From Bacteroidota bacterium (GTDB taxonomy: Bacteria; Bacteroidota; Ignavibacteria; UBA10030; SZUA-254): a DNA stretch of 64,000 nucleotides. The notes under the pieces were generated by a model. The model was given only the letters and a program-made list of their open reading frames with translations. It was not told where the DNA came from and ran no database searches. Within the stretch, counting starts at the first letter, position 1. The number at the start of each line of letters is the position of its first letter. Positions 1 to 64,000 of this stretch are shown here, one piece after another. The stretch lies in assembly GCA_020056225.1 (NCBI GenBank), contig JAGVIE010000037.1, positions 1 to 64,000 of the forward strand, read 5' to 3'. The position numbers were made by a program, and so were the translations under genes.

Positions 1-1
1 A

Positions 2-1051
2 CTTGAACTGCGAGAGTTTGAGCGTGAGCGAACAAAACTTGACGAAGTGAAATTGTTGGCAGTTGACCATGCACTGAATACCGATATTGCCGTGCTTCCA
101 GAGGGTGAGATCGTTGAGTATATCCCTGCATACAGACTTGTGAAGGATCAAGACAACGACCTTTTTGAAAACCTTATGGCACTTGAAGGGCAAACAAATA
201 TAACATCGAAAAGTGATAAATACGTCCTTCATTTCGAACCGACACTTGAGGAATACAGTTCGATGGATAATTTGGAAGGCGGAGTGCTTCTCGGTGGCTG
301 GGTAGTTCATGACGGAATAACAACGAGTAAAATTATCGATCCGAAGAAACAATCGGTAGGAATTGTTGGGAATGGAAACAAAGGTGTTGTTGGCACATCA
401 TCACCGTTTACATTCCGAGAGCGGGCAACGCTTGTCTATGTTCCGCTTGAAAGATTGGAGCCGGAAATAAATATCAGTTTCACAGAGAAAGTTGCATTCG
501 ATTTCGCTTCACTCGTTGTCAAGGTTAGTAATCCCACCTATAAGGTTCACGAATTAAACCTTGACGAAGCAAAACACTCGAAGCTTGGAAACATTACCAA
601 TGCCATTAATACAAAAGATGGTCTAACGGAAGAAATCTATCCTGGTGAATCGATCAAGCTAAAATTCTCCTCTCCACCGGTTGAGCAAGGACATACGAGA
701 AGCTTTATACTTGTTTCGGATGGAAGGTATGAAAGGATTAAAGAAGGCGAACTACTTACAAGAATACCGAAGGAATTTCAATTAGATCAGAACTATCCTA
801 ACCCATTCAATCCGCAAACCACTTTGCGTTATCAGCTTGCTAAATCGGGTCATGTTGCAATCTCTGTTTACAACCAACTCGGACAAGTAGTCGGAACGCT
901 TGTCGATGAATTGAAAGAGGCAGGATATTATGAAACGGTTTGGGATGCTAATAGCACACCAAGCGGAATTTATTATCTTCGCATGTCAGTTGCGGATCAA
1001 TTCGGTAAACAACTATATCTTGATACGAAGAAGATTGTGGTGATGAAATGA
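2..1051 (+). CDS. T9SS-sorted secreted protein, 5'-truncated by window edge
   Basis: The frame is open to the left edge, and the GTG at 47 is only the first start-like codon inside the window, so the real start lies outside. From about nt 764 the last ~95 residues form a type A type IX secretion sorting domain: YPNPFNP, a GQVVGTLVDE segment, GIYYLR and a basic VVMK end. This domain directs export through the T9SS and is normally cleaved at the outer membrane. The preceding ~240 residues are beta-rich with no catalytic motif that I recognise. A strong hairpin terminator follows 30 bases after the stop. The sorting domain is certain; the function of the mature protein is unknown. Confidence 0.85.
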   Translation, partial: LELREFERERTKLDEVKLLAVDHALNTDIAVLPEGEIVEYIPAYRLVKDQDNDLFENLMALEGQTNITSKSDKYVLHFEPTLEEYSSMDNLEGGVLLGGWVVHDGITTSKIIDPKKQSVGIVGNGNKGVVGTSSPFTFRERATLVYVPLERLEPEINISFTEKVAFDFASLVVKVSNPTYKVHELNLDEAKHSKLGNITNAINTKDGLTEEIYPGESIKLKFSSPPVEQGHTRSFILVSDGRYERIKEGELLTRIPKEFQLDQNYPNPFNPQTTLRYQLAKSGHVAISVYNQLGQVVGTLVDELKEAGYYETVWDANSTPSGIYYLRMSVADQFGKQLYLDTKKIVVMK

Positions 1052-1078
1052 AAAACTAGTATCATACTGCTAGACTTC

Positions 1079-1113
1079 AAAAAGGCATCCTATAATTTAG
1101 GATGCCTTTTTTC
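1079..1113 (+). terminator. rho-independent terminator
   Basis: A 10-bp perfect stem (AAAGGCATCC / GGATGCCTTT) with a 9-nt loop is followed by a run of T. It lies 30 nt after the stop of the T9SS cargo gene and ends that transcript. Confidence 0.9.
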
Positions 1114-1194
1114 TTGAACCATGTAAGAAAAAATCTTATCTTTATTCTCAGCAAATGAGAAACCCCTTTTGAACAACGAAAAAATTGAGAAACC

Positions 1195-3327
1195 GTGATT
1201 ACATCCATTAAAAACTTTATCAAAAATAACTCCACCCTCTTATTCATACTGTCCGTGGGTGTAATCTTACGCCTCTGGCAAATCAACTGGGGATTGCCCG
1301 AGCTTTACGAAGAAGCGACTCCACTCAGGATCGCATGGCAGTTCTGGAACTGGGGCAACGCAGGTTTAGACTTCAACCCCAGGTTTTTCAACTATCCGGC
1401 ACTCACATTTTATATTCAATTCATAGCGCAGGTGATAAATTATGTAGTGGGGCATTTATTTGGAGCGTATCCCAACCTCGATGCATTCGGTCTTACTTTA
1501 ACGCCATTGGCGGTTACCGCTCGTGTAATAAATGTTTTATTCGATTGCGGAACCATCATCGTTATTTATTCTATCGCGAAGGAAATCGCCGATAAACGGG
1601 TCGCTCTCTTTGCCGCGGCGCTCGTTGCAATCAATCCATCGCATATCCTTCACTCTCATCTCATCGAAGTCGATCCGGCATTGACATTCTTCAGTACGCT
1701 GTCGCTGCTTTTCATCTTTCGTATCTACCGTCAGCCGAGAATGAAATGGTACTTGCTTGCCGGTTTATTTATCGGTATGGCGGCGGCATCGAAATATACA
1801 GGCGCGTTTCTCATCCTCGTTCTTGCGGGAACACATTTGATGAGGTCGGCATCTGTTCAGGAAGGATTGCGGTCATTAAAAGAGCGGTACCTGATTATCG
1901 CTATAGGATTATCGGCAATAGTTTTTTTCGCATTGAATCCGTACATAATCCTCACACCGGAAAAATTCATGCATGATTTTTCATTCGAGCAGTATCATGT
2001 TTCTTACGGTCATCTCGGAGTGGTATCATCTCAAAGTACGATTAGCTATTACCTGGGGGATGTTCTGCCCTGGAGTTTCGGGTGGGTTTTCAGTATAATC
2101 ATTTTTGCTTCGACAGTTTATTTCATCGTCCGGAGAGAGAAGAAGGATCTCATTCTCCTGATATATCCCTTAATCTATCTCGCAATCGTCTCCACATGGG
2201 CTATGAGAGCCGAAAGGTACATACTTCCTGTCTTTCCGTTGCTTGTACTCATCGGGACAATCGGCATCTGGCGGTTCGGCGAGCGATTGATTGAATATTT
2301 GCATCAACATCAAAAAGAAAAAATTCTAAAGTCGCGTTATCTTCAAACCGTTGCATTATTTTGTCTAGGACTTCTGATTATTTTCCAACCGGTTTTAAAG
2401 GATGTCAATTATTTGAAGTCGATTGGATTACCCGATACCCGTTCGATCACAAAGAGCTGGATTCAGAAAAATATTCCAAGCGGCGCCGCTATCGCGACCG
2501 GTCCGTACGGGATAGAATTCGGAGACTCTGCTTATTCGGTTCTATCCATTCCATTTCTCGCGGTTGAGAGTGAAAGGGTTGCTCCGTTTTATGACACACG
2601 CTGGTACGAAAATTTCGATCTTCTCATAACTTCTTCAGTCGATTATGACAGGTATGTTCAGGAACCGGAAAAGTACGGCGAATTTTTACCTTATTATGAT
2701 TCACTGAAAACACGGTGGAAGTTGGCATTCGAAATTAAGCCGTCGGATTTCCAGGAAGGTCCCGCATTCCGGCTTTATACATGCCCGGACTCACTTCGTC
2801 ATCCTGTATTAGACATGTCGGTGTTCAAGAAATTATACGCGAATCCCGAAAGCGCGCGCATCAGCAATTTCCTAAAGGGGCTTCATGCCATAACTCTTCA
2901 AAAAGGAAAACTTGAAAAGAGCGAACAGCTCCTTCGGGAAATATTATCGGTTGAAGTTGAAAACGTTCCTCTGCGAAACCAGCTTGCGGAAATATTATTT
3001 CAGCGCGGAAAGTACGAAGCAACACTGAGGCATCTGGAGCTTTCTTTACGTCACGATCAGAACCAGCCGCGCGTATATGCTTTGGCTGGAAGTGCGCTTA
3101 TTAAATTGAATAAACTCAAAGAAGCCGTCGGTGTTCTGAATAAAGCCATCTCGATGGATCCTAAGTTTGAACAACCTTATTTAGAATTGGCTGAACTCTA
3201 TAAATCAACACGTGAGAAAATGGGGTTGCTCGATATCTTGAAAAGATACCTCGCAATATTGCCCGGTGAGAGTGAACAGGCAAACAAGATCCGCGCTCAG
3301 ATTGAACAATTGAAAAAGATACGGTAA
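1195..3327 (+). CDS. GT39-like membrane glycosyltransferase with C-terminal TPRs
   Basis: A polytopic membrane protein of the ArnT/PMT (GT-C) type, expected to move a sugar from a polyprenyl-phosphate donor to an acceptor on the periplasmic side. The first membrane segment is followed by an acidic loop (LPELYEEATPLR) and then the FNYPALTFY stretch typical of these enzymes; the acidic residues are the likely catalytic base. About ten hydrophobic segments fill residues 10-400, followed by a soluble part. Residues ~555-705 are TPR-like helices (GKLEKSEQLLREIL, GKYEATLRHLELSL, NKLKEAVGVLNKAI). The start is GTG with only a weak ribosome site. The acceptor is unknown. Confidence 0.8.
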   Translation: MITSIKNFIKNNSTLLFILSVGVILRLWQINWGLPELYEEATPLRIAWQFWNWGNAGLDFNPRFFNYPALTFYIQFIAQVINYVVGHLFGAYPNLDAFGLTLTPLAVTARVINVLFDCGTIIVIYSIAKEIADKRVALFAAALVAINPSHILHSHLIEVDPALTFFSTLSLLFIFRIYRQPRMKWYLLAGLFIGMAAASKYTGAFLILVLAGTHLMRSASVQEGLRSLKERYLIIAIGLSAIVFFALNPYIILTPEKFMHDFSFEQYHVSYGHLGVVSSQSTISYYLGDVLPWSFGWVFSIIIFASTVYFIVRREKKDLILLIYPLIYLAIVSTWAMRAERYILPVFPLLVLIGTIGIWRFGERLIEYLHQHQKEKILKSRYLQTVALFCLGLLIIFQPVLKDVNYLKSIGLPDTRSITKSWIQKNIPSGAAIATGPYGIEFGDSAYSVLSIPFLAVESERVAPFYDTRWYENFDLLITSSVDYDRYVQEPEKYGEFLPYYDSLKTRWKLAFEIKPSDFQEGPAFRLYTCPDSLRHPVLDMSVFKKLYANPESARISNFLKGLHAITLQKGKLEKSEQLLREILSVEVENVPLRNQLAEILFQRGKYEATLRHLELSLRHDQNQPRVYALAGSALIKLNKLKEAVGVLNKAISMDPKFEQPYLELAELYKSTREKMGLLDILKRYLAILPGESEQANKIRAQIEQLKKIR

Positions 3328-3429
3328 TTAGATAGGGTACGAATTTATGCTTGGGGATTGCCGTTGCGCCTGAATTTGATCAGATTAACTTATGAAGATT
3401 GTATGTTTGTACATCCCATATGCGATAAT

Positions 3430-3458
3430 AAAAAACCCAACCATTTCTGATTGGGGTC
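3430..3458 (-). terminator. rho-independent terminator (minus strand)
   Basis: Read on the minus strand: stem CCCAATC / GGTTGGG (one G-T pair), loop AGAAAT, then TTTTTT. It is placed about 50 nt after the stop of the HEAT-like gene at 3507. Confidence 0.75.
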
Positions 3459-3506
3459 ATTTATATTATCAGTGAATTCGAAAGATTTCCCTATCCCGTA
3501 TTAAAG

Positions 3507-3917
3507 CTATCTCCCGGCAGCCATTATTAGGGCTGCACATAATTCTTGAACACTTTTGTTACTTGAACTCTTAGCTGTTAATGCAATTGCTTCATCTCCT
3601 AAATCGGAATGCAACCCTTCAAGTGCAATGACGGCAAGAATGCGAGCCTGCGTGTCTCCCTTTTCATCCTTCACAATCCGAATTAATGGAGAAATTGTAG
3701 ATTTGAATTCTTGTTCAGGAAACGTCCATTCTAATTGTCTGAGGGTTTGTGCCGCGGTTGCCTGCACGCCGGCGCTCTCGCTGTTCAATGCGTTAACAAG
3801 AGATGCTTCTGTCTGTTTCTGATGCTGTTTCTGAAAACGCGAAGCAGCATCTTGAGCATGTACTGCATTAGCGGTAATCATTAATACAATTGCTAATAAT
3901 AAAATAATTCTTTTCAT
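3507..3917 (-). CDS. small secreted HEAT-repeat-like protein
   Basis: A 136-residue protein with a clear signal peptide (MKRIILLLAIVLMITANAVHA, cut after AHA/VHA) and a mature part of short alpha-helical pairs (VNALNSESAGVQATAAQTL, then ARILAVIALEGLHSD) resembling HEAT or armadillo repeats. Such modules are binding scaffolds; no catalytic residues are visible. It stands alone on the minus strand and is followed by its own terminator at 3430-3458. The exact role is unknown. The ribosome site (AAAGGATATACTT upstream of ATG on the minus strand) supports the chosen start. Confidence 0.7.
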   Translation of the reverse strand: MKRIILLLAIVLMITANAVHAQDAASRFQKQHQKQTEASLVNALNSESAGVQATAAQTLRQLEWTFPEQEFKSTISPLIRIVKDEKGDTQARILAVIALEGLHSDLGDEAIALTAKSSSNKSVQELCAALIMAAGR

Positions 3918-4130
3918 AAGTATATCCTTTGGGGTAATAGTTGTCTGGATGTTGATTAGTATTATACCATTGAGATCAGATCATCCCGGTGTTATAGTTG
4001 TCCTCGCTTATTTTATTTGTTCAAGGACGACTGGTATACTGCCTTATGATAACGATACAACCTCGTTATAAGTTCCTGATATAAGTCATCCAAGTGTTAC
4101 GGACACTCGGTGCCATTTTACATCATAAAT

Positions 4131-4163
4131 AAAAAGTCCCAACCGTATCCGGTCGGGACTTTG
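4131..4163 (-). terminator. rho-independent terminator (minus strand)
   Basis: Stem AAAGTCCC / GGGACTTT, extended by ACC/GGT after one mismatch, with loop GTATCC. On the minus strand it is followed by TTTTTATTTAT, so it would stop transcripts coming from the tRNA side. Confidence 0.7.
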
Positions 4164-4237
4164 CCCATCCACCAATTAATCCTTCTAAACAAAACACAAG
4201 AACACCTGAAGAAAGTTGGAATATGTTTCAATCCAAA

Positions 4238-4265
4238 GGTATAGAAATCTTGTTCACCTGTGAAT
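4238..4265. repeat. diverged direct repeat, copy 1
   Basis: The segment from GGTATAGAAAT to TGTGAAT matches 4447-4474 at roughly 24 of 28 positions. The two copies bracket the compound hairpin at 4299-4367. Neither copy codes for a recognisable product. Confidence 0.5.
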
Positions 4266-4298
4266 TAGGTCAGAGCATTAAAAAAGGTATAAATAAAA

Positions 4299-4367
4299 GA
4301 ATGTGTGTCCGGCGGTGAAATCATGTGGGAGGGCCATGATTTCGAAGCGGGAACCAGACACACATTC
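4299..4367. repeat. compound inverted repeat (nested hairpins)
   Basis: Outer arms GAATGTGTGTC (4299-4309) and GACACACATTC (4357-4367) are perfectly complementary over 11 bp. Inner arms GAAATCATG (4317-4325) and CATGATTTC (4335-4343) are perfectly complementary over 9 bp. The result is a ~69-nt two-storey stem. On the minus strand T-rich sequence follows it, so it could act as a terminator or as the body of a small RNA. I do not recognise an RNA family. Confidence 0.7.
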
Positions 4368-4446
4368 AATAGATCGTTCATATATATTTCAACACAATTT
4401 CTCTACAAAAGATTCCATTTTTTAAAACAATTTATTAGTAGCAATC

Positions 4447-4474
4447 GGTATGGAAATTTGGTTCACTGTCGAAT
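4447..4474. repeat. diverged direct repeat, copy 2
   Basis: Second copy of the 28-nt segment at 4238-4265 (GGTATGGAAAT...GTCGAAT). Same spacing, a few substitutions. Confidence 0.5.
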
Positions 4475-4511
4475 GCAAAGTTTCGGGATTGTTGATGCGT
4501 CTGAATTGGAA

Positions 4512-4526
4512 CTGAAGGTCGGATTT
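4512..4526. repeat. 15-nt duplicate of the tRNA-Thr 3' end
   Basis: CTGAAGGTCGGATTT is identical to 4606-4620, the 3' acceptor/T-arm part of the tRNA-Thr gene, 94 nt away in direct orientation. Duplicated tRNA 3' ends are typical of integrase attachment sites, but no integrase is visible nearby. Confidence 0.6.
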
Positions 4527-4580
4527 TCCGCCGAAGGCGGATCAGCCTCTGGCTGAGAACCCATCCCGCCTACAACGGGA
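4527..4580. repeat. REP-like cluster of three short palindromes
   Basis: Three hairpins in a row: TCCGCC-GAA-GGCGGA (4527-4541), TCAGCC-TCT-GGCTGA (4542-4556), and TCCCG-CCTACAA-CGGGA (4564-4580). The first two thirds match 29163-29192, inside a coding sequence. This looks like a small repetitive palindromic element. Confidence 0.65.
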
Positions 4581-4603
4581 CAGTTTACCCCGATAAATTT
4601 TTG

Positions 4604-4676
4604 AGCTGAAGGTCGGATTTGAACCGACGACCTGCGGTTTACGAAACCGCTGCTCTACCAGCTGAGCTACTTCAGC
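4604..4676 (-). tRNA. tRNA-Thr (anticodon CGU)
   Basis: On the minus strand the acceptor stem is GCTGAAG / CTTCAGC, the D arm GCTC-AGCTGGTA-GAGC, the anticodon stem GCGGT / ACCGC with loop TTCGTAA (anticodon CGT), and the T arm GTCGG-TTCAAAT-CCGAC. All four stems pair, and the discriminator base is T. CCA is not encoded. It decodes ACG threonine codons. Confidence 0.95.
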
Positions 4677-4730
4677 GATAAATACTTTTCAAACTTTCTC
4701 AAAGCCGGTGGTAATTTACAAATAATTCCT

Positions 4731-4768
4731 GAAAAATAAAAACCCCGACTGTTAAGAGCCGGGGCTTC
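4731..4768 (-). terminator. rho-independent terminator (minus strand)
   Basis: Stem CCCCGGCT / AGTCGGGG (one G-T pair), loop CTTAAC, followed on the minus strand by TTTTTATTTTT. It ends the STAS gene transcript just before the tRNA. Confidence 0.9.
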
Positions 4769-4794
4769 TTGGATGGTATTACTTTAAAATTGGA

Positions 4795-5130
4795 TTATCT
4801 AATCTTCAACGCCTCGCCGACGGTTGGATAGACTTTAAAAAATTTCATCAGATCGGTTTTCGTTAGCATCTCCTTGATGTTGCAATTGATGTTCGTCAGA
4901 TGAAGCTTGCCTTCATATTTTTCCATCAGTTTTCTTGTCCCGACCAGCCAGCCGAGAGCCAATCCGCCAACATGTTCAACCTGTTCTAAGTCAACCACAA
5001 CATATTTAGTTGCAGGGTTAACATGATTTTGAATAGCTTTTTTTAACTCATCCACATCGCCTTCAGACGTGAGATTCCCTTTCAGACTGAGAACAAGTGC
5101 ACCATTATCGACTCTGTGTGTTATGTTCAT
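4795..5130 (-). CDS. STAS-domain protein (anti-sigma factor antagonist-like)
   Basis: A single STAS domain of 111 residues, like SpoIIAA/RsbV-type anti-sigma antagonists. The core beta strand YVVVDLEQVEHVGG aligns with the usual VDLSxxxxxDSSG. The serine that is phosphorylated in classical members is replaced: the site reads HVGG instead of DSSG. The protein therefore probably cannot be switched by an anti-sigma kinase in the normal way. No kinase or phosphatase gene is adjacent. It has its own terminator at 4731-4768. Fold assignment is firm; regulatory partner is unknown. Confidence 0.8.
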   Translation of the reverse strand: MNITHRVDNGALVLSLKGNLTSEGDVDELKKAIQNHVNPATKYVVVDLEQVEHVGGLALGWLVGTRKLMEKYEGKLHLTNINCNIKEMLTKTDLMKFFKVYPTVGEALKIR

Positions 5131-5233
5131 ACAGGTATAACAGCAAGCTAAAAAGATTCGTTCCTATGATCGACACATCTTCATCAATAATCACCGGTTG
5201 GTTAATCCTTTATCGAAAAAAGACCGGAGTTTT

Positions 5234-5722
5234 TTACTGGCGAGGAATCGCTACCTGAACTTCAGCAGGTTTTAGAATATGCAAATCGGAGGGATTAATT
5301 TCGACAAGAAACCCGCGCTTACCTGCATTTATATATATTACCGGCAATTCGAATATCGTTTTTTCCGCATACACAGGTAATTGAACTCTGGTGCCGAACG
5401 GACTCATCCCCCCGAAGACATAACCGGTCACCCTCTCGGTTTTCTTTTCATCACATGGCTCTACGCTTTTAACGCCGATAAATCGTGCGAGATTTTTGGT
5501 CGATACTTCATAATCGCCGTGCATCAAAACTATAAGCGGCTTCTTCTCGTTCGTCTCCATTATTATTGTTTTGATCGTTGCACGTTCCGAAACTCCGAGC
5601 GCCGCCGATGCAACACGCGTACCGCCGTGTTCTTCGTATGTATAAAAATGAGGTGTGAATTTGATCTTATGATCACGCAAGAATCGAATTGCAGATGTGG
5701 CGGGAATATCGGGCTTCTTCAT
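5234..5722 (-). CDS. ybaK: YbaK/EbsC-family Cys-tRNA(Pro)/aminoacyl-tRNA deacylase
   Basis: A 162-residue single-domain protein of the YbaK/ProX family, which hydrolyses mischarged Cys-tRNA(Pro) after prolyl-tRNA synthetase errors. Visible signatures are the N-terminal YEEHGG segment, SERATIKTIIMET, VLMHGDYEVSTKNLARF, GYVFGGMSPFG (the conserved GGxSPxG loop) and INAGKRGFLVEI near the end. Its ATG overlaps the stop of the upstream alkyltransferase-like gene (ATGA), so the two are translationally coupled. Length is normal for the family. Confidence 0.9.
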   Translation of the reverse strand: MKKPDIPATSAIRFLRDHKIKFTPHFYTYEEHGGTRVASAALGVSERATIKTIIMETNEKKPLIVLMHGDYEVSTKNLARFIGVKSVEPCDEKKTERVTGYVFGGMSPFGTRVQLPVYAEKTIFELPVIYINAGKRGFLVEINPSDLHILKPAEVQVAIPRQ

Positions 5723-6066
5723 CGCTTTATCTTCTGTTCCAGATATATATTCCTAAGCCATCCATATTTTTCTAAGTCCACTTTATCACCGGAGAAACGG
5801 ATCCCATCTGTTCCAAGCAATCGTTTTTGCTGACGGTATGCACTGCTATTCTTCGGGAATGAAATTCTTCCTTGCGAATTAATAACACGGTGCCAGGGAA
5901 TTTTCGATCTTGATGGAAGACTTCTGAGCGCGTACCCGACTAACCGCGCCTGATTGATAAAACCGCACAGCCGTGCAATTTCTCCGTAGGTTACGACTTT
6001 TCCCTTCGGTACATGTCGGATTGTTTCGTAAACCGTTTGATAATTATCGTTAACCTTTGGCATCAT
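5719..6066 (-). CDS. alkyltransferase-like (ATL) DNA-binding protein
   Basis: A 115-residue homologue of the O6-methylguanine-DNA methyltransferase C-terminal domain. The active-site PCHR motif of true methyltransferases is PWHR here (PWHRVINSQG), so the acceptor cysteine is lost. This is the hallmark of ATL proteins, which bind alkylated guanine and hand it to nucleotide-excision repair. The helix-turn-helix with the arginine finger (NQARLVGYALRSLP) is kept. I use the ATG at 6066, after the stop of the esterase gene, rather than longer alternatives inside that gene. It overlaps ybaK by 4 bp. Confidence 0.85.
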   Translation of the reverse strand: MMPKVNDNYQTVYETIRHVPKGKVVTYGEIARLCGFINQARLVGYALRSLPSRSKIPWHRVINSQGRISFPKNSSAYRQQKRLLGTDGIRFSGDKVDLEKYGWLRNIYLEQKIKR

Positions 6067-6071
6067 GCCGC

Positions 6072-7217
6072 TTACTGTCCATACATAAATATGAGAGGCT
6101 GCCACACACGCTTCGACCATGCGCGTTCGTTATGTTCAGCTTCTTTATCATTGAACCACTGAAGATTCTCATTCATCCTGAAGCCTATCTTTTGTAAAGC
6201 GCTAAGCATATTCTCACATCCGGGTTGAAGCCGCGTTTCCAAGCCGACACCTCCGTTATCCATATAGATTCTGATCTTCTTATCCGATCCGCTGTAACTT
6301 TCGATACTGCGGGTTAAACTTTCTCTGAATAACGGAGAAACACATCCTGCCTGTGAGAATATTTCAGGATAATTCCACACGACAAGAAAAGAAATCAATC
6401 CGCCCATCGAAGAACCCATGACCGATGTATTCTCCCGTTCCGGCATAGTCCGGTAAGTCGAGTCTATCGTCGGTTTGATTTGTTCAACGATTAATTTCAT
6501 GTAGGCACGACCGAGCTTAGTGTCGTCATATTCATTGTCGCGGTCGGGAGAATTATAAATTCCTACCACAATTATTTCGCGCATCTTTCCTGAGCGGATA
6601 AGACTGTCTGCAACTTCATCCACACACCAATCATATCCGATAAATGAAGTTGCCGGATCGATTATGTTTTGACCATCGTGCATATAAAGCACCGGATAAC
6701 GCTTTACCGTATCCGTTTCATAAGATGGCGGAAGCCAGACGATCAGGTCTCTTTTATAATTCAAACCTTCACCCTCAAGTTCACGGTGATACTTCACTGT
6801 ACCGATGATTGTTTTCGCAAATTTGAATCCAATATCTCCCCAATCCATCGGTTGAAGTGTGATTGTAGTATCGGCAATAACAGTTGTTTTATTATTGGGA
6901 GGAATTTCCCCGTCTATATATATTGCCTGACTATTCCATGAACCGCGAGTTATCTTATACTCAAACTCGAATCCTACCGGAAGCTGAAGATTGATTGACC
7001 AGACAGATTTATCTTTCTTTTCCAGCTTGATTAATCTGGGATTCCAATCTCCGGCGACAGGATAATTACCGGAAATATAAAGCTGCGCATCATCCGGTGT
7101 TGATGATGGTGCAATTACATTGATTGTAATAACCGCCTGCTTCTCACCGCATGAAATCAGAGTCATCATTAGAATGACCTCCATAATATATAACAACGGT
7201 ATGAAGAATTTTAACAT
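6072..7217 (-). CDS. esterase lipoprotein with N-terminal carbohydrate-binding-like domain
   Basis: A lipoprotein (MMTLISC lipobox) with two parts. Residues ~30-125 resemble a CBM20/CBM48-type beta sandwich (YISGNYPVAGDWNP, then FEFEYKITRGSW). Residues ~140-375 are an alpha/beta-hydrolase of the enterochelin-esterase/esterase D type: PVLYMHDGQN, nucleophile elbow GSSMGG, and a late histidine in EAEHNERAW. It should sit in the outer membrane or periplasm and split an ester, perhaps of a sugar derivative or siderophore. The substrate cannot be read from the sequence. It is upstream of the ATL/ybaK pair with 5 nt between stop and next ATG. Confidence 0.85.
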   Translation of the reverse strand: MLKFFIPLLYIMEVILMMTLISCGEKQAVITINVIAPSSTPDDAQLYISGNYPVAGDWNPRLIKLEKKDKSVWSINLQLPVGFEFEYKITRGSWNSQAIYIDGEIPPNNKTTVIADTTITLQPMDWGDIGFKFAKTIIGTVKYHRELEGEGLNYKRDLIVWLPPSYETDTVKRYPVLYMHDGQNIIDPATSFIGYDWCVDEVADSLIRSGKMREIIVVGIYNSPDRDNEYDDTKLGRAYMKLIVEQIKPTIDSTYRTMPERENTSVMGSSMGGLISFLVVWNYPEIFSQAGCVSPLFRESLTRSIESYSGSDKKIRIYMDNGGVGLETRLQPGCENMLSALQKIGFRMNENLQWFNDKEAEHNERAWSKRVWQPLIFMYGQ

Positions 7218-7253
7218 AAATACAATCCGATATTGTTTTCGAAATTACTTTAA

Positions 7254-8588
7254 TTAACGAAGATCGTTCACAATAACAAAATTAGTTTTCCCGGACTGGA
7301 CATTCACAGAATCTGTTTTCAGTAGATGACCGGATTCATTCACCCGTAAATCATATTTACCCGGGGGCAAAGACAATCTGGCAATTTGGATCTCCGCGGG
7401 CAGAGTTCTCCATCCTCTCAAATCGGCTTGCTCGGTTGCCCCGACGATAAGATCGATTGCCAAACTACCGAGGAAATTATTCGTTTCGTTCCTCTCCTTT
7501 TTCATTTCAGATTTCATCTTTTCTGCCGCGAGAAATTTTAACAACGCGCGCCCGCCGCTCTTCAGATATATTAATGCAAGCCGGTCAGCGAGAGATTTCT
7601 CGGCGATCGCTGTTATGTTTTCCGCAAGCTCCGTTGTTGTTCTAACTGAATCTGAATTCGAAATCGCAATGATATCGTATGTCGTACCTCTCTTATATCT
7701 TGGAGTGAATTTCGGCAATGCAATCTGAAATGTGTGCAGTACACCTGAGGAATCAGGGATACTAACAGTCGGCTTCTCCTGCATTTTAATCGGACATTTG
7801 CCTGTGTACGTCAGCACGATGATGCTTCCTTCCTGCTTCTCACCGATATTGTAAGGTTTACCTCCCAACGACTGATACTTATCTACTTCATCGGTAAACG
7901 ACATCAACGTCGCAGTTCTCACTAAATCATCGAGAAGAAAACCGGGAGCCGGTGTGCCGTATTCTTTGGAATAATTCTCGTAAGCTTCGTAAGAGTTGCG
8001 GTAAGAAATAAACGCGTCGTTAATCTCACCGGCAGATTCATACAGTGCCCCTGTTATATAGCGTATGAAGGCATCTTCCTTGTATGTATTCTTGTCGTCA
8101 TACTGCCTCGCATACTCCCTCAGTTTGAGATCGACTTTTCTCGCTTCGACCAGCGCATCATCCGTCATGCCCTTCTTAGCGTAATCTAATGCAAGAAAGA
8201 CGTTGATGAGAACTTTCTCAAAATCTTCACCGTCGTATGGCAGGATGTTGTCGTTAACAACTAACGATAAGACCTGCTGAGATATACTCTTGGTGTAAAG
8301 GTCTTCGATCTCTTTTTCTGCTGCAAAGAAGTAACCTATGCTTGAATCATATTCGCCGGCATAATGGAAGAGTGTTCCCATATCGAGATTGAAAAGAACA
8401 GAACTTTTATCACCGTATAAATTTCTGTTCTGCCTGACATCAGTTATTGCACCGGGATAATTTCCGTTGGAGATATTATCATCGACATCCCGATAAAATT
8501 TCGACGTATCAGAACAGGAGATGAGCAAAAAAGAAAGCGCCGCAGTATAACACCACAGCGCTTTTCTGAATAATCCTGAATCGGTCAT
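7254..8588 (-). CDS. COG3014-like lipoprotein with TPR region
   Basis: A 444-residue lipoprotein (LLISC lipobox). Residues ~30-235 are helical TPR-like repeats (FNLDMGTLFHYAGEYDSSIGYF, KVLINVFLALDYAKKG, DAFIRYITGALYESAG); the C-terminal part is beta-rich and ends with a PEGA-like strand pattern (LPPGKYDLRVNESG). This matches the COG3014 family, which is often encoded next to LpoB-type penicillin-binding-protein activators, exactly as here: the LpoB-like gene is directly upstream. A role in envelope or peptidoglycan assembly is likely, from context only. Confidence 0.75.
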   Translation of the reverse strand: MTDSGLFRKALWCYTAALSFLLISCSDTSKFYRDVDDNISNGNYPGAITDVRQNRNLYGDKSSVLFNLDMGTLFHYAGEYDSSIGYFFAAEKEIEDLYTKSISQQVLSLVVNDNILPYDGEDFEKVLINVFLALDYAKKGMTDDALVEARKVDLKLREYARQYDDKNTYKEDAFIRYITGALYESAGEINDAFISYRNSYEAYENYSKEYGTPAPGFLLDDLVRTATLMSFTDEVDKYQSLGGKPYNIGEKQEGSIIVLTYTGKCPIKMQEKPTVSIPDSSGVLHTFQIALPKFTPRYKRGTTYDIIAISNSDSVRTTTELAENITAIAEKSLADRLALIYLKSGGRALLKFLAAEKMKSEMKKERNETNNFLGSLAIDLIVGATEQADLRGWRTLPAEIQIARLSLPPGKYDLRVNESGHLLKTDSVNVQSGKTNFVIVNDLR

Positions 8589-8611
8589 CTGGAAAAAGGA
8601 AATTAAGCTGA

Positions 8612-9223
8612 TTAAAATTTCGTTTTACCCTGAGAGATCAGCTTCTTTATCTTCTTCTCGCCGATCCACACTTTCTTATTCGATTCGATATTGATAAGTT
8701 CGAGATTAACCTGATAATATTTTACTTTCTCACCTTCCGCCTGGTCGATGATGGTCGTGATGTCTCCCTGCAGTATGAAATCGGCACCGAACTCCCGGCG
8801 GAATTTCTTTACAGTTTCATCCGATGCGTTTTCCTGCTGGTCGGCACGTTCATCACGAACTTCCTGACGCTCTTCTTTGTTGGCAACGAAATCTACCCTG
8901 CCTGAATTGATCAGCTCACGTTCAAGATTTTTTGTAAACGGTATCGTTGCAATATGTTCGCTGGAACGGTTCCTGACGGTTCCTACAATTACGGTAGGAG
9001 CTTTTTGCTTTTCACCTTTGAATTCTCCGACCCATGGACGAGAGAGTACATCCTTAATCATTTCTTCTGCAACGAGACGCGAATCGGTATCGTTCCAATC
9101 TCCACTGAGATCGATTGTAGTTCCGGGGTCAACACGTGTGATTGTTTTCTGCGAGCTGCATCCGGAAAGAACCATGATGCCGATAGCAAACAGAACAAAC
9201 GCGAAATTTATTGATGATTTCAT
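8612..9223 (-). CDS. lpoB: LpoB-like penicillin-binding protein activator lipoprotein
   Basis: A 203-residue lipoprotein (VLSGCSS lipobox) with the LpoB signature DLSGDWNDTDSRLVAEEMI and PTVIVGTVRNRSSEHI, followed by an alpha/beta domain with FGADFILQGDITTI and KYYQVNLELINIESN. In enterobacteria LpoB activates PBP1B from the outer membrane; a similar role is inferred here. The start has an excellent ribosome site (AGGAGAAAAT-ATG). It precedes the COG3014-like lipoprotein by 23 nt, and the pair is a recurrent cassette in Gram-negatives. Confidence 0.85.
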   Translation of the reverse strand: MKSSINFAFVLFAIGIMVLSGCSSQKTITRVDPGTTIDLSGDWNDTDSRLVAEEMIKDVLSRPWVGEFKGEKQKAPTVIVGTVRNRSSEHIATIPFTKNLERELINSGRVDFVANKEERQEVRDERADQQENASDETVKKFRREFGADFILQGDITTIIDQAEGEKVKYYQVNLELINIESNKKVWIGEKKIKKLISQGKTKF

Positions 9224-9522
9224 ATTTTCTCCTGAAATTTTGTTGTGCGTGATAAGATAAGAAAAAAATTCGAGCGGATCAATTTAGATGCCGTCATACT
9301 GCGCCCTGACAATATTTTCAGCTCTTCCGGCATTTTCTTCCGCGACATAAAGATCGACACCCTGTCCGGTGAACATGCACTGCCACCGCCCGCGCCTGAA
9401 CCGCTGATTCCATAATCCGGCGCTTTGAGAAGAGATAGAATCCCTTCTGCTTCAAGTGATTGCTGTGCCATTTCAGCAAGCAATCGATTTGGGAAATTTT
9501 TTATAAGTATCAGATTAGGCAT
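9220..9522 (-). CDS. DUF2007-like small protein, apparently frameshifted
   Basis: The N-terminal half (LIKNFPNRLLAEMAQQSLEAEGI) is typical of the DUF2007 'putative signal transducing protein' family. After the glycine-rich stretch GSGAGGG the annotated frame turns into an unlikely basic tail. In another frame the same DNA reads GVDLYVAEENAGRAENIV and stops at 9285, which is the expected family end. So the gene most likely carries a frameshift inside the G/C-rich run at about 9380-9400, either real or a sequence error. I use ATG 9522; a TTG at 9534 is possible. It follows the fumarase stop by 12 nt. Confidence 0.6.
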   Translation of the reverse strand: MPNLILIKNFPNRLLAEMAQQSLEAEGILSLLKAPDYGISGSGAGGGSACSPDRVSIFMSRKKMPEELKILSGRSMTASKLIRSNFFLILSRTTKFQEKI

Positions 9523-9534
9523 TGGATTAATCAA

Positions 9535-11061
9535 TTATATTTTCACCGGTTCTGCAAACTTCCCCAGTTCCTGTGCCGAAGCTTTCTCGACATCTGCATG
9601 CAAGCTGTTGCCGTGGGCATCCATTGTGACAATAGCGGGAAAATCTTTTACCGTTATGTGCCACATCGCTTCGGGTATTCCGAACTCGAGGAAATCCACT
9701 CCGGTAACCTCTGTAATACATTTGGTGTAATACTGTGCCGCACCGCCGATTGCGTTAAGATAAACCGCACCGTTATCCTTCAAAGCGGCAAGTGTCTTCG
9801 CACCCATTCCGCCCTTCCCTATAACTGCACGAACACCAAACTTTTTAATTACATCTGCCTGGTAGGGTTCTTCACGTCCGCTTGTTGTTGGACCCGCAGC
9901 GTTCATAAACCATTTCTCATCTTTTTTCAAAGCTACCGGACCGCAATGATAAATCGCGCCGCCGTGTAAATCGACCGGCGAATCATGAGAGATCAGATGA
10001 TGATGCAACGAATCCCTTCCTGTGTGTATGGTTCCATTCAATAGAACTATATCACCGACTTTCAAATTCCTGACTGCCTCTTCGGAGAGAGGTGTTGTTA
10101 AGGAAATTTCCCGACCCGTGAGCGGCAGTTTGGTTTCCGTCGCCATCTTACGCGAGGGCGTATCGTCTTTGTAAAGCCATCGTTTAATTGCGCCGGTTTT
10201 TGCATCAAGCACAACTCCGAGACGGCGGAACGCCCAGCAATCGTAAGCAACCGAGACGAAGAAGCTCGCAGGCAAACGATTGTATGTGCCGATCTTACAG
10301 CCGATGAGCGTCGCCTTACCGCCGAAGCCCATTGTTCCAATACCGAGTTTGTTTGCGTTCTCTAAAATGTAATTTTCCAATTTCGCAAGCTCCGGATTCG
10401 GATTGATATCATCGAGCGAGCGGAATAATTGTTGCTTTGCCAATGAATATCCCGTCGTTCTATCACCGCCGATCCCGACTCCAATCGCACCGATACTGCA
10501 CCCGTGTCCCTGCGCCTGCCATACAGCATGCATTATACACTTGCGGATGCCGTCTATGTTTCTGTCTGCACGCCCGAGGTTCGGTAATTCACAAGGCACC
10601 GAGTACTGTATATTTTTATTTTCACATCCGCCGCCTTTGAGCAGTAACTTGACTTCTATCTCGTCTTGATTTTCCCACTGATGAAAATGTACAACCGGTG
10701 TTCCGGGTCCGAGGTTGTTGCCGCTATTCTTGCCTGTCAATGAATCAACAGAGTTCGGGCGCAGCTTGCCCTGCTTTGTCGCCTCGTCAATCGCCTCATC
10801 AATATCTTTCTCCATAATTATTTGATTGGCGCCCGCTGGTGTTTTAATTTCAAACGTGGGCATGCCTGTATCCTGGCAAATCGGAGCGATACTTTCCTGC
10901 GCCATATCTATATTAATAGCAATCGTTTGTAATGCAAGCGCCGCCTGAGTCTTTGGTGTTTCGGATTTTATTGCCCGCTCAATTGCTCTTCGAACATCGG
11001 GCGGAAGATTGGATGATGTTTCGGAAATTAATTTAAGCATACTATCTTTGAATTGATTCAT
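9535..11061 (-). CDS. fumA: class I fumarate hydratase (Fe-S), fused alpha and beta parts
   Basis: A 508-residue iron-sulfur hydro-lyase that interconverts fumarate and malate in the TCA cycle. Three cysteine motifs for the 4Fe-4S cluster are present: ICQDTG, GGGCENKN and LIGCKIG. The C-terminal beta domain carries GDIVLLNGTIHTGRD, GPTTSGR and IGKGGMGAKT. Alpha and beta domains are fused as in E. coli FumA. The gene is preceded by a near-consensus sigma-70 promoter at 11138-11166 whose spacer is shared with another promoter in the window. Tartrate dehydratase-type activity cannot be excluded. Confidence 0.9.
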   Translation of the reverse strand: MNQFKDSMLKLISETSSNLPPDVRRAIERAIKSETPKTQAALALQTIAINIDMAQESIAPICQDTGMPTFEIKTPAGANQIIMEKDIDEAIDEATKQGKLRPNSVDSLTGKNSGNNLGPGTPVVHFHQWENQDEIEVKLLLKGGGCENKNIQYSVPCELPNLGRADRNIDGIRKCIMHAVWQAQGHGCSIGAIGVGIGGDRTTGYSLAKQQLFRSLDDINPNPELAKLENYILENANKLGIGTMGFGGKATLIGCKIGTYNRLPASFFVSVAYDCWAFRRLGVVLDAKTGAIKRWLYKDDTPSRKMATETKLPLTGREISLTTPLSEEAVRNLKVGDIVLLNGTIHTGRDSLHHHLISHDSPVDLHGGAIYHCGPVALKKDEKWFMNAAGPTTSGREEPYQADVIKKFGVRAVIGKGGMGAKTLAALKDNGAVYLNAIGGAAQYYTKCITEVTGVDFLEFGIPEAMWHITVKDFPAIVTMDAHGNSLHADVEKASAQELGKFAEPVKI

Positions 11062-11137
11062 GCGAAATACTCCTCTATCTAATATTCGATAATAATTGAA
11101 TTTGTGTTCGGATATCGGCTATTTTCTTGTTTGTTTG

Positions 11138-11166
11138 AATATACTAAATGATGAGTGGACTTTCAA
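11138..11166 (-). promoter_or_regulatory. sigma-70-type promoter of fumarase
   Basis: On the minus strand: TTGAAA (-35, 11161-11166), 17-nt spacer GTCCACTCATCATTTAG, TATATT (-10, 11138-11143). 25 of 29 positions match the promoter at 16448-16476, spacer included. Confidence 0.75.
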
Positions 11167-11180
11167 ATAAAAAAGGGCTT
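11166..11180. repeat. 15-bp direct repeat, left copy
   Basis: AATAAAAAAGGGCTT is repeated exactly at 13673-13687. The two copies bracket the 44-residue gene, the OLD nuclease gene and a 34-residue ORF. Confidence 0.6.
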
Positions 11181-11265
11181 GCACAATTGTGAAAACCTGC
11201 TGAGGGCAAGTGAAGTCCACCCTAATAATTGCCGTTCTTTTTCTTCGTCAGCTTCTTGACGCCCT

Positions 11266-11297
11266 TGATCATTTTGTTGACGTCAACAAAATGGTCA
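11266..11297. repeat. long near-perfect palindrome
   Basis: Arms CATTTTGTTGAC and GTCAACAAAATG form a perfect 24-bp palindrome with no loop (11270-11293); the extended 32 bp (TGAT...GTCA) has one mismatch. The centre is GACGTC. This is long enough to be a dimeric operator or a cruciform-prone site. Confidence 0.8.
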
Positions 11298-11355
11298 TAC
11301 TTAAACTGGTGACACTATCATTCCGATTTCGTTACAGGATCTATTCCGATCAGTG

Positions 11356-11490
11356 TTACTTTTTTCGTTTCCCAATTCTTATTCTTTCCTTCTCAACGGT
11401 CGAAGGCTTCTTTCTCTCAAACTGTTTCTTTGTAAGAAACTCGCCAGTTTTCGAATCGCGGTATGCTGTTCTTCTCTGAGTCTTTGCCAT
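11356..11490 (-). CDS. 44-residue basic conserved-type small protein
   Basis: A short gene with an excellent ribosome site (AGGAGA, 5 nt before ATG) coding for 44 residues, one third Lys/Arg. The N-terminus AKTQRRTAYRDSKTGEFLTK resembles a family of very small basic proteins with the pattern YRDxxTGEF(L/V)TK found in many bacteria and often mis-named; function unknown. It ends in RIGKRKK. Positive charge suggests nucleic-acid binding, which is inference. It lies inside the AT-rich block downstream of the OLD nuclease gene (65 nt... on the same strand, to its 3' side). Confidence 0.7.
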   Translation of the reverse strand: MAKTQRRTAYRDSKTGEFLTKKQFERKKPSTVEKERIRIGKRKK

Positions 11491-11531
11491 AATTGTCTCC
11501 TATGTGTTTGTAGTATATAATCAAATCAATC

Positions 11532-13457
11532 TTATAAATCTTTTAGACATTCAATTAATTGTTCGGGTATTTCCTCTTTCTTTGGAATAGAAGTTTTCAA
11601 TAGATTTCCTAATTGTTCTCCCTTTTGTGGAAATTGAGCAATAATGTTTTGTGTATCATCTTTAGTTTTAGAATTCTGAATCAGCTTGCATTTTAACTTA
11701 TCGAGGAACTTCTGATTATTTTGTATCTCTAAAGATTCTGGTATGCTATCTATAATCTCTCCTATATTTTCTGCTGTGATTAAATTATTAAGATTAACAG
11801 CCGTTAATACTTTCATCCATATTGACGGAGGCATTGCATCTTCTATTGTCTGCTTTCCAACATAAAAAACAGATAATCCATTTGTTGATAAAGATTCATG
11901 TTTTGCATCCCCATCTAAAAGCAATGTAATACAATTATTCGTTTTTCTATATCCATCAAAAACTGATCGTAGAGCTTTAATATGTTCATCCCTTTTGTCC
12001 TTACCTCCTAATGATATTATCTGCAAACCATCTTTGAAATGTTCTTGATTCTTAATTAATTTATATAAATGAGGTATGAAAACTTTTTCTGTATCCCCTT
12101 CAACAAACAGAAATTTGTCAAAGAATAAGAAATCACTATTTCGAACTTGTAATGCCTTAAAAATATCATCTGCATCCTTACATTTTCCTATTATTGAATA
12201 CCCTCTCTCAAGTCCAACACTATTAATATTTCCTATCAGCGATCTATCCGCAAAGCATGTCGAGTGTGTGCTCAAAAGAATTTGAAATGATCCAGATGAT
12301 AATCCTGATAATGCGTCAAAAAATATTCTCTGTGCCGCCGGATAAAGATGAGTCTCAGGCTCATCAAAACACCATATATACTTTTTCCTCAAACCTGTAC
12401 TTTTCTTACTTTCTTCTTCAGCTGCAATCCTTATCAATCCAAACCATATCTGCCGTTTGAATCCCTCACCTTGCGACTCTAAATGAATATCCATGTCCGT
12501 ATTTTCTTTGTTGAAAAGGATGTCGCTCACTGTAGGTTTTACATCATAAGAGATTCTGGTTTTCATCCCAACCAATGTTGGAGCGTTCTCACGTAACATC
12601 GGAACATAAGCTGCTAACTTCTCGTTAACAGATTTCTCAGCTACATCTGATCTTGTTCTTGCTTCTTTCCTTAGGCTATCAGTATGTTCATTCATTATTC
12701 CTTCCATTGCTTTACCCGCAATCTTTTCTAAATCCTTTAAATTGAAATCCCAGTTGTAAGAATGATAGTCAAGAAAAAAATCTGCATCTTTATTATAATT
12801 AGGATATTTACACCACTGCATTTTTAATTCTACTCTTGCATATAATGGTCGAATTTGTTCCAAGTTTGTAAATCGTCCAACGGCATTTATATTTTTTACC
12901 TCATCATCACTAACATCAAGTATTTTTCGAAGTCCTTTTAATTCATTCGATGTTTTTGTCCATAAACCTTGAAAATTTAATTCTTGTGGATTAGCATCCG
13001 GGCTCAGCAAAAAAAGTTCTTGTCCTCCATCTCTACCATTAAAAACTCTTGTCAACCACAGATAATAATCCTGTGTTTTTTCAACAACCCATTGTAAGTG
13101 TTTACCCAATTTGTCGTTAACTATATTGGGCTCAAAATCTCCCTCCTCAATTTTTAATTTGCCGATAATTATTACTTCGTCACCTGTGTAATCTATTACT
13201 GGAAGATTATTTTGTGTAAATACATTCTTTACCGTTTGTTTATCTAATGGTGTGTTTGATAAATCCCTTTTAGCTGTTGAATCGCGTTGAATTGCTATTT
13301 GTGCCAAAGGATTAAATAGTAAGCCAATTGCTCGGATGAGCGCGGTCTTACCACTATCGTTTATTCCTATTAAAATTGTCGGCTCTGATGTTTGTAATGT
13401 CAATTCTACATTACGACAAGATTGATAATTCAATATGATTACTTTTTCTAAGAGCAT
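11532..13457 (-). CDS. OLD-family ATP-dependent nuclease (ABC ATPase plus TOPRIM)
   Basis: A 641-residue protein with an SMC/RecF-like ATPase and a C-terminal TOPRIM nuclease. Walker A is GINDSGKTAL (residues ~32-41), Walker B WCFDEPETHLYP, H-loop LSTHS. The TOPRIM part shows FVEGDTEKVF and LLLDGDA, the acidic metal-binding motifs. OLD proteins cut DNA and act in phage defence, alone or with partners such as GajB helicase; no helicase partner is present. The start has a perfect AAGGAGG site. By eye the gene is clearly more AT-rich than its neighbours, and a 15-bp direct repeat flanks the block, so it is probably acquired. Confidence 0.88.
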   Translation of the reverse strand: MLLEKVIILNYQSCRNVELTLQTSEPTILIGINDSGKTALIRAIGLLFNPLAQIAIQRDSTAKRDLSNTPLDKQTVKNVFTQNNLPVIDYTGDEVIIIGKLKIEEGDFEPNIVNDKLGKHLQWVVEKTQDYYLWLTRVFNGRDGGQELFLLSPDANPQELNFQGLWTKTSNELKGLRKILDVSDDEVKNINAVGRFTNLEQIRPLYARVELKMQWCKYPNYNKDADFFLDYHSYNWDFNLKDLEKIAGKAMEGIMNEHTDSLRKEARTRSDVAEKSVNEKLAAYVPMLRENAPTLVGMKTRISYDVKPTVSDILFNKENTDMDIHLESQGEGFKRQIWFGLIRIAAEEESKKSTGLRKKYIWCFDEPETHLYPAAQRIFFDALSGLSSGSFQILLSTHSTCFADRSLIGNINSVGLERGYSIIGKCKDADDIFKALQVRNSDFLFFDKFLFVEGDTEKVFIPHLYKLIKNQEHFKDGLQIISLGGKDKRDEHIKALRSVFDGYRKTNNCITLLLDGDAKHESLSTNGLSVFYVGKQTIEDAMPPSIWMKVLTAVNLNNLITAENIGEIIDSIPESLEIQNNQKFLDKLKCKLIQNSKTKDDTQNIIAQFPQKGEQLGNLLKTSIPKKEEIPEQLIECLKDL

Positions 13458-13469
13458 GTCATCCTCCTT

Positions 13470-13574
13470 TTATATCGTTTCAAATCCTATTCCAGCATCC
13501 CTCATCTGCAGAACAGTGTTAGTATTCAGTTTTGCTATTTGTTCTTCTTTTATCTTTGCTGAATTTCCATCCAT
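13470..13574 (-). CDS. 34-residue ORF directly upstream of the OLD nuclease gene
   Basis: A short ORF (start MDGNSAKIKEEQIAKL, end GIGFETI) whose stop lies just before the AAGGAGG site of the OLD gene, so it would be the first cistron of that operon. There is no clear ribosome site for it. It could be a small leader protein or the last piece of a decayed gene. No family recognised; low certainty. Confidence 0.35.
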   Translation of the reverse strand: MDGNSAKIKEEQIAKLNTNTVLQMRDAGIGFETI

Positions 13575-13672
13575 AAGTTACTCACTATCACGTCAATTAA
13601 ATTAATCATAAAAATCAGTGGTCCAATCTTTTTCTAAATTGCCAATAATATAGCAATTTCTACATAAGAAAC

Positions 13673-13687
13673 AATAAAAAAGGGCTT
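13673..13687. repeat. 15-bp direct repeat, right copy
   Basis: Exact second copy of AATAAAAAAGGGCTT (11166-11180), 2.5 kb away, on the far side of the OLD gene block. Confidence 0.6.
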
Positions 13688-13774
13688 CTGCTAATTTAAC
13701 ATACACTGTTATAATCAGACCCGCTGTCAGACTATAAGCAGTTGGACTGTAGACAAATGCATGATGATCCTAAT

Positions 13775-15910
13775 CTACAAATATATACCGAGCGATACTG
13801 ACCCAATAAAATTCCGTGGAAGCCCCGGCTCCAAATAAACAGGTTTTCCCATCGAGTTGAGTTGTGGATTTATCCAGACCGACGATGCATATTTTTGATC
13901 GGTCAGATTGTTGATGCCGAAAAATCCACGCACGAATAACTTGCTATCCGGTATCTTAAAATTATCCACTCCTACCGAAACATTAATGATATTGTATGCA
14001 GGTGTTTTATACAGATTCCTGTCATCGGCAAAATAATCTCCGACACCCAGTGCCGTAATTTTGGCGTAAGCGCTTTTTAGAACCTTCGGCGAATACCGCA
14101 AACCGATAGAATAGAAAAATTCAGGAACGCCCGACATCTTATTATCTTTAAGATCGGCATAATGCCCCGCACGCGATTGATCTAAATGAACCGAATCGAT
14201 CAGGTATTCTTTATACTTGTTGTTCGAGAAAGTCATTGCCGTTTCAAACGATAGTCCGTTATTAAGCTGAAGGTTCACACTAACTTCGGCTCCCATCCTC
14301 TGAGTTCTTCCGGCAGTGAAATAATAACCGCCGTCGTCATAAGGAATAATATCATTCCTTACTTCCAGCCAGTACAATGCGGCATCGTAAATCAGAGAGC
14401 CAATGCGCTCTTCTCCTCCCAGGAGGACAATGTGTTTCGTTCCCAATTCAACAGTTACCGATGTGATCGGTTCCAAAAGCGAATTTAGCGCACGGACGGT
14501 ATCTGTCCCGAATGTAGGAACTGGATCGACTTCATTTCCTGCCGGAGCTTCTACACCACCGCCAAAATTCGCATAAATACTTTGCGTCGCGGAAAGACGA
14601 TAGGTTATACCCGCCTTTGGCGTAATATGTTCGAACGATTTGCTGTCATCCAACTGCGGCGAGATATAATCATTGTAATAATATGTTATGTTATCATATC
14701 GCGCGCCTGCGATGACGCTGAACTTATTTCCAATCGATATTTCATTCTGAATGAATACGCCGAAATTGTTCGCTCCCTCTCTTTTGTTCGCCTTTACAGT
14801 CGTACTTCGGTCTCCTGATGCTGTAAGAGTATAAAAGTGCAAAGCGCCATCCTGGTATGCCTCATCGGCTCCGACCAGCAGAATATTTTTTACTTCATCG
14901 CTGAATGAAATATTATTCCGGTACGTCGCATTGCCCCCGACGTGGTACCGGTTAAAATCACGGAATGTTCCCCGCTCCGACCTCTGCAGATACTTCGTAC
15001 CGATGAATGCCGAAGTCGATATGCTATTAGCATGATTGATATCGTGCGAAAGCGTTACGCCGATACGACCGAGACGGTTGAATCTTCTTTCATCCCGTTT
15101 GATGAAAGTTGAATCCGCTTGCTCGGCAAGCGAATCATACTGTGCTTGCGAAAGCGGACCCGGAATTCTGAAAAGATTACCGCTTCCCGTCAAATACACT
15201 CCTAACGATGTACGATCACCCAGAGGTGAAACGATTCCGGTATTAATCAATGTTTGCGTACTGCTTGAGTGGTAACGCCATCCTTTAGAGTTAGTATTAC
15301 TCAAAGATAAAAAGAAGCGGCCTGCATCGAGCATCGTCCCGGCCTGAACCATTTCTTTGTGAAAGCCATAACTGCCGAACGAAGATTGAACGTCTGCGTA
15401 TGGTTCATCGAACCCGGAATTGGAGATAACATTTACAACGCCACCTGACGCGTTCCCCCACACTGCAGAGGCGTTAGACCGCACAACTTCCACACTGCCC
15501 GCGCCTGAGATGTCGATAAGGTCCATCGATGTTCTGCCGTCAGGTTCCGTCTCGGGAAAACCATCCAGCAGAATTCGAATTCCTCGCGACGTTCCTGCAT
15601 TCGATTTTGCACCAGCACCGCGGGCGCCGAATCCGCGTATCGATATTCGCACGTCCTGGTTTCCATAACGTGATTGTGCAAGCACACCGGGAATACTCGA
15701 AAGAATTTCATCGATTCCATATCCCTTGCCCGCGAGTGTTCCGTTCACATTGATTACACTTAGCGCAAGCGGGACTCCAATCCACGGCTCTGCGATTCGT
15801 GTTGCCGTTATCGTAACTGGTTTAAGTTTATATTTGATTGTATCCTCTTGCGAATAGCAATCATTGAATAAAAAAAGGAATACAATCAAGAGAAAGATAA
15901 AGCGTTTCAT
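13775..15910 (-). CDS. TonB-dependent outer-membrane receptor
   Basis: A 711-residue receptor with signal peptide (MKRFIFLLIVFLFLFNDCYS), a plug domain (residues ~30-150: ITATRIAEP, EILSSIPGVLAQSRYG, SIRGFGARGAG, ILLDGFPETEPDG, VEVVRSNASAVWGNASGGVVNV) and a ~22-strand beta barrel. The overall style is that of ferric-siderophore/FecA-type receptors; the ligand is not readable. A longer start at 15967 exists, but ATG 15910 has the ribosome site AGGATCAGAT and gives a normal signal peptide. The C-terminal YLEPGLPRNFIGSVSLGIYL fits barrel ends. It lies downstream of a small ORF and a hairpin in the leader. Confidence 0.9.
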   Translation of the reverse strand: MKRFIFLLIVFLFLFNDCYSQEDTIKYKLKPVTITATRIAEPWIGVPLALSVINVNGTLAGKGYGIDEILSSIPGVLAQSRYGNQDVRISIRGFGARGAGAKSNAGTSRGIRILLDGFPETEPDGRTSMDLIDISGAGSVEVVRSNASAVWGNASGGVVNVISNSGFDEPYADVQSSFGSYGFHKEMVQAGTMLDAGRFFLSLSNTNSKGWRYHSSSTQTLINTGIVSPLGDRTSLGVYLTGSGNLFRIPGPLSQAQYDSLAEQADSTFIKRDERRFNRLGRIGVTLSHDINHANSISTSAFIGTKYLQRSERGTFRDFNRYHVGGNATYRNNISFSDEVKNILLVGADEAYQDGALHFYTLTASGDRSTTVKANKREGANNFGVFIQNEISIGNKFSVIAGARYDNITYYYNDYISPQLDDSKSFEHITPKAGITYRLSATQSIYANFGGGVEAPAGNEVDPVPTFGTDTVRALNSLLEPITSVTVELGTKHIVLLGGEERIGSLIYDAALYWLEVRNDIIPYDDGGYYFTAGRTQRMGAEVSVNLQLNNGLSFETAMTFSNNKYKEYLIDSVHLDQSRAGHYADLKDNKMSGVPEFFYSIGLRYSPKVLKSAYAKITALGVGDYFADDRNLYKTPAYNIINVSVGVDNFKIPDSKLFVRGFFGINNLTDQKYASSVWINPQLNSMGKPVYLEPGLPRNFIGSVSLGIYL

Positions 15911-15943
15911 ATCTGATCCTATAAAAGAATAATAATCCATGGG

Positions 15944-15987
15944 CTTCGTATTTTTATGACTCATCATTTACAAAATTAAATACGAAG
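15944..15987 (-). promoter_or_regulatory. hairpin in the TonB-receptor leader
   Basis: Inverted arms CTTCGTATTT (15944-15953) and AAATACGAAG (15978-15987) are perfect over 10 bp, 34 nt before the receptor start. No T-run follows on the minus strand, so it is not a classical terminator. It may be a processing or stability element, or a leader regulator. Confidence 0.5.
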
Positions 15988-16008
15988 ACCCCGTTAATAT
16001 AAGTATGG

Positions 16009-16359
16009 TTATATGATCGGATATAAGGGTGGTGATTTATCCCGGACCGGTTCGGTTGATTCAATTTCGATCAGAAAAACAAAGCTTGGTTTGGATACGA
16101 CTCCGACAGTAACGGTCTTAATAGGCGGATGAAAAATAAACGCTTTCGGCGCGTTATCTTTATCGAATGTTTCCCAGTTCAAAGTTGGAAGAGATACCGC
16201 GACTTGTTTAGTGAATGGATCATTATTGGGATGATTTTGCTCGTACTCCTCGCTGAACAATTCCGTGCGGAATGCAAAATAATTAAACGCGAACAGAAGA
16301 TAGAACACCCTGCATGAAAGCTCCCGTAAAGTTGTATGACCTATGATAATATTAGGCAA
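16009..16359 (-). CDS. small hypothetical protein upstream of the TonB receptor
   Basis: A ~116-residue frame on the same strand and ~100 bp upstream of the receptor. The last ~90 residues look protein-like (VAVSLPTLNWETFDKDN, then FIFHPPIKTVTVGVV and DKSPPLYPII), and a hydrophobic stretch (VFYLLFAFNYFAF) precedes them. The only start at the 5' end is TTG; a GTG before VFYLLF is possible. An ATG with a good ribosome site exists in another frame just upstream, so a frameshift is possible. A strong promoter lies at 16448-16476. No family recognised. Confidence 0.5.
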   Translation of the reverse strand: MPNIIIGHTTLRELSCRVFYLLFAFNYFAFRTELFSEEYEQNHPNNDPFTKQVAVSLPTLNWETFDKDNAPKAFIFHPPIKTVTVGVVSKPSFVFLIEIESTEPVRDKSPPLYPII

Positions 16360-16447
16360 TAAGATTATGTACGATCAGAATTTCTGAATTTTATATTTAC
16401 TGTAGAATGCGGCCGAATAGTTTATTTGATACGAAATAAGATTGAAT

Positions 16448-16476
16448 AATATACAAAATGATGGATGGACATTCAA
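16448..16476 (-). promoter_or_regulatory. sigma-70-type promoter of the TonB-receptor unit
   Basis: On the minus strand: TTGAAT (16471-16476), 17-nt spacer GTCCATCCATCATTTTG, TATATT (16448-16453). The spacer matches that of the fumarase promoter at 14 of 17 positions. Confidence 0.75.
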
Positions 16477-16616
16477 ATAATGGGTGACCGTCTTTTTGAA
16501 AATCCTCGGCAAGAATATCCGAAGTAAATATGACTTGTTGTTTATCTCCGCATTTTTTATTTTAGAGATACAGAATCGACTAAATTATTATTACATAAGC
16601 ACAAAGGACAACATCT

Positions 16617-17558
16617 ATGAAAACCACCACAACCATACTCATTTTCCTTCTTATTGCATTAACGGTTCATGCGCAGGTGCCAGTAAAAAAGGATTTAATG
16701 AAGTTGATTGACAAACAAACACCTCCTCCTCCAAGTTCGAATGATGCTTTCGCGAGAATTTCATCAGATGATAATTCCGGCGCGATTATGTACAGTGCCC
16801 AAAAATTATTTGAGCCGATAGAACAAGAGGTAAAAAGTATTGAAGCGGAGTACGAAAGCCAAGCCAAATCCGCAGGTGGTTCAATGCCTGGATTATCCTC
16901 CAGCGATATGAAAAAAATGAACGACCCTGAAATGAAGAAAAAGATGAAATCGATGAGCAAGGAAGAGAAGATGAAAATGGCGATGGAGATGATGAAGTCG
17001 ATGCCTGCGGGCGGTCCTGTTGCCGAGATGGATCCGCCTCCCGTTCGCGCCGCGCTGGAAGAGTGGCAGAAAATTTCTAACGACACTCAAAATGAATTTC
17101 AGCGTTCAGTAGCCGAACAAAATGAGGAAACCAAGCTTCTCGAGGAATACCAGAAAGCTCAGTCTGAAATCGATGTATGGGAGAGAACTGAAATATCTAA
17201 ACTACCACAGATCAGCTCCGGTGAAATGAGCGCCCCCGATCCTGCGAAAGTGAATGATGTACAATTAAAATCGGCTGATAAACATATAGCGGTAGCTGAT
17301 AAACGGCTTGAGCAAATCCGATCGCGATGGCGCGCCTCAGTGGATCGGACAAAAAAGCGATATATGGTTTTTTATCAGAAATTAGTCGCTGCCAATTATG
17401 CGGCTGATTCGAAAAACTTTTCATCTAAAAAAATTCTCTCAGACGCACAGATGATATTACTCAAGAACATCAGCCATCAAATTGAACAGTCACGAAATGC
17501 ATGGGAAGAATCGGCTTCGTGGCAGGCACGCAGGATCAGAATCGAGAAGCAGAAGTAA
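16617..17558 (+). CDS. secreted coiled-coil protein with Met/Lys-rich segment
   Basis: A 313-residue protein with a signal peptide (MKTTTTILIFLLIALTVHA, cut before QVP). Residues ~100-130 are an unusual Met/Lys/Glu-rich stretch (DMKKMNDPEMKKKMKSMSK) and residues ~145-310 are long charged helices likely to form coiled coils (NEETKLLEEYQKAQSEIDVW, DKRLEQIRSRWRASVDRTKK). The ribosome site AAAGGA supports the start. No enzyme motif is seen. It is monocistronic between two minus-strand units. Possibly a periplasmic structural or metal-binding protein; function unknown. Confidence 0.75.
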   Translation: MKTTTTILIFLLIALTVHAQVPVKKDLMKLIDKQTPPPPSSNDAFARISSDDNSGAIMYSAQKLFEPIEQEVKSIEAEYESQAKSAGGSMPGLSSSDMKKMNDPEMKKKMKSMSKEEKMKMAMEMMKSMPAGGPVAEMDPPPVRAALEEWQKISNDTQNEFQRSVAEQNEETKLLEEYQKAQSEIDVWERTEISKLPQISSGEMSAPDPAKVNDVQLKSADKHIAVADKRLEQIRSRWRASVDRTKKRYMVFYQKLVAANYAADSKNFSSKKILSDAQMILLKNISHQIEQSRNAWEESASWQARRIRIEKQK

Positions 17559-17592
17559 ATTTATTGCAATAAAAAGCGGCTCAGATAGAATT

Positions 17593-17886
17593 CTACGCCA
17601 GCTTGATCTTTTTCCTTTTCCGGCGTAATTGTATCGTGAAGAAAATCGATTCCATGATCACCAATAGCACTAAAGACATGGTATCTCTATCGAACCATGG
17701 TCCGAAACCTTTTTCATATATTACCAACTTGAGAAGGAATGCCGAGATTGACCATCCCACAGAAAATATCAACGCCAGAAATCCGACAGCAAGAAGTCCT
17801 TCTTTCCAATCACCTTCCTGCCAGCGTTTGGTAAAAATTGTAACGGCTGTAATAACGTGAACGTAAAAAATAAATAGAGTAATCAT
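17593..17886 (-). CDS. small integral membrane protein
   Basis: 97 residues with three hydrophobic segments (LFIFYVHVITAVTIF, LLAVGFLALIFSVGWSISAFL, SLVLLVIMESIFFTI) and a strongly basic C-terminus (RRKRKKIKLA). It converges with the coiled-coil gene on the plus strand, 34 nt apart. No family recognised. The hydrophobic pattern and positive-inside tail make it a plausible real gene in the inner membrane. Confidence 0.65.
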   Translation of the reverse strand: MITLFIFYVHVITAVTIFTKRWQEGDWKEGLLAVGFLALIFSVGWSISAFLLKLVIYEKGFGPWFDRDTMSLVLLVIMESIFFTIQLRRKRKKIKLA

Positions 17887-17922
17887 TTAATCATGACTTG
17901 TAAATAGTGAGCAATAAATATC

Positions 17923-17950
17923 AAGTACAAAGTTGAAAGTACAAAGAATC
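17923..17950. repeat. heptanucleotide-phased degenerate repeat
   Basis: AAGTACA-AAGTTGA-AAGTACA-AAGAATC: four 7-nt units in phase in the spacer before the sugar transferase gene. Similar 7-nt phased repeats occur at 20252-20279, 20314-20348 and around 44508-45004. Confidence 0.55.
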
Positions 17951-17994
17951 GATCTGAGCTGATTAATGACGATCGACAAATGACCAGTGACATG

Positions 17995-19419
17995 TTAATG
18001 AACATCCTTTATAAGCAAAAAGACTTTCAAAGTTTTCACAAGAATTTTAATATCAAACCCCAATGACCAATTTTCAATGTAGTAGATGTCATACTTGATG
18101 CGTTCTTCGAGCGAAGTATTCCCCCGCAGCCCATTCACCTGTGCCCAACCCGTCATTCCCGTTTTAACTCTGTGACGATCAAGGTACTTAGGAACAAGTG
18201 TCTTGAACTGTTCAACGAAATATGGTCGCTCAGGCCTTGGACCAACAAGACTCATATCACCTTTGATGACATTGAACAACTGTGGTAATTCATCTAAACT
18301 TGTCTTCCTGAAAAATACACCTATCTTTGTCCGGCGTGGATCTTCTTCTTTTGCCCATGTGGGACCGGTATGCTGTTCCGCTTCCACCTTCATCGAACGG
18401 AATTTTATCATGTCGAATTGTTTACCATCCAATCCAACCCGCTTCTGCATGTAAAAAACGGGACCTTTCGATCCGAGTTTTATTAAGAGGGAGATAAGAA
18501 TAAGCAGCGGTGAGAATAGAATTATAAGAATTATTGATACGAAAAGATCAAATATTCTTTTGGTGATTCTTCCCCACGTTGTCATAGGAACACCTTTGAT
18601 CCGGATGAAAGGTAACCCTTCAATTTCTCTCATTTCAATCTTAGTGGGGCTTGCCATTATCTCAAGAATGTCCGGGACCATCAGGAATTCGATGTTCACT
18701 CCCTCGCATTCCTGCAGAAGTTTATATAGTTGGGGATGTTCGCCGTTCTCCAATGAGATAAGCGCGAGTTCGATACGTTCCTCTACGAGCTTATCGGGCG
18801 CTTGTGGTAACGTACCGAGGTGTTTTGCTTCTGTAAGCGGCAGAAGATGCGAGCAGGGTGTATCTGAAAAATACCCTATGAGCCTGTATCCGAGCAGTGG
18901 GTGATTGTGCAGGGATTTGAAAATTTGATTCGCAGTATCGTTGCAGCCGATGATGACTGCATTTCGCAACTCTCTGCCTTTAGCATACAATGCTTTTTCA
19001 ATCTGCAGAAGAATAAAACGGCTGGTGAAGATTGTTACGATAGAAGAAAACCACAGCACTCCGAAAACAACACGCGAGTACGAAAATGCACGATAGAAAA
19101 ATGCCGTACTCATAACGACTAACATTCCGATAGTAACTATCTTCACTATAGAAAATAATTCGTCGGTTAATGCAACATTCCTGCGTGCACCGTACATATT
19201 TTGTGAATTTGAAATCATTAACCAGATCGGGATGATTACGAATGAGCCGTAAATATACGCTTTAAGCGGCGGTATATCTTCTGTAAGCGGAAGAAAATTC
19301 AGAAAAGTTGTTTCAAACCTAAGCCAATATGAAAAGAGAAAAGATAATTCAATAGCGGCGCTGTCGAATATTACAGCGAGAGTCGGAATTAGAAAATCGT
19401 TTCGTCGAGGATTTGGCAT
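17995..19419 (-). CDS. polyprenyl-phosphate sugar-1-phosphate transferase (WcaJ/WbaP type)
   Basis: A 474-residue membrane enzyme that starts exopolysaccharide or O-unit synthesis by moving a hexose-1-phosphate to undecaprenyl phosphate. Residues ~1-125 hold four to five membrane helices, ~140-250 a Rossmann-like domain (NAVIIGCNDTANQIF), and from ~275 the catalytic bacterial sugar transferase domain: membrane anchor FDLFVSIILIILF, MIKFRSMKVEAEQ, RRTKIGVFFRKTSLDELPQ, GDMSLVGPRPERP, KTGMTGWAQVNGLRG. All conserved catalytic motifs are present. It follows gmhA and a small ORF on the same strand, fitting a surface-polysaccharide role. Confidence 0.9.
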   Translation of the reverse strand: MPNPRRNDFLIPTLAVIFDSAAIELSFLFSYWLRFETTFLNFLPLTEDIPPLKAYIYGSFVIIPIWLMISNSQNMYGARRNVALTDELFSIVKIVTIGMLVVMSTAFFYRAFSYSRVVFGVLWFSSIVTIFTSRFILLQIEKALYAKGRELRNAVIIGCNDTANQIFKSLHNHPLLGYRLIGYFSDTPCSHLLPLTEAKHLGTLPQAPDKLVEERIELALISLENGEHPQLYKLLQECEGVNIEFLMVPDILEIMASPTKIEMREIEGLPFIRIKGVPMTTWGRITKRIFDLFVSIILIILFSPLLILISLLIKLGSKGPVFYMQKRVGLDGKQFDMIKFRSMKVEAEQHTGPTWAKEEDPRRTKIGVFFRKTSLDELPQLFNVIKGDMSLVGPRPERPYFVEQFKTLVPKYLDRHRVKTGMTGWAQVNGLRGNTSLEERIKYDIYYIENWSLGFDIKILVKTLKVFLLIKDVH

Positions 19420-19426
19420 TTGTTTG

Positions 19427-19633
19427 TTAATGACTCTCGATAAAATATCGAAGTTCTCGGATTTCTCGTATGCACATTTTCATATCTTGTAGTGTACCAA
19501 TCATTGTATATAAAACCGATGTATTTTCAGAATATTCAATAGATTCATTATTCAATTTTGGAGATAGCAATTTTAGATTTTCTATTTGCTCATCTATTCG
19601 AACACAAATATCTGTTCCATTTTCCTCATTCAT
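19427..19633 (-). CDS. small helical protein between gmhA and the sugar transferase
   Basis: 68 residues from the ATG at 19633, which lies 7 nt after the gmhA stop and 7 nt before the sugar transferase start, so the three genes form a tight unit. The sequence is acidic and helical (RIDEQIENLKLLSPKL, IGTLQDMKMCIREIRELRYF), probably a coiled coil. No family recognised. A longer start inside gmhA (19681) exists but is less likely. Confidence 0.55.
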   Translation of the reverse strand: MNEENGTDICVRIDEQIENLKLLSPKLNNESIEYSENTSVLYTMIGTLQDMKMCIREIRELRYFIESH

Positions 19634-19640
19634 CGTTCGG

Positions 19641-20243
19641 TCATCCGAACATTTCGTTTTCGATAATTCCGCAGATAACATGAGCCACAGTTATATGTCC
19701 CTCCTGTATCCGCTGTGTATCGTTTGAGGGAATAATTATTGATACATCCACAATTTCTTTTGATGAGCCACCATCTTTTCCAAGCAATCCGATAACTATC
19801 ATACCGCGTCTCTTTGCCTCTGCAATCGCAAAATTTACATTGACCGATTTCCCGCTGGTACTGATTGCAAGTAAAATATCGCCTTTATTTCCAAGTGCCT
19901 CAACCTGCCTTGCAAATACATTCTCGAATCCGATATCGTTTCCTCCTGCGGTCAACATAGATGTATCAGTTGTTAAAGCTATTGCAGGGAGAGCAGGCCG
20001 ATTTTCCTTCGTCATACGAATGACAAACTCGGTTGCTATGTGCTGAGCATCTGCCGCACTCCCGCCGTTTCCGCAGATGAGAACTTTCTTCTTATCGTTG
20101 AAGGCTTTCATCATGGTATCAACAGCTTTCAGGATATCACCCGTGCAAGAATCGATGATTTTTTTCTTCATCTCCGCGCTCTCATTGAGCTGATCCTGAA
20201 CGTATTTTTGCCGATGTAGAAGTGTTAAAGGTAAATGTGCCAT
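19641..20243 (-). CDS. gmhA: phosphoheptose isomerase
   Basis: A 200-residue SIS-domain protein that converts sedoheptulose 7-phosphate to D-glycero-D-manno-heptose 7-phosphate, the first step of LPS-core heptose synthesis. Signatures: CGNGGSAADAQHIATEF, LTTDTSMLTAGGNDIGFENVFARQ, GDILLAISTSGKSVNV, and the C-terminal QRIQEGHITVAHVICGIIE with the metal/catalytic histidine. Length is normal. It heads a short unit with the helical ORF and the sugar transferase, all for surface polysaccharide. Confidence 0.95.
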   Translation of the reverse strand: MAHLPLTLLHRQKYVQDQLNESAEMKKKIIDSCTGDILKAVDTMMKAFNDKKKVLICGNGGSAADAQHIATEFVIRMTKENRPALPAIALTTDTSMLTAGGNDIGFENVFARQVEALGNKGDILLAISTSGKSVNVNFAIAEAKRRGMIVIGLLGKDGGSSKEIVDVSIIIPSNDTQRIQEGHITVAHVICGIIENEMFG

Positions 20244-20251
20244 ATCAATTC

Positions 20252-20348
20252 AAAAATAAAAAGTAAAAAGTAAAAAACGTTTGCTAATATTTACAACCAA
20301 CTAAGTACCAAGAACAAATAACAAATGACGAATAACGAATGACATTCA
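20252..20348. repeat. two blocks of heptanucleotide-phased repeats
   Basis: AAAAATA-AAAAGTA-AAAAGTA-AAAAAAC-like units at 20252-20279, and ACAAATA-ACAAATG-ACGAATA-ACGAATG-ACATTCA at 20314-20348, the last unit touching the alaS stop. Period is 7 nt in both. Confidence 0.6.
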
Positions 20349-23300
20349 TTTTAATAGATTCTTCACGATCATACCAACTTGTTTCATCGCTTCATCTAAT
20401 TTCGCAACATCCTTACCGCCGGCAGTTGCAAGATGCGGACGTCCGCCGCCGCCGCCGCCAACGAGTTTTGCTATCTCACCGACAATCTTGCCCGCTTGTA
20501 GCTTTTTATTCTTAATCAGATCGTCGGTTACAACACATACTAAAGATATTTTTTCGTTCATTACAGTTGCCAACAATCCAACTCCGGAACCGAGCTTTGA
20601 ACGTAGCGTATCTCCTAAACTTTGAAGCTCTTCTACACTCTGAACTTCCACTTTTTGAACAACTATCCTGAAGTTATCAATTAGCTCAGCGCCGGCAACC
20701 ATAGAATCGATACCTGAAGATACCTCTTTTACACGATATTTGCTAAGTTCCTTTTTCAGATCTATTGTAGACTTTGCAATATTCTCAATTACCGTTTCTC
20801 TTTCCTGAATCGCCCGCTCTATTTCATCGATAACTTTTGGTGTAATGGATTCGGCGGGTAGAGTTACTTTGCTGAGAGATTGCCACGGATATGTTTCGAC
20901 CTTTGTATGCTGGCTGAGTTGTTTCTCAAGTTTACCTTTCTCTATAAGAAGCTTCTCGATCTGAGCATCCATCTCACCCGTCTTTACAATGAGTTTCTGA
21001 ATGTGATCTTTCAATCCATCTCCTGTAACGGCTTCGATTCTGCGTATCCCGCTTGCTATGCTTGCCTCAGATATTATTTTGAAAAGCTGAATATCCTTTG
21101 TGTTCTTAACGTGCGTACCACCGCATAGCTCCCACGTGAAATCTTTCACCTCTACAACTCGGACTTTATCTCCGTACTTTTCACCGAAAAACATTTTAAG
21201 TTTTGGAAAGCGCCGCTTTGCTTCCTCAATTGGCAGCCAATCTTTGGGATCGTTGATTGCATAGACGGGAAGATCAAGAGCAATCTTCTCGTTCACAATA
21301 TCTTCTATCTTCCGAATTTGATCGGGAGTTATTTTTTCGAAATGATTGAAATCGAAACGCAAACGATCTGGAGCAACGAGTGAGCCCTGCTGATGAAGAT
21401 GCTCACCGAGCGTTATCCTCAAAGCTTCATGGATAAGATGGGTCGCTGTATGGTTGCGCATGATGTTATGGCGGCGGATTTCATTAACAACAGCGGTTAT
21501 GATGACCCTTGAATCCAAACTCTCCCTCTCTGAACCTGATAATGCAATCTTGATGCGTGGAAAATCTTCTATAATTCTTTCATCGACCAGATGAGCAATA
21601 CGATCTTGCATTTTTATGGTATTTCTAACTTGATACTCTTTTCCCCCAACAATAAATCTTCCTGTATCTCCAACCTGACCACCAGCTTCTGCGTAAAATG
21701 GAGTGGAATCAAGAATAAGCAAGTTGTCCTGCACGTCAATGAGGTGTGCTGCATGATTAAGTATTTCGTATCCAATAAATGGTCGAACCAAACGTACATT
21801 TACTTCACCTGCTAGTTCAAGTTCACCGCTAACATTGATACTCTTTTGAGCTCGAAGAGTTCCAGATGCAGCCGTGGTCGCCGCTATATTGCCTTGCAAG
21901 CCGACTTTCCGAGAGCGCTCTCGTTGTTCCTCCATCAATTCATTAAATTGGTCTAGGTCGACAATAACACCAGCATCTTTTGCCATCAATTCAGTTAAAT
22001 CAGGTGGAAATCCAAATGTATCATACATTTGATAAGCCTGAGATCCACTAATAGTATATTCTTTCATGTTTTTAAGATCATTTGCGACAGATCCTGAAGA
22101 GGGTATTGCAACACTAACAAATTCAGAAGACTTAAGTAGTGTAATTGATTCACCCTTCTTGTTGAAATCATTTTCCAATACCCATTTCACATATTGTTCA
22201 TCTATTTTCTCGCCATTAACAATGCTGCCCGTTTTTACATTCTCCAGAATGGCCCAACCGTTTGGAGTTTCAATCTTCATCCTTTCAGACGGCCAAAGAT
22301 AGGCTGTCGTTCCACCAATTTCATCAGAGAAAGTATCAAGTTGCTTGGTATAATAGCCTAAACTACCAGCTGCATGCTGGATCGCATCTGGGATGGCTTT
22401 AGTAACAAACACTTTGATTCCTTCCTCAAGTGTTTTGTTGAAACTTTCCTCTTCTCCCCTAATCACCCGCTCAATATGATTTTGCTTTTCTTTTATTTCA
22501 GGGAATTGCTCGCCCATTGATTTAACAACCGCTTCTACAACTTTGTAAATAAACGGTTCATGCAAACCAAGTGTTCTACCGAAGCGTGCACCTCGGCGGA
22601 GAATACGACGCATAACGTATCCCCGACCTTCGTTCGATGGTATTCCTCCATCAGCAATCGAGAAAGATAGCATACGAGCATGATCAGCCACAACACGCAT
22701 CGCGATATCAAGCGGGTCGTTAAGCTGTGCTTTGTATGGCTGACCTGCAATCTCAGAAATCCGATTTATTATCGGCATAAAAACATCGGTGTCGTAGTTA
22801 GATTTCTTCCCCTGCAACACCGCACAAATCCGTTCGAAACCCATACCCGTATCTACATGCTTTGAAGGAAGCGGTGTTAGTGTTCCCTTGTCGTCACGGT
22901 TGTATTGGATGAATACGAGGTTCCAAATTTCCATCACCCGCGGATCGCCTGCATTAACAAGCTTGCTGCCTGAAAAATCGTCAGTAAGATCAACATGAAT
23001 TTCAGAGCATGGTCCGCATGGTCCCGTCTCACCCATCTCCCAGAAATTATCTTTCTTACCGAAACGGATAACATGCGACGGATCGATATCTGTTACTTTT
23101 TTCCAAAGTTGTTCTGCTTCGTCATCAGATTCATAAACAGTAGCATACAAACGCTTCTTGTCGAGTCCCCAAACTTTTGTTAATAATTCCCACGCCCACT
23201 CGATTGCTTCTTTTTTATAGTAATCGCCGAACGACCAGTTGCCCAGCATCTCGAAAAATGTATGGTGATACGTATCTCTGCCAACTTCTTCAAGATCATT

Positions 23301-23519
23301 ATGCTTTCCGCTTACACGGATACACTTTTGCGTATCTGCGGCGCGGTTGTATTCACGCTTGCCGGTTCCAAGGAAAACATCCTTGAACTGATTCATGCCC
23401 GCGTTAGTGAACAACAATGTCGGATCGTCATGAGGAATAACCGGGGCACTTAAAACAATCTTATGTCCACGTTCTTCAAAATATTTTATAAAACTATTCC
23501 TAATTTCTTTTGATGTCAT
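20346..23519 (-). CDS. alaS: alanyl-tRNA synthetase with large internal insertion
   Basis: Charges tRNA-Ala. Class II motifs are at the N-terminus ([46 protein letters not shown]), the editing domain has [11 protein letters not shown] and the zinc-site CGGTHV, and the C-Ala domain ends in [15 protein letters not shown]. At 1057 residues it is ~180 longer than usual. About 95 extra residues lie between FVTKA (371-375) and [16 protein letters not shown] (490-505), where normal enzymes have a short link. It follows the RelE-type gene with an ATGA overlap, so it is translated from the clpS-antitoxin-toxin-alaS unit. Confidence 0.93.
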   Translation of the reverse strand: [1057 protein letters not shown]

Positions 23520-23773
23520 CTATAAGCTTCTTTTCTATGTTTGATTCTAAATACTCGAATTCTTTTTTCGACATCATCAACTTCGTACAATACACGATAA
23601 TTACCGATGCGAATACGCCAATCATTTCTTGATCCCACTATTTTCTTACAACCAAAGGGCCGCGGATTATATTTTAATTTCTCTATATCAGATAATATTC
23701 TTAGACTGATCTCAACAGGTAAGCTCTCAATATCATTCGAAGCTGATGGTTTGAAAGTAATCGAATATTTCAT
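23516..23773 (-). CDS. RelE/ParE-family toxin
   Basis: 85 residues with the RelE/ParE fold pattern: YSITFKPSASNDIESLP, LKYNPRPFGCKKIVGSRNDWRIRIGNYRVLYEV, VFRIKHRKEAYR. Such toxins cut mRNA on the ribosome (RelE) or poison gyrase (ParE); the conserved WRIRIGNYRVLY and final HRKEAY are those of RelE-type mRNA interferases. The start overlaps the antitoxin stop (ATGA) and its stop overlaps alaS (ATGA), so it is locked into a housekeeping transcript. Confidence 0.9.
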   Translation of the reverse strand: MKYSITFKPSASNDIESLPVEISLRILSDIEKLKYNPRPFGCKKIVGSRNDWRIRIGNYRVLYEVDDVEKRIRVFRIKHRKEAYR

Positions 23774-23973
23774 CGCTTCTTTTTTAAAATTTTCTTTTTG
23801 ACTTCCTCAAATGGGATATCCGGTTCCGATCTAACTTCATTAATCGCTTTGAGATCTTCAAGATCCTCAATCTGCTCAATCAAACTTTCATATCTTTTAT
23901 ATGAAAGCAATATGTGCGATTTTCTCCCCTTTGCATCATATAATATTTCATTTTCTTTTACTTTGAATCCCAT
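23770..23973 (-). CDS. antitoxin partner of the RelE-type toxin
   Basis: 67 residues from ATG 23973, chosen because AAGGAGA lies 7 nt upstream and because a longer start would run into clpS. The N-terminal half (NEILYDAKGRKSHILLSYKRYESLIEQI) resembles Phd/YefM-like antitoxins that bind DNA; the C-terminal acidic/basic part (DIPFEEVKKKILKKKR) would wrap the toxin. It overlaps the toxin by 4 bp, the classic arrangement. It is expected to repress its own promoter. Confidence 0.8.
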   Translation of the reverse strand: MGFKVKENEILYDAKGRKSHILLSYKRYESLIEQIEDLEDLKAINEVRSEPDIPFEEVKKKILKKKR

Positions 23974-23986
23974 ATTACTTTCTCCT

Positions 23987-24274
23987 TTATACTTCAATCT
24001 GTGTCAGTAATTCAATTTCTTCAAGCACACTGCTCACCTGCATGCACTTTACAATCTCGCCGTAGTAAACGATAGCTTTGCCTTCATGATGAACCTGCAA
24101 TGTTAAAGCTTCCGCCTTAGTCAAGCCGCAGCCAGTTGCACGTATAATCTGGTTTATCACTTCATCGAATGTATGCACTTCATCGTTGAAGAGAATAACT
24201 TTCGCCGGCTCCTGAGTTTCTTCTTCGACTCCGGTTATTTCTTCCTGTTCTATTAACGGATTTGTGTTAGCCAT
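23987..24274 (-). CDS. clpS: ClpS, adaptor of the ClpAP protease
   Basis: 95 residues with an acidic disordered N-terminus and the ClpS core: VILFNDEVHTFDEVINQI, TGCGLTKAEALTLQVHHEGKA, VVYYGE-like and the final helix VLEEIELLTQIE. ClpS hands N-degron substrates to ClpA/ClpC. The motif NDxxHTF that contacts the N-degron is intact. It is the first gene of a unit that continues with antitoxin, toxin and alaS. ClpA is not in the window. Confidence 0.93.
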   Translation of the reverse strand: MANTNPLIEQEEITGVEEETQEPAKVILFNDEVHTFDEVINQIIRATGCGLTKAEALTLQVHHEGKAIVYYGEIVKCMQVSSVLEEIELLTQIEV

Positions 24275-24353
24275 TTGTTCTACTTAATCTTCAATTGAGA
24301 TAAATGACAATAGAAAGTAGCAAAAAACGCAGAATTATGCAAAGATGTATCCA

Positions 24354-24382
24354 TTGACTTTTTATACCGAATAGGATATATT
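24354..24382 (+). promoter_or_regulatory. near-consensus sigma-70 promoter
   Basis: TTGACT (24354-24359), 17-nt spacer, TATATT (24377-24382), about 45 nt before the ATG of the lipoprotein gene at 24428, with a GGAGG ribosome site in between. Confidence 0.8.
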
Positions 24383-24427
24383 AAAGGTAAATCAATTCAG
24401 TTCAAAAATATTTGGAGGATCACTACA

Positions 24428-25417
24428 ATGAGATGCTCTCTTTTTCTATTATGGGTAGTAATTATTTTCTCGTCGATATCCTGCAAAGAAGCAGTTCATA
24501 TTTCATCTGCTGACCAACAGGTCGATGGTCTGGGAAAAATCACACTTTCACTTTCCGATACCCCAGCCGGTATCACGCAGGTAACCGCTAAATTAACCCG
24601 TGAAGGGTATCGAGAGAAATTCATTCTCCTTCGAATCTCAGATTCGTCTTCAACAGCATCAGGAGTGTTCACAAATATAGATATCGGTTGGTGGCATTTG
24701 AAGGTTGAAGCGTTTGACGATCAAGGTTATTCGAGATACCGCGGTGAAAGGGATATCAATGTTCTGCCGGGCGAAACATCGATTGTGGAACTTGAACTGA
24801 TGCCGACAACAGGTAATATCGAGATTAAGGTTCATTGGGGATCAGGCGAAGGTCATATTGTCAGACCGGATCATACTAAATGGGAATGGACCAGAGATGA
24901 TCGGGGTGGAGGTTCTCAAGATAAATTGATATTTTCGGACAGTGTTGTAAATATTCTGCCGGTCGAACACGTACATTTTGTAAACAGAACTATCAATGCT
25001 GGAGCGGCAACATACCGTTTTAAATTTAAAGGCAGCAATTTTAAATTTGCTTGGAGGTTGAGTTTAAATGATTCTATAAAAGGTACCGTTCTCATATTAC
25101 AGAAAGTCCCCGGGGGTGAATTTGACTTTATTCATGTAAGATGGTACGGTTTCTATTATGGCTGGCATAATAGTAACGATGCTTTTGGAAACAGACTAAT
25201 CGTTAATTTTGATTCTTCAAGCTGGCATAGCATACAAATTAAAGACTCCGGAAATAATTTGAGATTCTGGTTCGATGGAAAAGAATTAGATTTCTTCACG
25301 AATAAAATTCCGGTCGAAGCGTTTCTGTCGGACTTAGGAAAAGGTGGATTAGGTATTGGCAATGATATGCAGGAAGTTGTCATGTATAAAGATATGAAAG
25401 TTATTTTGAACAAATAA
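24428..25417 (+). CDS. lipoprotein with C-terminal LamG-like sandwich
   Basis: A 329-residue lipoprotein (IFSSISC lipobox). Residues ~35-130 form a beta-sandwich of the surface-adhesin type (GKITLSLSDTPAGITQVTAKL, WWHLKVEAFDDQGYSRY). Residues ~150-325 look like a concanavalin/LamG fold (HSIQIKDSGNNLRFWFDGKE, GGLGIGNDMQEVVMYKDMKV), a carbohydrate-binding architecture. A strong promoter (24354-24382) and GGAGG site lie upstream. A decayed copy of the C-terminus follows at 25440-25512. Ligand unknown. Confidence 0.75.
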   Translation: MRCSLFLLWVVIIFSSISCKEAVHISSADQQVDGLGKITLSLSDTPAGITQVTAKLTREGYREKFILLRISDSSSTASGVFTNIDIGWWHLKVEAFDDQGYSRYRGERDINVLPGETSIVELELMPTTGNIEIKVHWGSGEGHIVRPDHTKWEWTRDDRGGGSQDKLIFSDSVVNILPVEHVHFVNRTINAGAATYRFKFKGSNFKFAWRLSLNDSIKGTVLILQKVPGGEFDFIHVRWYGFYYGWHNSNDAFGNRLIVNFDSSSWHSIQIKDSGNNLRFWFDGKELDFFTNKIPVEAFLSDLGKGGLGIGNDMQEVVMYKDMKVILNK

Positions 25418-25439
25418 GTCATTAAATCAATTGACCGTT

Positions 25440-25512
25440 TATTTTTAGTGAACCAAATTGTAACGATGAATATGAGACTATCTCATACAAGGATATGGAA
25501 ATAGTCCGATAA
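25440..25512 (+). pseudogene. remnant of a second lipoprotein C-terminus
   Basis: In frame before a TAA the DNA reads NDEYETISYKDMEIVR, matching the end of the preceding gene (NDMQEVVMYKDMKVILNK) in pattern and in the exact YKDM core. No upstream part remains. It looks like the 3' end of a tandem duplicate that was deleted. Confidence 0.55.
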
Positions 25513-25571
25513 ACCAATAAACTTAGAAAATAACAATTACCTATATCTGAGATATACATGTTTATAAATTC

Positions 25572-28500
25572 ATGAAGCGTAAATTCAGCATAATTCTCCT
25601 CTCGTTAATCTTGTTCTTTATTGGATTTCTTGGAGTAGAGCATCATTCAAAACTTCCCTCGAATACCAATGAACAGGTGAAGTTAGAAAGCGGCGCATGG
25701 AAAGCATTCGAGTGGTGGTACGCCCAAAGGGCGCTGCCGTACGAATTTATTCCGCGTGCCGGGTTCCAAAAGGCGGTTCGCTATCTTCAATCCTCCATGA
25801 AGAAGGAAAGGAAACTTCTTGCAAACGGATTGTCGAGTTCGGAATGGACTTCTATGGGACCGACAAATATCGGCGGACGAGTTCTTGCTATCGCGGTCAA
25901 TCCTGACAATACAAATATCGTTTGGGCAGGATCGGCAAGCGGAGGATTATGGAAATCTATATCCGGCGGAACAGGATCGAATGCCTGGAATTATATTAAC
26001 ACCGGATATAGTTCGCTTTCTATCAGCGCGATTGTTCTCGATCCGTTCAATCCGAATATCATGTACATCGGAACCGGTGAGATCAGCATGTATCACCGCC
26101 CTTTGGTCGGAACACCCGGCGCTCGCGCATCTTATGGTATGGGAATACTGAAATCTACAGACGGCGGAACTACATGGAATCAGACGGGATTACTTTGGTC
26201 GTTCCCTGAAATTACAGCCGTACAAAAAATAGTAATCAACCCGCTCAACACTCAAACTATTTTCGCGGCGACAAGCGAGGGTGTGTATAAATCGGTCGAT
26301 GCCGGATCCACATGGATAAGATCGAATTCCGTTCTCATGGCAATGGATGTTGTGATAAATCCAAACGATACATCGACACTTTTTTCATCGCATGGAAATC
26401 TTGACTCATCCCCAAATCCCGGTTTATACAAAACGGTAAATACAGGCGCATCATGGTTTATGCTTACCAATGGATTACCCGCTACCGGCTTCGGCAGAAC
26501 ATCTCTTTCGGTCTCACCTTCGAATCCATCGGTCATATATGCGAGTATTTCCGATGCGATGTCCGGCGGCGCGCTGGGTTTATACAAAACTACAAACAAC
26601 GGAAATGCTTGGACCCTTGTTAATTCTACCAACATTTTCGGATCGGTTAGCCGCCAAGGATGGTATGATAATGCGATAGCTGTACATCCGGCAAATCCCG
26701 ATACGATCTTTTGTGGAGGAATAGATGTTTATAAATCGACAAACGGCGGCGGAAACCTCGGCGTAATATCAGTCGGTGTCGTTCATGTCGATCAACATGC
26801 GATCGCCTTCGATCCGACAAATTCGAATATAATTTATTTCGGTACAGACGGCGGTGTTTATAAAACGATCGATGGCGGAACATCATTCATCAACTGTAAC
26901 AACGGATTTGTAACTACCCAATTTTATCCGGGTTTCGCAAACGCATATGATGATTCTACGATAGCAATCGGCGGATTGCAAGACAACGGAACTTTAAAAT
27001 TTTCCGGCGGCGGCTACTGGGGCAATCTTCTTGGCGCTGACGGCGGTTTCTGCGCAATCGATCCGAACAACCACGATATCATGTATTATGAAACTCAATG
27101 GTTACAACTTTACAAAACTACAAACGGCGGATGGAGCGCCGCATATAAAGTTTACGGTCTTCCAACCGGTTCCGGCAATTCCAATTTCATCGCTCCATTC
27201 GTTATTGCACCGTCCAATTCCAATATTCTATATGCAGGAAGTAAAAACGTTTATAAGACAACAGATAGAGCTGATTCATGGTTCTCCTCAAACGGTCAAA
27301 CATCACTTAACGGAACAAACATAGCTTGCATCGGTGTCGCGTTCACCAGCGCAGATACATTAATCGCCGCCACAGGAACCGGGGCTTTTGGTGTGACACC
27401 GGTTTTTGAAGTTTTTGCCTCTGTGAATGGCGGTCAGTTATGGACGAACGTTACAAATCATCTAAACGGCAACCAAAATCTTCCGGATAGATATCCAACC
27501 GATATTGAATTCGATCCAACAAACAGCGCGGCCGCATATTTAACCTATTCCGGTTACGGAACATCTCATCTTTTCAAAACAACCGATGTCGGACAGAATT
27601 GGATTGATATTTCCGGGACATTACCTGATATACCGCATCAGGCAGTTTGCGTCGATCCCGAAGATCCGGCAAATGTTTATGTAGGAACTGATCTCGGCGT
27701 TTTTCATTCTTCCGATTATGGATTGAGCTGGGAAGAATTTTCCAGCGGTATGCCTTCAGCTATGGTATTGGATGTTACGATATCGCGACGGAACGGAAAA
27801 CTTCGAGCTTCAACATTCGGCAACGGAGTTTACCAGCGTCCTCTGGTACGTATTCCTTCGATTGATCTGACCTCGCCGAACGGAGGAGAAGTTTGTGTAG
27901 CCGGAGCTGAAGAAACTATCACATGGTCGAAAAAATTTGTTGATCGCATTAAACTCGAATACACTTCGGATAATGGAACTACATGGAATCTGATCGCCGA
28001 TGATATCCCGGCATCAAACGGTTCTTATCTATGGTCAGTGCCAGCAGTTGGAACAGATCAAGCGCGTGTGCGGATTACAAACACAGGACTGACTTCTGTC
28101 ACCGATTCAAGCGATGCACCGTTTACGATATTGTTGCATGCAGATGCCGTGAGGGGATGGAATCTGCTATCACTACATCTGAATGTTTCCGACCCGCGAT
28201 CATCGACTATTTTCCCTACTGCAACCGGATATACTTACTCGTACAATTCATCATACATAGCACGAGACACATTATTGAACGGTGTTGGGTATTGGATAAA
28301 GTTCGGTGTACCCCAACTCATTCCTATCATAGGCGATTCAATCGAAACCGATACAATCGATTTGAAGGCAGGATGGAATATGATAGGTTCGATATCAAAA
28401 AGTGTTGCAGTGAATAATATTACTGAGATACCTTCGGGTATCGTGATGTCTTCATACTTCGGATACAGCAACGGTTATAGCGTCGTTGACACGATAAATC

Positions 28501-29282
28501 CCCGATCCGGATACTGGGTAAAAGCCAACAGCGACGGTATATTAGTACTCTCGACATCAACCGGTCGTTCGCAATACAGAGAAAATGTTTTCTTTTCGAA
28601 GAACCATCTTAATACTTTGATTATCAGAGATAGCGATGGAAACCGCCAGACATTATATTTTACTCTTGATGACGCGAACGCTAATATCGACCGGTATACA
28701 TTACCGCCTCTGCCGCCGGCAGGAATGTTCGATGCGCGATTTACAACTCAGAGGATGCTGGAAATTATCCCGAACAATCTCCAGTCGTACTTTGAAAGAG
28801 CCATCATGCTCACATCGCCGCAATATCCTCTTACTATCAGTTGGGACATCGGTGCTGACAACATCGATTATTCTCTAATTGATGGCAATCGTAACATCAT
28901 CCCTATGATGGGCAAAGGATCAGTTACTATCCAACAGCCGACGACACAAATTGTTCTACACGCCGAAAGAAGCTTACAAACTACTCCGCTAACATTCAAA
29001 CTTGAACAGAACTATCCGAATCCGTTCAACCCATCGACACTTATCAATTATCAATTATCAAAAACCGGTCACGTTACATTGAAAGTATATAACACCCAGG
29101 GAAGAGAAGTTGCAACGCTGGTCGATGAAGTTCTGGAGGCAGGGTACAAATCCGTTGAGTTCTCCACCGAAGGCGGATCAACCTCTGACGGAAATGCAGG
29201 CAATCTCTCAAGTGGAATTTATTATTACAGGTTGACAACTAAAGATTTTACTGAAACAAAGAAGATGGTATTGCTAAAATAA
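25572..29282 (+). CDS. T9SS-sorted sortilin-like beta-propeller protein
   Basis: A 1236-residue secreted protein. After the signal peptide (IILLSLILFFIGFLGV) come BNR/VPS10-like propeller repeats to about residue 750 (GGLWKSISGG, GILKSTDGGTTW, GVYKSVDAGSTW, VYKTTDRADSW), an Ig-like domain at ~760-850 (SPNGGEV, LEYTSDNGTTWNLI), a ~140-residue module with GWNLLS...GWNMIGS...GYWVK (~855-996), and the type A T9SS sorting domain from ~1141 (LEQNYPNPFNPSTLINYQL). The sorting domain carries an extra TEGGSTSDGN stretch coming from a palindromic element. Propellers of this kind bind or modify glycans; no catalytic proof here. Confidence 0.88.
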   Translation: MKRKFSIILLSLILFFIGFLGVEHHSKLPSNTNEQVKLESGAWKAFEWWYAQRALPYEFIPRAGFQKAVRYLQSSMKKERKLLANGLSSSEWTSMGPTNIGGRVLAIAVNPDNTNIVWAGSASGGLWKSISGGTGSNAWNYINTGYSSLSISAIVLDPFNPNIMYIGTGEISMYHRPLVGTPGARASYGMGILKSTDGGTTWNQTGLLWSFPEITAVQKIVINPLNTQTIFAATSEGVYKSVDAGSTWIRSNSVLMAMDVVINPNDTSTLFSSHGNLDSSPNPGLYKTVNTGASWFMLTNGLPATGFGRTSLSVSPSNPSVIYASISDAMSGGALGLYKTTNNGNAWTLVNSTNIFGSVSRQGWYDNAIAVHPANPDTIFCGGIDVYKSTNGGGNLGVISVGVVHVDQHAIAFDPTNSNIIYFGTDGGVYKTIDGGTSFINCNNGFVTTQFYPGFANAYDDSTIAIGGLQDNGTLKFSGGGYWGNLLGADGGFCAIDPNNHDIMYYETQWLQLYKTTNGGWSAAYKVYGLPTGSGNSNFIAPFVIAPSNSNILYAGSKNVYKTTDRADSWFSSNGQTSLNGTNIACIGVAFTSADTLIAATGTGAFGVTPVFEVFASVNGGQLWTNVTNHLNGNQNLPDRYPTDIEFDPTNSAAAYLTYSGYGTSHLFKTTDVGQNWIDISGTLPDIPHQAVCVDPEDPANVYVGTDLGVFHSSDYGLSWEEFSSGMPSAMVLDVTISRRNGKLRASTFGNGVYQRPLVRIPSIDLTSPNGGEVCVAGAEETITWSKKFVDRIKLEYTSDNGTTWNLIADDIPASNGSYLWSVPAVGTDQARVRITNTGLTSVTDSSDAPFTILLHADAVRGWNLLSLHLNVSDPRSSTIFPTATGYTYSYNSSYIARDTLLNGVGYWIKFGVPQLIPIIGDSIETDTIDLKAGWNMIGSISKSVAVNNITEIPSGIVMSSYFGYSNGYSVVDTINPRSGYWVKANSDGILVLSTSTGRSQYRENVFFSKNHLNTLIIRDSDGNRQTLYFTLDDANANIDRYTLPPLPPAGMFDARFTTQRMLEIIPNNLQSYFERAIMLTSPQYPLTISWDIGADNIDYSLIDGNRNIIPMMGKGSVTIQQPTTQIVLHAERSLQTTPLTFKLEQNYPNPFNPSTLINYQLSKTGHVTLKVYNTQGREVATLVDEVLEAGYKSVEFSTEGGSTSDGNAGNLSSGIYYYRLTTKDFTETKKMVLLK
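29163..29192 (+). repeat. palindromic element inserted in-frame in a sorting domain
   Basis: TCCACCGAAGGCGGATCA and following bases match the element at 4527-4556 at 23 of the first 26 positions. It codes for TEGGSTSDG between KSVEF and NLSSGIYYY, where other T9SS domains have no extra residues. Confidence 0.65.
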
Positions 29283-29301
29283 ATTCTGGTTAGATAGAAA
29301 C

Positions 29302-29335
29302 AAAAAAAGCCGACTCTAATAAAGCCGGCTTTTTC
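29302..29335. terminator. bidirectional terminator between converging genes
   Basis: Stem AAAAAGCCG / CGGCTTTTT with A-run before and T-run after, between the stop of the propeller gene (plus) and the stop of icd (minus). It can serve both directions. Confidence 0.88.
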
Positions 29336-29353
29336 ATTTCCATTAAATCTTGT

Positions 29354-30712
29354 TTACATATTCTTGATGATCACGTCACCAAACTCCGAGCACTTAACTT
29401 CTTTGGCGCCTTCCATCAATCTGGCAAAGTCGTATGTGACAACTTTCGACTTGATCGCGTTATTCAATCCTTTGATAATCAGATCGGCGGCTTCCATCCA
29501 ACCCATATAACGCAGCATCATCTCGCCGCTGAGAATAACCGAGCCGGGATTTACTTTATCGAGGTTAGCGTACTTCGGCGCAGTGCCGTGCGTTGCTTCG
29601 AACACTGCGTGACCGCTGACGTAATTAATATTTCCGCCCGGCGCAATACCGATTCCTCCAACCTGTGCGGCAAGCGCATCACTAAGATAATCACCGTTCA
29701 GATTTAGCGTTGCTATTACATCAAATTCTTCCGGTCGTGTGAGAACTTGCTGAAGTGTAATATCGGCAATAGAATCTTTGATGAGAACTTTGCCGGAAGC
29801 AATGGCTGACTTCTGCTCAGCATTCGCCGCATCTTCACCTTTTTCTTTTTTCGTCCGCTCCCACTGCGACCATGTATATACTTTGCCGCCGAACTCGCGC
29901 TCAGCCAACACATATCCCCAATCGCGGAAAGCACCCTCAGTGAACTTCATTATGTTCCCTTTGTGAACAAACGTTACAGATTTTCTTTTCTGATCGACAG
30001 CATATTGAATTGCCGCACGGATAAGCCGCTCGGAACCTTGAGCAGATACAGGTTTCAGTCCGACACCGACTTTTATAGAAGCATCTTCTTTTGATCGACC
30101 GATCATATCATTCCAACCGCTGACTTTGTTGGTTGTTCCGAAACGAATCTTCTTAAACATATCGGGAAATTCTTTCGAGAAAAAGTCGAGCATTTTCTGC
30201 GCTTCAGGTGAACCGGCTGTAAACTCGATTCCGGCATAAATATCTTCCGTATTTTCACGGAAGATTATCATGTCAACCGCTTCCGGTTTCTTTACGGGCG
30301 ATGGAACACCTTTGAAGTATTGAACAGGTCTCAGACAAACATACAGATCCAGCATCTGCCTCAATGCGACATTGAGCGAACGGATCCCTCCACCGATTGG
30401 GGTTGTTAACGGACCTTTGATGCCGACAAGATATTCTCTAAATGTAGTAACCGTTTCATCGGGGAGCCAGCTATTAAACTGTTTGAACGATTTCTCTCCG
30501 GCAAAAACTTCCATCCAGGCAATTTGACGTTTGCCGCCGTATGCTTTCTGAACCGCCGCATCGAACACACGCACCGATGCCCGCCAGATGTCGGGACCTG
30601 TGCCGTCGCCTTCGATGAAAGGAACGATTGGATGATCGGGAACGTTCAATTTTCCGTTGCTTATAGTTATTTTCTGCCCGTGCGCAGGTGGTTGTAATGA
30701 TACTGTAGCCAT
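29354..30712 (-). CDS. icd: NADP-type isocitrate dehydrogenase
   Basis: 452 residues, TCA-cycle oxidation of isocitrate to 2-oxoglutarate. Signatures: [44 protein letters not shown] (substrate arginines and the regulatory serine of the SLNVALR loop), [44 protein letters not shown] and [11 protein letters not shown]. The ATG at 30712 has GGAG at the right distance; an upstream TTG (30727) is less likely. Together with class I fumarase it shows an oxidative TCA branch. Confidence 0.95.
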
Positions 30713-30784
30713 TTTGTAATTCTCCAAACAATGATTTTATTTTTCTGTGGAAACATACTCACAGATAATATTAAAGGGTTCTGG

Positions 30785-30814
30785 TATATATAATAAAAAT
30801 TTTATAAGAATCAA
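30785..30814 (-). promoter_or_regulatory. candidate promoter of icd
   Basis: On the minus strand TTGATT (30809-30814), 18-nt spacer, TATATA (30785-30790), about 75 nt before the ATG. The region is very AT-rich, so this is only a candidate. Confidence 0.4.
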
Positions 30815-30856
30815 AAGAAAAAATGTAGGATGAACCAACCGAGGTTGTTCGTGTCT

Positions 30857-30900
30857 GACCCGTTTCCGTGCAGCAACACGGAGACGGGTTTTATATTTTC
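30857..30900 (+). terminator. orphan terminator in plus orientation
   Basis: Stem ACCCGT-T-TCCGTG / CACGGA-G-ACGGGT (one mismatch), loop CAGCAA, then TTTATATTTTC on the plus strand. Both neighbouring genes run on the minus strand, so this hairpin would end an unannotated plus-strand transcript. Confidence 0.6.
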
Positions 30901-30901
30901 G

Positions 30902-32224
30902 TTAACGTTTCCCGATAGCAACGATGGCCCGTGACACGTCTCCACCGACCACCACGACCAGCCGATCGCTCACCGCCAACCCAGGATAACCAACGGTGCT
31001 CGACATGTTCAATTGAATCACTCTCCAGCTTAGTCCGTTGTAGTGGGCGATCAATCCAAAACCTCCTATCACGACAATATCGTTGCGGCTGTTGCCACGG
31101 ATCCGTTCCGTGTAGATGTTTGCACCAACGTTCATCTCCCTCCAGTTGCCAGTGCGGTTCTCGAACACACCATCTCCGGCAGTAAACAGCGGGAATCCGT
31201 TCGGCGTCCAGACCGAAACAACGTCACGTCCAGTGGTCCAGGCAACCGAATCGACCGTGCTCGAACTGACGATCTTCAGAATCTTTTTGTCTTGAGGAGT
31301 CCAGAATGAGGTAACCGCACAGTATACTTCTGTCCTGTTGGTAGTCGGGTTGAAGATTCCCCACGCATCCATGATGTCCGTCGTCGTCCCGCTCTCAAGC
31401 TTCTGCCAACTTGTGCCATTGAAATGCGCAATCCCACCACTCGTGCCAACAACGTAAAGGTTATTTGTTGAAATCCCCCAAAGCTTTTGAGCATACTGCC
31501 CTGTTGTCCAAATCGGATTTGGATTTCCGGGAAATGTGTTTATCCAGTACGGTGTTACATACTGGCTTGATCCATCCCACTTAAAGACACCGCCACCTGC
31601 AAACCAAATATTTGATTCTGAGAATATAAATACACCTTTGGGAATAAGAACTGAATTATATCCTTGTGGGGCTACCGCATAGAGGCGTATCAACTCCCAT
31701 CGCTTTCCATTCCACTTAGCAACACCATATGGTTCTGTCTCAAAATTTCCCGTCGAATCTTTTTTATAAATCTCACCAACAGCGTATGCGAGAGTATCAT
31801 TAATAATTGCTACATCATACAACACACTCGCATTACCGTCGCCCAACGTGTCAATCTCCCAAATGAAGTTGTGGCTTGTCGTGTCCATCGTGATAATTGT
31901 AAGTGCATCGCTGGAGTCAAATACTATTGCACCATCGAGACGGTATGCTTTGTAAGTGTAGGTATGTTTTGGAAGAAGTGAGTCGCTGAATATCAGTGTA
32001 TCACGTGTATTGGCACTTAAGATCGTTTTACCATTAAGCTTTAGTGAGAAACTGCTCGGCTTGTTGTCGTTAGAAAGGATAACATGAATAGACGCATCCG
32101 TCACATCGATGTCTTCAGCACTCAGCCAAATGCTTTTTACATAAGGCTCAGTCCCTTTATCCCTGCAAGCTGTCAGGGCAAATAGGATCAAGATTACCGA
32201 TATGATAATAGTCTGGAATCTCAT
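30902..32224 (-). CDS. lipoprotein of the 'ASVLYDVAIINDT' beta-propeller family
   Basis: A 440-residue lipoprotein (LFALTAC lipobox). An N-terminal Ig-like domain (~35-110) is followed by propeller-like repeats: NASVLYDVAIINDTLAYAVG, YGVAKWNGKRWELI, NNLYVVGTSGGIAHFNGTSW, WTTGRDVVSVWTPNG. This family is abundant in Ignavibacteria-type genomes and is often mis-named 'glucosyltransferase'; no transferase motif is visible. The part coding the C-terminal third (30.9-31.45 kb) is visibly richer in GC than the rest of the gene. Confidence 0.75.
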   Translation of the reverse strand: MRFQTIIISVILILFALTACRDKGTEPYVKSIWLSAEDIDVTDASIHVILSNDNKPSSFSLKLNGKTILSANTRDTLIFSDSLLPKHTYTYKAYRLDGAIVFDSSDALTIITMDTTSHNFIWEIDTLGDGNASVLYDVAIINDTLAYAVGEIYKKDSTGNFETEPYGVAKWNGKRWELIRLYAVAPQGYNSVLIPKGVFIFSESNIWFAGGGVFKWDGSSQYVTPYWINTFPGNPNPIWTTGQYAQKLWGISTNNLYVVGTSGGIAHFNGTSWQKLESGTTTDIMDAWGIFNPTTNRTEVYCAVTSFWTPQDKKILKIVSSSTVDSVAWTTGRDVVSVWTPNGFPLFTAGDGVFENRTGNWREMNVGANIYTERIRGNSRNDIVVIGGFGLIAHYNGLSWRVIQLNMSSTVGYPGLAVSDRLVVVVGGDVSRAIVAIGKR

Positions 32225-32293
32225 ACATTAACTTCCACGGTTTCGGGAGTATTGTACAAAAGATATTCTTAAGTATCAAGCTTTTCGTTGAGT

Positions 32294-32322
32294 TTGTTTC
32301 TTTTTCAGACTTTGCGTATATT
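32294..32322 (+). promoter_or_regulatory. sigma-70-type promoter of the TPR gene
   Basis: TTGTTT (32294-32299), 17-nt spacer, TATATT (32317-32322), 49 nt before the ATG at 32371, with AAGGAG in front of the start. Confidence 0.6.
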
Positions 32323-32370
32323 TTGACCAAGTTTTAGAACAATCTTTTAACGTCCCCATAAGGAGTTTAC

Positions 32371-33528
32371 ATGAAAAATTATACAATTTTAGCAATCCTC
32401 GTGTTTGTTCTCTCAATTATATTATTCACGGGATTTCAGTGCGCATCTCAGGAGATGACAAGCGCGAAGCTTTACATCCAGCGATCCGACTGGGAGAGCG
32501 CCGAGAAGTGGCTTGCACAAGAAGTTGAAAAAAATCCAACCAACGCCGAAGCATGGTGGCTACTCGGCAACGCAAGAATGCAGCGCGCCAATTATACGGG
32601 CTCCATTGAAGCATACGATGCCTCGTTGAAAAGCAGTAATGAGTTCGCCGAAAAAATCGGCCAGGCAAAAAAATATATCTGGAGCCAGGCATTGAATCAA
32701 GGAGTTGGGTTGTACAATAAAAGCATCAACGCATCACCCGACAGCGCAACGATGCTCTTGAAGCAAGCCGTAGAAAGTTATAAATTAGCTGTGACCGTCA
32801 ACCCGGATAGCGTAGTCACATATCAAAATCTTGCAGTCGCTTATCACGCGCTCGGAAATACCGATGACGAGATCGTTACAATTAAAGAGGCATTGAAACG
32901 GAGAGAGTCATCGTCTCTTCATATTTCCCTCATCAATGTATATCTACAGAGAGCGCAGGATGAGGAAGCAAAGAGCAACAAAGCCGGAACAACTGAAAAT
33001 TATAACACCGCTATAGACGCCATCATCGCGGCACGCAAGTACGATCCCGAAAACTCGGAACTCCTTGCAACTATGATCGACATCTACGTTCGTGTCGGTA
33101 GGGCAAACGAAGCTAAACCTTACATCAGGGAAGCCATCATAAAAGACCCCACCAACAAAGTGTTCCAATACGATCTCGGCGTACTTCTGATGCAGACAGA
33201 TTCGCTTAATGAAGCTATTACTCATTTCGAGAATGCGCTCAAAGTCGATCCGAATTATGAAGTCGCTCTTCAGAATATCGGCGTTACGTACATGCGGGTG
33301 GGCGACAAGATGAAACAAGCGGCACAATCCAGCGACATGAAAAAGAACATCGATAAATCGTACGTTGAAAAATTCAAGAAGGCAAGCGAATATTTCAAAC
33401 AATTATCCGAAGTAAAACCTGACGATGCAAATGCCTTCGATCTTTTGGCTTCAGCTTATGCGAATTCCAATATGGTAAAGGAAGCGAAAGAAGCGCTCGA
33501 AAAAGCAGATTCACTCAGAAAGAAATAA
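32371..33528 (+). CDS. TPR-repeat lipoprotein
   Basis: A 385-residue protein with a lipoprotein-like N-terminus (IILFTGFQC) and TPR repeats over nearly its full length: AEKWLAQEVEKNPTNAEAWWLLG, YKLAVTVNPDSVVTYQNLAVAYHALG, ITHFENALKVDPNYEVALQNIGVTYMRVG, YFKQLSEVKPDDANAFDLLASAYA. TPRs are protein-binding scaffolds, here on the periplasmic or outer-membrane side. A good ribosome site (AAGGAG) and promoter lie upstream and a terminator downstream, so it is monocistronic. Partner unknown. Confidence 0.85.
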   Translation: MKNYTILAILVFVLSIILFTGFQCASQEMTSAKLYIQRSDWESAEKWLAQEVEKNPTNAEAWWLLGNARMQRANYTGSIEAYDASLKSSNEFAEKIGQAKKYIWSQALNQGVGLYNKSINASPDSATMLLKQAVESYKLAVTVNPDSVVTYQNLAVAYHALGNTDDEIVTIKEALKRRESSSLHISLINVYLQRAQDEEAKSNKAGTTENYNTAIDAIIAARKYDPENSELLATMIDIYVRVGRANEAKPYIREAIIKDPTNKVFQYDLGVLLMQTDSLNEAITHFENALKVDPNYEVALQNIGVTYMRVGDKMKQAAQSSDMKKNIDKSYVEKFKKASEYFKQLSEVKPDDANAFDLLASAYANSNMVKEAKEALEKADSLRKK

Positions 33529-33543
33529 CTCACAAGAATTTCA

Positions 33544-33582
33544 ATGCCCTTCATCAATAAACGATGGAGGGCATTTTCATTT
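33544..33582 (+). terminator. terminator of the TPR gene
   Basis: Stem ATGCCCT-T-CATC / GATG-G-AGGGCAT, followed by TTTTCATTTT. It lies between the TPR gene and the DUF3467 gene. Confidence 0.8.
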
Positions 33583-33602
33583 TATCAGGAAAGAAGAAAA
33601 TT

Positions 33603-33932
33603 ATGGCTAACCCGAATCAACCACCGACACAGCAGATCAGCATAGAATTAGGCGAGAAAGAAGCCGAAGGTATTTACTCTAACCTGGCTATCATCACGCA
33701 CTCGCCGGCTGAGTTTGTAATAGATTTCACACGCGTTTTACCCGGCGTGCCGAAAGCTAAAGTACATGCCAGGATCATTACAACGCCCCAGCACGTAAAA
33801 TTGCTGTTGAACGCTTTGAGAGATAACATCGAAAAGTTCGAGAAGACTTTCGGTGAGATAAAAATTCAGGGTGAACCAACGCCCGGCGGGTTCGGCTTTC
33901 AACCGCCAACTACAGGCGATAAGGTACACTGA
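33603..33932 (+). CDS. DUF3467 family protein
   Basis: 109 residues from ATG 33603 (ribosome site AGGAAAGAAG). The sequence is typical of DUF3467: ISIELGEKEAEGIYSNLAIITHSPAEFVIDFTRVLPGVPKAKVHARIITTPQHVKLLL. The family is widespread and of unknown function, predicted small alpha/beta. It stands alone with its own terminator at 33985-34018. Confidence 0.9.
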   Translation: MANPNQPPTQQISIELGEKEAEGIYSNLAIITHSPAEFVIDFTRVLPGVPKAKVHARIITTPQHVKLLLNALRDNIEKFEKTFGEIKIQGEPTPGGFGFQPPTTGDKVH

Positions 33933-33984
33933 GTTCAATAGGGAATCTTAAATCGGGAAAGTTTTTGTAGCTTAAATTTCATCG

Positions 33985-34018
33985 TACCGGATATCTGTCA
34001 TTCGATATCCGGGTTTTG
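33985..34018 (+). terminator. terminator of the DUF3467 gene
   Basis: Perfect 9-bp stem CCGGATATC / GATATCCGG with an 8-nt loop, followed by GTTTTGATCTT. Confidence 0.75.
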
Positions 34019-34026
34019 ATCTTACA

Positions 34027-35418
34027 TTATAATATGTACTTAGTCAAATCTTTATTTTTCATTATATTCGCGAGTTGTTCGGATACCATCTCCTTCGTGA
34101 CCATAATAGTTTTTCCTACGTACTTATCAGGGGCATCAAAAAGCACTTCCTCCAAAAGTGTCGTCATTATTGTATGAAGCCGGCGTGCCCCGATGTTTTC
34201 AACCTGTTCGTTTACCTCTGCGGCTAATTTTGCTATCTCCTTTACAGCTTCCGGCGTAAACTTGAGATCGACACCCTCAGTTTCAAGTAATGCAGAATAT
34301 TGTTTGAGGAGAGCATTCTGAGGCAGTGTTAGAATTTTTACAAAATCATCAACAGTTAAACTTTCCAGCTCGACACGAATTGGAAACCTGCCTTGAAGTT
34401 CTGGAATAAGGTCGGATGGCTTGGATATATGAAAAGCTCCTGAGGCGATGAAAAGTACATGGTCTGTTTTTACACTGCCATATTTTGTGAGAACCGTGCT
34501 TCCTTCGACAACCGGCAATAAGTCCCGCTGAACTCCTTCTCTTGAAACATCGGGACCGGAAGAATGCCCCCGGTCTCCGGCGATCTTATCGATCTCATCT
34601 ATAAAAACGATTCCCGAATTCTCAACACGTTCCAGCGCGTCTTTCACGATTGATTCCGTGTCGAGCAGTTTTTGGGTTTCTTCCTGAATCAGAATACTCC
34701 GGGCTTCGGCGATAGTCATCTTGCGCTTCTTTGTTTTTTTAGGGAGGATATTCCCGAACATCTCCTGGATATTCATTCCCATTTCTTCCACATTGAACGG
34801 ACCGAATACCTGCATCGCGGGAAGCTGGCTTGTGGTAACATCCATTTCAATGATGCGGTCTTCAAGTTCGCCTGCACGAAGTTTCTCGCTGAATTTATCG
34901 CGGGTCGATTTATGTTCATTGTTCATCGCATTATCTTCTATAACAGCGGTCAATTCTTGATGCGTTCCGCGGCGAACGGGCGGCACGAGGATATCGAGAA
35001 TGCGCTCTTCACAGAGGCGCCCTGCTTTATCCTGAACTTCCGATGCCTTCTCGTTTTTTAACATGTTCACAGCAAACTCTGTAAGATCACGAATCATCGA
35101 TTCAACATCGCGCCCGACATAACCGACCTCCGTAAACTTCGATGCTTCAACCTTGATGAAGGGAGCGTTCACTAATTTCGAGAGACGGCGAGCGATCTCG
35201 GTTTTTCCAACTCCGGTGGGACCGATCATAATTATGTTGTTCGGCATGATTTCTTCACGAAGAGTTTCCGAAGTCTGCAAACGCCGCCATCGATTGCGAA
35301 TGGCAATAGCAACCGATTTTTTCGCCGCATGTTGTCCGATGATATATTTGTCAAGCTCCCGCACAATCTCGCGCGGAGTCAATTCCTGCAATATTTCTTT
35401 CTTGATTTTTTTTGTCAT
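34027..35418 (-). CDS. hslU: HslU, ATPase of the HslUV protease
   Basis: 463 residues. AAA+ unfoldase that feeds proteins to HslV. N-terminal [17 protein letters not shown], Walker [15 protein letters not shown], pore loop region, I-domain (~residues 110-240), Walker [14 protein letters not shown], sensor motif [26 protein letters not shown], sensor 2 GARRLHTIM, and the C-terminal KYIL tail that docks into HslV. The start overlaps the hslV stop by one base (TAATG). Confidence 0.97.
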
Positions 35419-35954
35419 TACAATTCTTCGATTATAATATTTTTATTTGTAAAGATGCATATATCTGCGGCAGCTTCCAGCGATAATTTAACTATTTCCG
35501 GCGCGGCAAGATTCGAATGTTTTCTAAGTATTCTGGCTGCCGACAAAGCATAATTACCGCCCGACCCGATCGCTACAATTCCGTCATCCGGCTCAACAAT
35601 CTCTCCCGTTCCGGAAATAATCAGCGCCTGTTCCTTATCCAGCACTGCTAGAAGAGCTTCGAGCTGTCTGAGATACTTATCCGTACGCCAATTTTTTGCC
35701 AGCTCGACTGCCGCGCGCAGGAGATTTCCGTGATACTGCTGGAGCCGCTCTTCAAATCGTTCGAAGAGTGTAAACGCATCGGCAGCAGCGCCGGCAAAAC
35801 CTGCAAGAACGGTATCATTGTAAATTTTCCTTACCTTACGGGCGCCTTGCTTCATGATGGCATTACCTACGGTTACCTGACCATCACCGCCGATGACGGT
35901 TTTTCCGTTATGGGTAAGACCGATGACTGTTGTAGAATGAAAGATTTGTGGCAT
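35418..35954 (-). CDS. hslV: HslV, peptidase of the HslUV protease
   Basis: 178 residues, proteasome-like Ntn hydrolase. The catalytic threonine is the first T of [10 protein letters not shown] at residue 8, so seven residues (MPQIFHS) must be removed; most relatives lose only Met or a short propeptide. [33 protein letters not shown], and [12 protein letters not shown] are all family signatures. It is directly upstream of hslU in a two-gene unit, with rpoN 24 nt further upstream. Confidence 0.97.
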
Positions 35955-35977
35955 AATATATTATTGTAAGATATTGA

Positions 35978-37435
35978 TTAGATTTTTCTTCGGAGGCGGG
36001 CAACAGGTATCTTCATAGCTTCACGATACTTTGCCACCGTCCTGCGTGCTATATTCAATCCGTCGTTATTCAAAATTTCAGCTATACGATCGTCACTGAG
36101 AGGATGATTCGGATCCTCAGCTTCAATAATTCCCCTGATGGTTTTCTTCACTTCCTTATTCGAAACTTCTTCGCCCGATGATGTCGTCAGTTTATCGCTG
36201 AAGAAATGCCGCAGCTCAAATACTCCATATTCTGTTTGAACATATTTACCGTTGACTACCCTGCTGATCGTGGAGATATCCATTCTGATAACTTCGGCAA
36301 TATCCTTGTAAATCATCGGTCTCAGGTTCTCACCGGTCTCAAAAAATGCTTTTTGCTTTTCAACTATAGTCCGCATTACTCTCATCATAGTATCGCGGCG
36401 CTGGTTGATGGATGCGATGAACCATTTAGCGGCTTCAAATCGTTTTCTTATAAAATCTTTTACCCCATCGGCATTGCCGGATTTATTTTTTTTAGACATC
36501 AGGTCTTTATATCCGCGATTTATCCGTAAAAAAGGCACGCTCCGGTCATTCAACTGAACGATAAAATCGTCATCATCTCGTTCGACGGTAAAATCGGGGA
36601 CAATGTAATTTTGCTGTGCAGTGAATTGCCCTTCTCCCGGTTTCGGATTGAGCTTATGTATCAAATCTAGGATTAGTTTTAATTGATCGGTCGTGATGTT
36701 GAGATTCTTCGAAAGCTCCTCGTAATGTTTCATCGTGAAATCTTCGAAGTGGTCGCGCAATATTTTCAATGCCTGTTCCGTAACCGTAGAATTTATTTCA
36801 GAGATTTCGAGTTGGACGATGAGACACTCTTGCAATGTCCTTGCGCCGATTCCCGGTGGATCGAGTTTCTGAATCATCTTTAAAATTTCATCGCCGCGCT
36901 CCGGAGTGATCGAGAGACCTTTTGATAAATTTAAATCCTGTATTATAAGGCTAAGTTCTCTTCGGAGATAACCGTCTTCATCTATGTTACCGACTATTTC
37001 TTCACATAACAATTTTTCATCCGGCGTCAAATCGAGCATCGTGATCTGATCCATCAGTTTTTGTGTTAATGTCACCTCCGCAGGTTGTGGAAATTCATCT
37101 CTTTCCTCATCGCTGCCCGATATCGCATGAGTTTTATAGCCCTCGAGATTATCATTCATGAAATCTTCGAATGTATAACCATCTTCGCTCGATGACGTTT
37201 CTTTTTCAGCTGTTTTTGTTTGCTCCGGTAATTCGGCAACCTCTTCTTCTTTCGATTCTTCCTGCTCTTGAACCGGTTCCATCTCATCGACCTCTTCAAG
37301 CAGAGGATTCAGCTCCAGTTCGGCTTTTATTCTCTGCTCAAGAGCAAGCACCGGCAACTGCAATAATTGCAAATACTGAACCTGTTGAGGGGTCAGCTTC
37401 ATTTGCATTGTTTGTCGTTGAGATAGATTTAACAT
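35978..37435 (-). CDS. rpoN: RNA polymerase sigma-54 factor
   Basis: 485 residues. The N-terminal activator-interacting region is glutamine/leucine-rich (RQTMQMKLTPQQVQYLQLLQLPVLALEQRI), followed by an acidic linker, the core-binding domain (QKLMDQITMLDL, NIDEDGYL, LDPPGIGARTLQECL), the HTH (PMIYKDIAEVIRMDISTISRVVNGKY) and the RpoN box ARRTVAKYREAMKIP. It needs AAA+ activators, none of which is encoded here. It lies upstream of hslV on the same strand. Confidence 0.97.
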   Translation of the reverse strand: MLNLSQRQTMQMKLTPQQVQYLQLLQLPVLALEQRIKAELELNPLLEEVDEMEPVQEQEESKEEEVAELPEQTKTAEKETSSSEDGYTFEDFMNDNLEGYKTHAISGSDEERDEFPQPAEVTLTQKLMDQITMLDLTPDEKLLCEEIVGNIDEDGYLRRELSLIIQDLNLSKGLSITPERGDEILKMIQKLDPPGIGARTLQECLIVQLEISEINSTVTEQALKILRDHFEDFTMKHYEELSKNLNITTDQLKLILDLIHKLNPKPGEGQFTAQQNYIVPDFTVERDDDDFIVQLNDRSVPFLRINRGYKDLMSKKNKSGNADGVKDFIRKRFEAAKWFIASINQRRDTMMRVMRTIVEKQKAFFETGENLRPMIYKDIAEVIRMDISTISRVVNGKYVQTEYGVFELRHFFSDKLTTSSGEEVSNKEVKKTIRGIIEAEDPNHPLSDDRIAEILNNDGLNIARRTVAKYREAMKIPVARLRRKI

Positions 37436-37462
37436 TAGTATAAAATATTTAGCATGAAATAA

Positions 37463-38038
37463 TTATCTGGATTCATTACGCCGTCGGCATTCTTCTCGGA
37501 ATTCATCATACCAGCTTTCACCGTATTTTCTGATCAAAGCATCTTTCAAATAATCTGATAACCTGATATTTTTTGTCCGGCCGTTCTCGCGCGCAGTAAA
37601 ACATTCCGTTATATTTTCGTCGCGCAATCGTTCCGGTGTGTTTGCAGATATCCGTATCGGAAATAAATGGCACGAAATCGGTTTCCGCCACGATATCTCG
37701 CCTTTTACATACGCTTGCTCGATCGAACATCGCGCGATTCCATTATCATAAAAAACAAAAACACAATCTTTTTGGCCGATACAGACCGTAGTAAAAGCGC
37801 CGGGGTTACCTTCAATGGCACCTACAGTATCCATTACTTTCAGATGTTGTTCCGGTAAATATTGTCGGGCGTATGGAATAGTTTTGCGGAGTTCGTCCAC
37901 TTCATCGTCTCGAACCGGAGCGCCTCTGCCGCCGGAGAGCGTACAGCAAGCACCTTTACACCGTGCAACATCACAAGCGAAGTATTCTGAAGCTATATTA
38001 TCTTCAATAAATGATTCGCTGATTTTAAATACTGCCAT
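37463..38038 (-). CDS. DUF3109 family cysteine-rich protein
   Basis: 191 residues with a cysteine array: FACDVARCKGACC near residue 22-32, VCIGQKDC at ~86-92, ARCSIEQ, SCHLFPIR and ECF. This is the DUF3109 pattern, related to the YkgJ-type zinc/iron-cluster proteins; the cysteines probably bind a metal cluster. Function unknown. It sits between dprA and rpoN on the minus strand, 27 nt upstream of rpoN. Confidence 0.88.
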   Translation of the reverse strand: MAVFKISESFIEDNIASEYFACDVARCKGACCTLSGGRGAPVRDDEVDELRKTIPYARQYLPEQHLKVMDTVGAIEGNPGAFTTVCIGQKDCVFVFYDNGIARCSIEQAYVKGEISWRKPISCHLFPIRISANTPERLRDENITECFTARENGRTKNIRLSDYLKDALIRKYGESWYDEFREECRRRNESR

Positions 38039-38138
38039 ATATAATACGAAAGTTTTTCATAAGGAAAAAATTCTAAACCCAATTCTTTGTCTATAGTAAT
38101 ATATTAATTCGTAAATAACTTTATTGCCTTCGGATTGT

Positions 38139-39263
38139 TCACAATCTGACAAACATTTTCCCCGGCAACTGCTTCACCAATCCTTTGAATTCGAGGCTGA
38201 GTAAATTGACCAGAACATCCGCAGTTGACATCTTCGTGGTTTCGGCGATACTGTCGATATGAGATGGATGTTCAGTGATAATATCAAAAATTGATTTTTC
38301 GAAAAGGCTTAACTCCGGTTCCGCCTTCAATTCTTCGTTCTCTCCCTTTTTCAGTATAGGCTTGAGTTTTGTAAGGAGTTCAGATACAATATCTTCTATG
38401 TTTTCGACGAGTTTAGCTCTGCCTTCTTTTATCAAAGCATGACAACCGCGGCTGACCTTCGACCCGACTTGCCCCGGCACAGCGAACACTTCGCGGTTTT
38501 GATCAAGCGCAGTGTTTGCAGTTATCATCGCGCCGCCGTTTATATCGGTCTCGATGATCAGCGTTCCTAAAGATAAACCGCTGATGATACGATTCCGGCG
38601 CGGAAAATTCACAGCATCCGGTTTTGCGCCAAGTTCATATTCAGAAATCATAGCTCCACGCTCTGCAATACGCTCGCTTAATATTTTGTTCTCAGGAGGA
38701 TAGAGAACATCTAATCCGGAACCGATGACTGCGATCGTTCGACCGCCCGCTTTTAATGCAGCATTATGTACGATCGTATCAATTCCTCTCGCAAGCCCGC
38801 TGGTAATAGTTATTCCGAGCTTCACTAATCCTTGTGTAAATTTTTCCGCGATCCTGACGCCATACTCCGATGGATTGCGCGTCCCGACAATGGCAATAGC
38901 ATATTTATCCGTCTCGTTCAATTCACCATTCATAAAGAAAAATGGCGGCGGGTCATAAATCTTTTTCAAGAGATCAGGATATTGTTTATCCCAGATTGTA
39001 ATAATGCGGCTATCGATATGATTAAGTTTCGATAACTGCTTCTCGGCATACTTCTCGGCTTCTTTGATTTTCGTACTGCGGATGTAGTGCACAATTGAAG
39101 AAGCAAGTTTTTCGGTGAAACCATCGATGGCAACGATCTCTCTTGCAGAAGCTTTGAGTACAGAAGAAGGATTACCGAAATGGGTTATTAATGTCCGCAA
39201 CCTGTGGGATCCAACGTTGGGAACCTGAGTAAGAACAAGTAAATCATATATCGAGAACATCAA
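38139..39263 (-). CDS. dprA: DNA-processing protein DprA
   Basis: 374 residues. Loads RecA on incoming single-stranded DNA during transformation. N-terminal helix-hairpin-helix/SAM-like part (LTQVPNVGSHRLRTLITHFG), Rossmann-like DNA-binding fold (AIVGTRNPSEYG, ITSGLARGIDTIVHNAAL, IAVIGSGLDVLYPPEN, FPRRNRIISGLSLGTLIIE), and a C-terminal winged-helix (HPSHIDSIAETTKMSTADVLVNLL). Complete length. It is the only competence gene in the window. Confidence 0.95.
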   Translation of the reverse strand: MMFSIYDLLVLTQVPNVGSHRLRTLITHFGNPSSVLKASAREIVAIDGFTEKLASSIVHYIRSTKIKEAEKYAEKQLSKLNHIDSRIITIWDKQYPDLLKKIYDPPPFFFMNGELNETDKYAIAIVGTRNPSEYGVRIAEKFTQGLVKLGITITSGLARGIDTIVHNAALKAGGRTIAVIGSGLDVLYPPENKILSERIAERGAMISEYELGAKPDAVNFPRRNRIISGLSLGTLIIETDINGGAMITANTALDQNREVFAVPGQVGSKVSRGCHALIKEGRAKLVENIEDIVSELLTKLKPILKKGENEELKAEPELSLFEKSIFDIITEHPSHIDSIAETTKMSTADVLVNLLSLEFKGLVKQLPGKMFVRL

Positions 39264-39317
39264 CTATCTCCCTTGACCAGTTAAAAAGCTCCATCTTTTC
39301 ATCACTCCATGATATGT

Positions 39318-39590
39318 CTACTCCACGACTTCGAATCCATCGACAACCGCGACAATTACAGAATGAACCGGAGCTTTTTTATTTTTGATCACCTGCGCGG
39401 CACTCTGACCTTCCTGAACTACGAGAACCGTGTCGCCAACGCCTGCATCTACCGAATCGAGCGCCAATAAATCCCTTCCGATTAGTTTTCCGTTAAGGTC
39501 TACCGGCTGAACAATCAGAATTTTTTGTCCTTTAAGGTGTTCGTTCTTTTGTGTAGCTACGATCGTTCCGATAACCTTGCAAAGTGTCAT
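39318..39590 (-). CDS. EutN/CcmL-family microcompartment vertex protein
   Basis: 90 residues, a BMC-P (bacterial microcompartment pentamer) protein: CKVIGTIVATQKNEHLKGQKILIVQPVD, LLALDSVDAGVGDTVLVVQEG, IVAVVDGFEV. These pentamers cap the vertices of protein-shelled organelles. No BMC-H or BMC-T shell protein is encoded in the window. It starts 4 nt after the stop of the upstream phosphohexomutase gene and precedes dprA, so it is probably co-transcribed with housekeeping genes. A DeoC with an encapsulation-peptide-like N-terminus is encoded at 56711. Confidence 0.92.
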   Translation of the reverse strand: MTLCKVIGTIVATQKNEHLKGQKILIVQPVDLNGKLIGRDLLALDSVDAGVGDTVLVVQEGQSAAQVIKNKKAPVHSVIVAVVDGFEVVE

Positions 39591-39594
39591 TCTC

Positions 39595-40992
39595 TTAACC
39601 TATCTGGTTTTTAAATTTATTAACGATTTCATCAGCTTGCTCCATAGTCGGCGCTTCTGCGATTATGCGAATAATCGGTTCGGTATTACTTTTCCGCAAG
39701 TGAATCCATGAATCGGGAAAATCGATCTTTAATCCATCGTCAGAATTTATTGTACCAAGAGAATTATTGTTCTGTCGAATCTTCTCGAATATTTGCTCGG
39801 GATTCTTTCCTGAAATATCGATCTTCGATTTAGAGATGGAGTATTGCGGCAGGGTTTTCTTGAATTCCGAAAGCGCACCGCCAAACTCGGCAAGCTGCTG
39901 TAATATTACTGTAATGCCTACGATGGCATCCCTTCCATAATGAACCGCTGGAAGTATCACGCCGCCGCTACCTTCTCCTCCGACAACCGCCCCGATTTCC
40001 TTCATTCGGCTCGCTACATTGATTTCACCAACAGGAGTACGGAACAGATTCGCATGATATAATTTGGCAACATCCTCGACCGCGCGGGTTGTGGAAAGAT
40101 TTATCACAACTGACGGCTGAATATTAACAGCCGATGGTTTATGTTTGGCTGTAGTCGGCTTGCCGGTGTGTTTATATTTCTCAAGTATGAATTTTACAAC
40201 CGATGTAATCGTATATTCTTCGCCGAACGGTTCTCCATTTTCATTTATCAGAACAAGGCGGTCGACATCGGGATCTACGGCTATACCCAAATCGGCTTCT
40301 GCTTCACGAACCCGGCGGCAAAGTTCGGCAAGGTTTTCAGGTACAGGCTCAGGTGCCCGGGAAAATATCCCGCTCACATCGCAATTCATTTCGATAACTT
40401 CACAACCGAGATTGCGAAGTAACTGCGGCACTATCATCCCGCCGGCGGCATTGATGCAATCTATAACAACTTTGAACTTCCGCTGTCGAATCTGTTCGAC
40501 ATCAAAAATGGATTGATTCAGTACTGCTTCAATATGTTTTAGGTAGAATGTTTCATCCGTATTATGTTTGCCGATTTTATTCCAGACGGCGTAGTTAAAT
40601 AATCCTGTATCAGCAATAGACCAGAAGTGTTTATTCTCTTCGGCATTAAGGAACAAACCTGAACTGCCAATAAATTTCATTCCGTTCCATTGGATTGGAT
40701 TATGACTTGCCGTGATCGCGATTCCGCCGGTTGCGCCAAGTTTTTCTACAGCAAGGGCTATCGTTGGCGTCGGCACAACACCGAGCGCAACAACATCACA
40801 ACCCATGGATAGTAAAGTCGATGAAACAATATTCCCAATAATCTTACCGCTAACGCGCCCATCCCTTCCGATAATAATTTTCCCTCGCTTGCAGTATTGC
40901 GCAAACGCCGCAGAGTATTTAACAACGATATCCGGAGTCAAACTTTCCCCGATGATTCCGCGAATACCTGATATGCTGACCATTAAGGACAT
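39595..40992 (-). CDS. glmM: phosphoglucosamine mutase / phosphohexomutase (GlmM-like)
   Basis: 465 residues of the alpha-D-phosphohexomutase family. Phosphoserine loop TASHNP, metal loop DPDVDRLVLI, sugar loop GGEGSGGVI, phosphate loop RKSNTEPIIRI. The N-terminal SGIRGIIGESLTP fits the GlmM/archaeal phosphomannomutase group. It would interconvert glucosamine or mannose 6- and 1-phosphates; the true substrate is not fixed by sequence. EutN follows directly. Confidence 0.85.
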   Translation of the reverse strand: MSLMVSISGIRGIIGESLTPDIVVKYSAAFAQYCKRGKIIIGRDGRVSGKIIGNIVSSTLLSMGCDVVALGVVPTPTIALAVEKLGATGGIAITASHNPIQWNGMKFIGSSGLFLNAEENKHFWSIADTGLFNYAVWNKIGKHNTDETFYLKHIEAVLNQSIFDVEQIRQRKFKVVIDCINAAGGMIVPQLLRNLGCEVIEMNCDVSGIFSRAPEPVPENLAELCRRVREAEADLGIAVDPDVDRLVLINENGEPFGEEYTITSVVKFILEKYKHTGKPTTAKHKPSAVNIQPSVVINLSTTRAVEDVAKLYHANLFRTPVGEINVASRMKEIGAVVGGEGSGGVILPAVHYGRDAIVGITVILQQLAEFGGALSEFKKTLPQYSISKSKIDISGKNPEQIFEKIRQNNNSLGTINSDDGLKIDFPDSWIHLRKSNTEPIIRIIAEAPTMEQADEIVNKFKNQIG

Positions 40993-41129
40993 GGATTTAT
41001 GGAATAATGGATTAGAATACTAATGAATTTATCGTTGGAAATGTAGCAAAGATGAATATGAGAGTCAAATCTTGAATCTCATCCCGATTTTCCGTAAGTT
41101 CTTAGAGAATTCAAACAACGAAATAGGTA

Positions 41130-41675
41130 ATGCTATCTAAGAGTGATAAAGAATCCCTGTTGCAAATTGCCCGCCTGTCGATTGAATCTGCTGTTCGAAA
41201 AAAAGGCGAAGCAATAAAAGGGAATCATTCATCAAGACTGAAGGAAAAATGCGGTGCATTTGTAACACTGCACAAAAGCGGAGAGCTTCGGGGCTGCATC
41301 GGATATATCGAAAGCGATAAACCGTTAACCGATACAGTATGTGATGCCGCTGAAAAAGCCGCTCTTGAAGATTACAGATTTACACCTGTAACGCCGGATG
41401 AGTTGACAGATATTGAAATCGAAATCTCTATCCTCTCCCCTTTAATACTTATACGCAACATTGATGAGATTGAAGTGGGAAAACATGGACTGATTATCGA
41501 TTATCAACATAATCGAGGATTACTACTTCCTCAGGTAGCGACCGAATATGGATGGGACAAGGAAACATTTTTGAATCAGACAGCACGCAAAGCCGGATTA
41601 CAATCGGATCAATGGAAAGATACGAGATCAAAAATTTATATCTTTACTGCAGAGATCTTCAGGGAAGAAAAATAA
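41130..41675 (+). CDS. amrA: AMMECR1-domain protein (AmmeA)
   Basis: 181 residues with the AMMECR1 core: KCGAFVTLHKSGELRGCIGYIE (the invariant LRGCIG), YRFTPVTPDELTDIEIEISIL, and LLLPQVATEYGWDKETFL. The family occurs with Memo proteins and a radical SAM enzyme in an AmmeMemoRadiSam system thought to act in metal-dependent modification chemistry. The AmmeB partner follows after 1 nt; the radical SAM partner is not in the window. Confidence 0.93.
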   Translation: MLSKSDKESLLQIARLSIESAVRKKGEAIKGNHSSRLKEKCGAFVTLHKSGELRGCIGYIESDKPLTDTVCDAAEKAALEDYRFTPVTPDELTDIEIEISILSPLILIRNIDEIEVGKHGLIIDYQHNRGLLLPQVATEYGWDKETFLNQTARKAGLQSDQWKDTRSKIYIFTAEIFREEK

Positions 41676-41676
41676 T

Positions 41677-42504
41677 ATGACGACTATTCGGCAACCTGCA
41701 GTTGCAGGTATGTTTTATACGGCTAATCCCAAAGCGCTCGACAGGGAAATAGATCAAATGTTGGAAGAAGTAATCGTGCCGCAAATAAAAGGATCTCTTG
41801 TCGCTCTTATTGTGCCACATGCGGGATATACCTATTCGGGTGCAACCGCTGCTCATGCATATAAGCTTCTTCAGATCAATCCGGTACAAACGGTTATTGT
41901 CATCTCGCCAAGTCACAGGGAATACTTCAAAGGCATCTCAATATTCAACGGAGACGCTTACCGGACTCCCCTGGGTAATGTTGCACTCGACTCAACACTA
42001 ATTGATGATCTTATGAAAGATGAAAACATAATCGAGCTATCCGACCGAGGACATCTTGCAGAGCATGCGATTGAAGTTCAGCTTCCGTTCCTTCAAAAAG
42101 TGCTGGGCGATTTTAAATTAGTCCCTGTTATCATGGGCGACCAGAACCGTGAGTTGTGTTATCACCTCAGCAATAAACTTGCAAAAGTACTAAAAGGAAA
42201 AAACGCGCTAATTGTCGCTTCAAGCGATCTCTCACATTATCACACCGCGGATGAAGCGGACGCGCTGGATAAAATTACCATCGATGATCTCATTAAATTC
42301 GATCACGAACAACTTGCGCACGATATTGAAAATGCACGCACCGAAGCTTGCGGCGGCGGTCCGATTATAGCCGCACTCAGTGCCGCCAAAATGCTCGGCG
42401 CAAACCATGTAGAAATACTGCATCACTGCAACTCAGGTAACATCACGGGCGAACGCGATGCGGTTGTCGGTTATCTTTCTGCGGCAATCACGAGGGAGAA
42501 TTAA
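41677..42504 (+). CDS. amrB: Memo-family protein (AmmeB)
   Basis: 275 residues of the MEMO1 family, related in fold to class III extradiol dioxygenases. PAVAGMFYTANPKALDREID, IVPHAGYTYSGATAAHAY, VISPSHREYFKGIS, EHAIEVQLPFLQ, IVASSDLSHYH and the histidine in LHHCNSGNITGERDAVVGY cover the metal-site residues. It follows amrA within one base, so the two are one transcript. It acts in the cytoplasm; the reaction is not settled. Confidence 0.93.
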   Translation: MTTIRQPAVAGMFYTANPKALDREIDQMLEEVIVPQIKGSLVALIVPHAGYTYSGATAAHAYKLLQINPVQTVIVISPSHREYFKGISIFNGDAYRTPLGNVALDSTLIDDLMKDENIIELSDRGHLAEHAIEVQLPFLQKVLGDFKLVPVIMGDQNRELCYHLSNKLAKVLKGKNALIVASSDLSHYHTADEADALDKITIDDLIKFDHEQLAHDIENARTEACGGGPIIAALSAAKMLGANHVEILHHCNSGNITGERDAVVGYLSAAITREN

Positions 42505-42510
42505 CCAGAT

Positions 42511-43446
42511 ATGGCTGTACGCTATCCGAAGATCACTATCATCGGAGCCGGAACTGTCGGTTCGGCATTTGCAGTTGCACTCTTTGAAAAAGGTTATCCG
42601 ATAATCGGCATCATAAGCCGGACAGGATCATCGGCTATTAAATTAGCTCATGCCGTCAAATGTAAAAATGTTTCCACGCAAATATCAGACATACCGTTAA
42701 ATACTGAAATCATATTCATCGCTGTTCCTGACAGATCAATCAGGGAAGTAGCCGCTGAACTGGCAAAAGTTAAAAAAATAAAATTCAATAAATTATTCAT
42801 TGTACATTGTTCCGGTGTTCATTCCGTTGATGTGCTTGATCCTTTAAAGAGAAGAACCGCACTTGTAGGTTCAATCCACCCTGTTCAGACATTTCCTTCG
42901 TCCGGGAAACCGTCACGACTTCAATCTAAACTAAAAGGCATCTATTACGGAATCGAAGGCAATCCTGAGGCAGTTGATAAAATTCAGCAGATTGTAGAAG
43001 ATTTGGGTGGAAAGTCGATCGTTATACCCAAAGAGTTGAAACCACTCTACCATGTCGCTTGCGTGATGGCATCGAATTATCTGACTATGTTCCTTAATAC
43101 TATCACTGAACTTTCAAAGAAACTCGAAATGAAAGCATCCTGGGCGGAAGTTTTCGGACCTCTTATGATGACAACGATGGAGAATGTCATTCAATCGTCC
43201 GCACCGTTAGCGCTCACGGGTCCTATTGTTCGGAATGATTTTGAAACATTAGACCTTCATCTGCAAACGTTAAATGACTATGCACCTCAGTTCCTGCCTA
43301 TCTATACAATCGGGGGAATCGAGGTTGCGCGCATCGCAAAAGAAAACGAAAAAATAACACAAGAGAATTTTAACGAAATAATTAGTAAATTCAGAAAATT
43401 CATCAAATCAAGTTCAGTTAAAAATATTTCTAAGGTGAAACGGTGA
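42511..43446 (+). CDS. Rossmann-like DUF2520 protein
   Basis: 311 residues. N-terminal NAD(P)-binding fold (TIIGAGTVGSAFAVALFEKG, IIFIAVPDRSIREVAAELA, VHCSGVHSVDVL, IHPVQTFPS) and a helical C-terminal DUF2520 domain like that of 6-phosphogluconate-dehydrogenase-type enzymes (HVACVMASNYLTMFLNTI, GPIVRNDFETLDLHLQTL). The substrate is unknown. It is 7 nt after amrB and its stop overlaps the GTG of the next gene. Confidence 0.88.
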   Translation: MAVRYPKITIIGAGTVGSAFAVALFEKGYPIIGIISRTGSSAIKLAHAVKCKNVSTQISDIPLNTEIIFIAVPDRSIREVAAELAKVKKIKFNKLFIVHCSGVHSVDVLDPLKRRTALVGSIHPVQTFPSSGKPSRLQSKLKGIYYGIEGNPEAVDKIQQIVEDLGGKSIVIPKELKPLYHVACVMASNYLTMFLNTITELSKKLEMKASWAEVFGPLMMTTMENVIQSSAPLALTGPIVRNDFETLDLHLQTLNDYAPQFLPIYTIGGIEVARIAKENEKITQENFNEIISKFRKFIKSSSVKNISKVKR

Positions 43447-44507
43447 AAGCATTAATAGCCAGTGGCGGACACGGCACGCGCCTGCGTCCACTAACGCATA
43501 CTCAGAACAAACATCTCATACCTATTGCAAACAAGCCGATACTGCATTATGCTATCGAAGCGGCAGTCGATGCGGGAATTAAGCAGATCGGGATCATTCA
43601 CAATGCCGACAGCAAAGAAGTTCCGAATGCAATCGGGAATGGGAAAAGATGGGGAGTAAAAATAACATTCATCCCGCAAAAAACTCCCGCGGGACTCGCG
43701 CATGTTGTAAAGATCGCAGAGAAGTTCATCGGGAAGGATAATTTTATTTTCTACCTTGGCGATAATATGGTCGTAGGCGGCGTGAAAAGATTCATAGATG
43801 AATTCGAGAAGAGCGACTGCAACTGCTGGCTGACGCTTTCAAGAGTCAAGGATCCGGAACGATTCGGTGTGCCTGTAATAAAGAATAATAAAATAATTAA
43901 GGTAGAGGAAAAACCTTCGAAGCCGAAGAGCCAATTCGCTGTTGCCGGAATTTACATTTACGACCGGCATATATTTGAAGCAGTAAAGAAAATTAAGCCA
44001 AGCGCGCGCGGCGAGTATGAAATTTCCGATGCTCACACTTACCTCATCGAGCATGGATATAAAGTCGGATACAGCGAGATAACCGGATGGTGGAAAGATA
44101 CCGGCAAACCTGCTGATTTGCTTGAAGCCAACCGTTTGGTGCTTGATAACATCGAACCAAATATTAAAGGTGACACTGACAAGATTTCATCCGTTCTCGG
44201 AAAAGTTATTCTCGAGGAAGGATCGAAAGTCGTTAACAGTGTAATTCGGGGACCTGCGATCATTGGCAAAAATGCTGTAATTGAAAATAGTTATATCGGA
44301 CCGTTTACATCCATCGGAAACAACACTATTATCCAGAACGCCGAGGTTGAGTACAGCATTGTTCTTCGCGATTCGAAAATTATGAATGTAAAACTCCGCA
44401 TCGAAGGCAGTATACTTGGTAATGACGTGGAGATTGTTGAAGCGAACGGCAAACCGCATGTACACCGGTTTATGATCGGAGACCAAAGCAGAGTTGAAGT
44501 AGCATGA
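43443..44507 (+). CDS. glucose-1-phosphate thymidylyltransferase, long RmlA type
   Basis: 354 residues. The nucleotidyltransferase motif is SGGHGTRLRPLTHTQNKHLIPI, with YLGDNMVVGG (metal Asp) and EEKPSKPKSQFAVAGIYIYD. Residues ~250-350 form a left-handed beta-helix (GPAIIGKNAVIENSYIGPFTSIGNNT), which marks the long RmlA group active on dTDP-sugar synthesis. Start is GTG overlapping the previous stop (GTGA). No RmlB-D are nearby. Confidence 0.9.
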   Translation: MKALIASGGHGTRLRPLTHTQNKHLIPIANKPILHYAIEAAVDAGIKQIGIIHNADSKEVPNAIGNGKRWGVKITFIPQKTPAGLAHVVKIAEKFIGKDNFIFYLGDNMVVGGVKRFIDEFEKSDCNCWLTLSRVKDPERFGVPVIKNNKIIKVEEKPSKPKSQFAVAGIYIYDRHIFEAVKKIKPSARGEYEISDAHTYLIEHGYKVGYSEITGWWKDTGKPADLLEANRLVLDNIEPNIKGDTDKISSVLGKVILEEGSKVVNSVIRGPAIIGKNAVIENSYIGPFTSIGNNTIIQNAEVEYSIVLRDSKIMNVKLRIEGSILGNDVEIVEANGKPHVHRFMIGDQSRVEVA

Positions 44508-45007
44508 TTGATATACGATGTGAGATGTGGGATATGCGTGTAAAGAAAGAGTGAGTATGGAAAAGGGATACGAAAAATTAGAGATTTATAAACTCGCACG
44601 CGAGTTGGCGATAAAGATTCATCAAATAACTTTATCCCTTCCAAAATTCGAGATGTACGAGGAAGGAAGTCAAATACGCCGTTCCGCTAAGTCAATCCCC
44701 GCAAACATAGTAGAAGGTTATTGTTTACGACGCCACAAGAATGAATACTTGCAATATCTCCATCGAGCGTTTGGTTCTTGTGAAGAAACAAAATATCACC
44801 TCGGAATTCTTTTTGAAACTCGCTCGCTTGACAATAAAGAAGTTTTTACAGAACTTTTAGAAAAATATGATCATCTTGGAAAGATGATATTTCGTTTTGT
44901 CGGGTCAGTAAGTATCAATCATCTTCCTCCATCCTATATCAAAGAACCTGATATTGAATATGAAACTTAATTAACTCACATCCCAAATCACATAGCGCAC
45001 ATCAATT
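44508..45007. mobile_element. four-helix-bundle gene bounded by inverted heptad repeats
   Basis: On the left TGATATA-CGATGTG-AGATGTG-GGATATG; on the right, read in reverse, TGATGTG-CGCTATG-TGATTTG-GGATGTG. About 21 of 28 positions agree, in 7-nt phase. The single gene between them is of the rRNA intervening-sequence type. This looks like one small mobile unit inserted between the RmlA and crotonase genes. Confidence 0.6.
44557..44970 (+). CDS. four-helix bundle protein (rRNA intervening-sequence family)
   Basis: 137 residues from ATG 44557. The pattern EKLEIYKLARELAIKIHQIT, QIRRSAKSIPANIVEGYCLRR, EYLQYLHRAFGSCEETKYHL is that of the TIGR02436 four-helix bundle family, first seen inside 23S rRNA intervening sequences and also found as stand-alone intergenic copies. 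Related Avd proteins serve diversity-generating retroelements, but no reverse transcriptase is here. The gene is framed by inverted heptad repeats. Confidence 0.88.
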   Translation: MEKGYEKLEIYKLARELAIKIHQITLSLPKFEMYEEGSQIRRSAKSIPANIVEGYCLRRHKNEYLQYLHRAFGSCEETKYHLGILFETRSLDNKEVFTELLEKYDHLGKMIFRFVGSVSINHLPPSYIKEPDIEYET

Positions 45008-45008
45008 T

Positions 45009-45791
45009 ATGGACTACCAAACACTACTTCTAACAATCAAAGACCGCATCGCGGTTATTACCATCAATCGTCCAGACAAGCTCAATGCATTGAATGCTCA
45101 ATGCAAAAGCGAGATGAAGGATTTATTCATCAATCTCAAAACCAATAATGAGGTTGATGCCGTAGTACTTACAGGCGCCGGTGAGAAAGCATTTGTTGCA
45201 GGGACTGATATAGGTGAGCTAACTTCACTCAATGCAAAGACTGGCGAAGAATTTTCCGCAAACGGAATCGCAAACCTCGATCTCATTCAACATCTTGGCA
45301 AACCGGTCATCGCCGCAGTAAATGGTTACGCCCTCGGCGGCGGCTGCGAACTTGCAATGGCATGTCATATTCGCATTGCATCCGAGAATGCAAAGTTTGG
45401 TCAGCCTGAAGTTAACCTTGGCACTTTTCCCGGTTACGGTGGAACCCAACGTCTCCCCCGTCTTATCGGGCACGGCAGAGCAATGGAAATGATACTGACA
45501 GGTAATCAGATCGACGCGAATGAAGCTTACCGCATCGGTTTAGTAAACAAAATTGTCCCGCTTGCCGATTTACTTTCAACGGCAGAAACAATGGCACGGT
45601 CAATAATCAGCAAAGGACAACCGGCAGTCCGATTAGCTCTTAAAGCGATCAATGCCACATTAGAAAAATCTTTGTCAGATGGCTTAAAGTACGAAGCAGA
45701 GCTGTGGGGCGAGTGCTGTGATACTGAAGATTTTAAGGAAGGCACGAAAGCTTTCATCGAAAAAAGAAAACCTACTTTCAAGGGAAAATGA
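45009..45791 (+). CDS. enoyl-CoA hydratase/isomerase (crotonase)
   Basis: 260 residues. Oxyanion-hole segments FVAGTDIGEL and NGYALGGGCELAMACH, plus both catalytic glutamates (GGGCEL and GQPEVNLG), then FPGYGGTQRLPRLIG. This makes it a true hydratase, most similar to short-chain or crotonyl-CoA-type enzymes. It acts in fatty or amino-acid oxidation, or butyrate-type routes. No other beta-oxidation genes are adjacent. Its stop overlaps the next ATG (ATGA). Confidence 0.93.
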   Translation: MDYQTLLLTIKDRIAVITINRPDKLNALNAQCKSEMKDLFINLKTNNEVDAVVLTGAGEKAFVAGTDIGELTSLNAKTGEEFSANGIANLDLIQHLGKPVIAAVNGYALGGGCELAMACHIRIASENAKFGQPEVNLGTFPGYGGTQRLPRLIGHGRAMEMILTGNQIDANEAYRIGLVNKIVPLADLLSTAETMARSIISKGQPAVRLALKAINATLEKSLSDGLKYEAELWGECCDTEDFKEGTKAFIEKRKPTFKGK

Positions 45792-46270
45792 ATTTGTGCT
45801 TTGATAAATCAATATTTTTTCGTTTCTTTATCATCCTTGTAATGGCTGGCACTGCCGTGGGATTATCCGTTCTAAATCAGTCGGCGGCAAGTGCATCTTC
45901 CGCGCAAACACACAAGGATATATCGATTACTGCCAGAGAAATTGATCGGCAAGTTGATTCTGTGTTGATACAATTTCGAATAGACAAGAAATGGTGCCGG
46001 AAAAGAAATGTTGAAATTCCCGGCACAAATCTAAATCGTGTGGAACGAAAGGTCCTGATTCCTCCGGAGATAATTCCAGTTCAAATGAATCAGGCATTGA
46101 ACATGATGGCACAACGGTACGGCGGAAGGGCAATCGGATCAGAAAATCTGCGGGAAAATTCGGTAACCATACACATCAAACTCGAAGGATACATTATTCA
46201 AACAATCATTTTGAAAACATCAAAGGATTTAAAGCGAACAATCGAAAAGAAACAACAAAGAAAGATATAA
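45788..46270 (+). CDS. hypothetical membrane-anchored protein
   Basis: 160 residues with one N-terminal membrane segment (FFRFFIILVMAGTAVGLSVL) and a soluble alpha/beta part containing IDRQVDSVLIQFRIDKKW, KVLIPPEIIPVQMNQALNMMAQRYGG and SVTIHIKLEGYIIQTIIL. The layout resembles the small domain that precedes some divergent polysaccharide deacetylases, but this is a weak impression. It overlaps crotonase by 4 bp and is 10 nt before the glycyl-tRNA synthetase gene. Confidence 0.65.
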   Translation: MNLCFDKSIFFRFFIILVMAGTAVGLSVLNQSAASASSAQTHKDISITAREIDRQVDSVLIQFRIDKKWCRKRNVEIPGTNLNRVERKVLIPPEIIPVQMNQALNMMAQRYGGRAIGSENLRENSVTIHIKLEGYIIQTIILKTSKDLKRTIEKKQQRKI

Positions 46271-46280
46271 TTAGGAATTT

Positions 46281-47762
46281 ATGGCAAAGCCAAACAATAG
46301 CACAGATGCACAATTAATGGAAAAACTCGTCTCACTTTGTAAACGAAGGGGATTCATTTTTCAATCATCAGAAATCTACGGCGGCTTAAACGGCGCTTGG
46401 GATTATGGTCCACTGGGTGTTGAGCTGCTCAGAAATGTCAAAGATGAGTGGTGGAAGAACATGACTTATCGTGAAGATGTCGAGGGTTTAGATGCCGCCA
46501 TTCTCATGCACCCGCGTGTTTGGGAAGCGTCGGGTCACGTGGAGAATTTCACCGACCCGATGGTGGATTGCAAGCAGTGCAAATCGCGCTATCGTCTTGA
46601 TATTCTTTTTGAGGAAATTTCCATTAAGAAACAGAAAGATGTTTTACGCGAACTTGATCCGCAAAAATTTCAAGGCCAGCAGAAAGATGAATTTATTGTA
46701 GAAGAGTTCAAGAAGATTGCCGAGGCAACTCCAAACTCTGTGCTCTCCGCTTTAAGCTGTCCAAGCTGCGGCAACAAAGGTACATTTACAGATGCGCGTA
46801 AATTCAATCTCATGTTCAAAACATTTGTCGGACCTGTGGAAAATTCGGGAGCGGTTGTTTATCTTAGACCGGAGACGGCTCAAGGAATATTCGTGAACTT
46901 TCTTAACGTCCAGTCATCATCGCGGCAAAAACTGCCATTCGGTATCGCGCAAATCGGTAAAGCTTTCCGTAACGAAATCAATACGAAGAATTTTCTTTTC
47001 CGCACACGCGAATTCGAACAGATGGAAATGCAGTTCTTCGTCAAGCCCGGCACCGATGATAAATGGTTCGAATACTGGCGTGAACAGCGAATGCAGTGGT
47101 TTATAGATTTGGGCATGAAGAAAGAAAAACTCCAGTGGCATCAACATGCACCCGATAAGCTTGCCCACTATGCCAAGGACGCATTCGATATTGAATATCT
47201 CTTTCCATTCGGTTGGGGCGAGATTGAAGGAGTACACAACCGCACAAATTTCGATCTTTCAAGACACGAAGAATATTCCGGCAAGACTTTGAAATATTTT
47301 GACGAAGAAACGAAAGAGAAATTTACACCATTCATTATCGAGACATCTGCCGGTGCAAGCCGCTCTCTTATGGCATTTCTTGTCAATGCGTACCACGAGG
47401 AAGAAGCAATGAGTGCAGAGGGAAAAATGGAACAGCGGGTGGTTATGAAATTCCATCCTAAACTTGCACCTATTAAAGCGGCAATCTTCCCTCTCGTCAA
47501 TCGTGACGGTATGCCGGAGATCTCGAAAAATATCGAACGGGAACTACGTCCGCACCTAAGGGTGTTTTATGACGATAGCGGCGCAGTCGGCAGACGATAC
47601 CGCCGTCAGGATGAAGTCGGTACTCCATACTGCATCACAATAGATTCGCAGACTTTAGTAGATCAAACCGTCACCATTCGTGAAAGAGATTCCATGGTGC
47701 AGGAACGAATTGCAACGGATCAACTTCTTTCTTATTTTAGAACTAAATTTACTTTCGGTTAA
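46281..47762 (+). CDS. glyS: glycyl-tRNA synthetase, homodimeric (alpha2) type
   Basis: 493 residues. Charges tRNA-Gly. Class II motif 1 region LCKRRGFIFQSSEIYGGLNGAWDYGPLG, motif 2 IAQIGKAFRNEINTKNFLFRTREFEQMEMQFF, motif 3 ETSAGASRSLMAFL, zinc-type cysteines (CKQCKSRY, CPSCGNKG), and a C-terminal anticodon-binding domain (APIKAAIFPLV, GRRYRRQDEVGTPYCITI). This is the single-subunit form, not the alpha/beta GlyQS tetramer. Confidence 0.96.
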   Translation: MAKPNNSTDAQLMEKLVSLCKRRGFIFQSSEIYGGLNGAWDYGPLGVELLRNVKDEWWKNMTYREDVEGLDAAILMHPRVWEASGHVENFTDPMVDCKQCKSRYRLDILFEEISIKKQKDVLRELDPQKFQGQQKDEFIVEEFKKIAEATPNSVLSALSCPSCGNKGTFTDARKFNLMFKTFVGPVENSGAVVYLRPETAQGIFVNFLNVQSSSRQKLPFGIAQIGKAFRNEINTKNFLFRTREFEQMEMQFFVKPGTDDKWFEYWREQRMQWFIDLGMKKEKLQWHQHAPDKLAHYAKDAFDIEYLFPFGWGEIEGVHNRTNFDLSRHEEYSGKTLKYFDEETKEKFTPFIIETSAGASRSLMAFLVNAYHEEEAMSAEGKMEQRVVMKFHPKLAPIKAAIFPLVNRDGMPEISKNIERELRPHLRVFYDDSGAVGRRYRRQDEVGTPYCITIDSQTLVDQTVTIRERDSMVQERIATDQLLSYFRTKFTFG

Positions 47763-47803
47763 TCCAAACAAGTTTATCAATCAAAAATATAAAGGGTAGA
47801 AAA

Positions 47804-48475
47804 ATGAAAAAATTACTCACAGTCGGAATTATTCTAACGCTCAGCATTTCCATAATATTTATGGGATGCGGAACAAGTAAAACATTTAGAGGCGGTGCAA
47901 TCGGCGCCGCGGCAGGTGGAATATTAGGCGGGATCATCGGTAAGCAGGCAGGAAGCACGGCTACCGGCGCTATCATTGGCGCGGTCGTCGGCGGCACCGC
48001 AGGCGCTCTGATCGGTAATTATATGGATAAGCAGGCAGAAGAGATGCAGCGTGATCTGAAGGGTGCAAAGGTAGAGCGTGTCGGTGAAGGGATCAAAATT
48101 ACTTTCGATTCGGGAATACTCTTCGAAGTTAATAAATCGGACCTACAACCGGCGGCAAGATCTAACATAGAAAACCTTGCAAAGATTTTGAACAAATACG
48201 ACGACACGAATATTCTTATTGAGGGCCACACCGATTCAACCGGCACGCTTGAACACAATCAAATGCTGTCGGAAAAGCGCGCCGAATCCGTGTCCGGTTA
48301 TCTTAAGGGTTTAAATGTTCAGGGACCCCGCATTTCAACAGTCGGTTATGGTCCAAACCAACCCGTCGCATCTAACGTGACCACTGAAGGTCGCCAGCAG
48401 AACCGCCGAGTAGAAGTTGCAATCTTCGCGAACGATAAATTGAAGGATGCCGCCGCAAAAGGCGAAATTCAATAA
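47804..48475 (+). CDS. OmpA-family peptidoglycan-binding lipoprotein with glycine zipper
   Basis: 223 residues. Lipobox IFMGCGT, then a glycine-zipper membrane segment (GGAIGAAAGGILGGIIG, GAIIGAVVGGTAGALIGNY) and an OmpA C-terminal domain: GILFEVNKSDLQPAA, ILIEGHTDSTG, LSEKRAESVSGYL, VGYGPNQPVASN, GRQQNRRVEVAI. The D and R that bind diaminopimelate are present. It links outer membrane and peptidoglycan, as in YiaD-type proteins. Terminator at 48508-48556. Confidence 0.92.
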   Translation: MKKLLTVGIILTLSISIIFMGCGTSKTFRGGAIGAAAGGILGGIIGKQAGSTATGAIIGAVVGGTAGALIGNYMDKQAEEMQRDLKGAKVERVGEGIKITFDSGILFEVNKSDLQPAARSNIENLAKILNKYDDTNILIEGHTDSTGTLEHNQMLSEKRAESVSGYLKGLNVQGPRISTVGYGPNQPVASNVTTEGRQQNRRVEVAIFANDKLKDAAAKGEIQ

Positions 48476-48507
48476 ATCATTTATCTCGAACATTTTTCAT
48501 CTAAGAT

Positions 48508-48556
48508 TATGGGGAAAGATTCTACAGGAGAATATTCCATCGAATCCTTCCCCATA
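48508..48556 (+). terminator. long hairpin terminator
   Basis: Stem TATGGGGAAAGATTC / GAATCCTTCCCCATA, 15 bp with one mismatch, loop of ~19 nt, followed by ATTTATTACTT. Ends the OmpA-lipoprotein transcript. Confidence 0.75.
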
Positions 48557-48593
48557 ATTTATTACTTCGATAGCAACAATTAAGAATTATTAA

Positions 48594-49754
48594 ATGTACA
48601 ACAGGTTAATAGCTTCGCTGATCATTCTTTCTATTTGGCAATTTGCAATTTGCGATGCTCAATGGATCGGCGACTCAGTAAACGAATCCCATGTCCATAA
48701 AGGCATTCAGTACGTTTATAATCTATCTTTTGATAGTGCCAGAGCAGAATTCCAGTTTGTTGCCCGTTCGAAACCAGACCATCCTGCCGGACATTTTTTC
48801 CTCGCGATGGTAGAATGGTGGAAAATAATTACAGACATTGACAATAAATCCAGGGATGACAAATTCATATCCATGCTCGACCGCGTGATCGATCTATGCG
48901 ATGAGCGGCTCGATAAAAATGAGGACGATATCACGGGATTATTTTTTAAAGGCGGATCGCTTGGCTTTCAAGGCAGGCTCTATGGCAATCGTCAGGATTG
49001 GCTCAAAGCAGCCAACTGCGGCAGGGCGGCTCTGCCGATTATAATGAAAGCATACAAACTTGAACCGAACAACAACGATGTACTGCTCGGCATCGGCATA
49101 TACAATTATTACGCCGCAGTAATCCCAGAAATTTATCCCTGGGTAAAACCGCTTCTAATCTTTTTTCCGAAAGGCGATAGATCGAAAGGATTGAATCAAC
49201 TTCGCGTTGCATCGGAGAAAGCCCGTTATGCCGATATCGAAGCGACATATTTCCTTCTTCAGGTTCTCCAAAATTTCGAAAACCAATCTCTCGAAGCACA
49301 ACAGCTTGCCGTCAGATTGAACAAGAGGTTTCCCAATAACGTCATCTTCAATAAATATGGGGGAAGATGTCAGGCTTCATTGGCGCAATGGAGCGAACTG
49401 GAACAAACATATCTTGCAATCCTGGCGAAGGTCAAAGCAAAACAGATCGGATACGACATGAATACGGAACGAGAGGCGAATTTTTATCTGGGTATCGCGC
49501 AAATGAATTATGGTCAGTACGATTTGGCACTTCAATTTTTTTACGTTGCGGATGAGCTTTCCCGAACACTCGATATAGATGGTAACTCAGGATTCATGAC
49601 TATGATTAATCTCAAAATTGGCATGATCTACGATATTCAAGGGAAACGCAATCTTGCCATCATGCAGTACAAAAAAGTTTTAGATATGAAAGATCACCAG
49701 CAGGCGCATAAACTGGCAGATGAATATCTTAAGAAACCATTCAAGAATTCTTGA
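48594..49754 (+). CDS. secreted TPR-like protein
   Basis: 386 residues with signal peptide (LIASLIILSIWQFAICDAQ). Helical repeats with TPR character: FDSARAEFQFVARSKPDHPAGHFFLAMVEWW, AYKLEPNNNDVLLGIGIYNYYAA, YLGIAQMNYGQYDLALQFFYVADEL, AIMQYKKVLDMKDHQQAHKLADEYL. The wide pattern resembles IML2/Tpr-type proteins. Function unknown. The ZIP transporter gene starts about 11 nt after. Confidence 0.75.
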   Translation: MYNRLIASLIILSIWQFAICDAQWIGDSVNESHVHKGIQYVYNLSFDSARAEFQFVARSKPDHPAGHFFLAMVEWWKIITDIDNKSRDDKFISMLDRVIDLCDERLDKNEDDITGLFFKGGSLGFQGRLYGNRQDWLKAANCGRAALPIIMKAYKLEPNNNDVLLGIGIYNYYAAVIPEIYPWVKPLLIFFPKGDRSKGLNQLRVASEKARYADIEATYFLLQVLQNFENQSLEAQQLAVRLNKRFPNNVIFNKYGGRCQASLAQWSELEQTYLAILAKVKAKQIGYDMNTEREANFYLGIAQMNYGQYDLALQFFYVADELSRTLDIDGNSGFMTMINLKIGMIYDIQGKRNLAIMQYKKVLDMKDHQQAHKLADEYLKKPFKNS

Positions 49755-49765
49755 TAACTGAGAAC

Positions 49766-50506
49766 ATGTTTACAATTATCTTATTCGGAGTAATCGCGGC
49801 GGCGGCAGAAATCTTGGGCGGGACTCTCATCATCCTGAAGAAGGAATGGCCCCGGAAAGTGCAGGAATACCTGCTTGCCCTGAGTTCAGGTTTCATTCTT
49901 GCGCTCGTATTTTTCGAATTGATTCCGGAAAGTTTATCGCTCCTCGGCAATATTGCATCGCTATATATGATTATAGGATACGGCTTGCTTCATTTCTTTG
50001 AGCATACTATCGTCGGTCATTTCCATTTCGGCGAAGAGACTCATCATGATGTAATGGTATCTAAGGTCGCAAGCATCTCTGCGTTTGCGGGATTGTTCAT
50101 TCATGCATTCTTCGACGGGCTTTCAATTTCTGCCGGCATGAATTACAACTTTTACCTCGGGTTGTTAATCTTCTTTGCAGTTCTACTTCACAAAATTCCG
50201 GAAGGATTAACAGTCGCTACCATTATGCTTGCCGCACAACAACCGCGAAAGAATGCTTTCCTTGCATCCATAGCAATTGGAGTAGCGACAATGTTGGGAA
50301 TACTTACCGTATTCTTGCTTGCCAGTGTCGATTCGAATGCTGTCGGAATCGCCTTTGCGCTATCGGCAGGCGCAGCAACATACGTTGGCGCGAGCGATCT
50401 CATACCGGAAATCAACCGGTCGGAAAATCGAATTATCCCATTGATTGTTTTTGGCGGAATGCTGCTTTTCTATTTAAGCAAGCAATTATTGGAAGGTCTA
50501 TTGTAA
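49766..50506 (+). CDS. ZIP-family metal transporter
   Basis: 246 residues, eight membrane segments. ZIP signature helices: GLFIHAFFDGLSISAGMNY and FFAVLLHKIPEGLTVATIML, which carry the H and E/D metal ligands (HxxxDG and HKIPEG). It imports Zn2+ or another divalent metal into the cytoplasm. ATG 49766 is preferred over the upstream TTG at 49751, which overlaps the previous gene. Substrate is inferred from the family. Confidence 0.9.
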   Translation: MFTIILFGVIAAAAEILGGTLIILKKEWPRKVQEYLLALSSGFILALVFFELIPESLSLLGNIASLYMIIGYGLLHFFEHTIVGHFHFGEETHHDVMVSKVASISAFAGLFIHAFFDGLSISAGMNYNFYLGLLIFFAVLLHKIPEGLTVATIMLAAQQPRKNAFLASIAIGVATMLGILTVFLLASVDSNAVGIAFALSAGAATYVGASDLIPEINRSENRIIPLIVFGGMLLFYLSKQLLEGLL

Positions 50507-50550
50507 TAATACTGAAACCGTTAGATACAAATTCGATTTACAGTATTTAA

Positions 50551-51495
50551 TTAAAATTTAAATCCGACATTAACGCGGTGTACCGATCCGATCTTTCCCA
50601 TTGAGTTATAGGCATAATCGATTGTGTAAATATTGGTTGTAAATCCACCCCCCAAAGAAAACCCTGCAAATCCGGCGCTGTTACCTATTTTCCATTCTTG
50701 TCTTCGTTCATTATTATATCCGATGCGCAATTGAACATTCGGGCTTGCCGTAAACTCAACACCGATTGAAAACTGTTTAAACCGATCGAAGAAATTATCC
50801 TGATCCTCGTTGAGTTTATGGAAGTCGAACATCAGAACAGCAGGAAGATGTTCAGGATAGATGGATGCGCCAATTTTGAAATCCAGCGGGAGCCGTTCTC
50901 TCGTATTGACAAAAGGATCGATCTGTGTTCCTAAATTCAGCAGGCTCGCTCCAACAATGACTCGTTCAGGTATTGCGATATACCGTACACCGGCATCAAT
51001 AGCAACTGCGCTCGATATAACATCAGCAATGGAAGAATAAATAAATTTCAGGTTGGCGCCGTAATATAAAACCGGCAGGAGTCGATCTGCGTATGTCGCA
51101 ATAAAAGCAATCTCACCGGCGCCGAATGTGCCAAGGTTTTGTCCTTCCTCACCGGTCTTTTTAAACTCACCATAGTTTATGTATTCGACACCGGCACCCA
51201 CGAAACCAAAATTCGGCATCTCCATTCCAAAACTTGCATAGCCGGCATTCACATCGAGCATGTGTTTAAAGAAACCGATTGACAACCGTCGAGTACTCAG
51301 TGTAGTCAGATCAGCCGGATTGTAGAAGATAGAATTTGGATCGTCATTCGCTGTAATGAAGCTTCCACCCAAAGCGGCAGCCCGTGCACTCGCATCGTTT
51401 CGAAGAAACTCGAACGTTGTGTTTGATTGTGTAAATACTGTCGTCTGGACTAAAAAAAATAGAAGCATTAATAATAGCCATCGCCTGTTGCGCAT
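50551..51495 (-). CDS. porQ: PorV/PorQ-family T9SS outer-membrane protein
   Basis: 314 residues, signal peptide (LLLMLLFFLVQTTVFTQ) and a beta-barrel. TFEFLRNDASARAAALGGSFIT at the N-terminus, GAGVEYINYGEFKKTGEEG in the middle and LLNLGTQIDPFVNTRERLPLDFKIGAS are the PorQ-type features. PorQ and PorV take part in type IX secretion, handing cargo to surface anchoring. The two cargo genes at 51724 and 54433 are divergent or downstream neighbours, so the locus joins machine and cargo. Confidence 0.85.
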   Translation of the reverse strand: MRNRRWLLLMLLFFLVQTTVFTQSNTTFEFLRNDASARAAALGGSFITANDDPNSIFYNPADLTTLSTRRLSIGFFKHMLDVNAGYASFGMEMPNFGFVGAGVEYINYGEFKKTGEEGQNLGTFGAGEIAFIATYADRLLPVLYYGANLKFIYSSIADVISSAVAIDAGVRYIAIPERVIVGASLLNLGTQIDPFVNTRERLPLDFKIGASIYPEHLPAVLMFDFHKLNEDQDNFFDRFKQFSIGVEFTASPNVQLRIGYNNERRQEWKIGNSAGFAGFSLGGGFTTNIYTIDYAYNSMGKIGSVHRVNVGFKF

Positions 51496-51723
51496 ACAAT
51501 CCTTACAGTGGTTTGATTCAAAATTAATTCCAAAGCAATCTAAGAAATTATAGAGTGAGATTCAAGATTGACATTAGAGAGATGTTATTTTTCCTCCTTT
51601 TTCAATGTATATTTTGAATTAATATGCTACAAAATTGAGGTGTCCTTATTGACTATAAAATTCAATTTGATTAGCTTATACTCAAGTAACTTACCTTGAT
51701 ATGAATATGAAAAAAGATATCGT

Positions 51724-54411
51724 ATGAAATATTTAATCGGACTTGGTTTGGTATTCATGCTCACTGCATACAGTCAGCAAAGATATCTTGTTACACCCGC
51801 AAATGAAGCGATACCGCTTAAATCCGGCGAAAGCGCAGAAGAGTTAATAAAAAAATTTAATGCTAACCTCGATCAAATTATATCAGGATACCAACCGGAT
51901 TTATTTCCAGCACAAGTCGAGTTTCCAGCGTATCATCGTATGATAGTAGGCACTTGGTTTACTGCACCGTCAAAAGGAGCAATCGATACTATCTTTTGGA
52001 TGGGCGGCTCATCCAACGGCGCAATCGAGTCATTAGTGATTGTCGCTGTATATCAATCTTATATTAATCCAAACCATGGACCCGGTGATGGTGCTTATCC
52101 TGAACCGTGTACACCATGGGGATATTTTCTAAACATATGGGACAACGATCAAGGTATCGCACCATTCCCTGAGTGGGCTTCCGACACAGCCTGGTACTCT
52201 ACATTACCAGGTACACAAAAATCATTCCCTCCATTCGGACTTGAGAAATGGGGACAAGGTGGTGGCTATGCGCAGATCCAACGTCAAGGGGTGAATAAAA
52301 TGTGGTGTGGTATAAATGATTTGCCATGCAGTGTGAGTGTCGGTGAATCGTTTTTTATCCCCATCAGGCTACCTTTCGGTACAAGTCATACTCCCTGGCC
52401 CGAAACACCAACAACCTTTACTGCAAACGTTTCAAATGTATCACAGCCATCTCACAATTGGGTTTTTTACGAGCATTCTGGTGAAGATCCGACCGGTCTT
52501 CGGATGCCTTGCGGCGGTGCTGAGGTTCCTCCATACGGATGGACAGCTCGTGGAGGACCAACAGGACAAAATGACGGAATGGAATTCAACATCTGGTACT
52601 TGATGACAGCGTGCAGCGATGTACCACCAATTGTTGTCCAATATGATAAACTTGGTCATACATTTTCCACTGCGGCACGAACCGTGACTGCGGAGATAGT
52701 TGATTCTAATCCTGTCCAACCCGAAAAAGCAGGCATAGCTTCGGTCTACCTAATTTATTCAATCAACAATAATCAACAAGATTCTGTACCAATGGTGAAA
52801 AGTGTTGGCGACGTTTGGTCAGCAATACTTCCCGGTGAATCGCCCGGGACTGAAGTCTGTTACCATATCTCAGCAACCGACAGCAATGGGAACCGCAATA
52901 CCGATAAGTATGATCGATATAGAGTTTGCACGCTTCCATTTACTCATTATTTGATAGATACATCAGCACTATATTCGTGGATAGAAATCGACACGTCAGG
53001 AACAAAACTAAGTAATTGGTTCAGACCTCCTGAAGTACCACCACGATGTTATGAACCATCAACTTATTTTCCACTCGAAGATGTCGGTACATCAGGACCA
53101 ATTGATATTGGTGGTAGCTTCAAGTTTTTTAACTCGGAGATGAAATATGTATGGATAGGTGTGGATGGTGCATTATGTCTTTCAAGCTCAAGTACCGACA
53201 CGGTTCATGTCCTTCAAATGGGTGATGTTTATCCTCCGATAGATGTAAAAATACCGTCCAATCTATCACGGAATTTTATCGCTCCCATGTTCAAGAATTT
53301 TGCCTTGCATGGTGATTACACTCCAGATGGTCATGGTAGCGTTTATTATAAACAAGATGGTAACAGATTTATAATCGAATGGGATTCTGTCAGCTCTATC
53401 CTGGATAAAACAGATTCAACAACAACATTTGAGGTAATTTTAGATCGAACTGAAAATTCTATGACATTCCAATACAAGGATGTCGGGAAATACTTATCAT
53501 GTGGATATTCGCTTATTGGATTACAGGCAGAGCCATCGGAGAAATGGCTCTTCTTAAATGGTAACGGCGGTCCACCAGAGACGCAACCGCGCAATGGAAA
53601 AGCGATGAAGCTTTATTCAAACAATACTTATCCGGCAAACAATGGCTGGGGTATGTATTCCTTCCCTGCCAAGTTGGTCGATCCACTTATACATCACGTT
53701 TTCCCAAATGCAATTTCGGATGCGTTTGAGTATATCAACAGAAGCTATATGGCACAGGATACTATAAAAGAAGGTACCGGTTATTGGCTTAAAGTATCTG
53801 GAGATCATATCAATGTCATTTGGGGACCACAAGTTCTCATCGACACGTTTCAGGTTGTTGAAGGATGGAATATGATTGGCTCCATCTCTGTTCCTATTCC
53901 GACATCATCGATCACAAGCGATCCGCCGGGAATAACAACAAGCAATTTCTTTGGTTACTCGACCATTTATTTTATAAGCGATACAATTTATCCAAGTAAA
54001 GCTTATTGGGTAAAGGTGAGCCAACCGGGATCGCTTATCCTCTCATCAACACCACCACTTCAAACATCTGCCCGCATTAGAATCATCCCAACATCAGATT
54101 TACCGCCATCACCGCCAGATGAAAAGAAGGAGATCGATGAAATTCCAAAAGAGTTTTCGCTTAGCGAGGCATACCCGAATCCATTTAATCCTTCAACCGT
54201 TATTCGTTATCAGTTACCGGTTAATATGTGGGTAACATTTAAAATCTACAATCTACTTGGGCAAGAGGTCGCGACACTGGTGGATGAGTTTCAGGATGCG
54301 GGATACAAATCCGTTGAGTGGCAGCCGCACGACGTTGCGAGTGGTATATTCTTTTACAAATTATCCACAGAAAGATTCGTTCAGGTTAGGAAAATGCTAT
54401 TAATTCAATAA
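51724..54411 (+). CDS. T9SS-sorted secreted protein A (paralogue of the next gene)
   Basis: 895 residues, signal peptide, ending in a type A T9SS sorting domain from ~residue 806 (SEAYPNPFNPSTVIRYQLPV). The long N-terminal part shares blocks with the following gene, e.g. YLVTPANEAIPL / ILVKLNDEVIPL, a WGYF(L)N/ WGYYID segment, and GTSGPIDIGGSFKFF / GTAGPIDIGFSFSFF. Residues ~639-777 are the GWNMIGS...GYWVK-type module also found in the 1236-residue propeller protein. No enzyme motif seen. Confidence 0.82.
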   Translation: MKYLIGLGLVFMLTAYSQQRYLVTPANEAIPLKSGESAEELIKKFNANLDQIISGYQPDLFPAQVEFPAYHRMIVGTWFTAPSKGAIDTIFWMGGSSNGAIESLVIVAVYQSYINPNHGPGDGAYPEPCTPWGYFLNIWDNDQGIAPFPEWASDTAWYSTLPGTQKSFPPFGLEKWGQGGGYAQIQRQGVNKMWCGINDLPCSVSVGESFFIPIRLPFGTSHTPWPETPTTFTANVSNVSQPSHNWVFYEHSGEDPTGLRMPCGGAEVPPYGWTARGGPTGQNDGMEFNIWYLMTACSDVPPIVVQYDKLGHTFSTAARTVTAEIVDSNPVQPEKAGIASVYLIYSINNNQQDSVPMVKSVGDVWSAILPGESPGTEVCYHISATDSNGNRNTDKYDRYRVCTLPFTHYLIDTSALYSWIEIDTSGTKLSNWFRPPEVPPRCYEPSTYFPLEDVGTSGPIDIGGSFKFFNSEMKYVWIGVDGALCLSSSSTDTVHVLQMGDVYPPIDVKIPSNLSRNFIAPMFKNFALHGDYTPDGHGSVYYKQDGNRFIIEWDSVSSILDKTDSTTTFEVILDRTENSMTFQYKDVGKYLSCGYSLIGLQAEPSEKWLFLNGNGGPPETQPRNGKAMKLYSNNTYPANNGWGMYSFPAKLVDPLIHHVFPNAISDAFEYINRSYMAQDTIKEGTGYWLKVSGDHINVIWGPQVLIDTFQVVEGWNMIGSISVPIPTSSITSDPPGITTSNFFGYSTIYFISDTIYPSKAYWVKVSQPGSLILSSTPPLQTSARIRIIPTSDLPPSPPDEKKEIDEIPKEFSLSEAYPNPFNPSTVIRYQLPVNMWVTFKIYNLLGQEVATLVDEFQDAGYKSVEWQPHDVASGIFFYKLSTERFVQVRKMLLIQ

Positions 54412-54432
54412 TTAAAAATGTGTGAGGCAAAT

Positions 54433-56634
54433 ATGAAACATATAGCTTTACTTACTCTATCTTTTTTACTTACGTGCTCGGTTTATAGCCAGCACCGAAT
54501 ACTCGTTAAACTCAATGATGAGGTTATTCCGTTGGATAAAAGTAAGCCAGCTCTTAATCTCATCAACGATCAAACACTCATGATGCAAACGGACTGCGGT
54601 TCGAATTACTTCAGATTTGGTTATACTGAAGAAATCTATCCACCATCATCAAATTTTGGTTCATACCACAAACAGGTTTTAGGAATGTGGTTTATCGCTC
54701 AAGCTGAAGGTACACTCGATACATTATATTGGTACATGAACGATATCGGGAACTACGATTCAACTATATCCATACGGATATTCAGGTCGAACATTTATCA
54801 CGGCAATGGTCCCGGCTTCTCACCGTATCCTCCCCCGTGCGTGAATTGGGGATATTACATAGACACTACCGAGTTAGATAACGGCATCACTCCATTCCGC
54901 GACAGGGCAACCGATACACAATGGATTTCAACAGCACCCATAGCTTCACCAACATTCGATCCGCTTGGTGCTGAATTATGGGGAGATGACGGTTTCAATT
55001 TCAAAGTTCGTCCAAAGTCAGTCAATGCACTCGCGCTTGATACGCTTGGCTATAAGATCGATCTTAAAAAGGGAGACGCATTTTTTGTAACGATGCAGAT
55101 AAATTCTCCTAACCGACATTTAACATCTGAGGAAGAAAACCGCACTTCAATGCACGCATGGGGATCCCCTGAACCGGTTAGTACAACCGATGAGAATTAT
55201 CCTTCACGCCTCTGGAAATTCTATGAGCATGATAGTGGTCCATCGAACTGTGCAGGCATACCATCCTCGCTCGTCAAAAAGGGATGGGTTGCACGCGGAC
55301 CATTTGTAGATGATACACTTTATACATCTGTATATAATTGGTGGTACTCAATGACACTGATCAGTAATTATCCACCAATTGTCTTCCATCCTGATATCCT
55401 CGCCAGGGGGCGACTTGTGGGTGAACCAATTGAATTTCGATTTCTGAAATTATGTTCGCTCGAAGATTCGTCCAGAGCCGGCACCTACTGGGTTTACTAT
55501 AGCTTTAATAACGGACCATATGACTCCCTGAAAGCAAGTGTTGACTCCGATAGCTTATTAAAAGTTGTGATACCACCAATGCCTGTTAATACTATTGTTA
55601 CCTGGTGGTATAGATATTTTGGCGTTGATAGCAGTGGATATTTCTCTCCAATACAATCCTTCGTTGTTGTTGGTCTCGAACAGAATGGATATAAACTTGA
55701 TACAACTTCACATTACGAATGGATTGATGCAGATTCAACATACACTCAGGTTAGTAGATTCTTCTTACGTCCCGGTGCTGACCCTTTCTTTGATCCAACT
55801 GATGATGGAACTGCTGGACCAATAGATATCGGATTTTCATTCAGTTTCTTTGGCAAGCAAGTGCGCTATGCTTGGGTTGGTGTTAACGGGGGAATTGCTC
55901 TTACCGAATCCCGAACTGATACAATGCACTTGAATAGCAATTCATATTTTACTTCATGGAATATCCCCGGTTCGCAACTTCAGCCGAACGGTTTACCGGA
56001 AAATTTTATTACACCTCTATGGCAAGATTTTTACCTTTTTAGTCGTCCTGTTATTTCTCCTGTGCCATCAAGAATTCTATATAAATCTGACTCAACACTA
56101 TTTACAGTTGAGTGGAATTTCATAACGTGGATGACTCAATTTCGGTTATTGTTTGACAAGATCGATTCGTCAATCTCATTTAAATATAACACACTTGATA
56201 CATCACAAATCGCAAAGACTTCCCTTGTTGGTTTTCAAGCTGATTCTTCACGATGGTTTCATGTCTGTAAAAATGGTAAACCTGATGTATTCATCCCCCA
56301 CCCATCCACGGTTTTCAAATTCACACCTTCGATAGCAGTAAATGTTAAAGAACAATCCATTGGATTACCTACAGCCTTCGCACTTGAACAGAACTATCCC
56401 AACCCTTTCAATCCTTCAACTGTTATTCGCTATTCGTTACCCGTTAATAGTTGGATTACGTTGAAAATCTACAATCTACTTGGGCAGGAGGTTACGACAT
56501 TGGTCGATGAGTTTCAGGATGCGGGGTACAAGTCGGTTGAGTGGGATGCCAACCGGATGGCGAGCGGTATGTATTTTTTCAGGATTATTGCCCAATATCA
56601 CAATAAAACCAAGAAGATGCTCCTGCTCCGATAG
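54433..56634 (+). CDS. T9SS-sorted secreted protein B (paralogue of the previous gene)
   Basis: 733 residues from ATG 54433 (a start at 54418 is less likely); 21 nt after the stop of its paralogue. Same plan without the GWNMIGS module: N-terminal domain, a central sandwich, a second sandwich (GPIDIGFSFSFFGKQVRYAWVGVNG) and the sorting domain from ~643 (LEQNYPNPFNPSTVIRYSLP). The DNA of the two sorting domains is nearly the same over ~150 bp. A terminator overlaps the stop codon. Confidence 0.82.
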   Translation: MKHIALLTLSFLLTCSVYSQHRILVKLNDEVIPLDKSKPALNLINDQTLMMQTDCGSNYFRFGYTEEIYPPSSNFGSYHKQVLGMWFIAQAEGTLDTLYWYMNDIGNYDSTISIRIFRSNIYHGNGPGFSPYPPPCVNWGYYIDTTELDNGITPFRDRATDTQWISTAPIASPTFDPLGAELWGDDGFNFKVRPKSVNALALDTLGYKIDLKKGDAFFVTMQINSPNRHLTSEEENRTSMHAWGSPEPVSTTDENYPSRLWKFYEHDSGPSNCAGIPSSLVKKGWVARGPFVDDTLYTSVYNWWYSMTLISNYPPIVFHPDILARGRLVGEPIEFRFLKLCSLEDSSRAGTYWVYYSFNNGPYDSLKASVDSDSLLKVVIPPMPVNTIVTWWYRYFGVDSSGYFSPIQSFVVVGLEQNGYKLDTTSHYEWIDADSTYTQVSRFFLRPGADPFFDPTDDGTAGPIDIGFSFSFFGKQVRYAWVGVNGGIALTESRTDTMHLNSNSYFTSWNIPGSQLQPNGLPENFITPLWQDFYLFSRPVISPVPSRILYKSDSTLFTVEWNFITWMTQFRLLFDKIDSSISFKYNTLDTSQIAKTSLVGFQADSSRWFHVCKNGKPDVFIPHPSTVFKFTPSIAVNVKEQSIGLPTAFALEQNYPNPFNPSTVIRYSLPVNSWITLKIYNLLGQEVTTLVDEFQDAGYKSVEWDANRMASGMYFFRIIAQYHNKTKKMLLLR

Positions 56635-56648
56635 GGAGCATTTGTTTC
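56616..56648 (+). terminator. terminator overlapping a stop codon
   Basis: Stem ATGCTCC / GGAGCAT with an 11-nt loop, followed by TTGTTTCTTC. The loop contains the TAG stop of the T9SS cargo gene B. Confidence 0.7.
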
Positions 56649-56669
56649 TTCAAAATAAAATCGTATATT
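56642..56669 (+). promoter_or_regulatory. candidate promoter of deoC
   Basis: TTGTTT (56642-56647), 16-nt spacer, TATATT (56664-56669), ~42 nt before the deoC ATG. It starts inside the tail of the preceding terminator. Confidence 0.5.
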
Positions 56670-56710
56670 TATGCTGGATTTTAAGATTACTATAAAAGCC
56701 GGAAAAATTC

Positions 56711-57604
56711 ATGCATCAGAGTGATATTGACAGGATAGTACAAACAATTCTCGGTGAAAGACCAGGCGCATATCTAACTTGTAAAGATGGCGTCTGCAAT
56801 GATGGTTTGTGCGTTGTTCATAACAAGAATGGCGTCAAGAATATAGTGTCTTGCGGTGCCGATCGCGTTAGCGCAGGCATCGGCATAGAAGCAGCAGGTG
56901 GCGTCGAGACTGACCTTGCTCGTATGATCGACCACACCCTACTTAAACCTGAAGCCACAAAAGAACAGGTAATCCAGCTTTGTAATGAAGCGAAGAAATA
57001 CAACTTCGCCAGTGTCTGCATCAATCCAAGTTATGTATCGATAAGCGCGAAACTTTTACGGGATACGGCTGTAAAAGTTTGTACGGTAATCGGGTTCCCG
57101 TTAGGCGCAACCTCTACGGCTGCTAAAGCGTTTGAATCTGAACAAGCGCTTCGCGATGGAGCAAAAGAAATCGATATGGTTATCAATGTCGGAATGTTGA
57201 AGTCCGGCGATTATGAATATGTCGAAAACGATATCTTCGCCGTAGTAAATTCTGTCCGAAGGTATGGCGCATTGTTGAAGGTGATAATCGAAACGGGACT
57301 GCTGACCGATGAAGAAAAAATAAAAGCATGTTTACTCGCAAAGCGTGCCGGCGCCGATTTCGTCAAAACTTCAACCGGCTTTGCCAAAGGCGGCGCTACG
57401 GTGGGTGATATAGCTTTGATGAGAAAAGTAGTCGGCTCGGCAATGGGCGTTAAAGCATCTGGTGGTGTTCGAACACGTGAAGAAGCGCTGGCAATGGTAG
57501 CAAGCGGCGCTGATCGGATTGGCGCTAGTGCCAGTGTGAAAATCGTAATTGGTGAGAATGAACCGAAAACTATAGAAGCGACAAAAAGTAGTCAATTATA
57601 CTAA
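56711..57604 (+). CDS. deoC: deoxyribose-phosphate aldolase with encapsulation-type N-terminal extension
   Basis: 297 residues. The core (from ~residue 67, [16 protein letters not shown]) is DeoC, which splits 2-deoxyribose 5-phosphate into glyceraldehyde 3-phosphate and acetaldehyde. Schiff-base lysine FVKTSTGF, second lysine VKASGGVRT, and [11 protein letters not shown] are intact. In front are ~65 extra residues: an amphipathic helix [16 protein letters not shown], which looks like a microcompartment encapsulation peptide, and four cysteines at 24, 29, 34 and 48 (CX4CX4CX13C). With the EutN protein at 39318 this suggests an acetaldehyde-producing organelle. Confidence 0.93.
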
Positions 57605-57626
57605 ATCTATTTTAAGTGAGGAATCT

Positions 57627-58142
57627 ATGAAACATCTTCTAAGATTTTCCATAATGTTGAGTGTGGCAGCATCACTATTCTTTATTGGCTGTTCATCGTC
57701 AGAGCAAACGGCAGACAAGCAGGAAACCCCTCCACCTGCTGAAGTTAAAAAAGCACCTGAGGCTGTTATTGTTAAAGAAGAACCACCGGTTGTAAAAAAG
57801 ATCGATACAGTAAATGTCGATATTCAGAATCAACAAAAACCAGTATATGAACCGACACTAACTCCTCCCCCACCCCCTGAAAATCAAATACCGGCAGGAA
57901 AATACTCGGTGCAAATCGGAGCTTATAAAATGCCGGATAATGCAGATCGAATCGCTTCACTAGCAAAAGAACGATTCAACCTCAATGTGTACACGTCGGT
58001 AGATAAAGTTGATAATCTTTACAAAGTTATGATAGGTGATTTTAATTCGAAGGATGAAGCAAGAATTTTCCGTGATGAAATGGCGAGACAATTTCCAAGT
58101 GATTATAAAGATGCCTGGGTATCCGAGAATTCACAAAAATAA
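57627..58142 (+). CDS. SPOR-domain lipoprotein
   Basis: 171 residues. Lipobox LFFIGCSS, a Pro/Lys/Glu-rich spacer (KQETPPPAEVKK, PTLTPPPPPENQ) and a C-terminal SPOR domain (KYSVQIGAYKMPDNADRIA, DNLYKVMIGDFNSKDEARIF). SPOR domains bind denuded peptidoglycan, usually at division sites. The next SPOR gene starts inside its end, in another frame. Ribosome site GTGAGG. Confidence 0.88.
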   Translation: MKHLLRFSIMLSVAASLFFIGCSSSEQTADKQETPPPAEVKKAPEAVIVKEEPPVVKKIDTVNVDIQNQQKPVYEPTLTPPPPPENQIPAGKYSVQIGAYKMPDNADRIASLAKERFNLNVYTSVDKVDNLYKVMIGDFNSKDEARIFRDEMARQFPSDYKDAWVSENSQK

Positions 58143-58692
58143 ATATCACATACTCTGGTTTTGTTTTTTCTTCGCCGGACTTTCGCTCTTATGGGGATGT
58201 AAGACCAGCCATGAAGCAGAGAGAAAAACTGACCCGAAAACTTCGTTCAATGAATTTCTCGCGAAATATGAGAAAACCTTCGACCCATCTGAATTCAATA
58301 TCAACCCCGATTCTATAAAACAAGAAGCGAAACGATTGTATGAAGCGCTAGATGCTTCCAAACTCGTAAGCGTCGCACCGCCTGAGACTATTCCCGGATT
58401 CCGGGTTCAAGTTCTTTTTACACCGGACATTGAGCAGGCAAATCTATCAAGAGATACTCTTTCATATCTATTCCCGGAAGATTGGACATATGTAGTTTAC
58501 GATGCACCTTATTATAAAGTTCGAGTCGGGAATTATCCGGATCGAACTTCTGCGAACATAACGGTAAGAAAGCTGGTTAGCTTCGGTTATTCTGATGCCT
58601 GGATAGTGCCGGATAAAATCATCAAAAATCCGCCTCAACGACTTCCAGAAATAGATATCATTCCCGATAAGCAACCGGAACAGAAGAGATAA
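58111..58692 (+). CDS. second SPOR-like lipoprotein, overlapping the first
   Basis: 193 residues from ATG 58111. Lipobox GLSLLWGC after a hydrophobic segment, a charged spacer, then a SPOR-like domain (GFRVQVLFTPDIEQANLSRD, YYKVRVGNYPDRTSANITVRKL, GYSDAWIVPD). The start lies 32 nt inside the previous gene; a longer frame exists but begins deep inside that gene. The two are likely a translationally coupled pair of cell-wall binding lipoproteins. Confidence 0.8.
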   Translation: MPGYPRIHKNKYHILWFCFFFAGLSLLWGCKTSHEAERKTDPKTSFNEFLAKYEKTFDPSEFNINPDSIKQEAKRLYEALDASKLVSVAPPETIPGFRVQVLFTPDIEQANLSRDTLSYLFPEDWTYVVYDAPYYKVRVGNYPDRTSANITVRKLVSFGYSDAWIVPDKIIKNPPQRLPEIDIIPDKQPEQKR

Positions 58693-58702
58693 ATCGGATC
58701 GA

Positions 58703-60481
58703 TTATTTGAAACGTATCATTACACCTTCGAGGGGCCAGCGAGCGCGGAGTTTTAGCGTGTCGGGGAAATTCGTGAATCGTTCGGCTGGCAGATAGGGAA
58801 ACGGTTTCCCGAATGCATAGACTCCGTTGCTGTCCGAATCCCTGAATCCGGAAAGTACATACTTACCATCTAATAAACGCTCAAACTTGAACTGCCCCGA
58901 TGAATCAAGTTGAATTATTTTAGGATTGAAGTCTTTTCTAGTTAAATTAACTGCCGATAAATATATTTTCCCTATTGCGTTCCTTACCTCATCTTCAACT
59001 ATTCCATTGATACTGCTCAATACTTTTTCATCAACGGTATCGAAGCGGCGTGAGATTGTTGAGTCCTTCCTTGCGTTCCCGGAGAAATCGATCACAGAGT
59101 CCATCGTTATCTTAATAGTGTATTGCATCCCCATCGTTAGCACTGATGCAGGAATAAAATATCCATCACTTGAGCTATTCCATAAAAATTTTCCATCGAC
59201 GTTATTTCCTGTGGAATCTTTCAGGGAAAGACCCATTTCAAATGATTTTTTATTAATCGCTTCGCTGAACACTACATGAAGACTTTCCGCTATGGAAACA
59301 TTCTTCGCGTTGGCGGCAATTCCTTTTATTTCGAAAGTCGGTATCGTCGTATCGGGTTCCGTGCTTGCGCTGAAGATTCCGATATTCAGCGGTGACTGCA
59401 TCAAATTGTCGTTGATATCTCTGAGACCGCTGAGTTTTATCCGATATGTTTTCCCGCTGTCCTGCCTACCTGTTACAAGCTGAGCATCCTTAGCGGTTGC
59501 ATTATCAAATGATAAATCATATACAGACAATGAATTGCCCGAGAGTGTATCGAGAATCGAGATACTATCTATGTACGCAGTTGCGACATTCATCGCTTCG
59601 CTGAATTTCAGAAGAAGATGCGTGTTATCTATCGGCTTTGCACTTGAAAGAAAAGGAGCAGACGTATCTTCAACAGTCAATTTGAATTGAATACCCGTCA
59701 CCATCGGTATTTGTGATGTAAGAACGATATCTGAATTCCAGACTCCGTACCGATCCGTCTGCACATCGTATAATAAATTCTTGTACTCATCTCGCACTGC
59801 AAATAAACGATATTTTCCAAACGCCAGGTAAGGTAGAATAAACGAACCATCTTTGCCGGTTTGTGTTAAAAAATCCGGTTTTAATTTTGTCGGATTCAGT
59901 GTATCAGGATTTCGCCCTTCAAGTTCATACGCGAAGATCATCACTCCAACAGGTTTATCATCAATCACAGTGCCCGCAATCGAACCCGAATCGATTCTAT
60001 CGCCGGTCGAGAACGGTAAAGAGAATGCCTCTGCTAACCTGTTCTTTCTAGTATCGATAACATCGGTACCAAGAGTGACGATGTATGTGGTATTGCTTCG
60101 GAGTGAATCGTTGAAGTATATTTCGACATCCGTGCCATCCCACTCATAGGTAAACTGACCAAGCGATGGCGAAACGAAAAACGATTCCTGAAGTGAGCGC
60201 CTCTCTATATACTTGCTGAATGACAATGAAAATTTATTATCATGGTATCTCAATGTGCCCGCCGATGGATATGTGGCAATAATCTTCGGTGGTGTTGTAT
60301 CCGGCGGACCACCTGACGGTGCCTGCTGCCCCGCACAATAGAACGAGGTAATGATCAAGATAACTATGCCTATTATTTTTAGGGAACTTTGGATTATCAA
60401 CACCTTTCGATGGTTGTTAGTTGCTGAATATATGAAAATTTCTGGAATGAGAATACAGAATTTTATAATCTCATTGATCAT
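58703..60481 (-). CDS. Big_5/Ig-like-domain lipoprotein
   Basis: 592 residues. The lipobox is ITSFYC, followed by AGQQAPSGGPPDTTPPKI, a typical FCB start for these proteins. Big_5-type Ig domains follow (FSLSFSKYIERRSLQES, LLLKFSEAMNVATAYIDS, VVFSEAINKKSFEM), then a C-terminal beta-sandwich with FKFERLLDGKYVLSGFRDSDSNG. The true start is uncertain: GTG or TTG near 60403 would give a normal lipoprotein signal, while ATG 60481 adds ~26 residues. Convergent with the SPOR pair. Confidence 0.75.
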   Translation of the reverse strand: MINEIIKFCILIPEIFIYSATNNHRKVLIIQSSLKIIGIVILIITSFYCAGQQAPSGGPPDTTPPKIIATYPSAGTLRYHDNKFSLSFSKYIERRSLQESFFVSPSLGQFTYEWDGTDVEIYFNDSLRSNTTYIVTLGTDVIDTRKNRLAEAFSLPFSTGDRIDSGSIAGTVIDDKPVGVMIFAYELEGRNPDTLNPTKLKPDFLTQTGKDGSFILPYLAFGKYRLFAVRDEYKNLLYDVQTDRYGVWNSDIVLTSQIPMVTGIQFKLTVEDTSAPFLSSAKPIDNTHLLLKFSEAMNVATAYIDSISILDTLSGNSLSVYDLSFDNATAKDAQLVTGRQDSGKTYRIKLSGLRDINDNLMQSPLNIGIFSASTEPDTTIPTFEIKGIAANAKNVSIAESLHVVFSEAINKKSFEMGLSLKDSTGNNVDGKFLWNSSSDGYFIPASVLTMGMQYTIKITMDSVIDFSGNARKDSTISRRFDTVDEKVLSSINGIVEDEVRNAIGKIYLSAVNLTRKDFNPKIIQLDSSGQFKFERLLDGKYVLSGFRDSDSNGVYAFGKPFPYLPAERFTNFPDTLKLRARWPLEGVMIRFK

Positions 60482-60604
60482 TTGATAATTTCATTCAATA
60501 TTTTTTATTGCATTGAAATATAGCAATTTCTCTTAAAGAATCAATTCAAATAATTACAATTGATATTGATACACTATTTTAACTAAATTTATATTAAGGT
60601 ATCT

Positions 60605-61510
60605 ATGCGTATAGCAATCATCGGTTCAGGCGGAGTTGGCGGTTATCTCGGCGCGAAATTGTGGAAAGCCGGTAACGAGGTTGTCTTCGTTGCACGTGGC
60701 AGTCACCTTACTGCTATGCAGGATAATGGCTTGCGGCTTGAGAGTCCGGATGGCAGTTTCATAATCCACTCAACCTTCACAGACCGGCTCGATAAATTTA
60801 AGCCCTTCGATCTTATCGTCATAGGTGTGAAATCTTTTGACACCGAAGAGGCGGCTAAACTTGCGCTCCCTGTTTTGAAAGATGATACAATCGTTCTCAG
60901 CATACAGAATGGAGTTGAGAACAAATATATTCTTGAACAATCACTCGGTAAACAGTATGTCATACCGGGCGTTGCTTATATTATAAGCACAATTGCATCT
61001 CCCGGAATTATTCTTCACGAAGGTGGAACCGGTAAGTTCAAATTTGGCGAACCGGATAGAACCGTAAGTAAACGTTGCTTATTGTTGAAGAGTGTGTTTG
61101 AGGATGCCGGCATTAACGGTGAACTTGTAGAGAACATCGAAAAAGCTCTCTGGTGGAAATGGATTTTCATCTGCGGTATCGGCTGTGTGACAGCTTATGC
61201 GCGAAAACCTATCGGTGAAATATTTGGCGATCCTGCATTGAACTCGATGTTGAAGGATGTTGTACATGAAGCTGCATCAATCGGTCGGGCAAAACAGATC
61301 GATGAATTTGCCGGTATAGAAGAGAAGGTATTTGAACATTATCAACGACTGCCATTCGCAACTACATCGTCGATGTACTACGACGTAACACATGGCAAAC
61401 GGGTGGAAGTTGAAGCGCTAAATGGCACGGTAATCCGTTTCGGAAAAGATTTACAAATCTTAACACCCAAAAATGAAATCATTTATAATTCGTTGAAACT
61501 ATTTGCTTAA
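60605..61510 (+). CDS. panE: 2-dehydropantoate 2-reductase (ketopantoate reductase)
   Basis: 301 residues. NADPH fold AIIGSGGVGGYLGAKLWKAGNEVVFVARG, IQNGVENKYILEQ, and the catalytic-lysine segment ENIEKALWWKWIFICG, then the C-terminal helical domain (TTSSMYYDVTHGKRVEVEALNG). Pantothenate synthesis from ketopantoate. Ribosome site AAGG and a TTGATA/TATATT promoter pair lie just upstream. The stop overlaps the convergent mltG stop (TTAA). Confidence 0.93.
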   Translation: MRIAIIGSGGVGGYLGAKLWKAGNEVVFVARGSHLTAMQDNGLRLESPDGSFIIHSTFTDRLDKFKPFDLIVIGVKSFDTEEAAKLALPVLKDDTIVLSIQNGVENKYILEQSLGKQYVIPGVAYIISTIASPGIILHEGGTGKFKFGEPDRTVSKRCLLLKSVFEDAGINGELVENIEKALWWKWIFICGIGCVTAYARKPIGEIFGDPALNSMLKDVVHEAASIGRAKQIDEFAGIEEKVFEHYQRLPFATTSSMYYDVTHGKRVEVEALNGTVIRFGKDLQILTPKNEIIYNSLKLFA

Positions 61511-62523
61511 TCAAGCTCCTGAGCGGCTCTTCGCTCTTCCCTAACCCTCCGATATTCCTTTATTGCTTTTTGATGCTCGCTGAATGAAGTTGTAAATCTG
61601 TGTCCGCCCTCTCCGGTTGCAACGAAGTACAAATATTTGTGGCGTGAAGGATAGAGTGCGGCAAGCATCGATGCTTTCCCCGGATTGTTTATCGGGCCCG
61701 GCGGTAAGCCGTAATTCTTATACGTGTTGTATGCCGACTCTACCCGCAGATCGCTGTAGTGTAAACGCCGCGGCTCACCTGAAAGTATGAACTGAATTGT
61801 GGGATCGGCTTGAAGGCGCATCCTGCGCTGTAACCGGTTGTAGTAAACTCCCGCAACCAATGCACGTTCTGTGTCGATAGCTGTTTCCAGCTCAATGATA
61901 GAAGCCATCGTTAATATCTGATTGATCGTCATCCCGCGTCTTTTTGCCTGTGAAATCATTTTGTCATCGAACTCTGTCCAAAACTCTTTAACGAGTTCTT
62001 TTATGATCGCATCCTCGTCTGTCTGCCAGTAAAATTGATATGTCTTCGGCATAAGGTAACCCATAAGATTATCGCTCGGCACGCCAAGTCTGTGCGCGAA
62101 ACCGGAATCGTTCACCAGATCCATGAAACGCGCGGAATCGATTCCCAATTCTTTTTCAAAAATTCTCGCTTGAGTCGTTGCCCGCAATCCTTCTCTGATA
62201 GTTATCGTAATGGTTTCCACAGTGTTACCGTAACGGATATTATCGATTATCGAATAATTGGATACACCGTTTTTAAACCGGTACTTGCCGATTTGTAATT
62301 TTGTGGTTGAGCCGAGAATTCTACCTGCGATATCAAAAAGCAGCCGGCTCCGTAATACTCCTGCTTGCTGAAGTGAATCGGTTACCTGCTGGAAGTTTTG
62401 TCCTTTCGACACGATAACGATTTTATCACCCTCGAAAGTATTAGGCATCCAAAAGATCAGATAGATGATCGCAAATAAAACAGCGAGTGCGGTTAATATT
62501 AAAATCAGCGGACGACGTTTCAT
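61507..62523 (-). CDS. mltG: endolytic murein transglycosylase MltG
   Basis: 338 residues. One N-terminal membrane helix (ILILTALAVLFAIIYLIFW), a LysM-like part, and the YceG catalytic core: NLMGYLMPKTYQF, LTMASIIELETAID (catalytic Glu), VAGVYYNRL, LQADPTIQFIL, YNTYKNYGLPPGPINNPG, YFVATGEGGHRFTTSFSEH. It cuts nascent glycan strands in the inner membrane and sets their length. Convergent with panE. Confidence 0.96.
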   Translation of the reverse strand: MKRRPLILILTALAVLFAIIYLIFWMPNTFEGDKIVIVSKGQNFQQVTDSLQQAGVLRSRLLFDIAGRILGSTTKLQIGKYRFKNGVSNYSIIDNIRYGNTVETITITIREGLRATTQARIFEKELGIDSARFMDLVNDSGFAHRLGVPSDNLMGYLMPKTYQFYWQTDEDAIIKELVKEFWTEFDDKMISQAKRRGMTINQILTMASIIELETAIDTERALVAGVYYNRLQRRMRLQADPTIQFILSGEPRRLHYSDLRVESAYNTYKNYGLPPGPINNPGKASMLAALYPSRHKYLYFVATGEGGHRFTTSFSEHQKAIKEYRRVREERRAAQELD

Positions 62524-62545
62524 AGGAATCTATTTTTTGAATTTA

Positions 62546-64000
62546 CTATTCGGCTCTTTTCCTTTTATATACGTAAGAACCTACAAATAATCCAACAAAA
62601 ATAAAAGCGCTAACAGTTGACAGCCAAAATCCTGCAGTAACAGTATTAGGAACGAACTCGAACTTTACAATATGCTTTCCCGCGGGAACGACGACTGCCC
62701 GGTGAGTAATATTCGCATGGTAAATCTTCGTTTCTTTCCCGTCGATCTCAGATCGCCAGCCAGGGTAATAAGTATCTGAAAAGACAAGCATCGCGTTCTT
62801 GTTTGTCTCTACTTCAAAAACAGCGCGGTTCGTTTCATAATTTGTCAATTTCGCTGATCCGGTAACTGAATCGGACTGCCGGAACCCGGGAACATTTTCA
62901 AGCAAGATTACCATCCGCTTCGGGTCGAATGCGGGTGAAAATATTTGCCTGATTCCTTCCTGAATATCTGCAACATATTGTATCACGCCGACTAAATACG
63001 CTCGCGGCAGATAGTCTGTATTCTCATAGAAAAATGCATCCCCGAACAGACCGATATTTTTCAGATTCGGACTCGGCGCAATCTCCCACAACGATGATAA
63101 ATATTTCACGTTGTGCATGTTCATCAATTTCCAGAAAACCGGCGACGGCATGAATATATCCCCTTTGATTGCCGCTGTCTGCATAATAGCGCCTGCACGG
63201 TTCTGATCGCCCCAAATATCGACGAGGTAATTCGGCGTAAGGTTAGCGTAACCGTTCGGTGTCGAGATATTATACAAAACATTACTGCTCGGCTGGATGT
63301 ATTCTCTCTGGTTAATGTACGGCTGGAGATCACCCTCCCATCCTTTCGCAATCTGATACGTGAGTGTGTGTGCCTGATTCCCTCCGACACAAAACAACCG
63401 ATGAACACCGGAATCTTTTTTTATAAACTCGACCGATTTCGGCGGCGTGATCCATTTATCCGCATCTACGATTGGATTCTGCCTAAGTTGAAAATATAAA
63501 AGATCTATTATCACCAAGAGAAGCCCGATCACCTCTATCGTGTGGAAAGGTCTAACCGTATTTGTATGGATATTCCCCTTCGATGATGATCCGTCGTGTT
63601 GGAAACGTTTAACGATCTGCGTAAAACTTAATGAGGCAAGAAGTACCAATGAGAAATCGGCAATAAGGAGGAACCTTGTTGGAAAACGGAAATATTTCAT
63701 TCCCGGAAAGTAATTGAATGCAAATTCATACACTGGAGTATGAGAACCGAGGACAAGAATGTATGAGAGAATCGCAGCTATAGAGAAAAACTTCACATAC
63801 CAATTTTTCCATAAACGGATGCTTCCGTATAATGCCAGTAGAAACACAGTAACTCCAACATAACCATAATCTTCCCAGAAGATACTATTACCCGTGTACG
63901 TTGCATTTCCGACATCACCGTTGATGTAAGGATAGAAGAACGTCAAAAAGTTTGCCGGGTCATATGCGTACCGTGAAGCATACTCAAAAGTAACGCCGTC
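62546..64000 (-). CDS. YfhO-type membrane protein, 5'-truncated at the window edge
   Basis: The frame is open to the right edge; the visible 484 codons are the C-terminal part. Several hydrophobic segments (VGVTVFLLALYGSI, FLLIADFSLVLLASLSF, IEVIGLLLVIIDLLYF), a soluble beta-rich part (RIFSPAFDPKRMVILLENV, FEVETNKNAMLVFSDTYYPGWR, HRAVVVPAGKHIVKFEFVPN) and a last membrane helix. The YPGWR...GKET...VPAGxHxVxFxF pattern is that of YfhO/membrane glycosyltransferase-related proteins. Function uncertain; envelope glycan chemistry is likely. Confidence 0.82.
   Translation of the reverse strand, partial: DGVTFEYASRYAYDPANFLTFFYPYINGDVGNATYTGNSIFWEDYGYVGVTVFLLALYGSIRLWKNWYVKFFSIAAILSYILVLGSHTPVYEFAFNYFPGMKYFRFPTRFLLIADFSLVLLASLSFTQIVKRFQHDGSSSKGNIHTNTVRPFHTIEVIGLLLVIIDLLYFQLRQNPIVDADKWITPPKSVEFIKKDSGVHRLFCVGGNQAHTLTYQIAKGWEGDLQPYINQREYIQPSSNVLYNISTPNGYANLTPNYLVDIWGDQNRAGAIMQTAAIKGDIFMPSPVFWKLMNMHNVKYLSSLWEIAPSPNLKNIGLFGDAFFYENTDYLPRAYLVGVIQYVADIQEGIRQIFSPAFDPKRMVILLENVPGFRQSDSVTGSAKLTNYETNRAVFEVETNKNAMLVFSDTYYPGWRSEIDGKETKIYHANITHRAVVVPAGKHIVKFEFVPNTVTAGFWLSTVSAFIFVGLFVGSYVYKRKRAE

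Follow-up and report, generated by a model that had tools for sequence, protein, structure and literature searches.

A 30-bp palindromic repeat found in frame in T9SS sorting domains and in housekeeping genes

The 30 bases at positions 29163-29192 are very probably a mobile palindromic repeat that has inserted into a gene without breaking it. The family to which they belong is dispersed in its own genome, and in genomes of Bacteroidota/Ignavibacteria and of the phylum of Candidatus Nomurabacteria, which we take to be the Patescibacteria. Its members lie in frame both in T9SS sorting domains and in housekeeping genes. The anatomy of the element and its in-frame insertion are well supported, with the proviso that all statements about genes rest on genome assemblies and that protein data are lacking. 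The features discussed here are collected in Table 1, where the window is the whole stretch of DNA that was analysed, 64,000 nucleotides in length.

Table 1. Positions of the two element copies and of the surrounding features in the window
Feature	Coordinates	Strand	Remark
Decayed 30-bp palindromic element, in frame, encodes STEGGSTSDG	29163-29192	+	reads TCCACCGAAGGCGGATCAACCTCTGACGGA
Host gene: 1236-aa secreted Sortilin/Vps10-type propeller protein with T9SS sorting domain	25572-29282	+	
T9SS sorting-domain region carrying the insert	28983-29279	+	
Intact 30-bp double-hairpin element inside a tRNA T-arm-like fragment, splitting two parts	4527-4556	+	reads TCCGCCGAAGGCGGATCAGCCTCTGGCTGA, perfect double hairpin
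3' part of the tRNA-like T-arm and acceptor fragment	4508-4526	-	adjoins the intact element (AAATCCGACCTTCAG...)
5' part of the same tRNA-like fragment	4557-4583	-	...GGGATGGGTTC
Intact tRNA-Thr(CGT)	4603-4676	-	adjoins the tRNA-like fragment

The 29163 copy lies in frame within the last 100 codons of the host ORF. This ORF ends in a T9SS type A sorting domain, with matches above the curated cut-offs of TIGR04183 (E 2.8e-11) and PF18962. The copy falls precisely between a Phe codon and an Asn codon in a loop of this domain, so that the ten residues it encodes are flanked by VEF and NAGNLSSGIYYY. The earlier note had correctly recognised an in-frame insertion in the propeller protein's sorting domain; its count of nine added residues (TEGGSTSDG) omitted the first Ser. 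Exact excision of the 30 bases leaves VEFNAGNLSSGIYYY, a canonical sorting domain (in the wider context ...YKSVEFNAGNLSSGIYYYRL...). In an alignment of the host domain with 24 others from the same genome, the ten residues stand opposite a 10-column gap, except in two other carriers. The loop is also empty in twelve homologues or orthologues of the host protein from the same family (48 to 60% identical), which supply the empty orthologue that had been proposed as a check. In an AlphaFold model built from the 25-domain alignment, the insert (residues 61-70, mean pLDDT 63) joins the strands 54-61 and 78-85, and the neighbouring blocks have pLDDT values of 87-95. The copies at 29163 and 4527 are identical at 26 of 30 positions; over the first 26 positions the agreement is 23, the figure given in the earlier note. 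Single-strand folding is stable for two intact copies. For the 29163 copy it gives a z value of 0.29 and no double hairpin, versus -3.67 for the 4527 copy. Since the double-hairpin fold has been lost, we read the 29163 copy as old.

The element consists of two abutting 15-bp hairpins, TCCGCCnnnGGCGGA and TnnGCCnnnGGCnnA. When up to one mismatch is allowed, TCCGCCNNNGGCGGA is found at 32 sites of the genome, versus 1 site for the reversed control. The double hairpin (TNNGCCNNNGGCNNA twice), with up to two mismatches, is found at 20 sites and its reversed control at none; the 29163 copy, which has three mismatches to the double hairpin, is thus the 21st copy of the genome. The proposal would have been refuted by only two genome copies together with similar residues in many unrelated sorting domains, and neither was encountered. 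The genome has 150 sorting-domain matches, of which the 30 best and 68 of unusual length were read. The remaining 52, at 252-264 nt as long as a domain without insert, were covered only by the whole-genome pattern searches, which found no copy in them. Three sorting domains carry the element, in the window, at C52:20169 and at C43:181419, in all cases between Phe and Asn. The absence of the stretch from other sorting domains, as originally asserted, therefore holds for the window and fails for the genome. Another domain (C9:63431-64303) has in the same loop a different repeat-like insert, TPSTSSGQL, and its DNA contains CCTTCGACAAGCTCAGG, presumably a widespread repeat. Further unrelated inserts, GC-rich or repeat-like, are also found in the loop between strands 1 and 2 of sorting domains (L322, L181).

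Matches to the exact pattern are present in 13 of 395 genomes of the same phylum and in 53 of 379 genomes of the Nomurabacteria phylum, with no match for the reversed control in either set. A scan of one genome per species for the element together with the TTY...RATGC sorting-domain junction yielded 25 loci, all with an open frame in phase 0. Among them, 22 lie in the same sorting-domain loop, 1 at PNPF/N (the slash marks the insertion point here and below) and 2 in unrelated non-T9SS genes of small genomes. Overall, 127 distinct exact copies were read, 43 in sorting domains (all in phase 0) and 84 elsewhere. As this set mixes genomes found by the unbiased pattern with genomes found by the sorting-domain pattern, 43 in 127 is not a rate. 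The set also omits copies with a first hairpin other than TCCGCC...GGCGGA, such as the one at 29163. Across species, the insertion sites in sorting domains are F/N or F/D, PNPF/N, SGV/Y or SGI/Y, and the strand 1-2 loop.

Copies prefer TY/RA(A) as the target. Among the 84 copies outside sorting domains, position -2 is T in 68 and position +2 is A in 69; a pyrimidine directly precedes the insertion point (-1) in 78, and a purine directly follows it (+1) in 74. The full TY/RA motif is present at 50 of these 84 (expected 1.9) and at 36 of the 43 copies inside sorting domains, and is incomplete at 34 and 7 copies, respectively. The preference looks looser in the Nomurabacteria phylum, because only 10 of 30 copies have the full motif there and 20 do not. 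No target duplication is visible: direct flank repeats of 5 bp are found at 0 and of 4 bp at 1 of the 127 copies. Palindromic targets were considered and rejected, as flank complementarity beyond the TY/RA core has a mean of 2.74 of 10, compared with 2.56 in shuffles. Evidence for an insert-free site at the DNA level is confined to one intergenic copy (L288), for which a locus of the same genus (L316) reads AAAAATT/AAAAAA. In a further comparison within one genus, the orthologous sites L285 and L319 of two species both carry the element, and their first hairpins differ by compensating changes in both arms. In a candidate pair from sorting domains (L152 and L322), the supposedly empty partner carries a different insert in the same loop.

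In genomes that were not chosen for their sorting domains (the carriers in the 395-genome search), a hand count places 14 of about 50 copies in sorting domains, which make up about 1.1% of the DNA of the genome studied here. A higher density of targets was examined as the cause of this enrichment and is not supported, with 27 motifs per kb in sorting domains versus 25 per kb in the window (the test used 100 extracted domains, at least two of which were frames other than sorting domains). Since the motif is not clearly denser in sorting domains, the enrichment suggests tolerance of the loops rather than targeting. This is inferred from the positions of the copies, and copying of domains may add to it.

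Beyond sorting domains, family searches place in-frame copies in valine--tRNA ligase (valS, in two genomes at the same site), F1-ATPase alpha (atpA), D-Tyr-tRNA deacylase (dtd), a release factor and DprA. Further in-frame hosts include a phosphoglucose-isomerase-type SIS protein, a polyprenyl synthetase, an M48 protease, a P-type ATPase and an ABC transporter. In the Nomurabacteria phylum, the hosts are LepA (two genomes), isoleucine--tRNA ligase (ileS), RecG, PriA, DNA polymerase I (polA), DNA polymerase IV, a PBP2-type transpeptidase and TatD. Comparison with solved structures shows an exact 10-residue gap for Dtd (F/ED), AtpA and ValS. The gap is not one clean block in the alignments of the release factor and the polyprenyl synthetase, and five copies at gene ends may be extensions. 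A single-sequence AlphaFold model of Dtd was uninformative (mean pLDDT 35). Two frames are found among the confirmed genes: one gives SAxGGSAxGG, which closely resembles an artificial Gly/Ser linker, and the other reads PPxADPPxAE or QPxADPPxAE. An Arg run would result from the third frame; the queries for Pfam and NCBIfam were chosen as long open frames, and the absence of phase-2 examples is thus not a full count. As thirty bases correspond to ten codons, the reading frame is always kept, and as the element is a near-palindrome, both strands give similar peptides. An insertion can therefore be survived wherever a loop takes ten flexible residues.

The intact copy in the window lies in a tRNA-like context. 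ARAGORN does not detect a tRNA across the 4508-4583 junction, even after removal of the element. Outside sorting domains, 14 of the 84 copies fit a T-loop (GGTTC/GAATCC and variants) and 4 fit a D-loop of tRNA-like sequences; three further tRNA-like contexts were recognised by eye. When 61 copies were tested, an intact tRNA was found within 250 bp of seven, and only one copy (L162) became a called tRNA (Ser) once the element was omitted. The possibility that L162 is a tRNA with a functional insert in the T-loop was rejected in view of an intact identical stretch about 300 bp away in the same genome, which means that this copy can be a pseudogene. A tRNA-like fragment at C45:54686 carries two palindromes, the element in the T-loop and a different one, TCCCGTCTCGTTC-GGTA-GAACGAGACGGGA, at the position of the anticodon arm. 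At five loci, one of them L162, tRNA-Ser T-arm sequences with the element adjoin small GIY-YIG nuclease genes (the arrangement was read by eye for L162 and L283), and in one genome (G023) a GIY-YIG gene is located between an element-bearing tRNA-Ser copy and an intact tRNA-Ser. In some genomes, runs of TTGAAC-like repeats surround the element repeatedly (seven loci).

It is currently unclear what mobilises the element. We found no full-length related element, and only Y1_Tnp genes were sought. The most serious alternative to our reading, which we nevertheless regard as improbable, is a REP-like element mobilised by a linked RAYT (Y1/HUH transposase). It is in line with the short palindromes, and with Y1_Tnp matches in 9 of 10 carrier genomes (11 matches in the genome studied here, and 2 to 13 in other carriers except G007); among the 16 genomes, 4 of the 6 non-carriers have such matches as well. 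However, GTAG and CGTC tags are missing from the element ends, the element is absent from the surroundings of all 20 Y1 loci that were read (about 1.5 kb, or less at contig ends), and G007 has 8 element copies without any Y1_Tnp match. Y1_Tnp genes are thus frequent but unlinked, and a linked RAYT was set aside as the mobiliser. GIY-YIG nucleases, judged by a motif scan, were also rejected as a general mobiliser, because they are found near only 6 of the loci for the 127 copies.

Alternatively, the element may have entered an ancestral sorting domain only once, and domain and insert may then have been copied together into further genes as a C-terminal cassette. In favour of this, sorting domains are numerous in the genome, and two loci of one genome (L178 and L191) have the same insert in near-identical loops. 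We nevertheless give this scenario little credence. The three sorting-domain copies of the genome studied here share 25 to 28 of 30 positions in the element, but only 29 to 43 of 60 in the ungapped flanks, and this speaks for independent insertions rather than for copies of a single domain. Moreover, there are four different sorting-domain sites across species, and the same element is found in unrelated genes.

It is very hard to maintain that selection produced the Gly/Ser-rich loop as a normal feature of some sorting domains, with the DNA palindrome as a by-product of codon choice. Extensions of 5 residues are indeed present in the same loop in 5 of the 25 aligned domains, but the same 30 bases are also found between genes, in tRNA-like fragments and in essential enzymes. 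In addition, the arms are complementary. Second hairpins vary (with TCC, TCA, TGC, TGA and TAC arms), yet pairing is perfect in 116 of the 127 copies, despite two positions per arm having been left free in the copy search. A chance likeness between two GC-rich palindromes of the window, which differ at 4 positions, can be dismissed, since an 18-mer with up to three mismatches has 2 sites in the window as opposed to 0.11 in shuffles, reversed controls were empty in the double-hairpin searches, and the excision is exact.

The mobile repeat remains the best explanation. By inference, the element would be selfish, and coding copies would be retained when the ten residues end up in a flexible loop, for example the connection of strands 4 and 5 in the sorting domain. 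It may move as single-stranded hairpin DNA, with a recombinase or transposase acting in trans and encoded elsewhere, and repair templated from arm to arm may keep the arms complementary; we favour this mode of movement, but as a combined proposal it is speculative and rather doubtful. The broadest picture is of a trans-phylum 30-bp element whose build protects the reading frame, with two hairpins, ten codons and two peptides that can be tolerated. It would move as hairpin DNA into TY/RA, add linkers to essential proteins and to secretion signals, keep its arms complementary by arm-to-arm repair, and pass between Patescibacteria and Bacteroidota. Taken in its entirety, this picture is a real possibility that falls somewhat short of being probable. 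The small size of the family relative to the Rickettsia palindromic elements (RPEs), its target preference, its presence in the same loop of many sorting domains and its occurrence inside valS, atpA, ileS, lepA, recG, priA and polA make precise tests possible. There is also a warning for annotation: in these phyla, a block reading SAxGGSAxGG or PPxADPPxAE is probably inserted DNA and not a conserved motif.

The best-known palindromes in protein genes are those of Rickettsia and Wolbachia, and to our knowledge it is still open how those elements move. Palindromes that code for protein have been described in Rickettsia, Wolbachia and one archaeon (PMC10969869, PMC2996958, PMC3733652). RPEs and the Wolbachia palindromic elements are described there as palindromic repeats that lie in frame within unrelated genes, housekeeping genes included, and between genes (PMC10969869, PMC2996958). 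REP and BIME sequences of the GTAG and CGTC super-families are palindromes of 20-40 bp, some of them inside ORFs (PMC3733652). The 30-bp element resembles them in being a short palindrome with some copies within ORFs. It differs in lacking the GTAG or CGTC tag, with ends and flanks that read TY/T...A/RA, and in having no linked RAYT/Y1 gene (20 Y1 loci). MITEs are short, have no transposase of their own, are probably mobilised in trans and are known to form in-frame fusions (PMC10969869). The 30-bp element is likewise short, has no transposase of its own and may be moved in trans, but shows no target-site duplication (127 copies). Our literature search gave no account of the 30-bp family, and the core palindromes sought as text led only to unrelated papers.

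The closest parallel is with the RPEs, as the earlier note had suggested. The 30-bp element is of their kind: a palindrome dispersed in the genome, in frame and without stop in unrelated genes, with insert-free orthologues or homologues. The parallel concerns the way of working, and the element is not an RPE proper. RPEs of Rickettsia measure about 150 bp (PMC10969869), whereas the element described here has about a fifth of this length, is a double hairpin, prefers TY/RA(A) and is found in Bacteroidota/Ignavibacteria and Patescibacteria. By this analogy, and without a sequence comparison with RPEs, it appears to work as they do while belonging to a different, smaller and target-specific family, which on the literature searched we rank as new within the known kind of protein-coding palindromes.

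Follow-up and report, generated by a model that had tools for sequence, protein, structure and literature searches.

The locus studied here raises the question of whether a four-helix-bundle gene that lies between two protein genes, with inverted repeats of 7-nt units at its ends, is a mobile and self-folding element, and how it relates to the 23S rRNA intervening sequences from which its gene family is known. It lies in a stretch of 64,000 nucleotides (the window) at the start of contig JAGVIE010000037.1 of a Bacteroidota bacterium (assembly GCA_020056225.1, genome G000). All the features concerned are on the same strand:

43443..44507, + strand: GlmU-like nucleotidyltransferase gene, the upstream host; its stop codon lies directly before the 5' arm, and relatives have the same neighbour
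44508..44543, + strand: 5' arm, C-poor, made of degenerate 7-nt units (TGATATA CGATGTG AGATGTG GGATATG ...)
44557..44970, + strand: four-helix-bundle (S23p/IVP) gene, 137 aa, ATG at 44557 and TAA at 44968-44970; PF05635, TIGR02436, 2gsc
44971..45005, + strand: 3' arm, G-poor, reverse complement of the 5' arm, ending 3 nt before the crotonase ATG
45009..45791, + strand: downstream host gene, enoyl-CoA hydratase/crotonase, used for locating empty and occupied sites

A heptad-armed four-helix element at 44508-45007 had been described in an initial annotation of this DNA, and our analysis confirms that the observation is real. The element entirely fills the gap from the GlmU-like stop codon (44505-44507) to the crotonase ATG (45009). 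Its ORF matched PF05635 over nearly the full length (E 6.7e-29, 100.7 bits against a curated cut-off of 33.8) and also TIGR02436 ("four helix bundle protein"), with 98.5 bits where the cut-off is 24, and its protein thus belongs to this family by scores above both curated cut-offs over nearly the whole domain. Solved relatives are 2gsc, which was matched, and 2rld; a solved relative of the IVP protein is a pentameric ring. Only the IVP gene was found inside. The 5' arm reads TTGATATACGATGTGAGATGTGGGATATGCGTGTAA and pairs with the 3' arm, the complementarity between the two being higher than in dinucleotide shuffles (p=2e-4), and the combined self-match at lags 7 and 14 also exceeded that of the shuffles (p=0.002 for the 5' arm and p=0.0006 for the 3' arm), so that the description of the ends as inverted repeats of 7-nt units, on a copy placed between protein genes, holds. 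In the predicted RNA fold the arms make up the closing stem of both the MFE and the centroid structures; the overall folding z-score of this copy was modest (-1.37), only mildly better than shuffles.

The initial annotation also called the element "stand-alone". In one sense this was wrong: PF05635 was matched at nine places in the genome, eight of them full copies, and clear arms of their own flank seven of these eight. The copies with comparable ends that it had suggested looking for are therefore present and have heptad arms, with a unit sequence that differs from copy to copy (AGGGTTT, AGTAGGT, TAGCTTT and GAAGGAT are examples). The eighth full copy (L007) is degenerate. The ninth place (L009, contig C28) gave a weaker match, in a longer protein of 188 aa with a four-helix-bundle suffix domain (TIGR04258). 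We found no recent near-identical copies within one genome, the closest pair being 73% identical at the protein level. Beyond this genome, the family was found in 49 of 60 relatives, with a maximum of 16 matches per genome, and in 161 of the 248 genomes of a phylum-wide sample. For the scan of the collection, a closer IVP set was preferred to 21 diverse IVP proteins, whose alignment was too heterogeneous to serve as query, and the loci used for the statistics below are best-scoring family members rather than a random sample.

The arms were then compared in two samples. In 90 copies from the order, with controls taken 400 nt away, the self-match of the 5' arm at lags 7, 14 and 21 was 0.40, 0.38 and 0.36, against 0.25-0.29 in the controls; C made up only 10.9% of the 5' arm and G only 12.6% of the 3' arm, and the complementarity score between the arms of one copy averaged 37.7, compared with 20.8 (sd 5.2) for arms taken from different copies. 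The second sample, consisting of 72 named loci from Chloroflexi, Planctomycetes, Proteobacteria, Acidobacteria, candidate phyla, one archaeon and Bacteroidetes, agreed with the first (0.41-0.43 at lag 7; own-arm score 43.3 vs. 20.6). Of 163 copies, 119 were fitted best by a unit of 7 nt and 32 by one of 8 nt, whereas the controls scattered. At 19 RAYT-type (Y1) loci from the same genomes, neither a lag-7 signal nor heptad arms were found. We regard the observed arms and their pairing potential as practically beyond question. It could still be argued that such arms are ordinary products of intergenic slippage, or terminators, that flank a small gene by chance, as solo heptad arrays without an IVP gene exist (for example, that at 20238-20345 of the window) and an ordinary hairpin occupies the empty Flavobacterium-like sites described below. 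Against this, most of the 163 copies, from many phyla, share the same layout, the strand-specific depletion of C and G and the matched arms; moreover, the arms covary with their partners and the pattern is absent from RAYT loci. We find chance scarcely credible as an explanation.

Two kinds of 7-nt periodicity elsewhere in the window deserve mention. Intergenic arrays with neither an IVP gene nor a clear inverted partner nearby were observed at 20238-20345 and 17905-17945, and are possibly solo arms or remnants. Heptad-like stretches at 29033, 54185 and 56413 were considered as arms and rejected, being coding and similar to secretion-sorting signals (NPSTVIRYQLP); coding stretches of this type are a source of false positives for 7-nt periodicity.

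Covariation was analyzed at one site of a Flavobacterium-like genus, with 26 orthologous elements and a structure taken from one of the sequences, which favors the stem somewhat. The 42-pair stem (42 bp) was formed in 76.4% of the cells, compared with 50.3% at most when the arms were slid. Changes on both sides were counted in 100 cells, where shuffles gave 62 (sd 6), and the covariation score of 0.195 compares with 0.110 (sd 0.009) in the shuffles. The slid control carries more weight than the shuffle test, which is inflated by common descent, the structure moreover coming from a single sequence. Four U-A/A-U flips, eight columns apart, changed jointly in both arms, as would be expected if the repeat units were homogenised. 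Within each of the Flavobacterium-like lineages, own-arm matching exceeded matching across species (p=0.005 and p=0.025). When RNAalifold was run on the full alignment, no more than the inner portion of the stem was retained. The predicted self-folding is thus supported by compensatory change, as judged from the alignment of this one orthologous site.

The position of the elements with respect to their neighbors was equally regular. They shared the strand of their upstream gene in 61/63 and 59/59 decided cases, and that of the downstream gene in 65/69 and 52/54, counts that rest on a simple longest-open-frame caller. RAYT loci were less strict for the downstream strand (10:5, small numbers). 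That the elements stand in sense orientation in operons is observed directly and, in our opinion, leaves hardly any room for doubt. By gene names read by eye from the flanking protein sequence, elements were present in the gaps gatB-like/tpiA, ftsA/ftsZ, recN/cysS, metK/ahcY and hypF/hypD, and in the gap upstream of guaA. Two copies (L001 and L023) lie within a type IIG restriction-modification gene, where they occupy the linker that joins its YYTP and ACGSG motifs, and the host frame stays open through both; empty homologues (L061-L065) have a short linker at this place. Across all copies, a second sense frame was open through the ORF in only 5 of 163. Changes in the IVP frame between the two nested copies were distributed 10/0/20 by codon position, and therefore it is the IVP protein that selection keeps. 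L058, a third copy, has an open host frame and a broken IVP frame. Other in-frame inserts, similar in appearance to REP-type palindromes, make the same linker a hot spot (L059, L066, L067, L069, L073 and L077).

Comparison of relatives at fixed sites bears on mobility. The gap between the GlmU-like and crotonase genes was occupied in G000, G001 and G013 and without the element in G007, G003, G006 and G002, and that of G007 is empty (25 nt) although this genome belongs to the same genus as the occupied G013. Empty sites between the two host genes (the upstream one then labelled rmlA-like) had been proposed as a check on the idea of an insertion, and here one is found within the genus of an occupied site; the finding that would have spoken against it, the gene at the same place without repeat ends, was not met, since both relatives with the gene at the window site (G001 and G013) have heptad arms of their own. 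The 70-nt gap of G003 contains some heptad-like letters and no ORF, and could be a remnant. At the Flavobacterium-like site, which was read in 50 species, the element was present in all 30 closest species and in four more; of the other 16, 11 were empty with an ordinary hairpin, two had another hairpin, two had decayed remains and one was masked. The hairpin of the empty sites (L279, L283-L285, L287, L288, L290-L293 and L296) is of the kind AGAGCCAAGA...TCTTGGCTCT. Two of the Flavobacterium-like species have flanks that are 99.4% (upstream) and 95.5% (downstream) identical, with IVP proteins only 62% identical and different arms. Near-identical flanks around different element lineages mean that the element was swapped cleanly. 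In addition, the element of L282 at this same site belongs to another IVP subfamily and differs in its arms, and L034 and L106 hold one element lineage (77% identical) at different sites. No target-site duplication was identified when occupied and empty sites were compared by eye, the intergenic leaders being too diverged to tell. On the basis of the gain, loss and clean replacement observed at fixed sites, we consider mobility over evolutionary time very likely. The initial interpretation as a mobile, self-folding mini-element is accordingly supported, self-folding by covariation and mobility by this record, with the qualification that the mechanism of movement has not been shown.

Many sites are common to distant genera, and their IVP proteins are each other's best match, so that inheritance by old vertical descent may account for much of the distribution. 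One could go further and regard the element as a regulatory cassette, old and inherited vertically, whose IVP protein would bind the stem within the mRNA of its own operon and tune the processing or stability of the neighbors, while fast drift and occasional loss mimic mobility. Same-site IVPs are indeed usually mutual closest relatives even across families (at the metK-ahcY site, in six genomes), and the codon-position pattern of the restriction-modification pair amounts to purifying selection on the IVP frame. However, a cassette of this type does not readily account for the clean swap between two species with 99.4% identity in the upstream flank, for the different IVP subfamily at the same site, for the single lineage at different sites (L034 and L106) or for the element inside a restriction-modification gene. 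We think it unlikely as a whole, though not negligible.

The reading we favor, with somewhat better than even confidence, is that the window copy is one of a widespread class of sense-strand mobile mini-elements, usually located between two genes of an operon. In this model, an element would consist of an IVP/S23p four-helix gene between a 5' arm built from units of 7 or 8 nt and a pairing 3' arm, and the arms would close into a long stem in the operon mRNA with the IVP gene in the loop. A double-strand RNase may then cut the stem, as in rRNA intervening sequences; this is inferred by analogy, without transcript data, and we give it about an even chance. The cut would separate the upstream and downstream messages without harm, and the insert would therefore be tolerated. 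The IVP protein may bind its own arms and aid the spread of the element, an inference of which the binding part is already tentative and somewhat short of even. Finally, the repeat units might permit the arms to slip and re-match, so that the sequence would drift with pairing kept. Taken to its full extent, the model becomes that of a cross-phylum class, mobile at the RNA level, which homes to fixed positions in operon mRNAs and to open frames, stays paired through slippage and has the IVP ring as its sole encoded factor, the rRNA intervening sequences being the minority that landed in rRNA; this is possible, and we are inclined to doubt it rather more than to believe it.

How an element without a recognizable transposase moves is a question that these results raise. 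A host reverse transcriptase is unlikely as the driver: RVT_1 was matched in 11 of the 60 relatives, is absent from this genome and does not track IVP copy number (rho -0.05, 60 genomes). IVP number did follow that of Y1_Tnp in the same 60 genomes (rho 0.72, p 7e-11; Fisher test on presence, p 2.5e-6; uncorrected for shared ancestry). Moreover, at the GlmU-like/crotonase gap of G010 (L043), heptad-like arms enclose no IVP gene but a RAYT-like transposase gene and a small unknown ORF. Both observations would suit a DNA element moved in trans by RAYT/IS200-kind Y1 (HUH) transposases that recognize folded single-stranded ends, the arms being hairpins of DNA and not of RNA. Nevertheless, RAYT genes have short palindromes of their own, as does the one at L043, and lack heptad arms; seven genomes with IVP elements gave no Y1 match, shared ancestry and genome habit may account for the correlation, and IVP elements are very strongly sense-oriented. 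We judge such a DNA element improbable and, as the RAYT ends differ, the seven IVP-bearing genomes lack Y1 and ancestry is uncorrected, take the Y1 transposase as only a lead.

Among known systems, a classical insertion sequence or MITE would require a transposase, or ends shared with a transposase-bearing element, and this is not met, the IVP gene being alone inside. No terminal sequence shared between copies was identified, and arm sequence differs among the copies of one genome. REP/RAYT elements and MITEs are likewise small hairpin-forming inserts of intergenic space and permissive protein loops, but the IVP elements encode a protein and have paired 7-nt arms, absent from RAYT flanks, that differ in sequence from one copy to the next. 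The Avd protein of diversity-generating retroelements is a four-helix bundle, like IVP, and is said to form a pentameric ring; however, the reverse transcriptase with template and variable repeats that defines those systems is not met here, as G000 has no RVT_1 match. The TAACTGA heptamer direct repeats of Beggiatoaceae, Cyanobacteria and Bacteroidetes are intergenic and mostly in sense with the downstream genes (PMC4679880). They share with the IVP elements the 7-nt period and the intergenic location, but consist of one fixed, unpaired heptamer, and neither S23 nor four-helix proteins nor intervening sequences are mentioned in the paper describing them (PMC4679880).

The closest likeness is to the 23S rRNA intervening sequences with an S23p ORF (Coxiella, Leptospira and others), which have in common with the present elements the protein family and an end-paired stem enclosing the ORF, a feature that the window fold (p=2e-4) and the Flavobacterium-like covariation fulfil. 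The Coxiella intervening sequence is cut by RNase III, and its ORF is immediately preceded by heptamers (GACAGAT) repeated in tandem (PMC4990558). Heptamers before the ORF are also met in the window arm and across the 163 copies, whereas cutting is reported for Coxiella and only inferred for the elements described here. The difference lies in the place, between or inside protein genes and not in rRNA, and in the arms, which in most copies are matched arrays on both sides. No Rfam rRNA was found in 20 IVP loci of the order or in 20 named loci. A location of the element in 23S rRNA was considered and rejected: the full-length 23S matches of the IVP-bearing relatives checked were 2.75-3.0 kb, without an insert of element size, and no 23S rRNA gene was found in the near-complete G000 assembly. 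The window element, lying between two protein genes, is therefore not an rRNA intervening sequence by location. No description of this class outside rRNA was found in the open-access papers searched; subscription papers were mostly outside our scope, and an account elsewhere is not excluded. "Four helix bundle protein" or "23S rRNA-intervening sequence protein" is annotated in very many genomes without a known function, and the PF05635 and TIGR02436 models describe only the protein, with nothing on arms, orientation or mobility; the paired 7-nt arms, the sense-only operon position and the record of gain, loss and swap give this family a context and a testable role. The window copy is best read as a hairpin element of mRNA that is mobile, lies in sense orientation and is related to rRNA intervening sequences. 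The known rRNA inserts, in turn, look like one branch of a widespread and little-noticed class, and their unclear origin would be explained if rRNA were one landing place of a general mRNA element.
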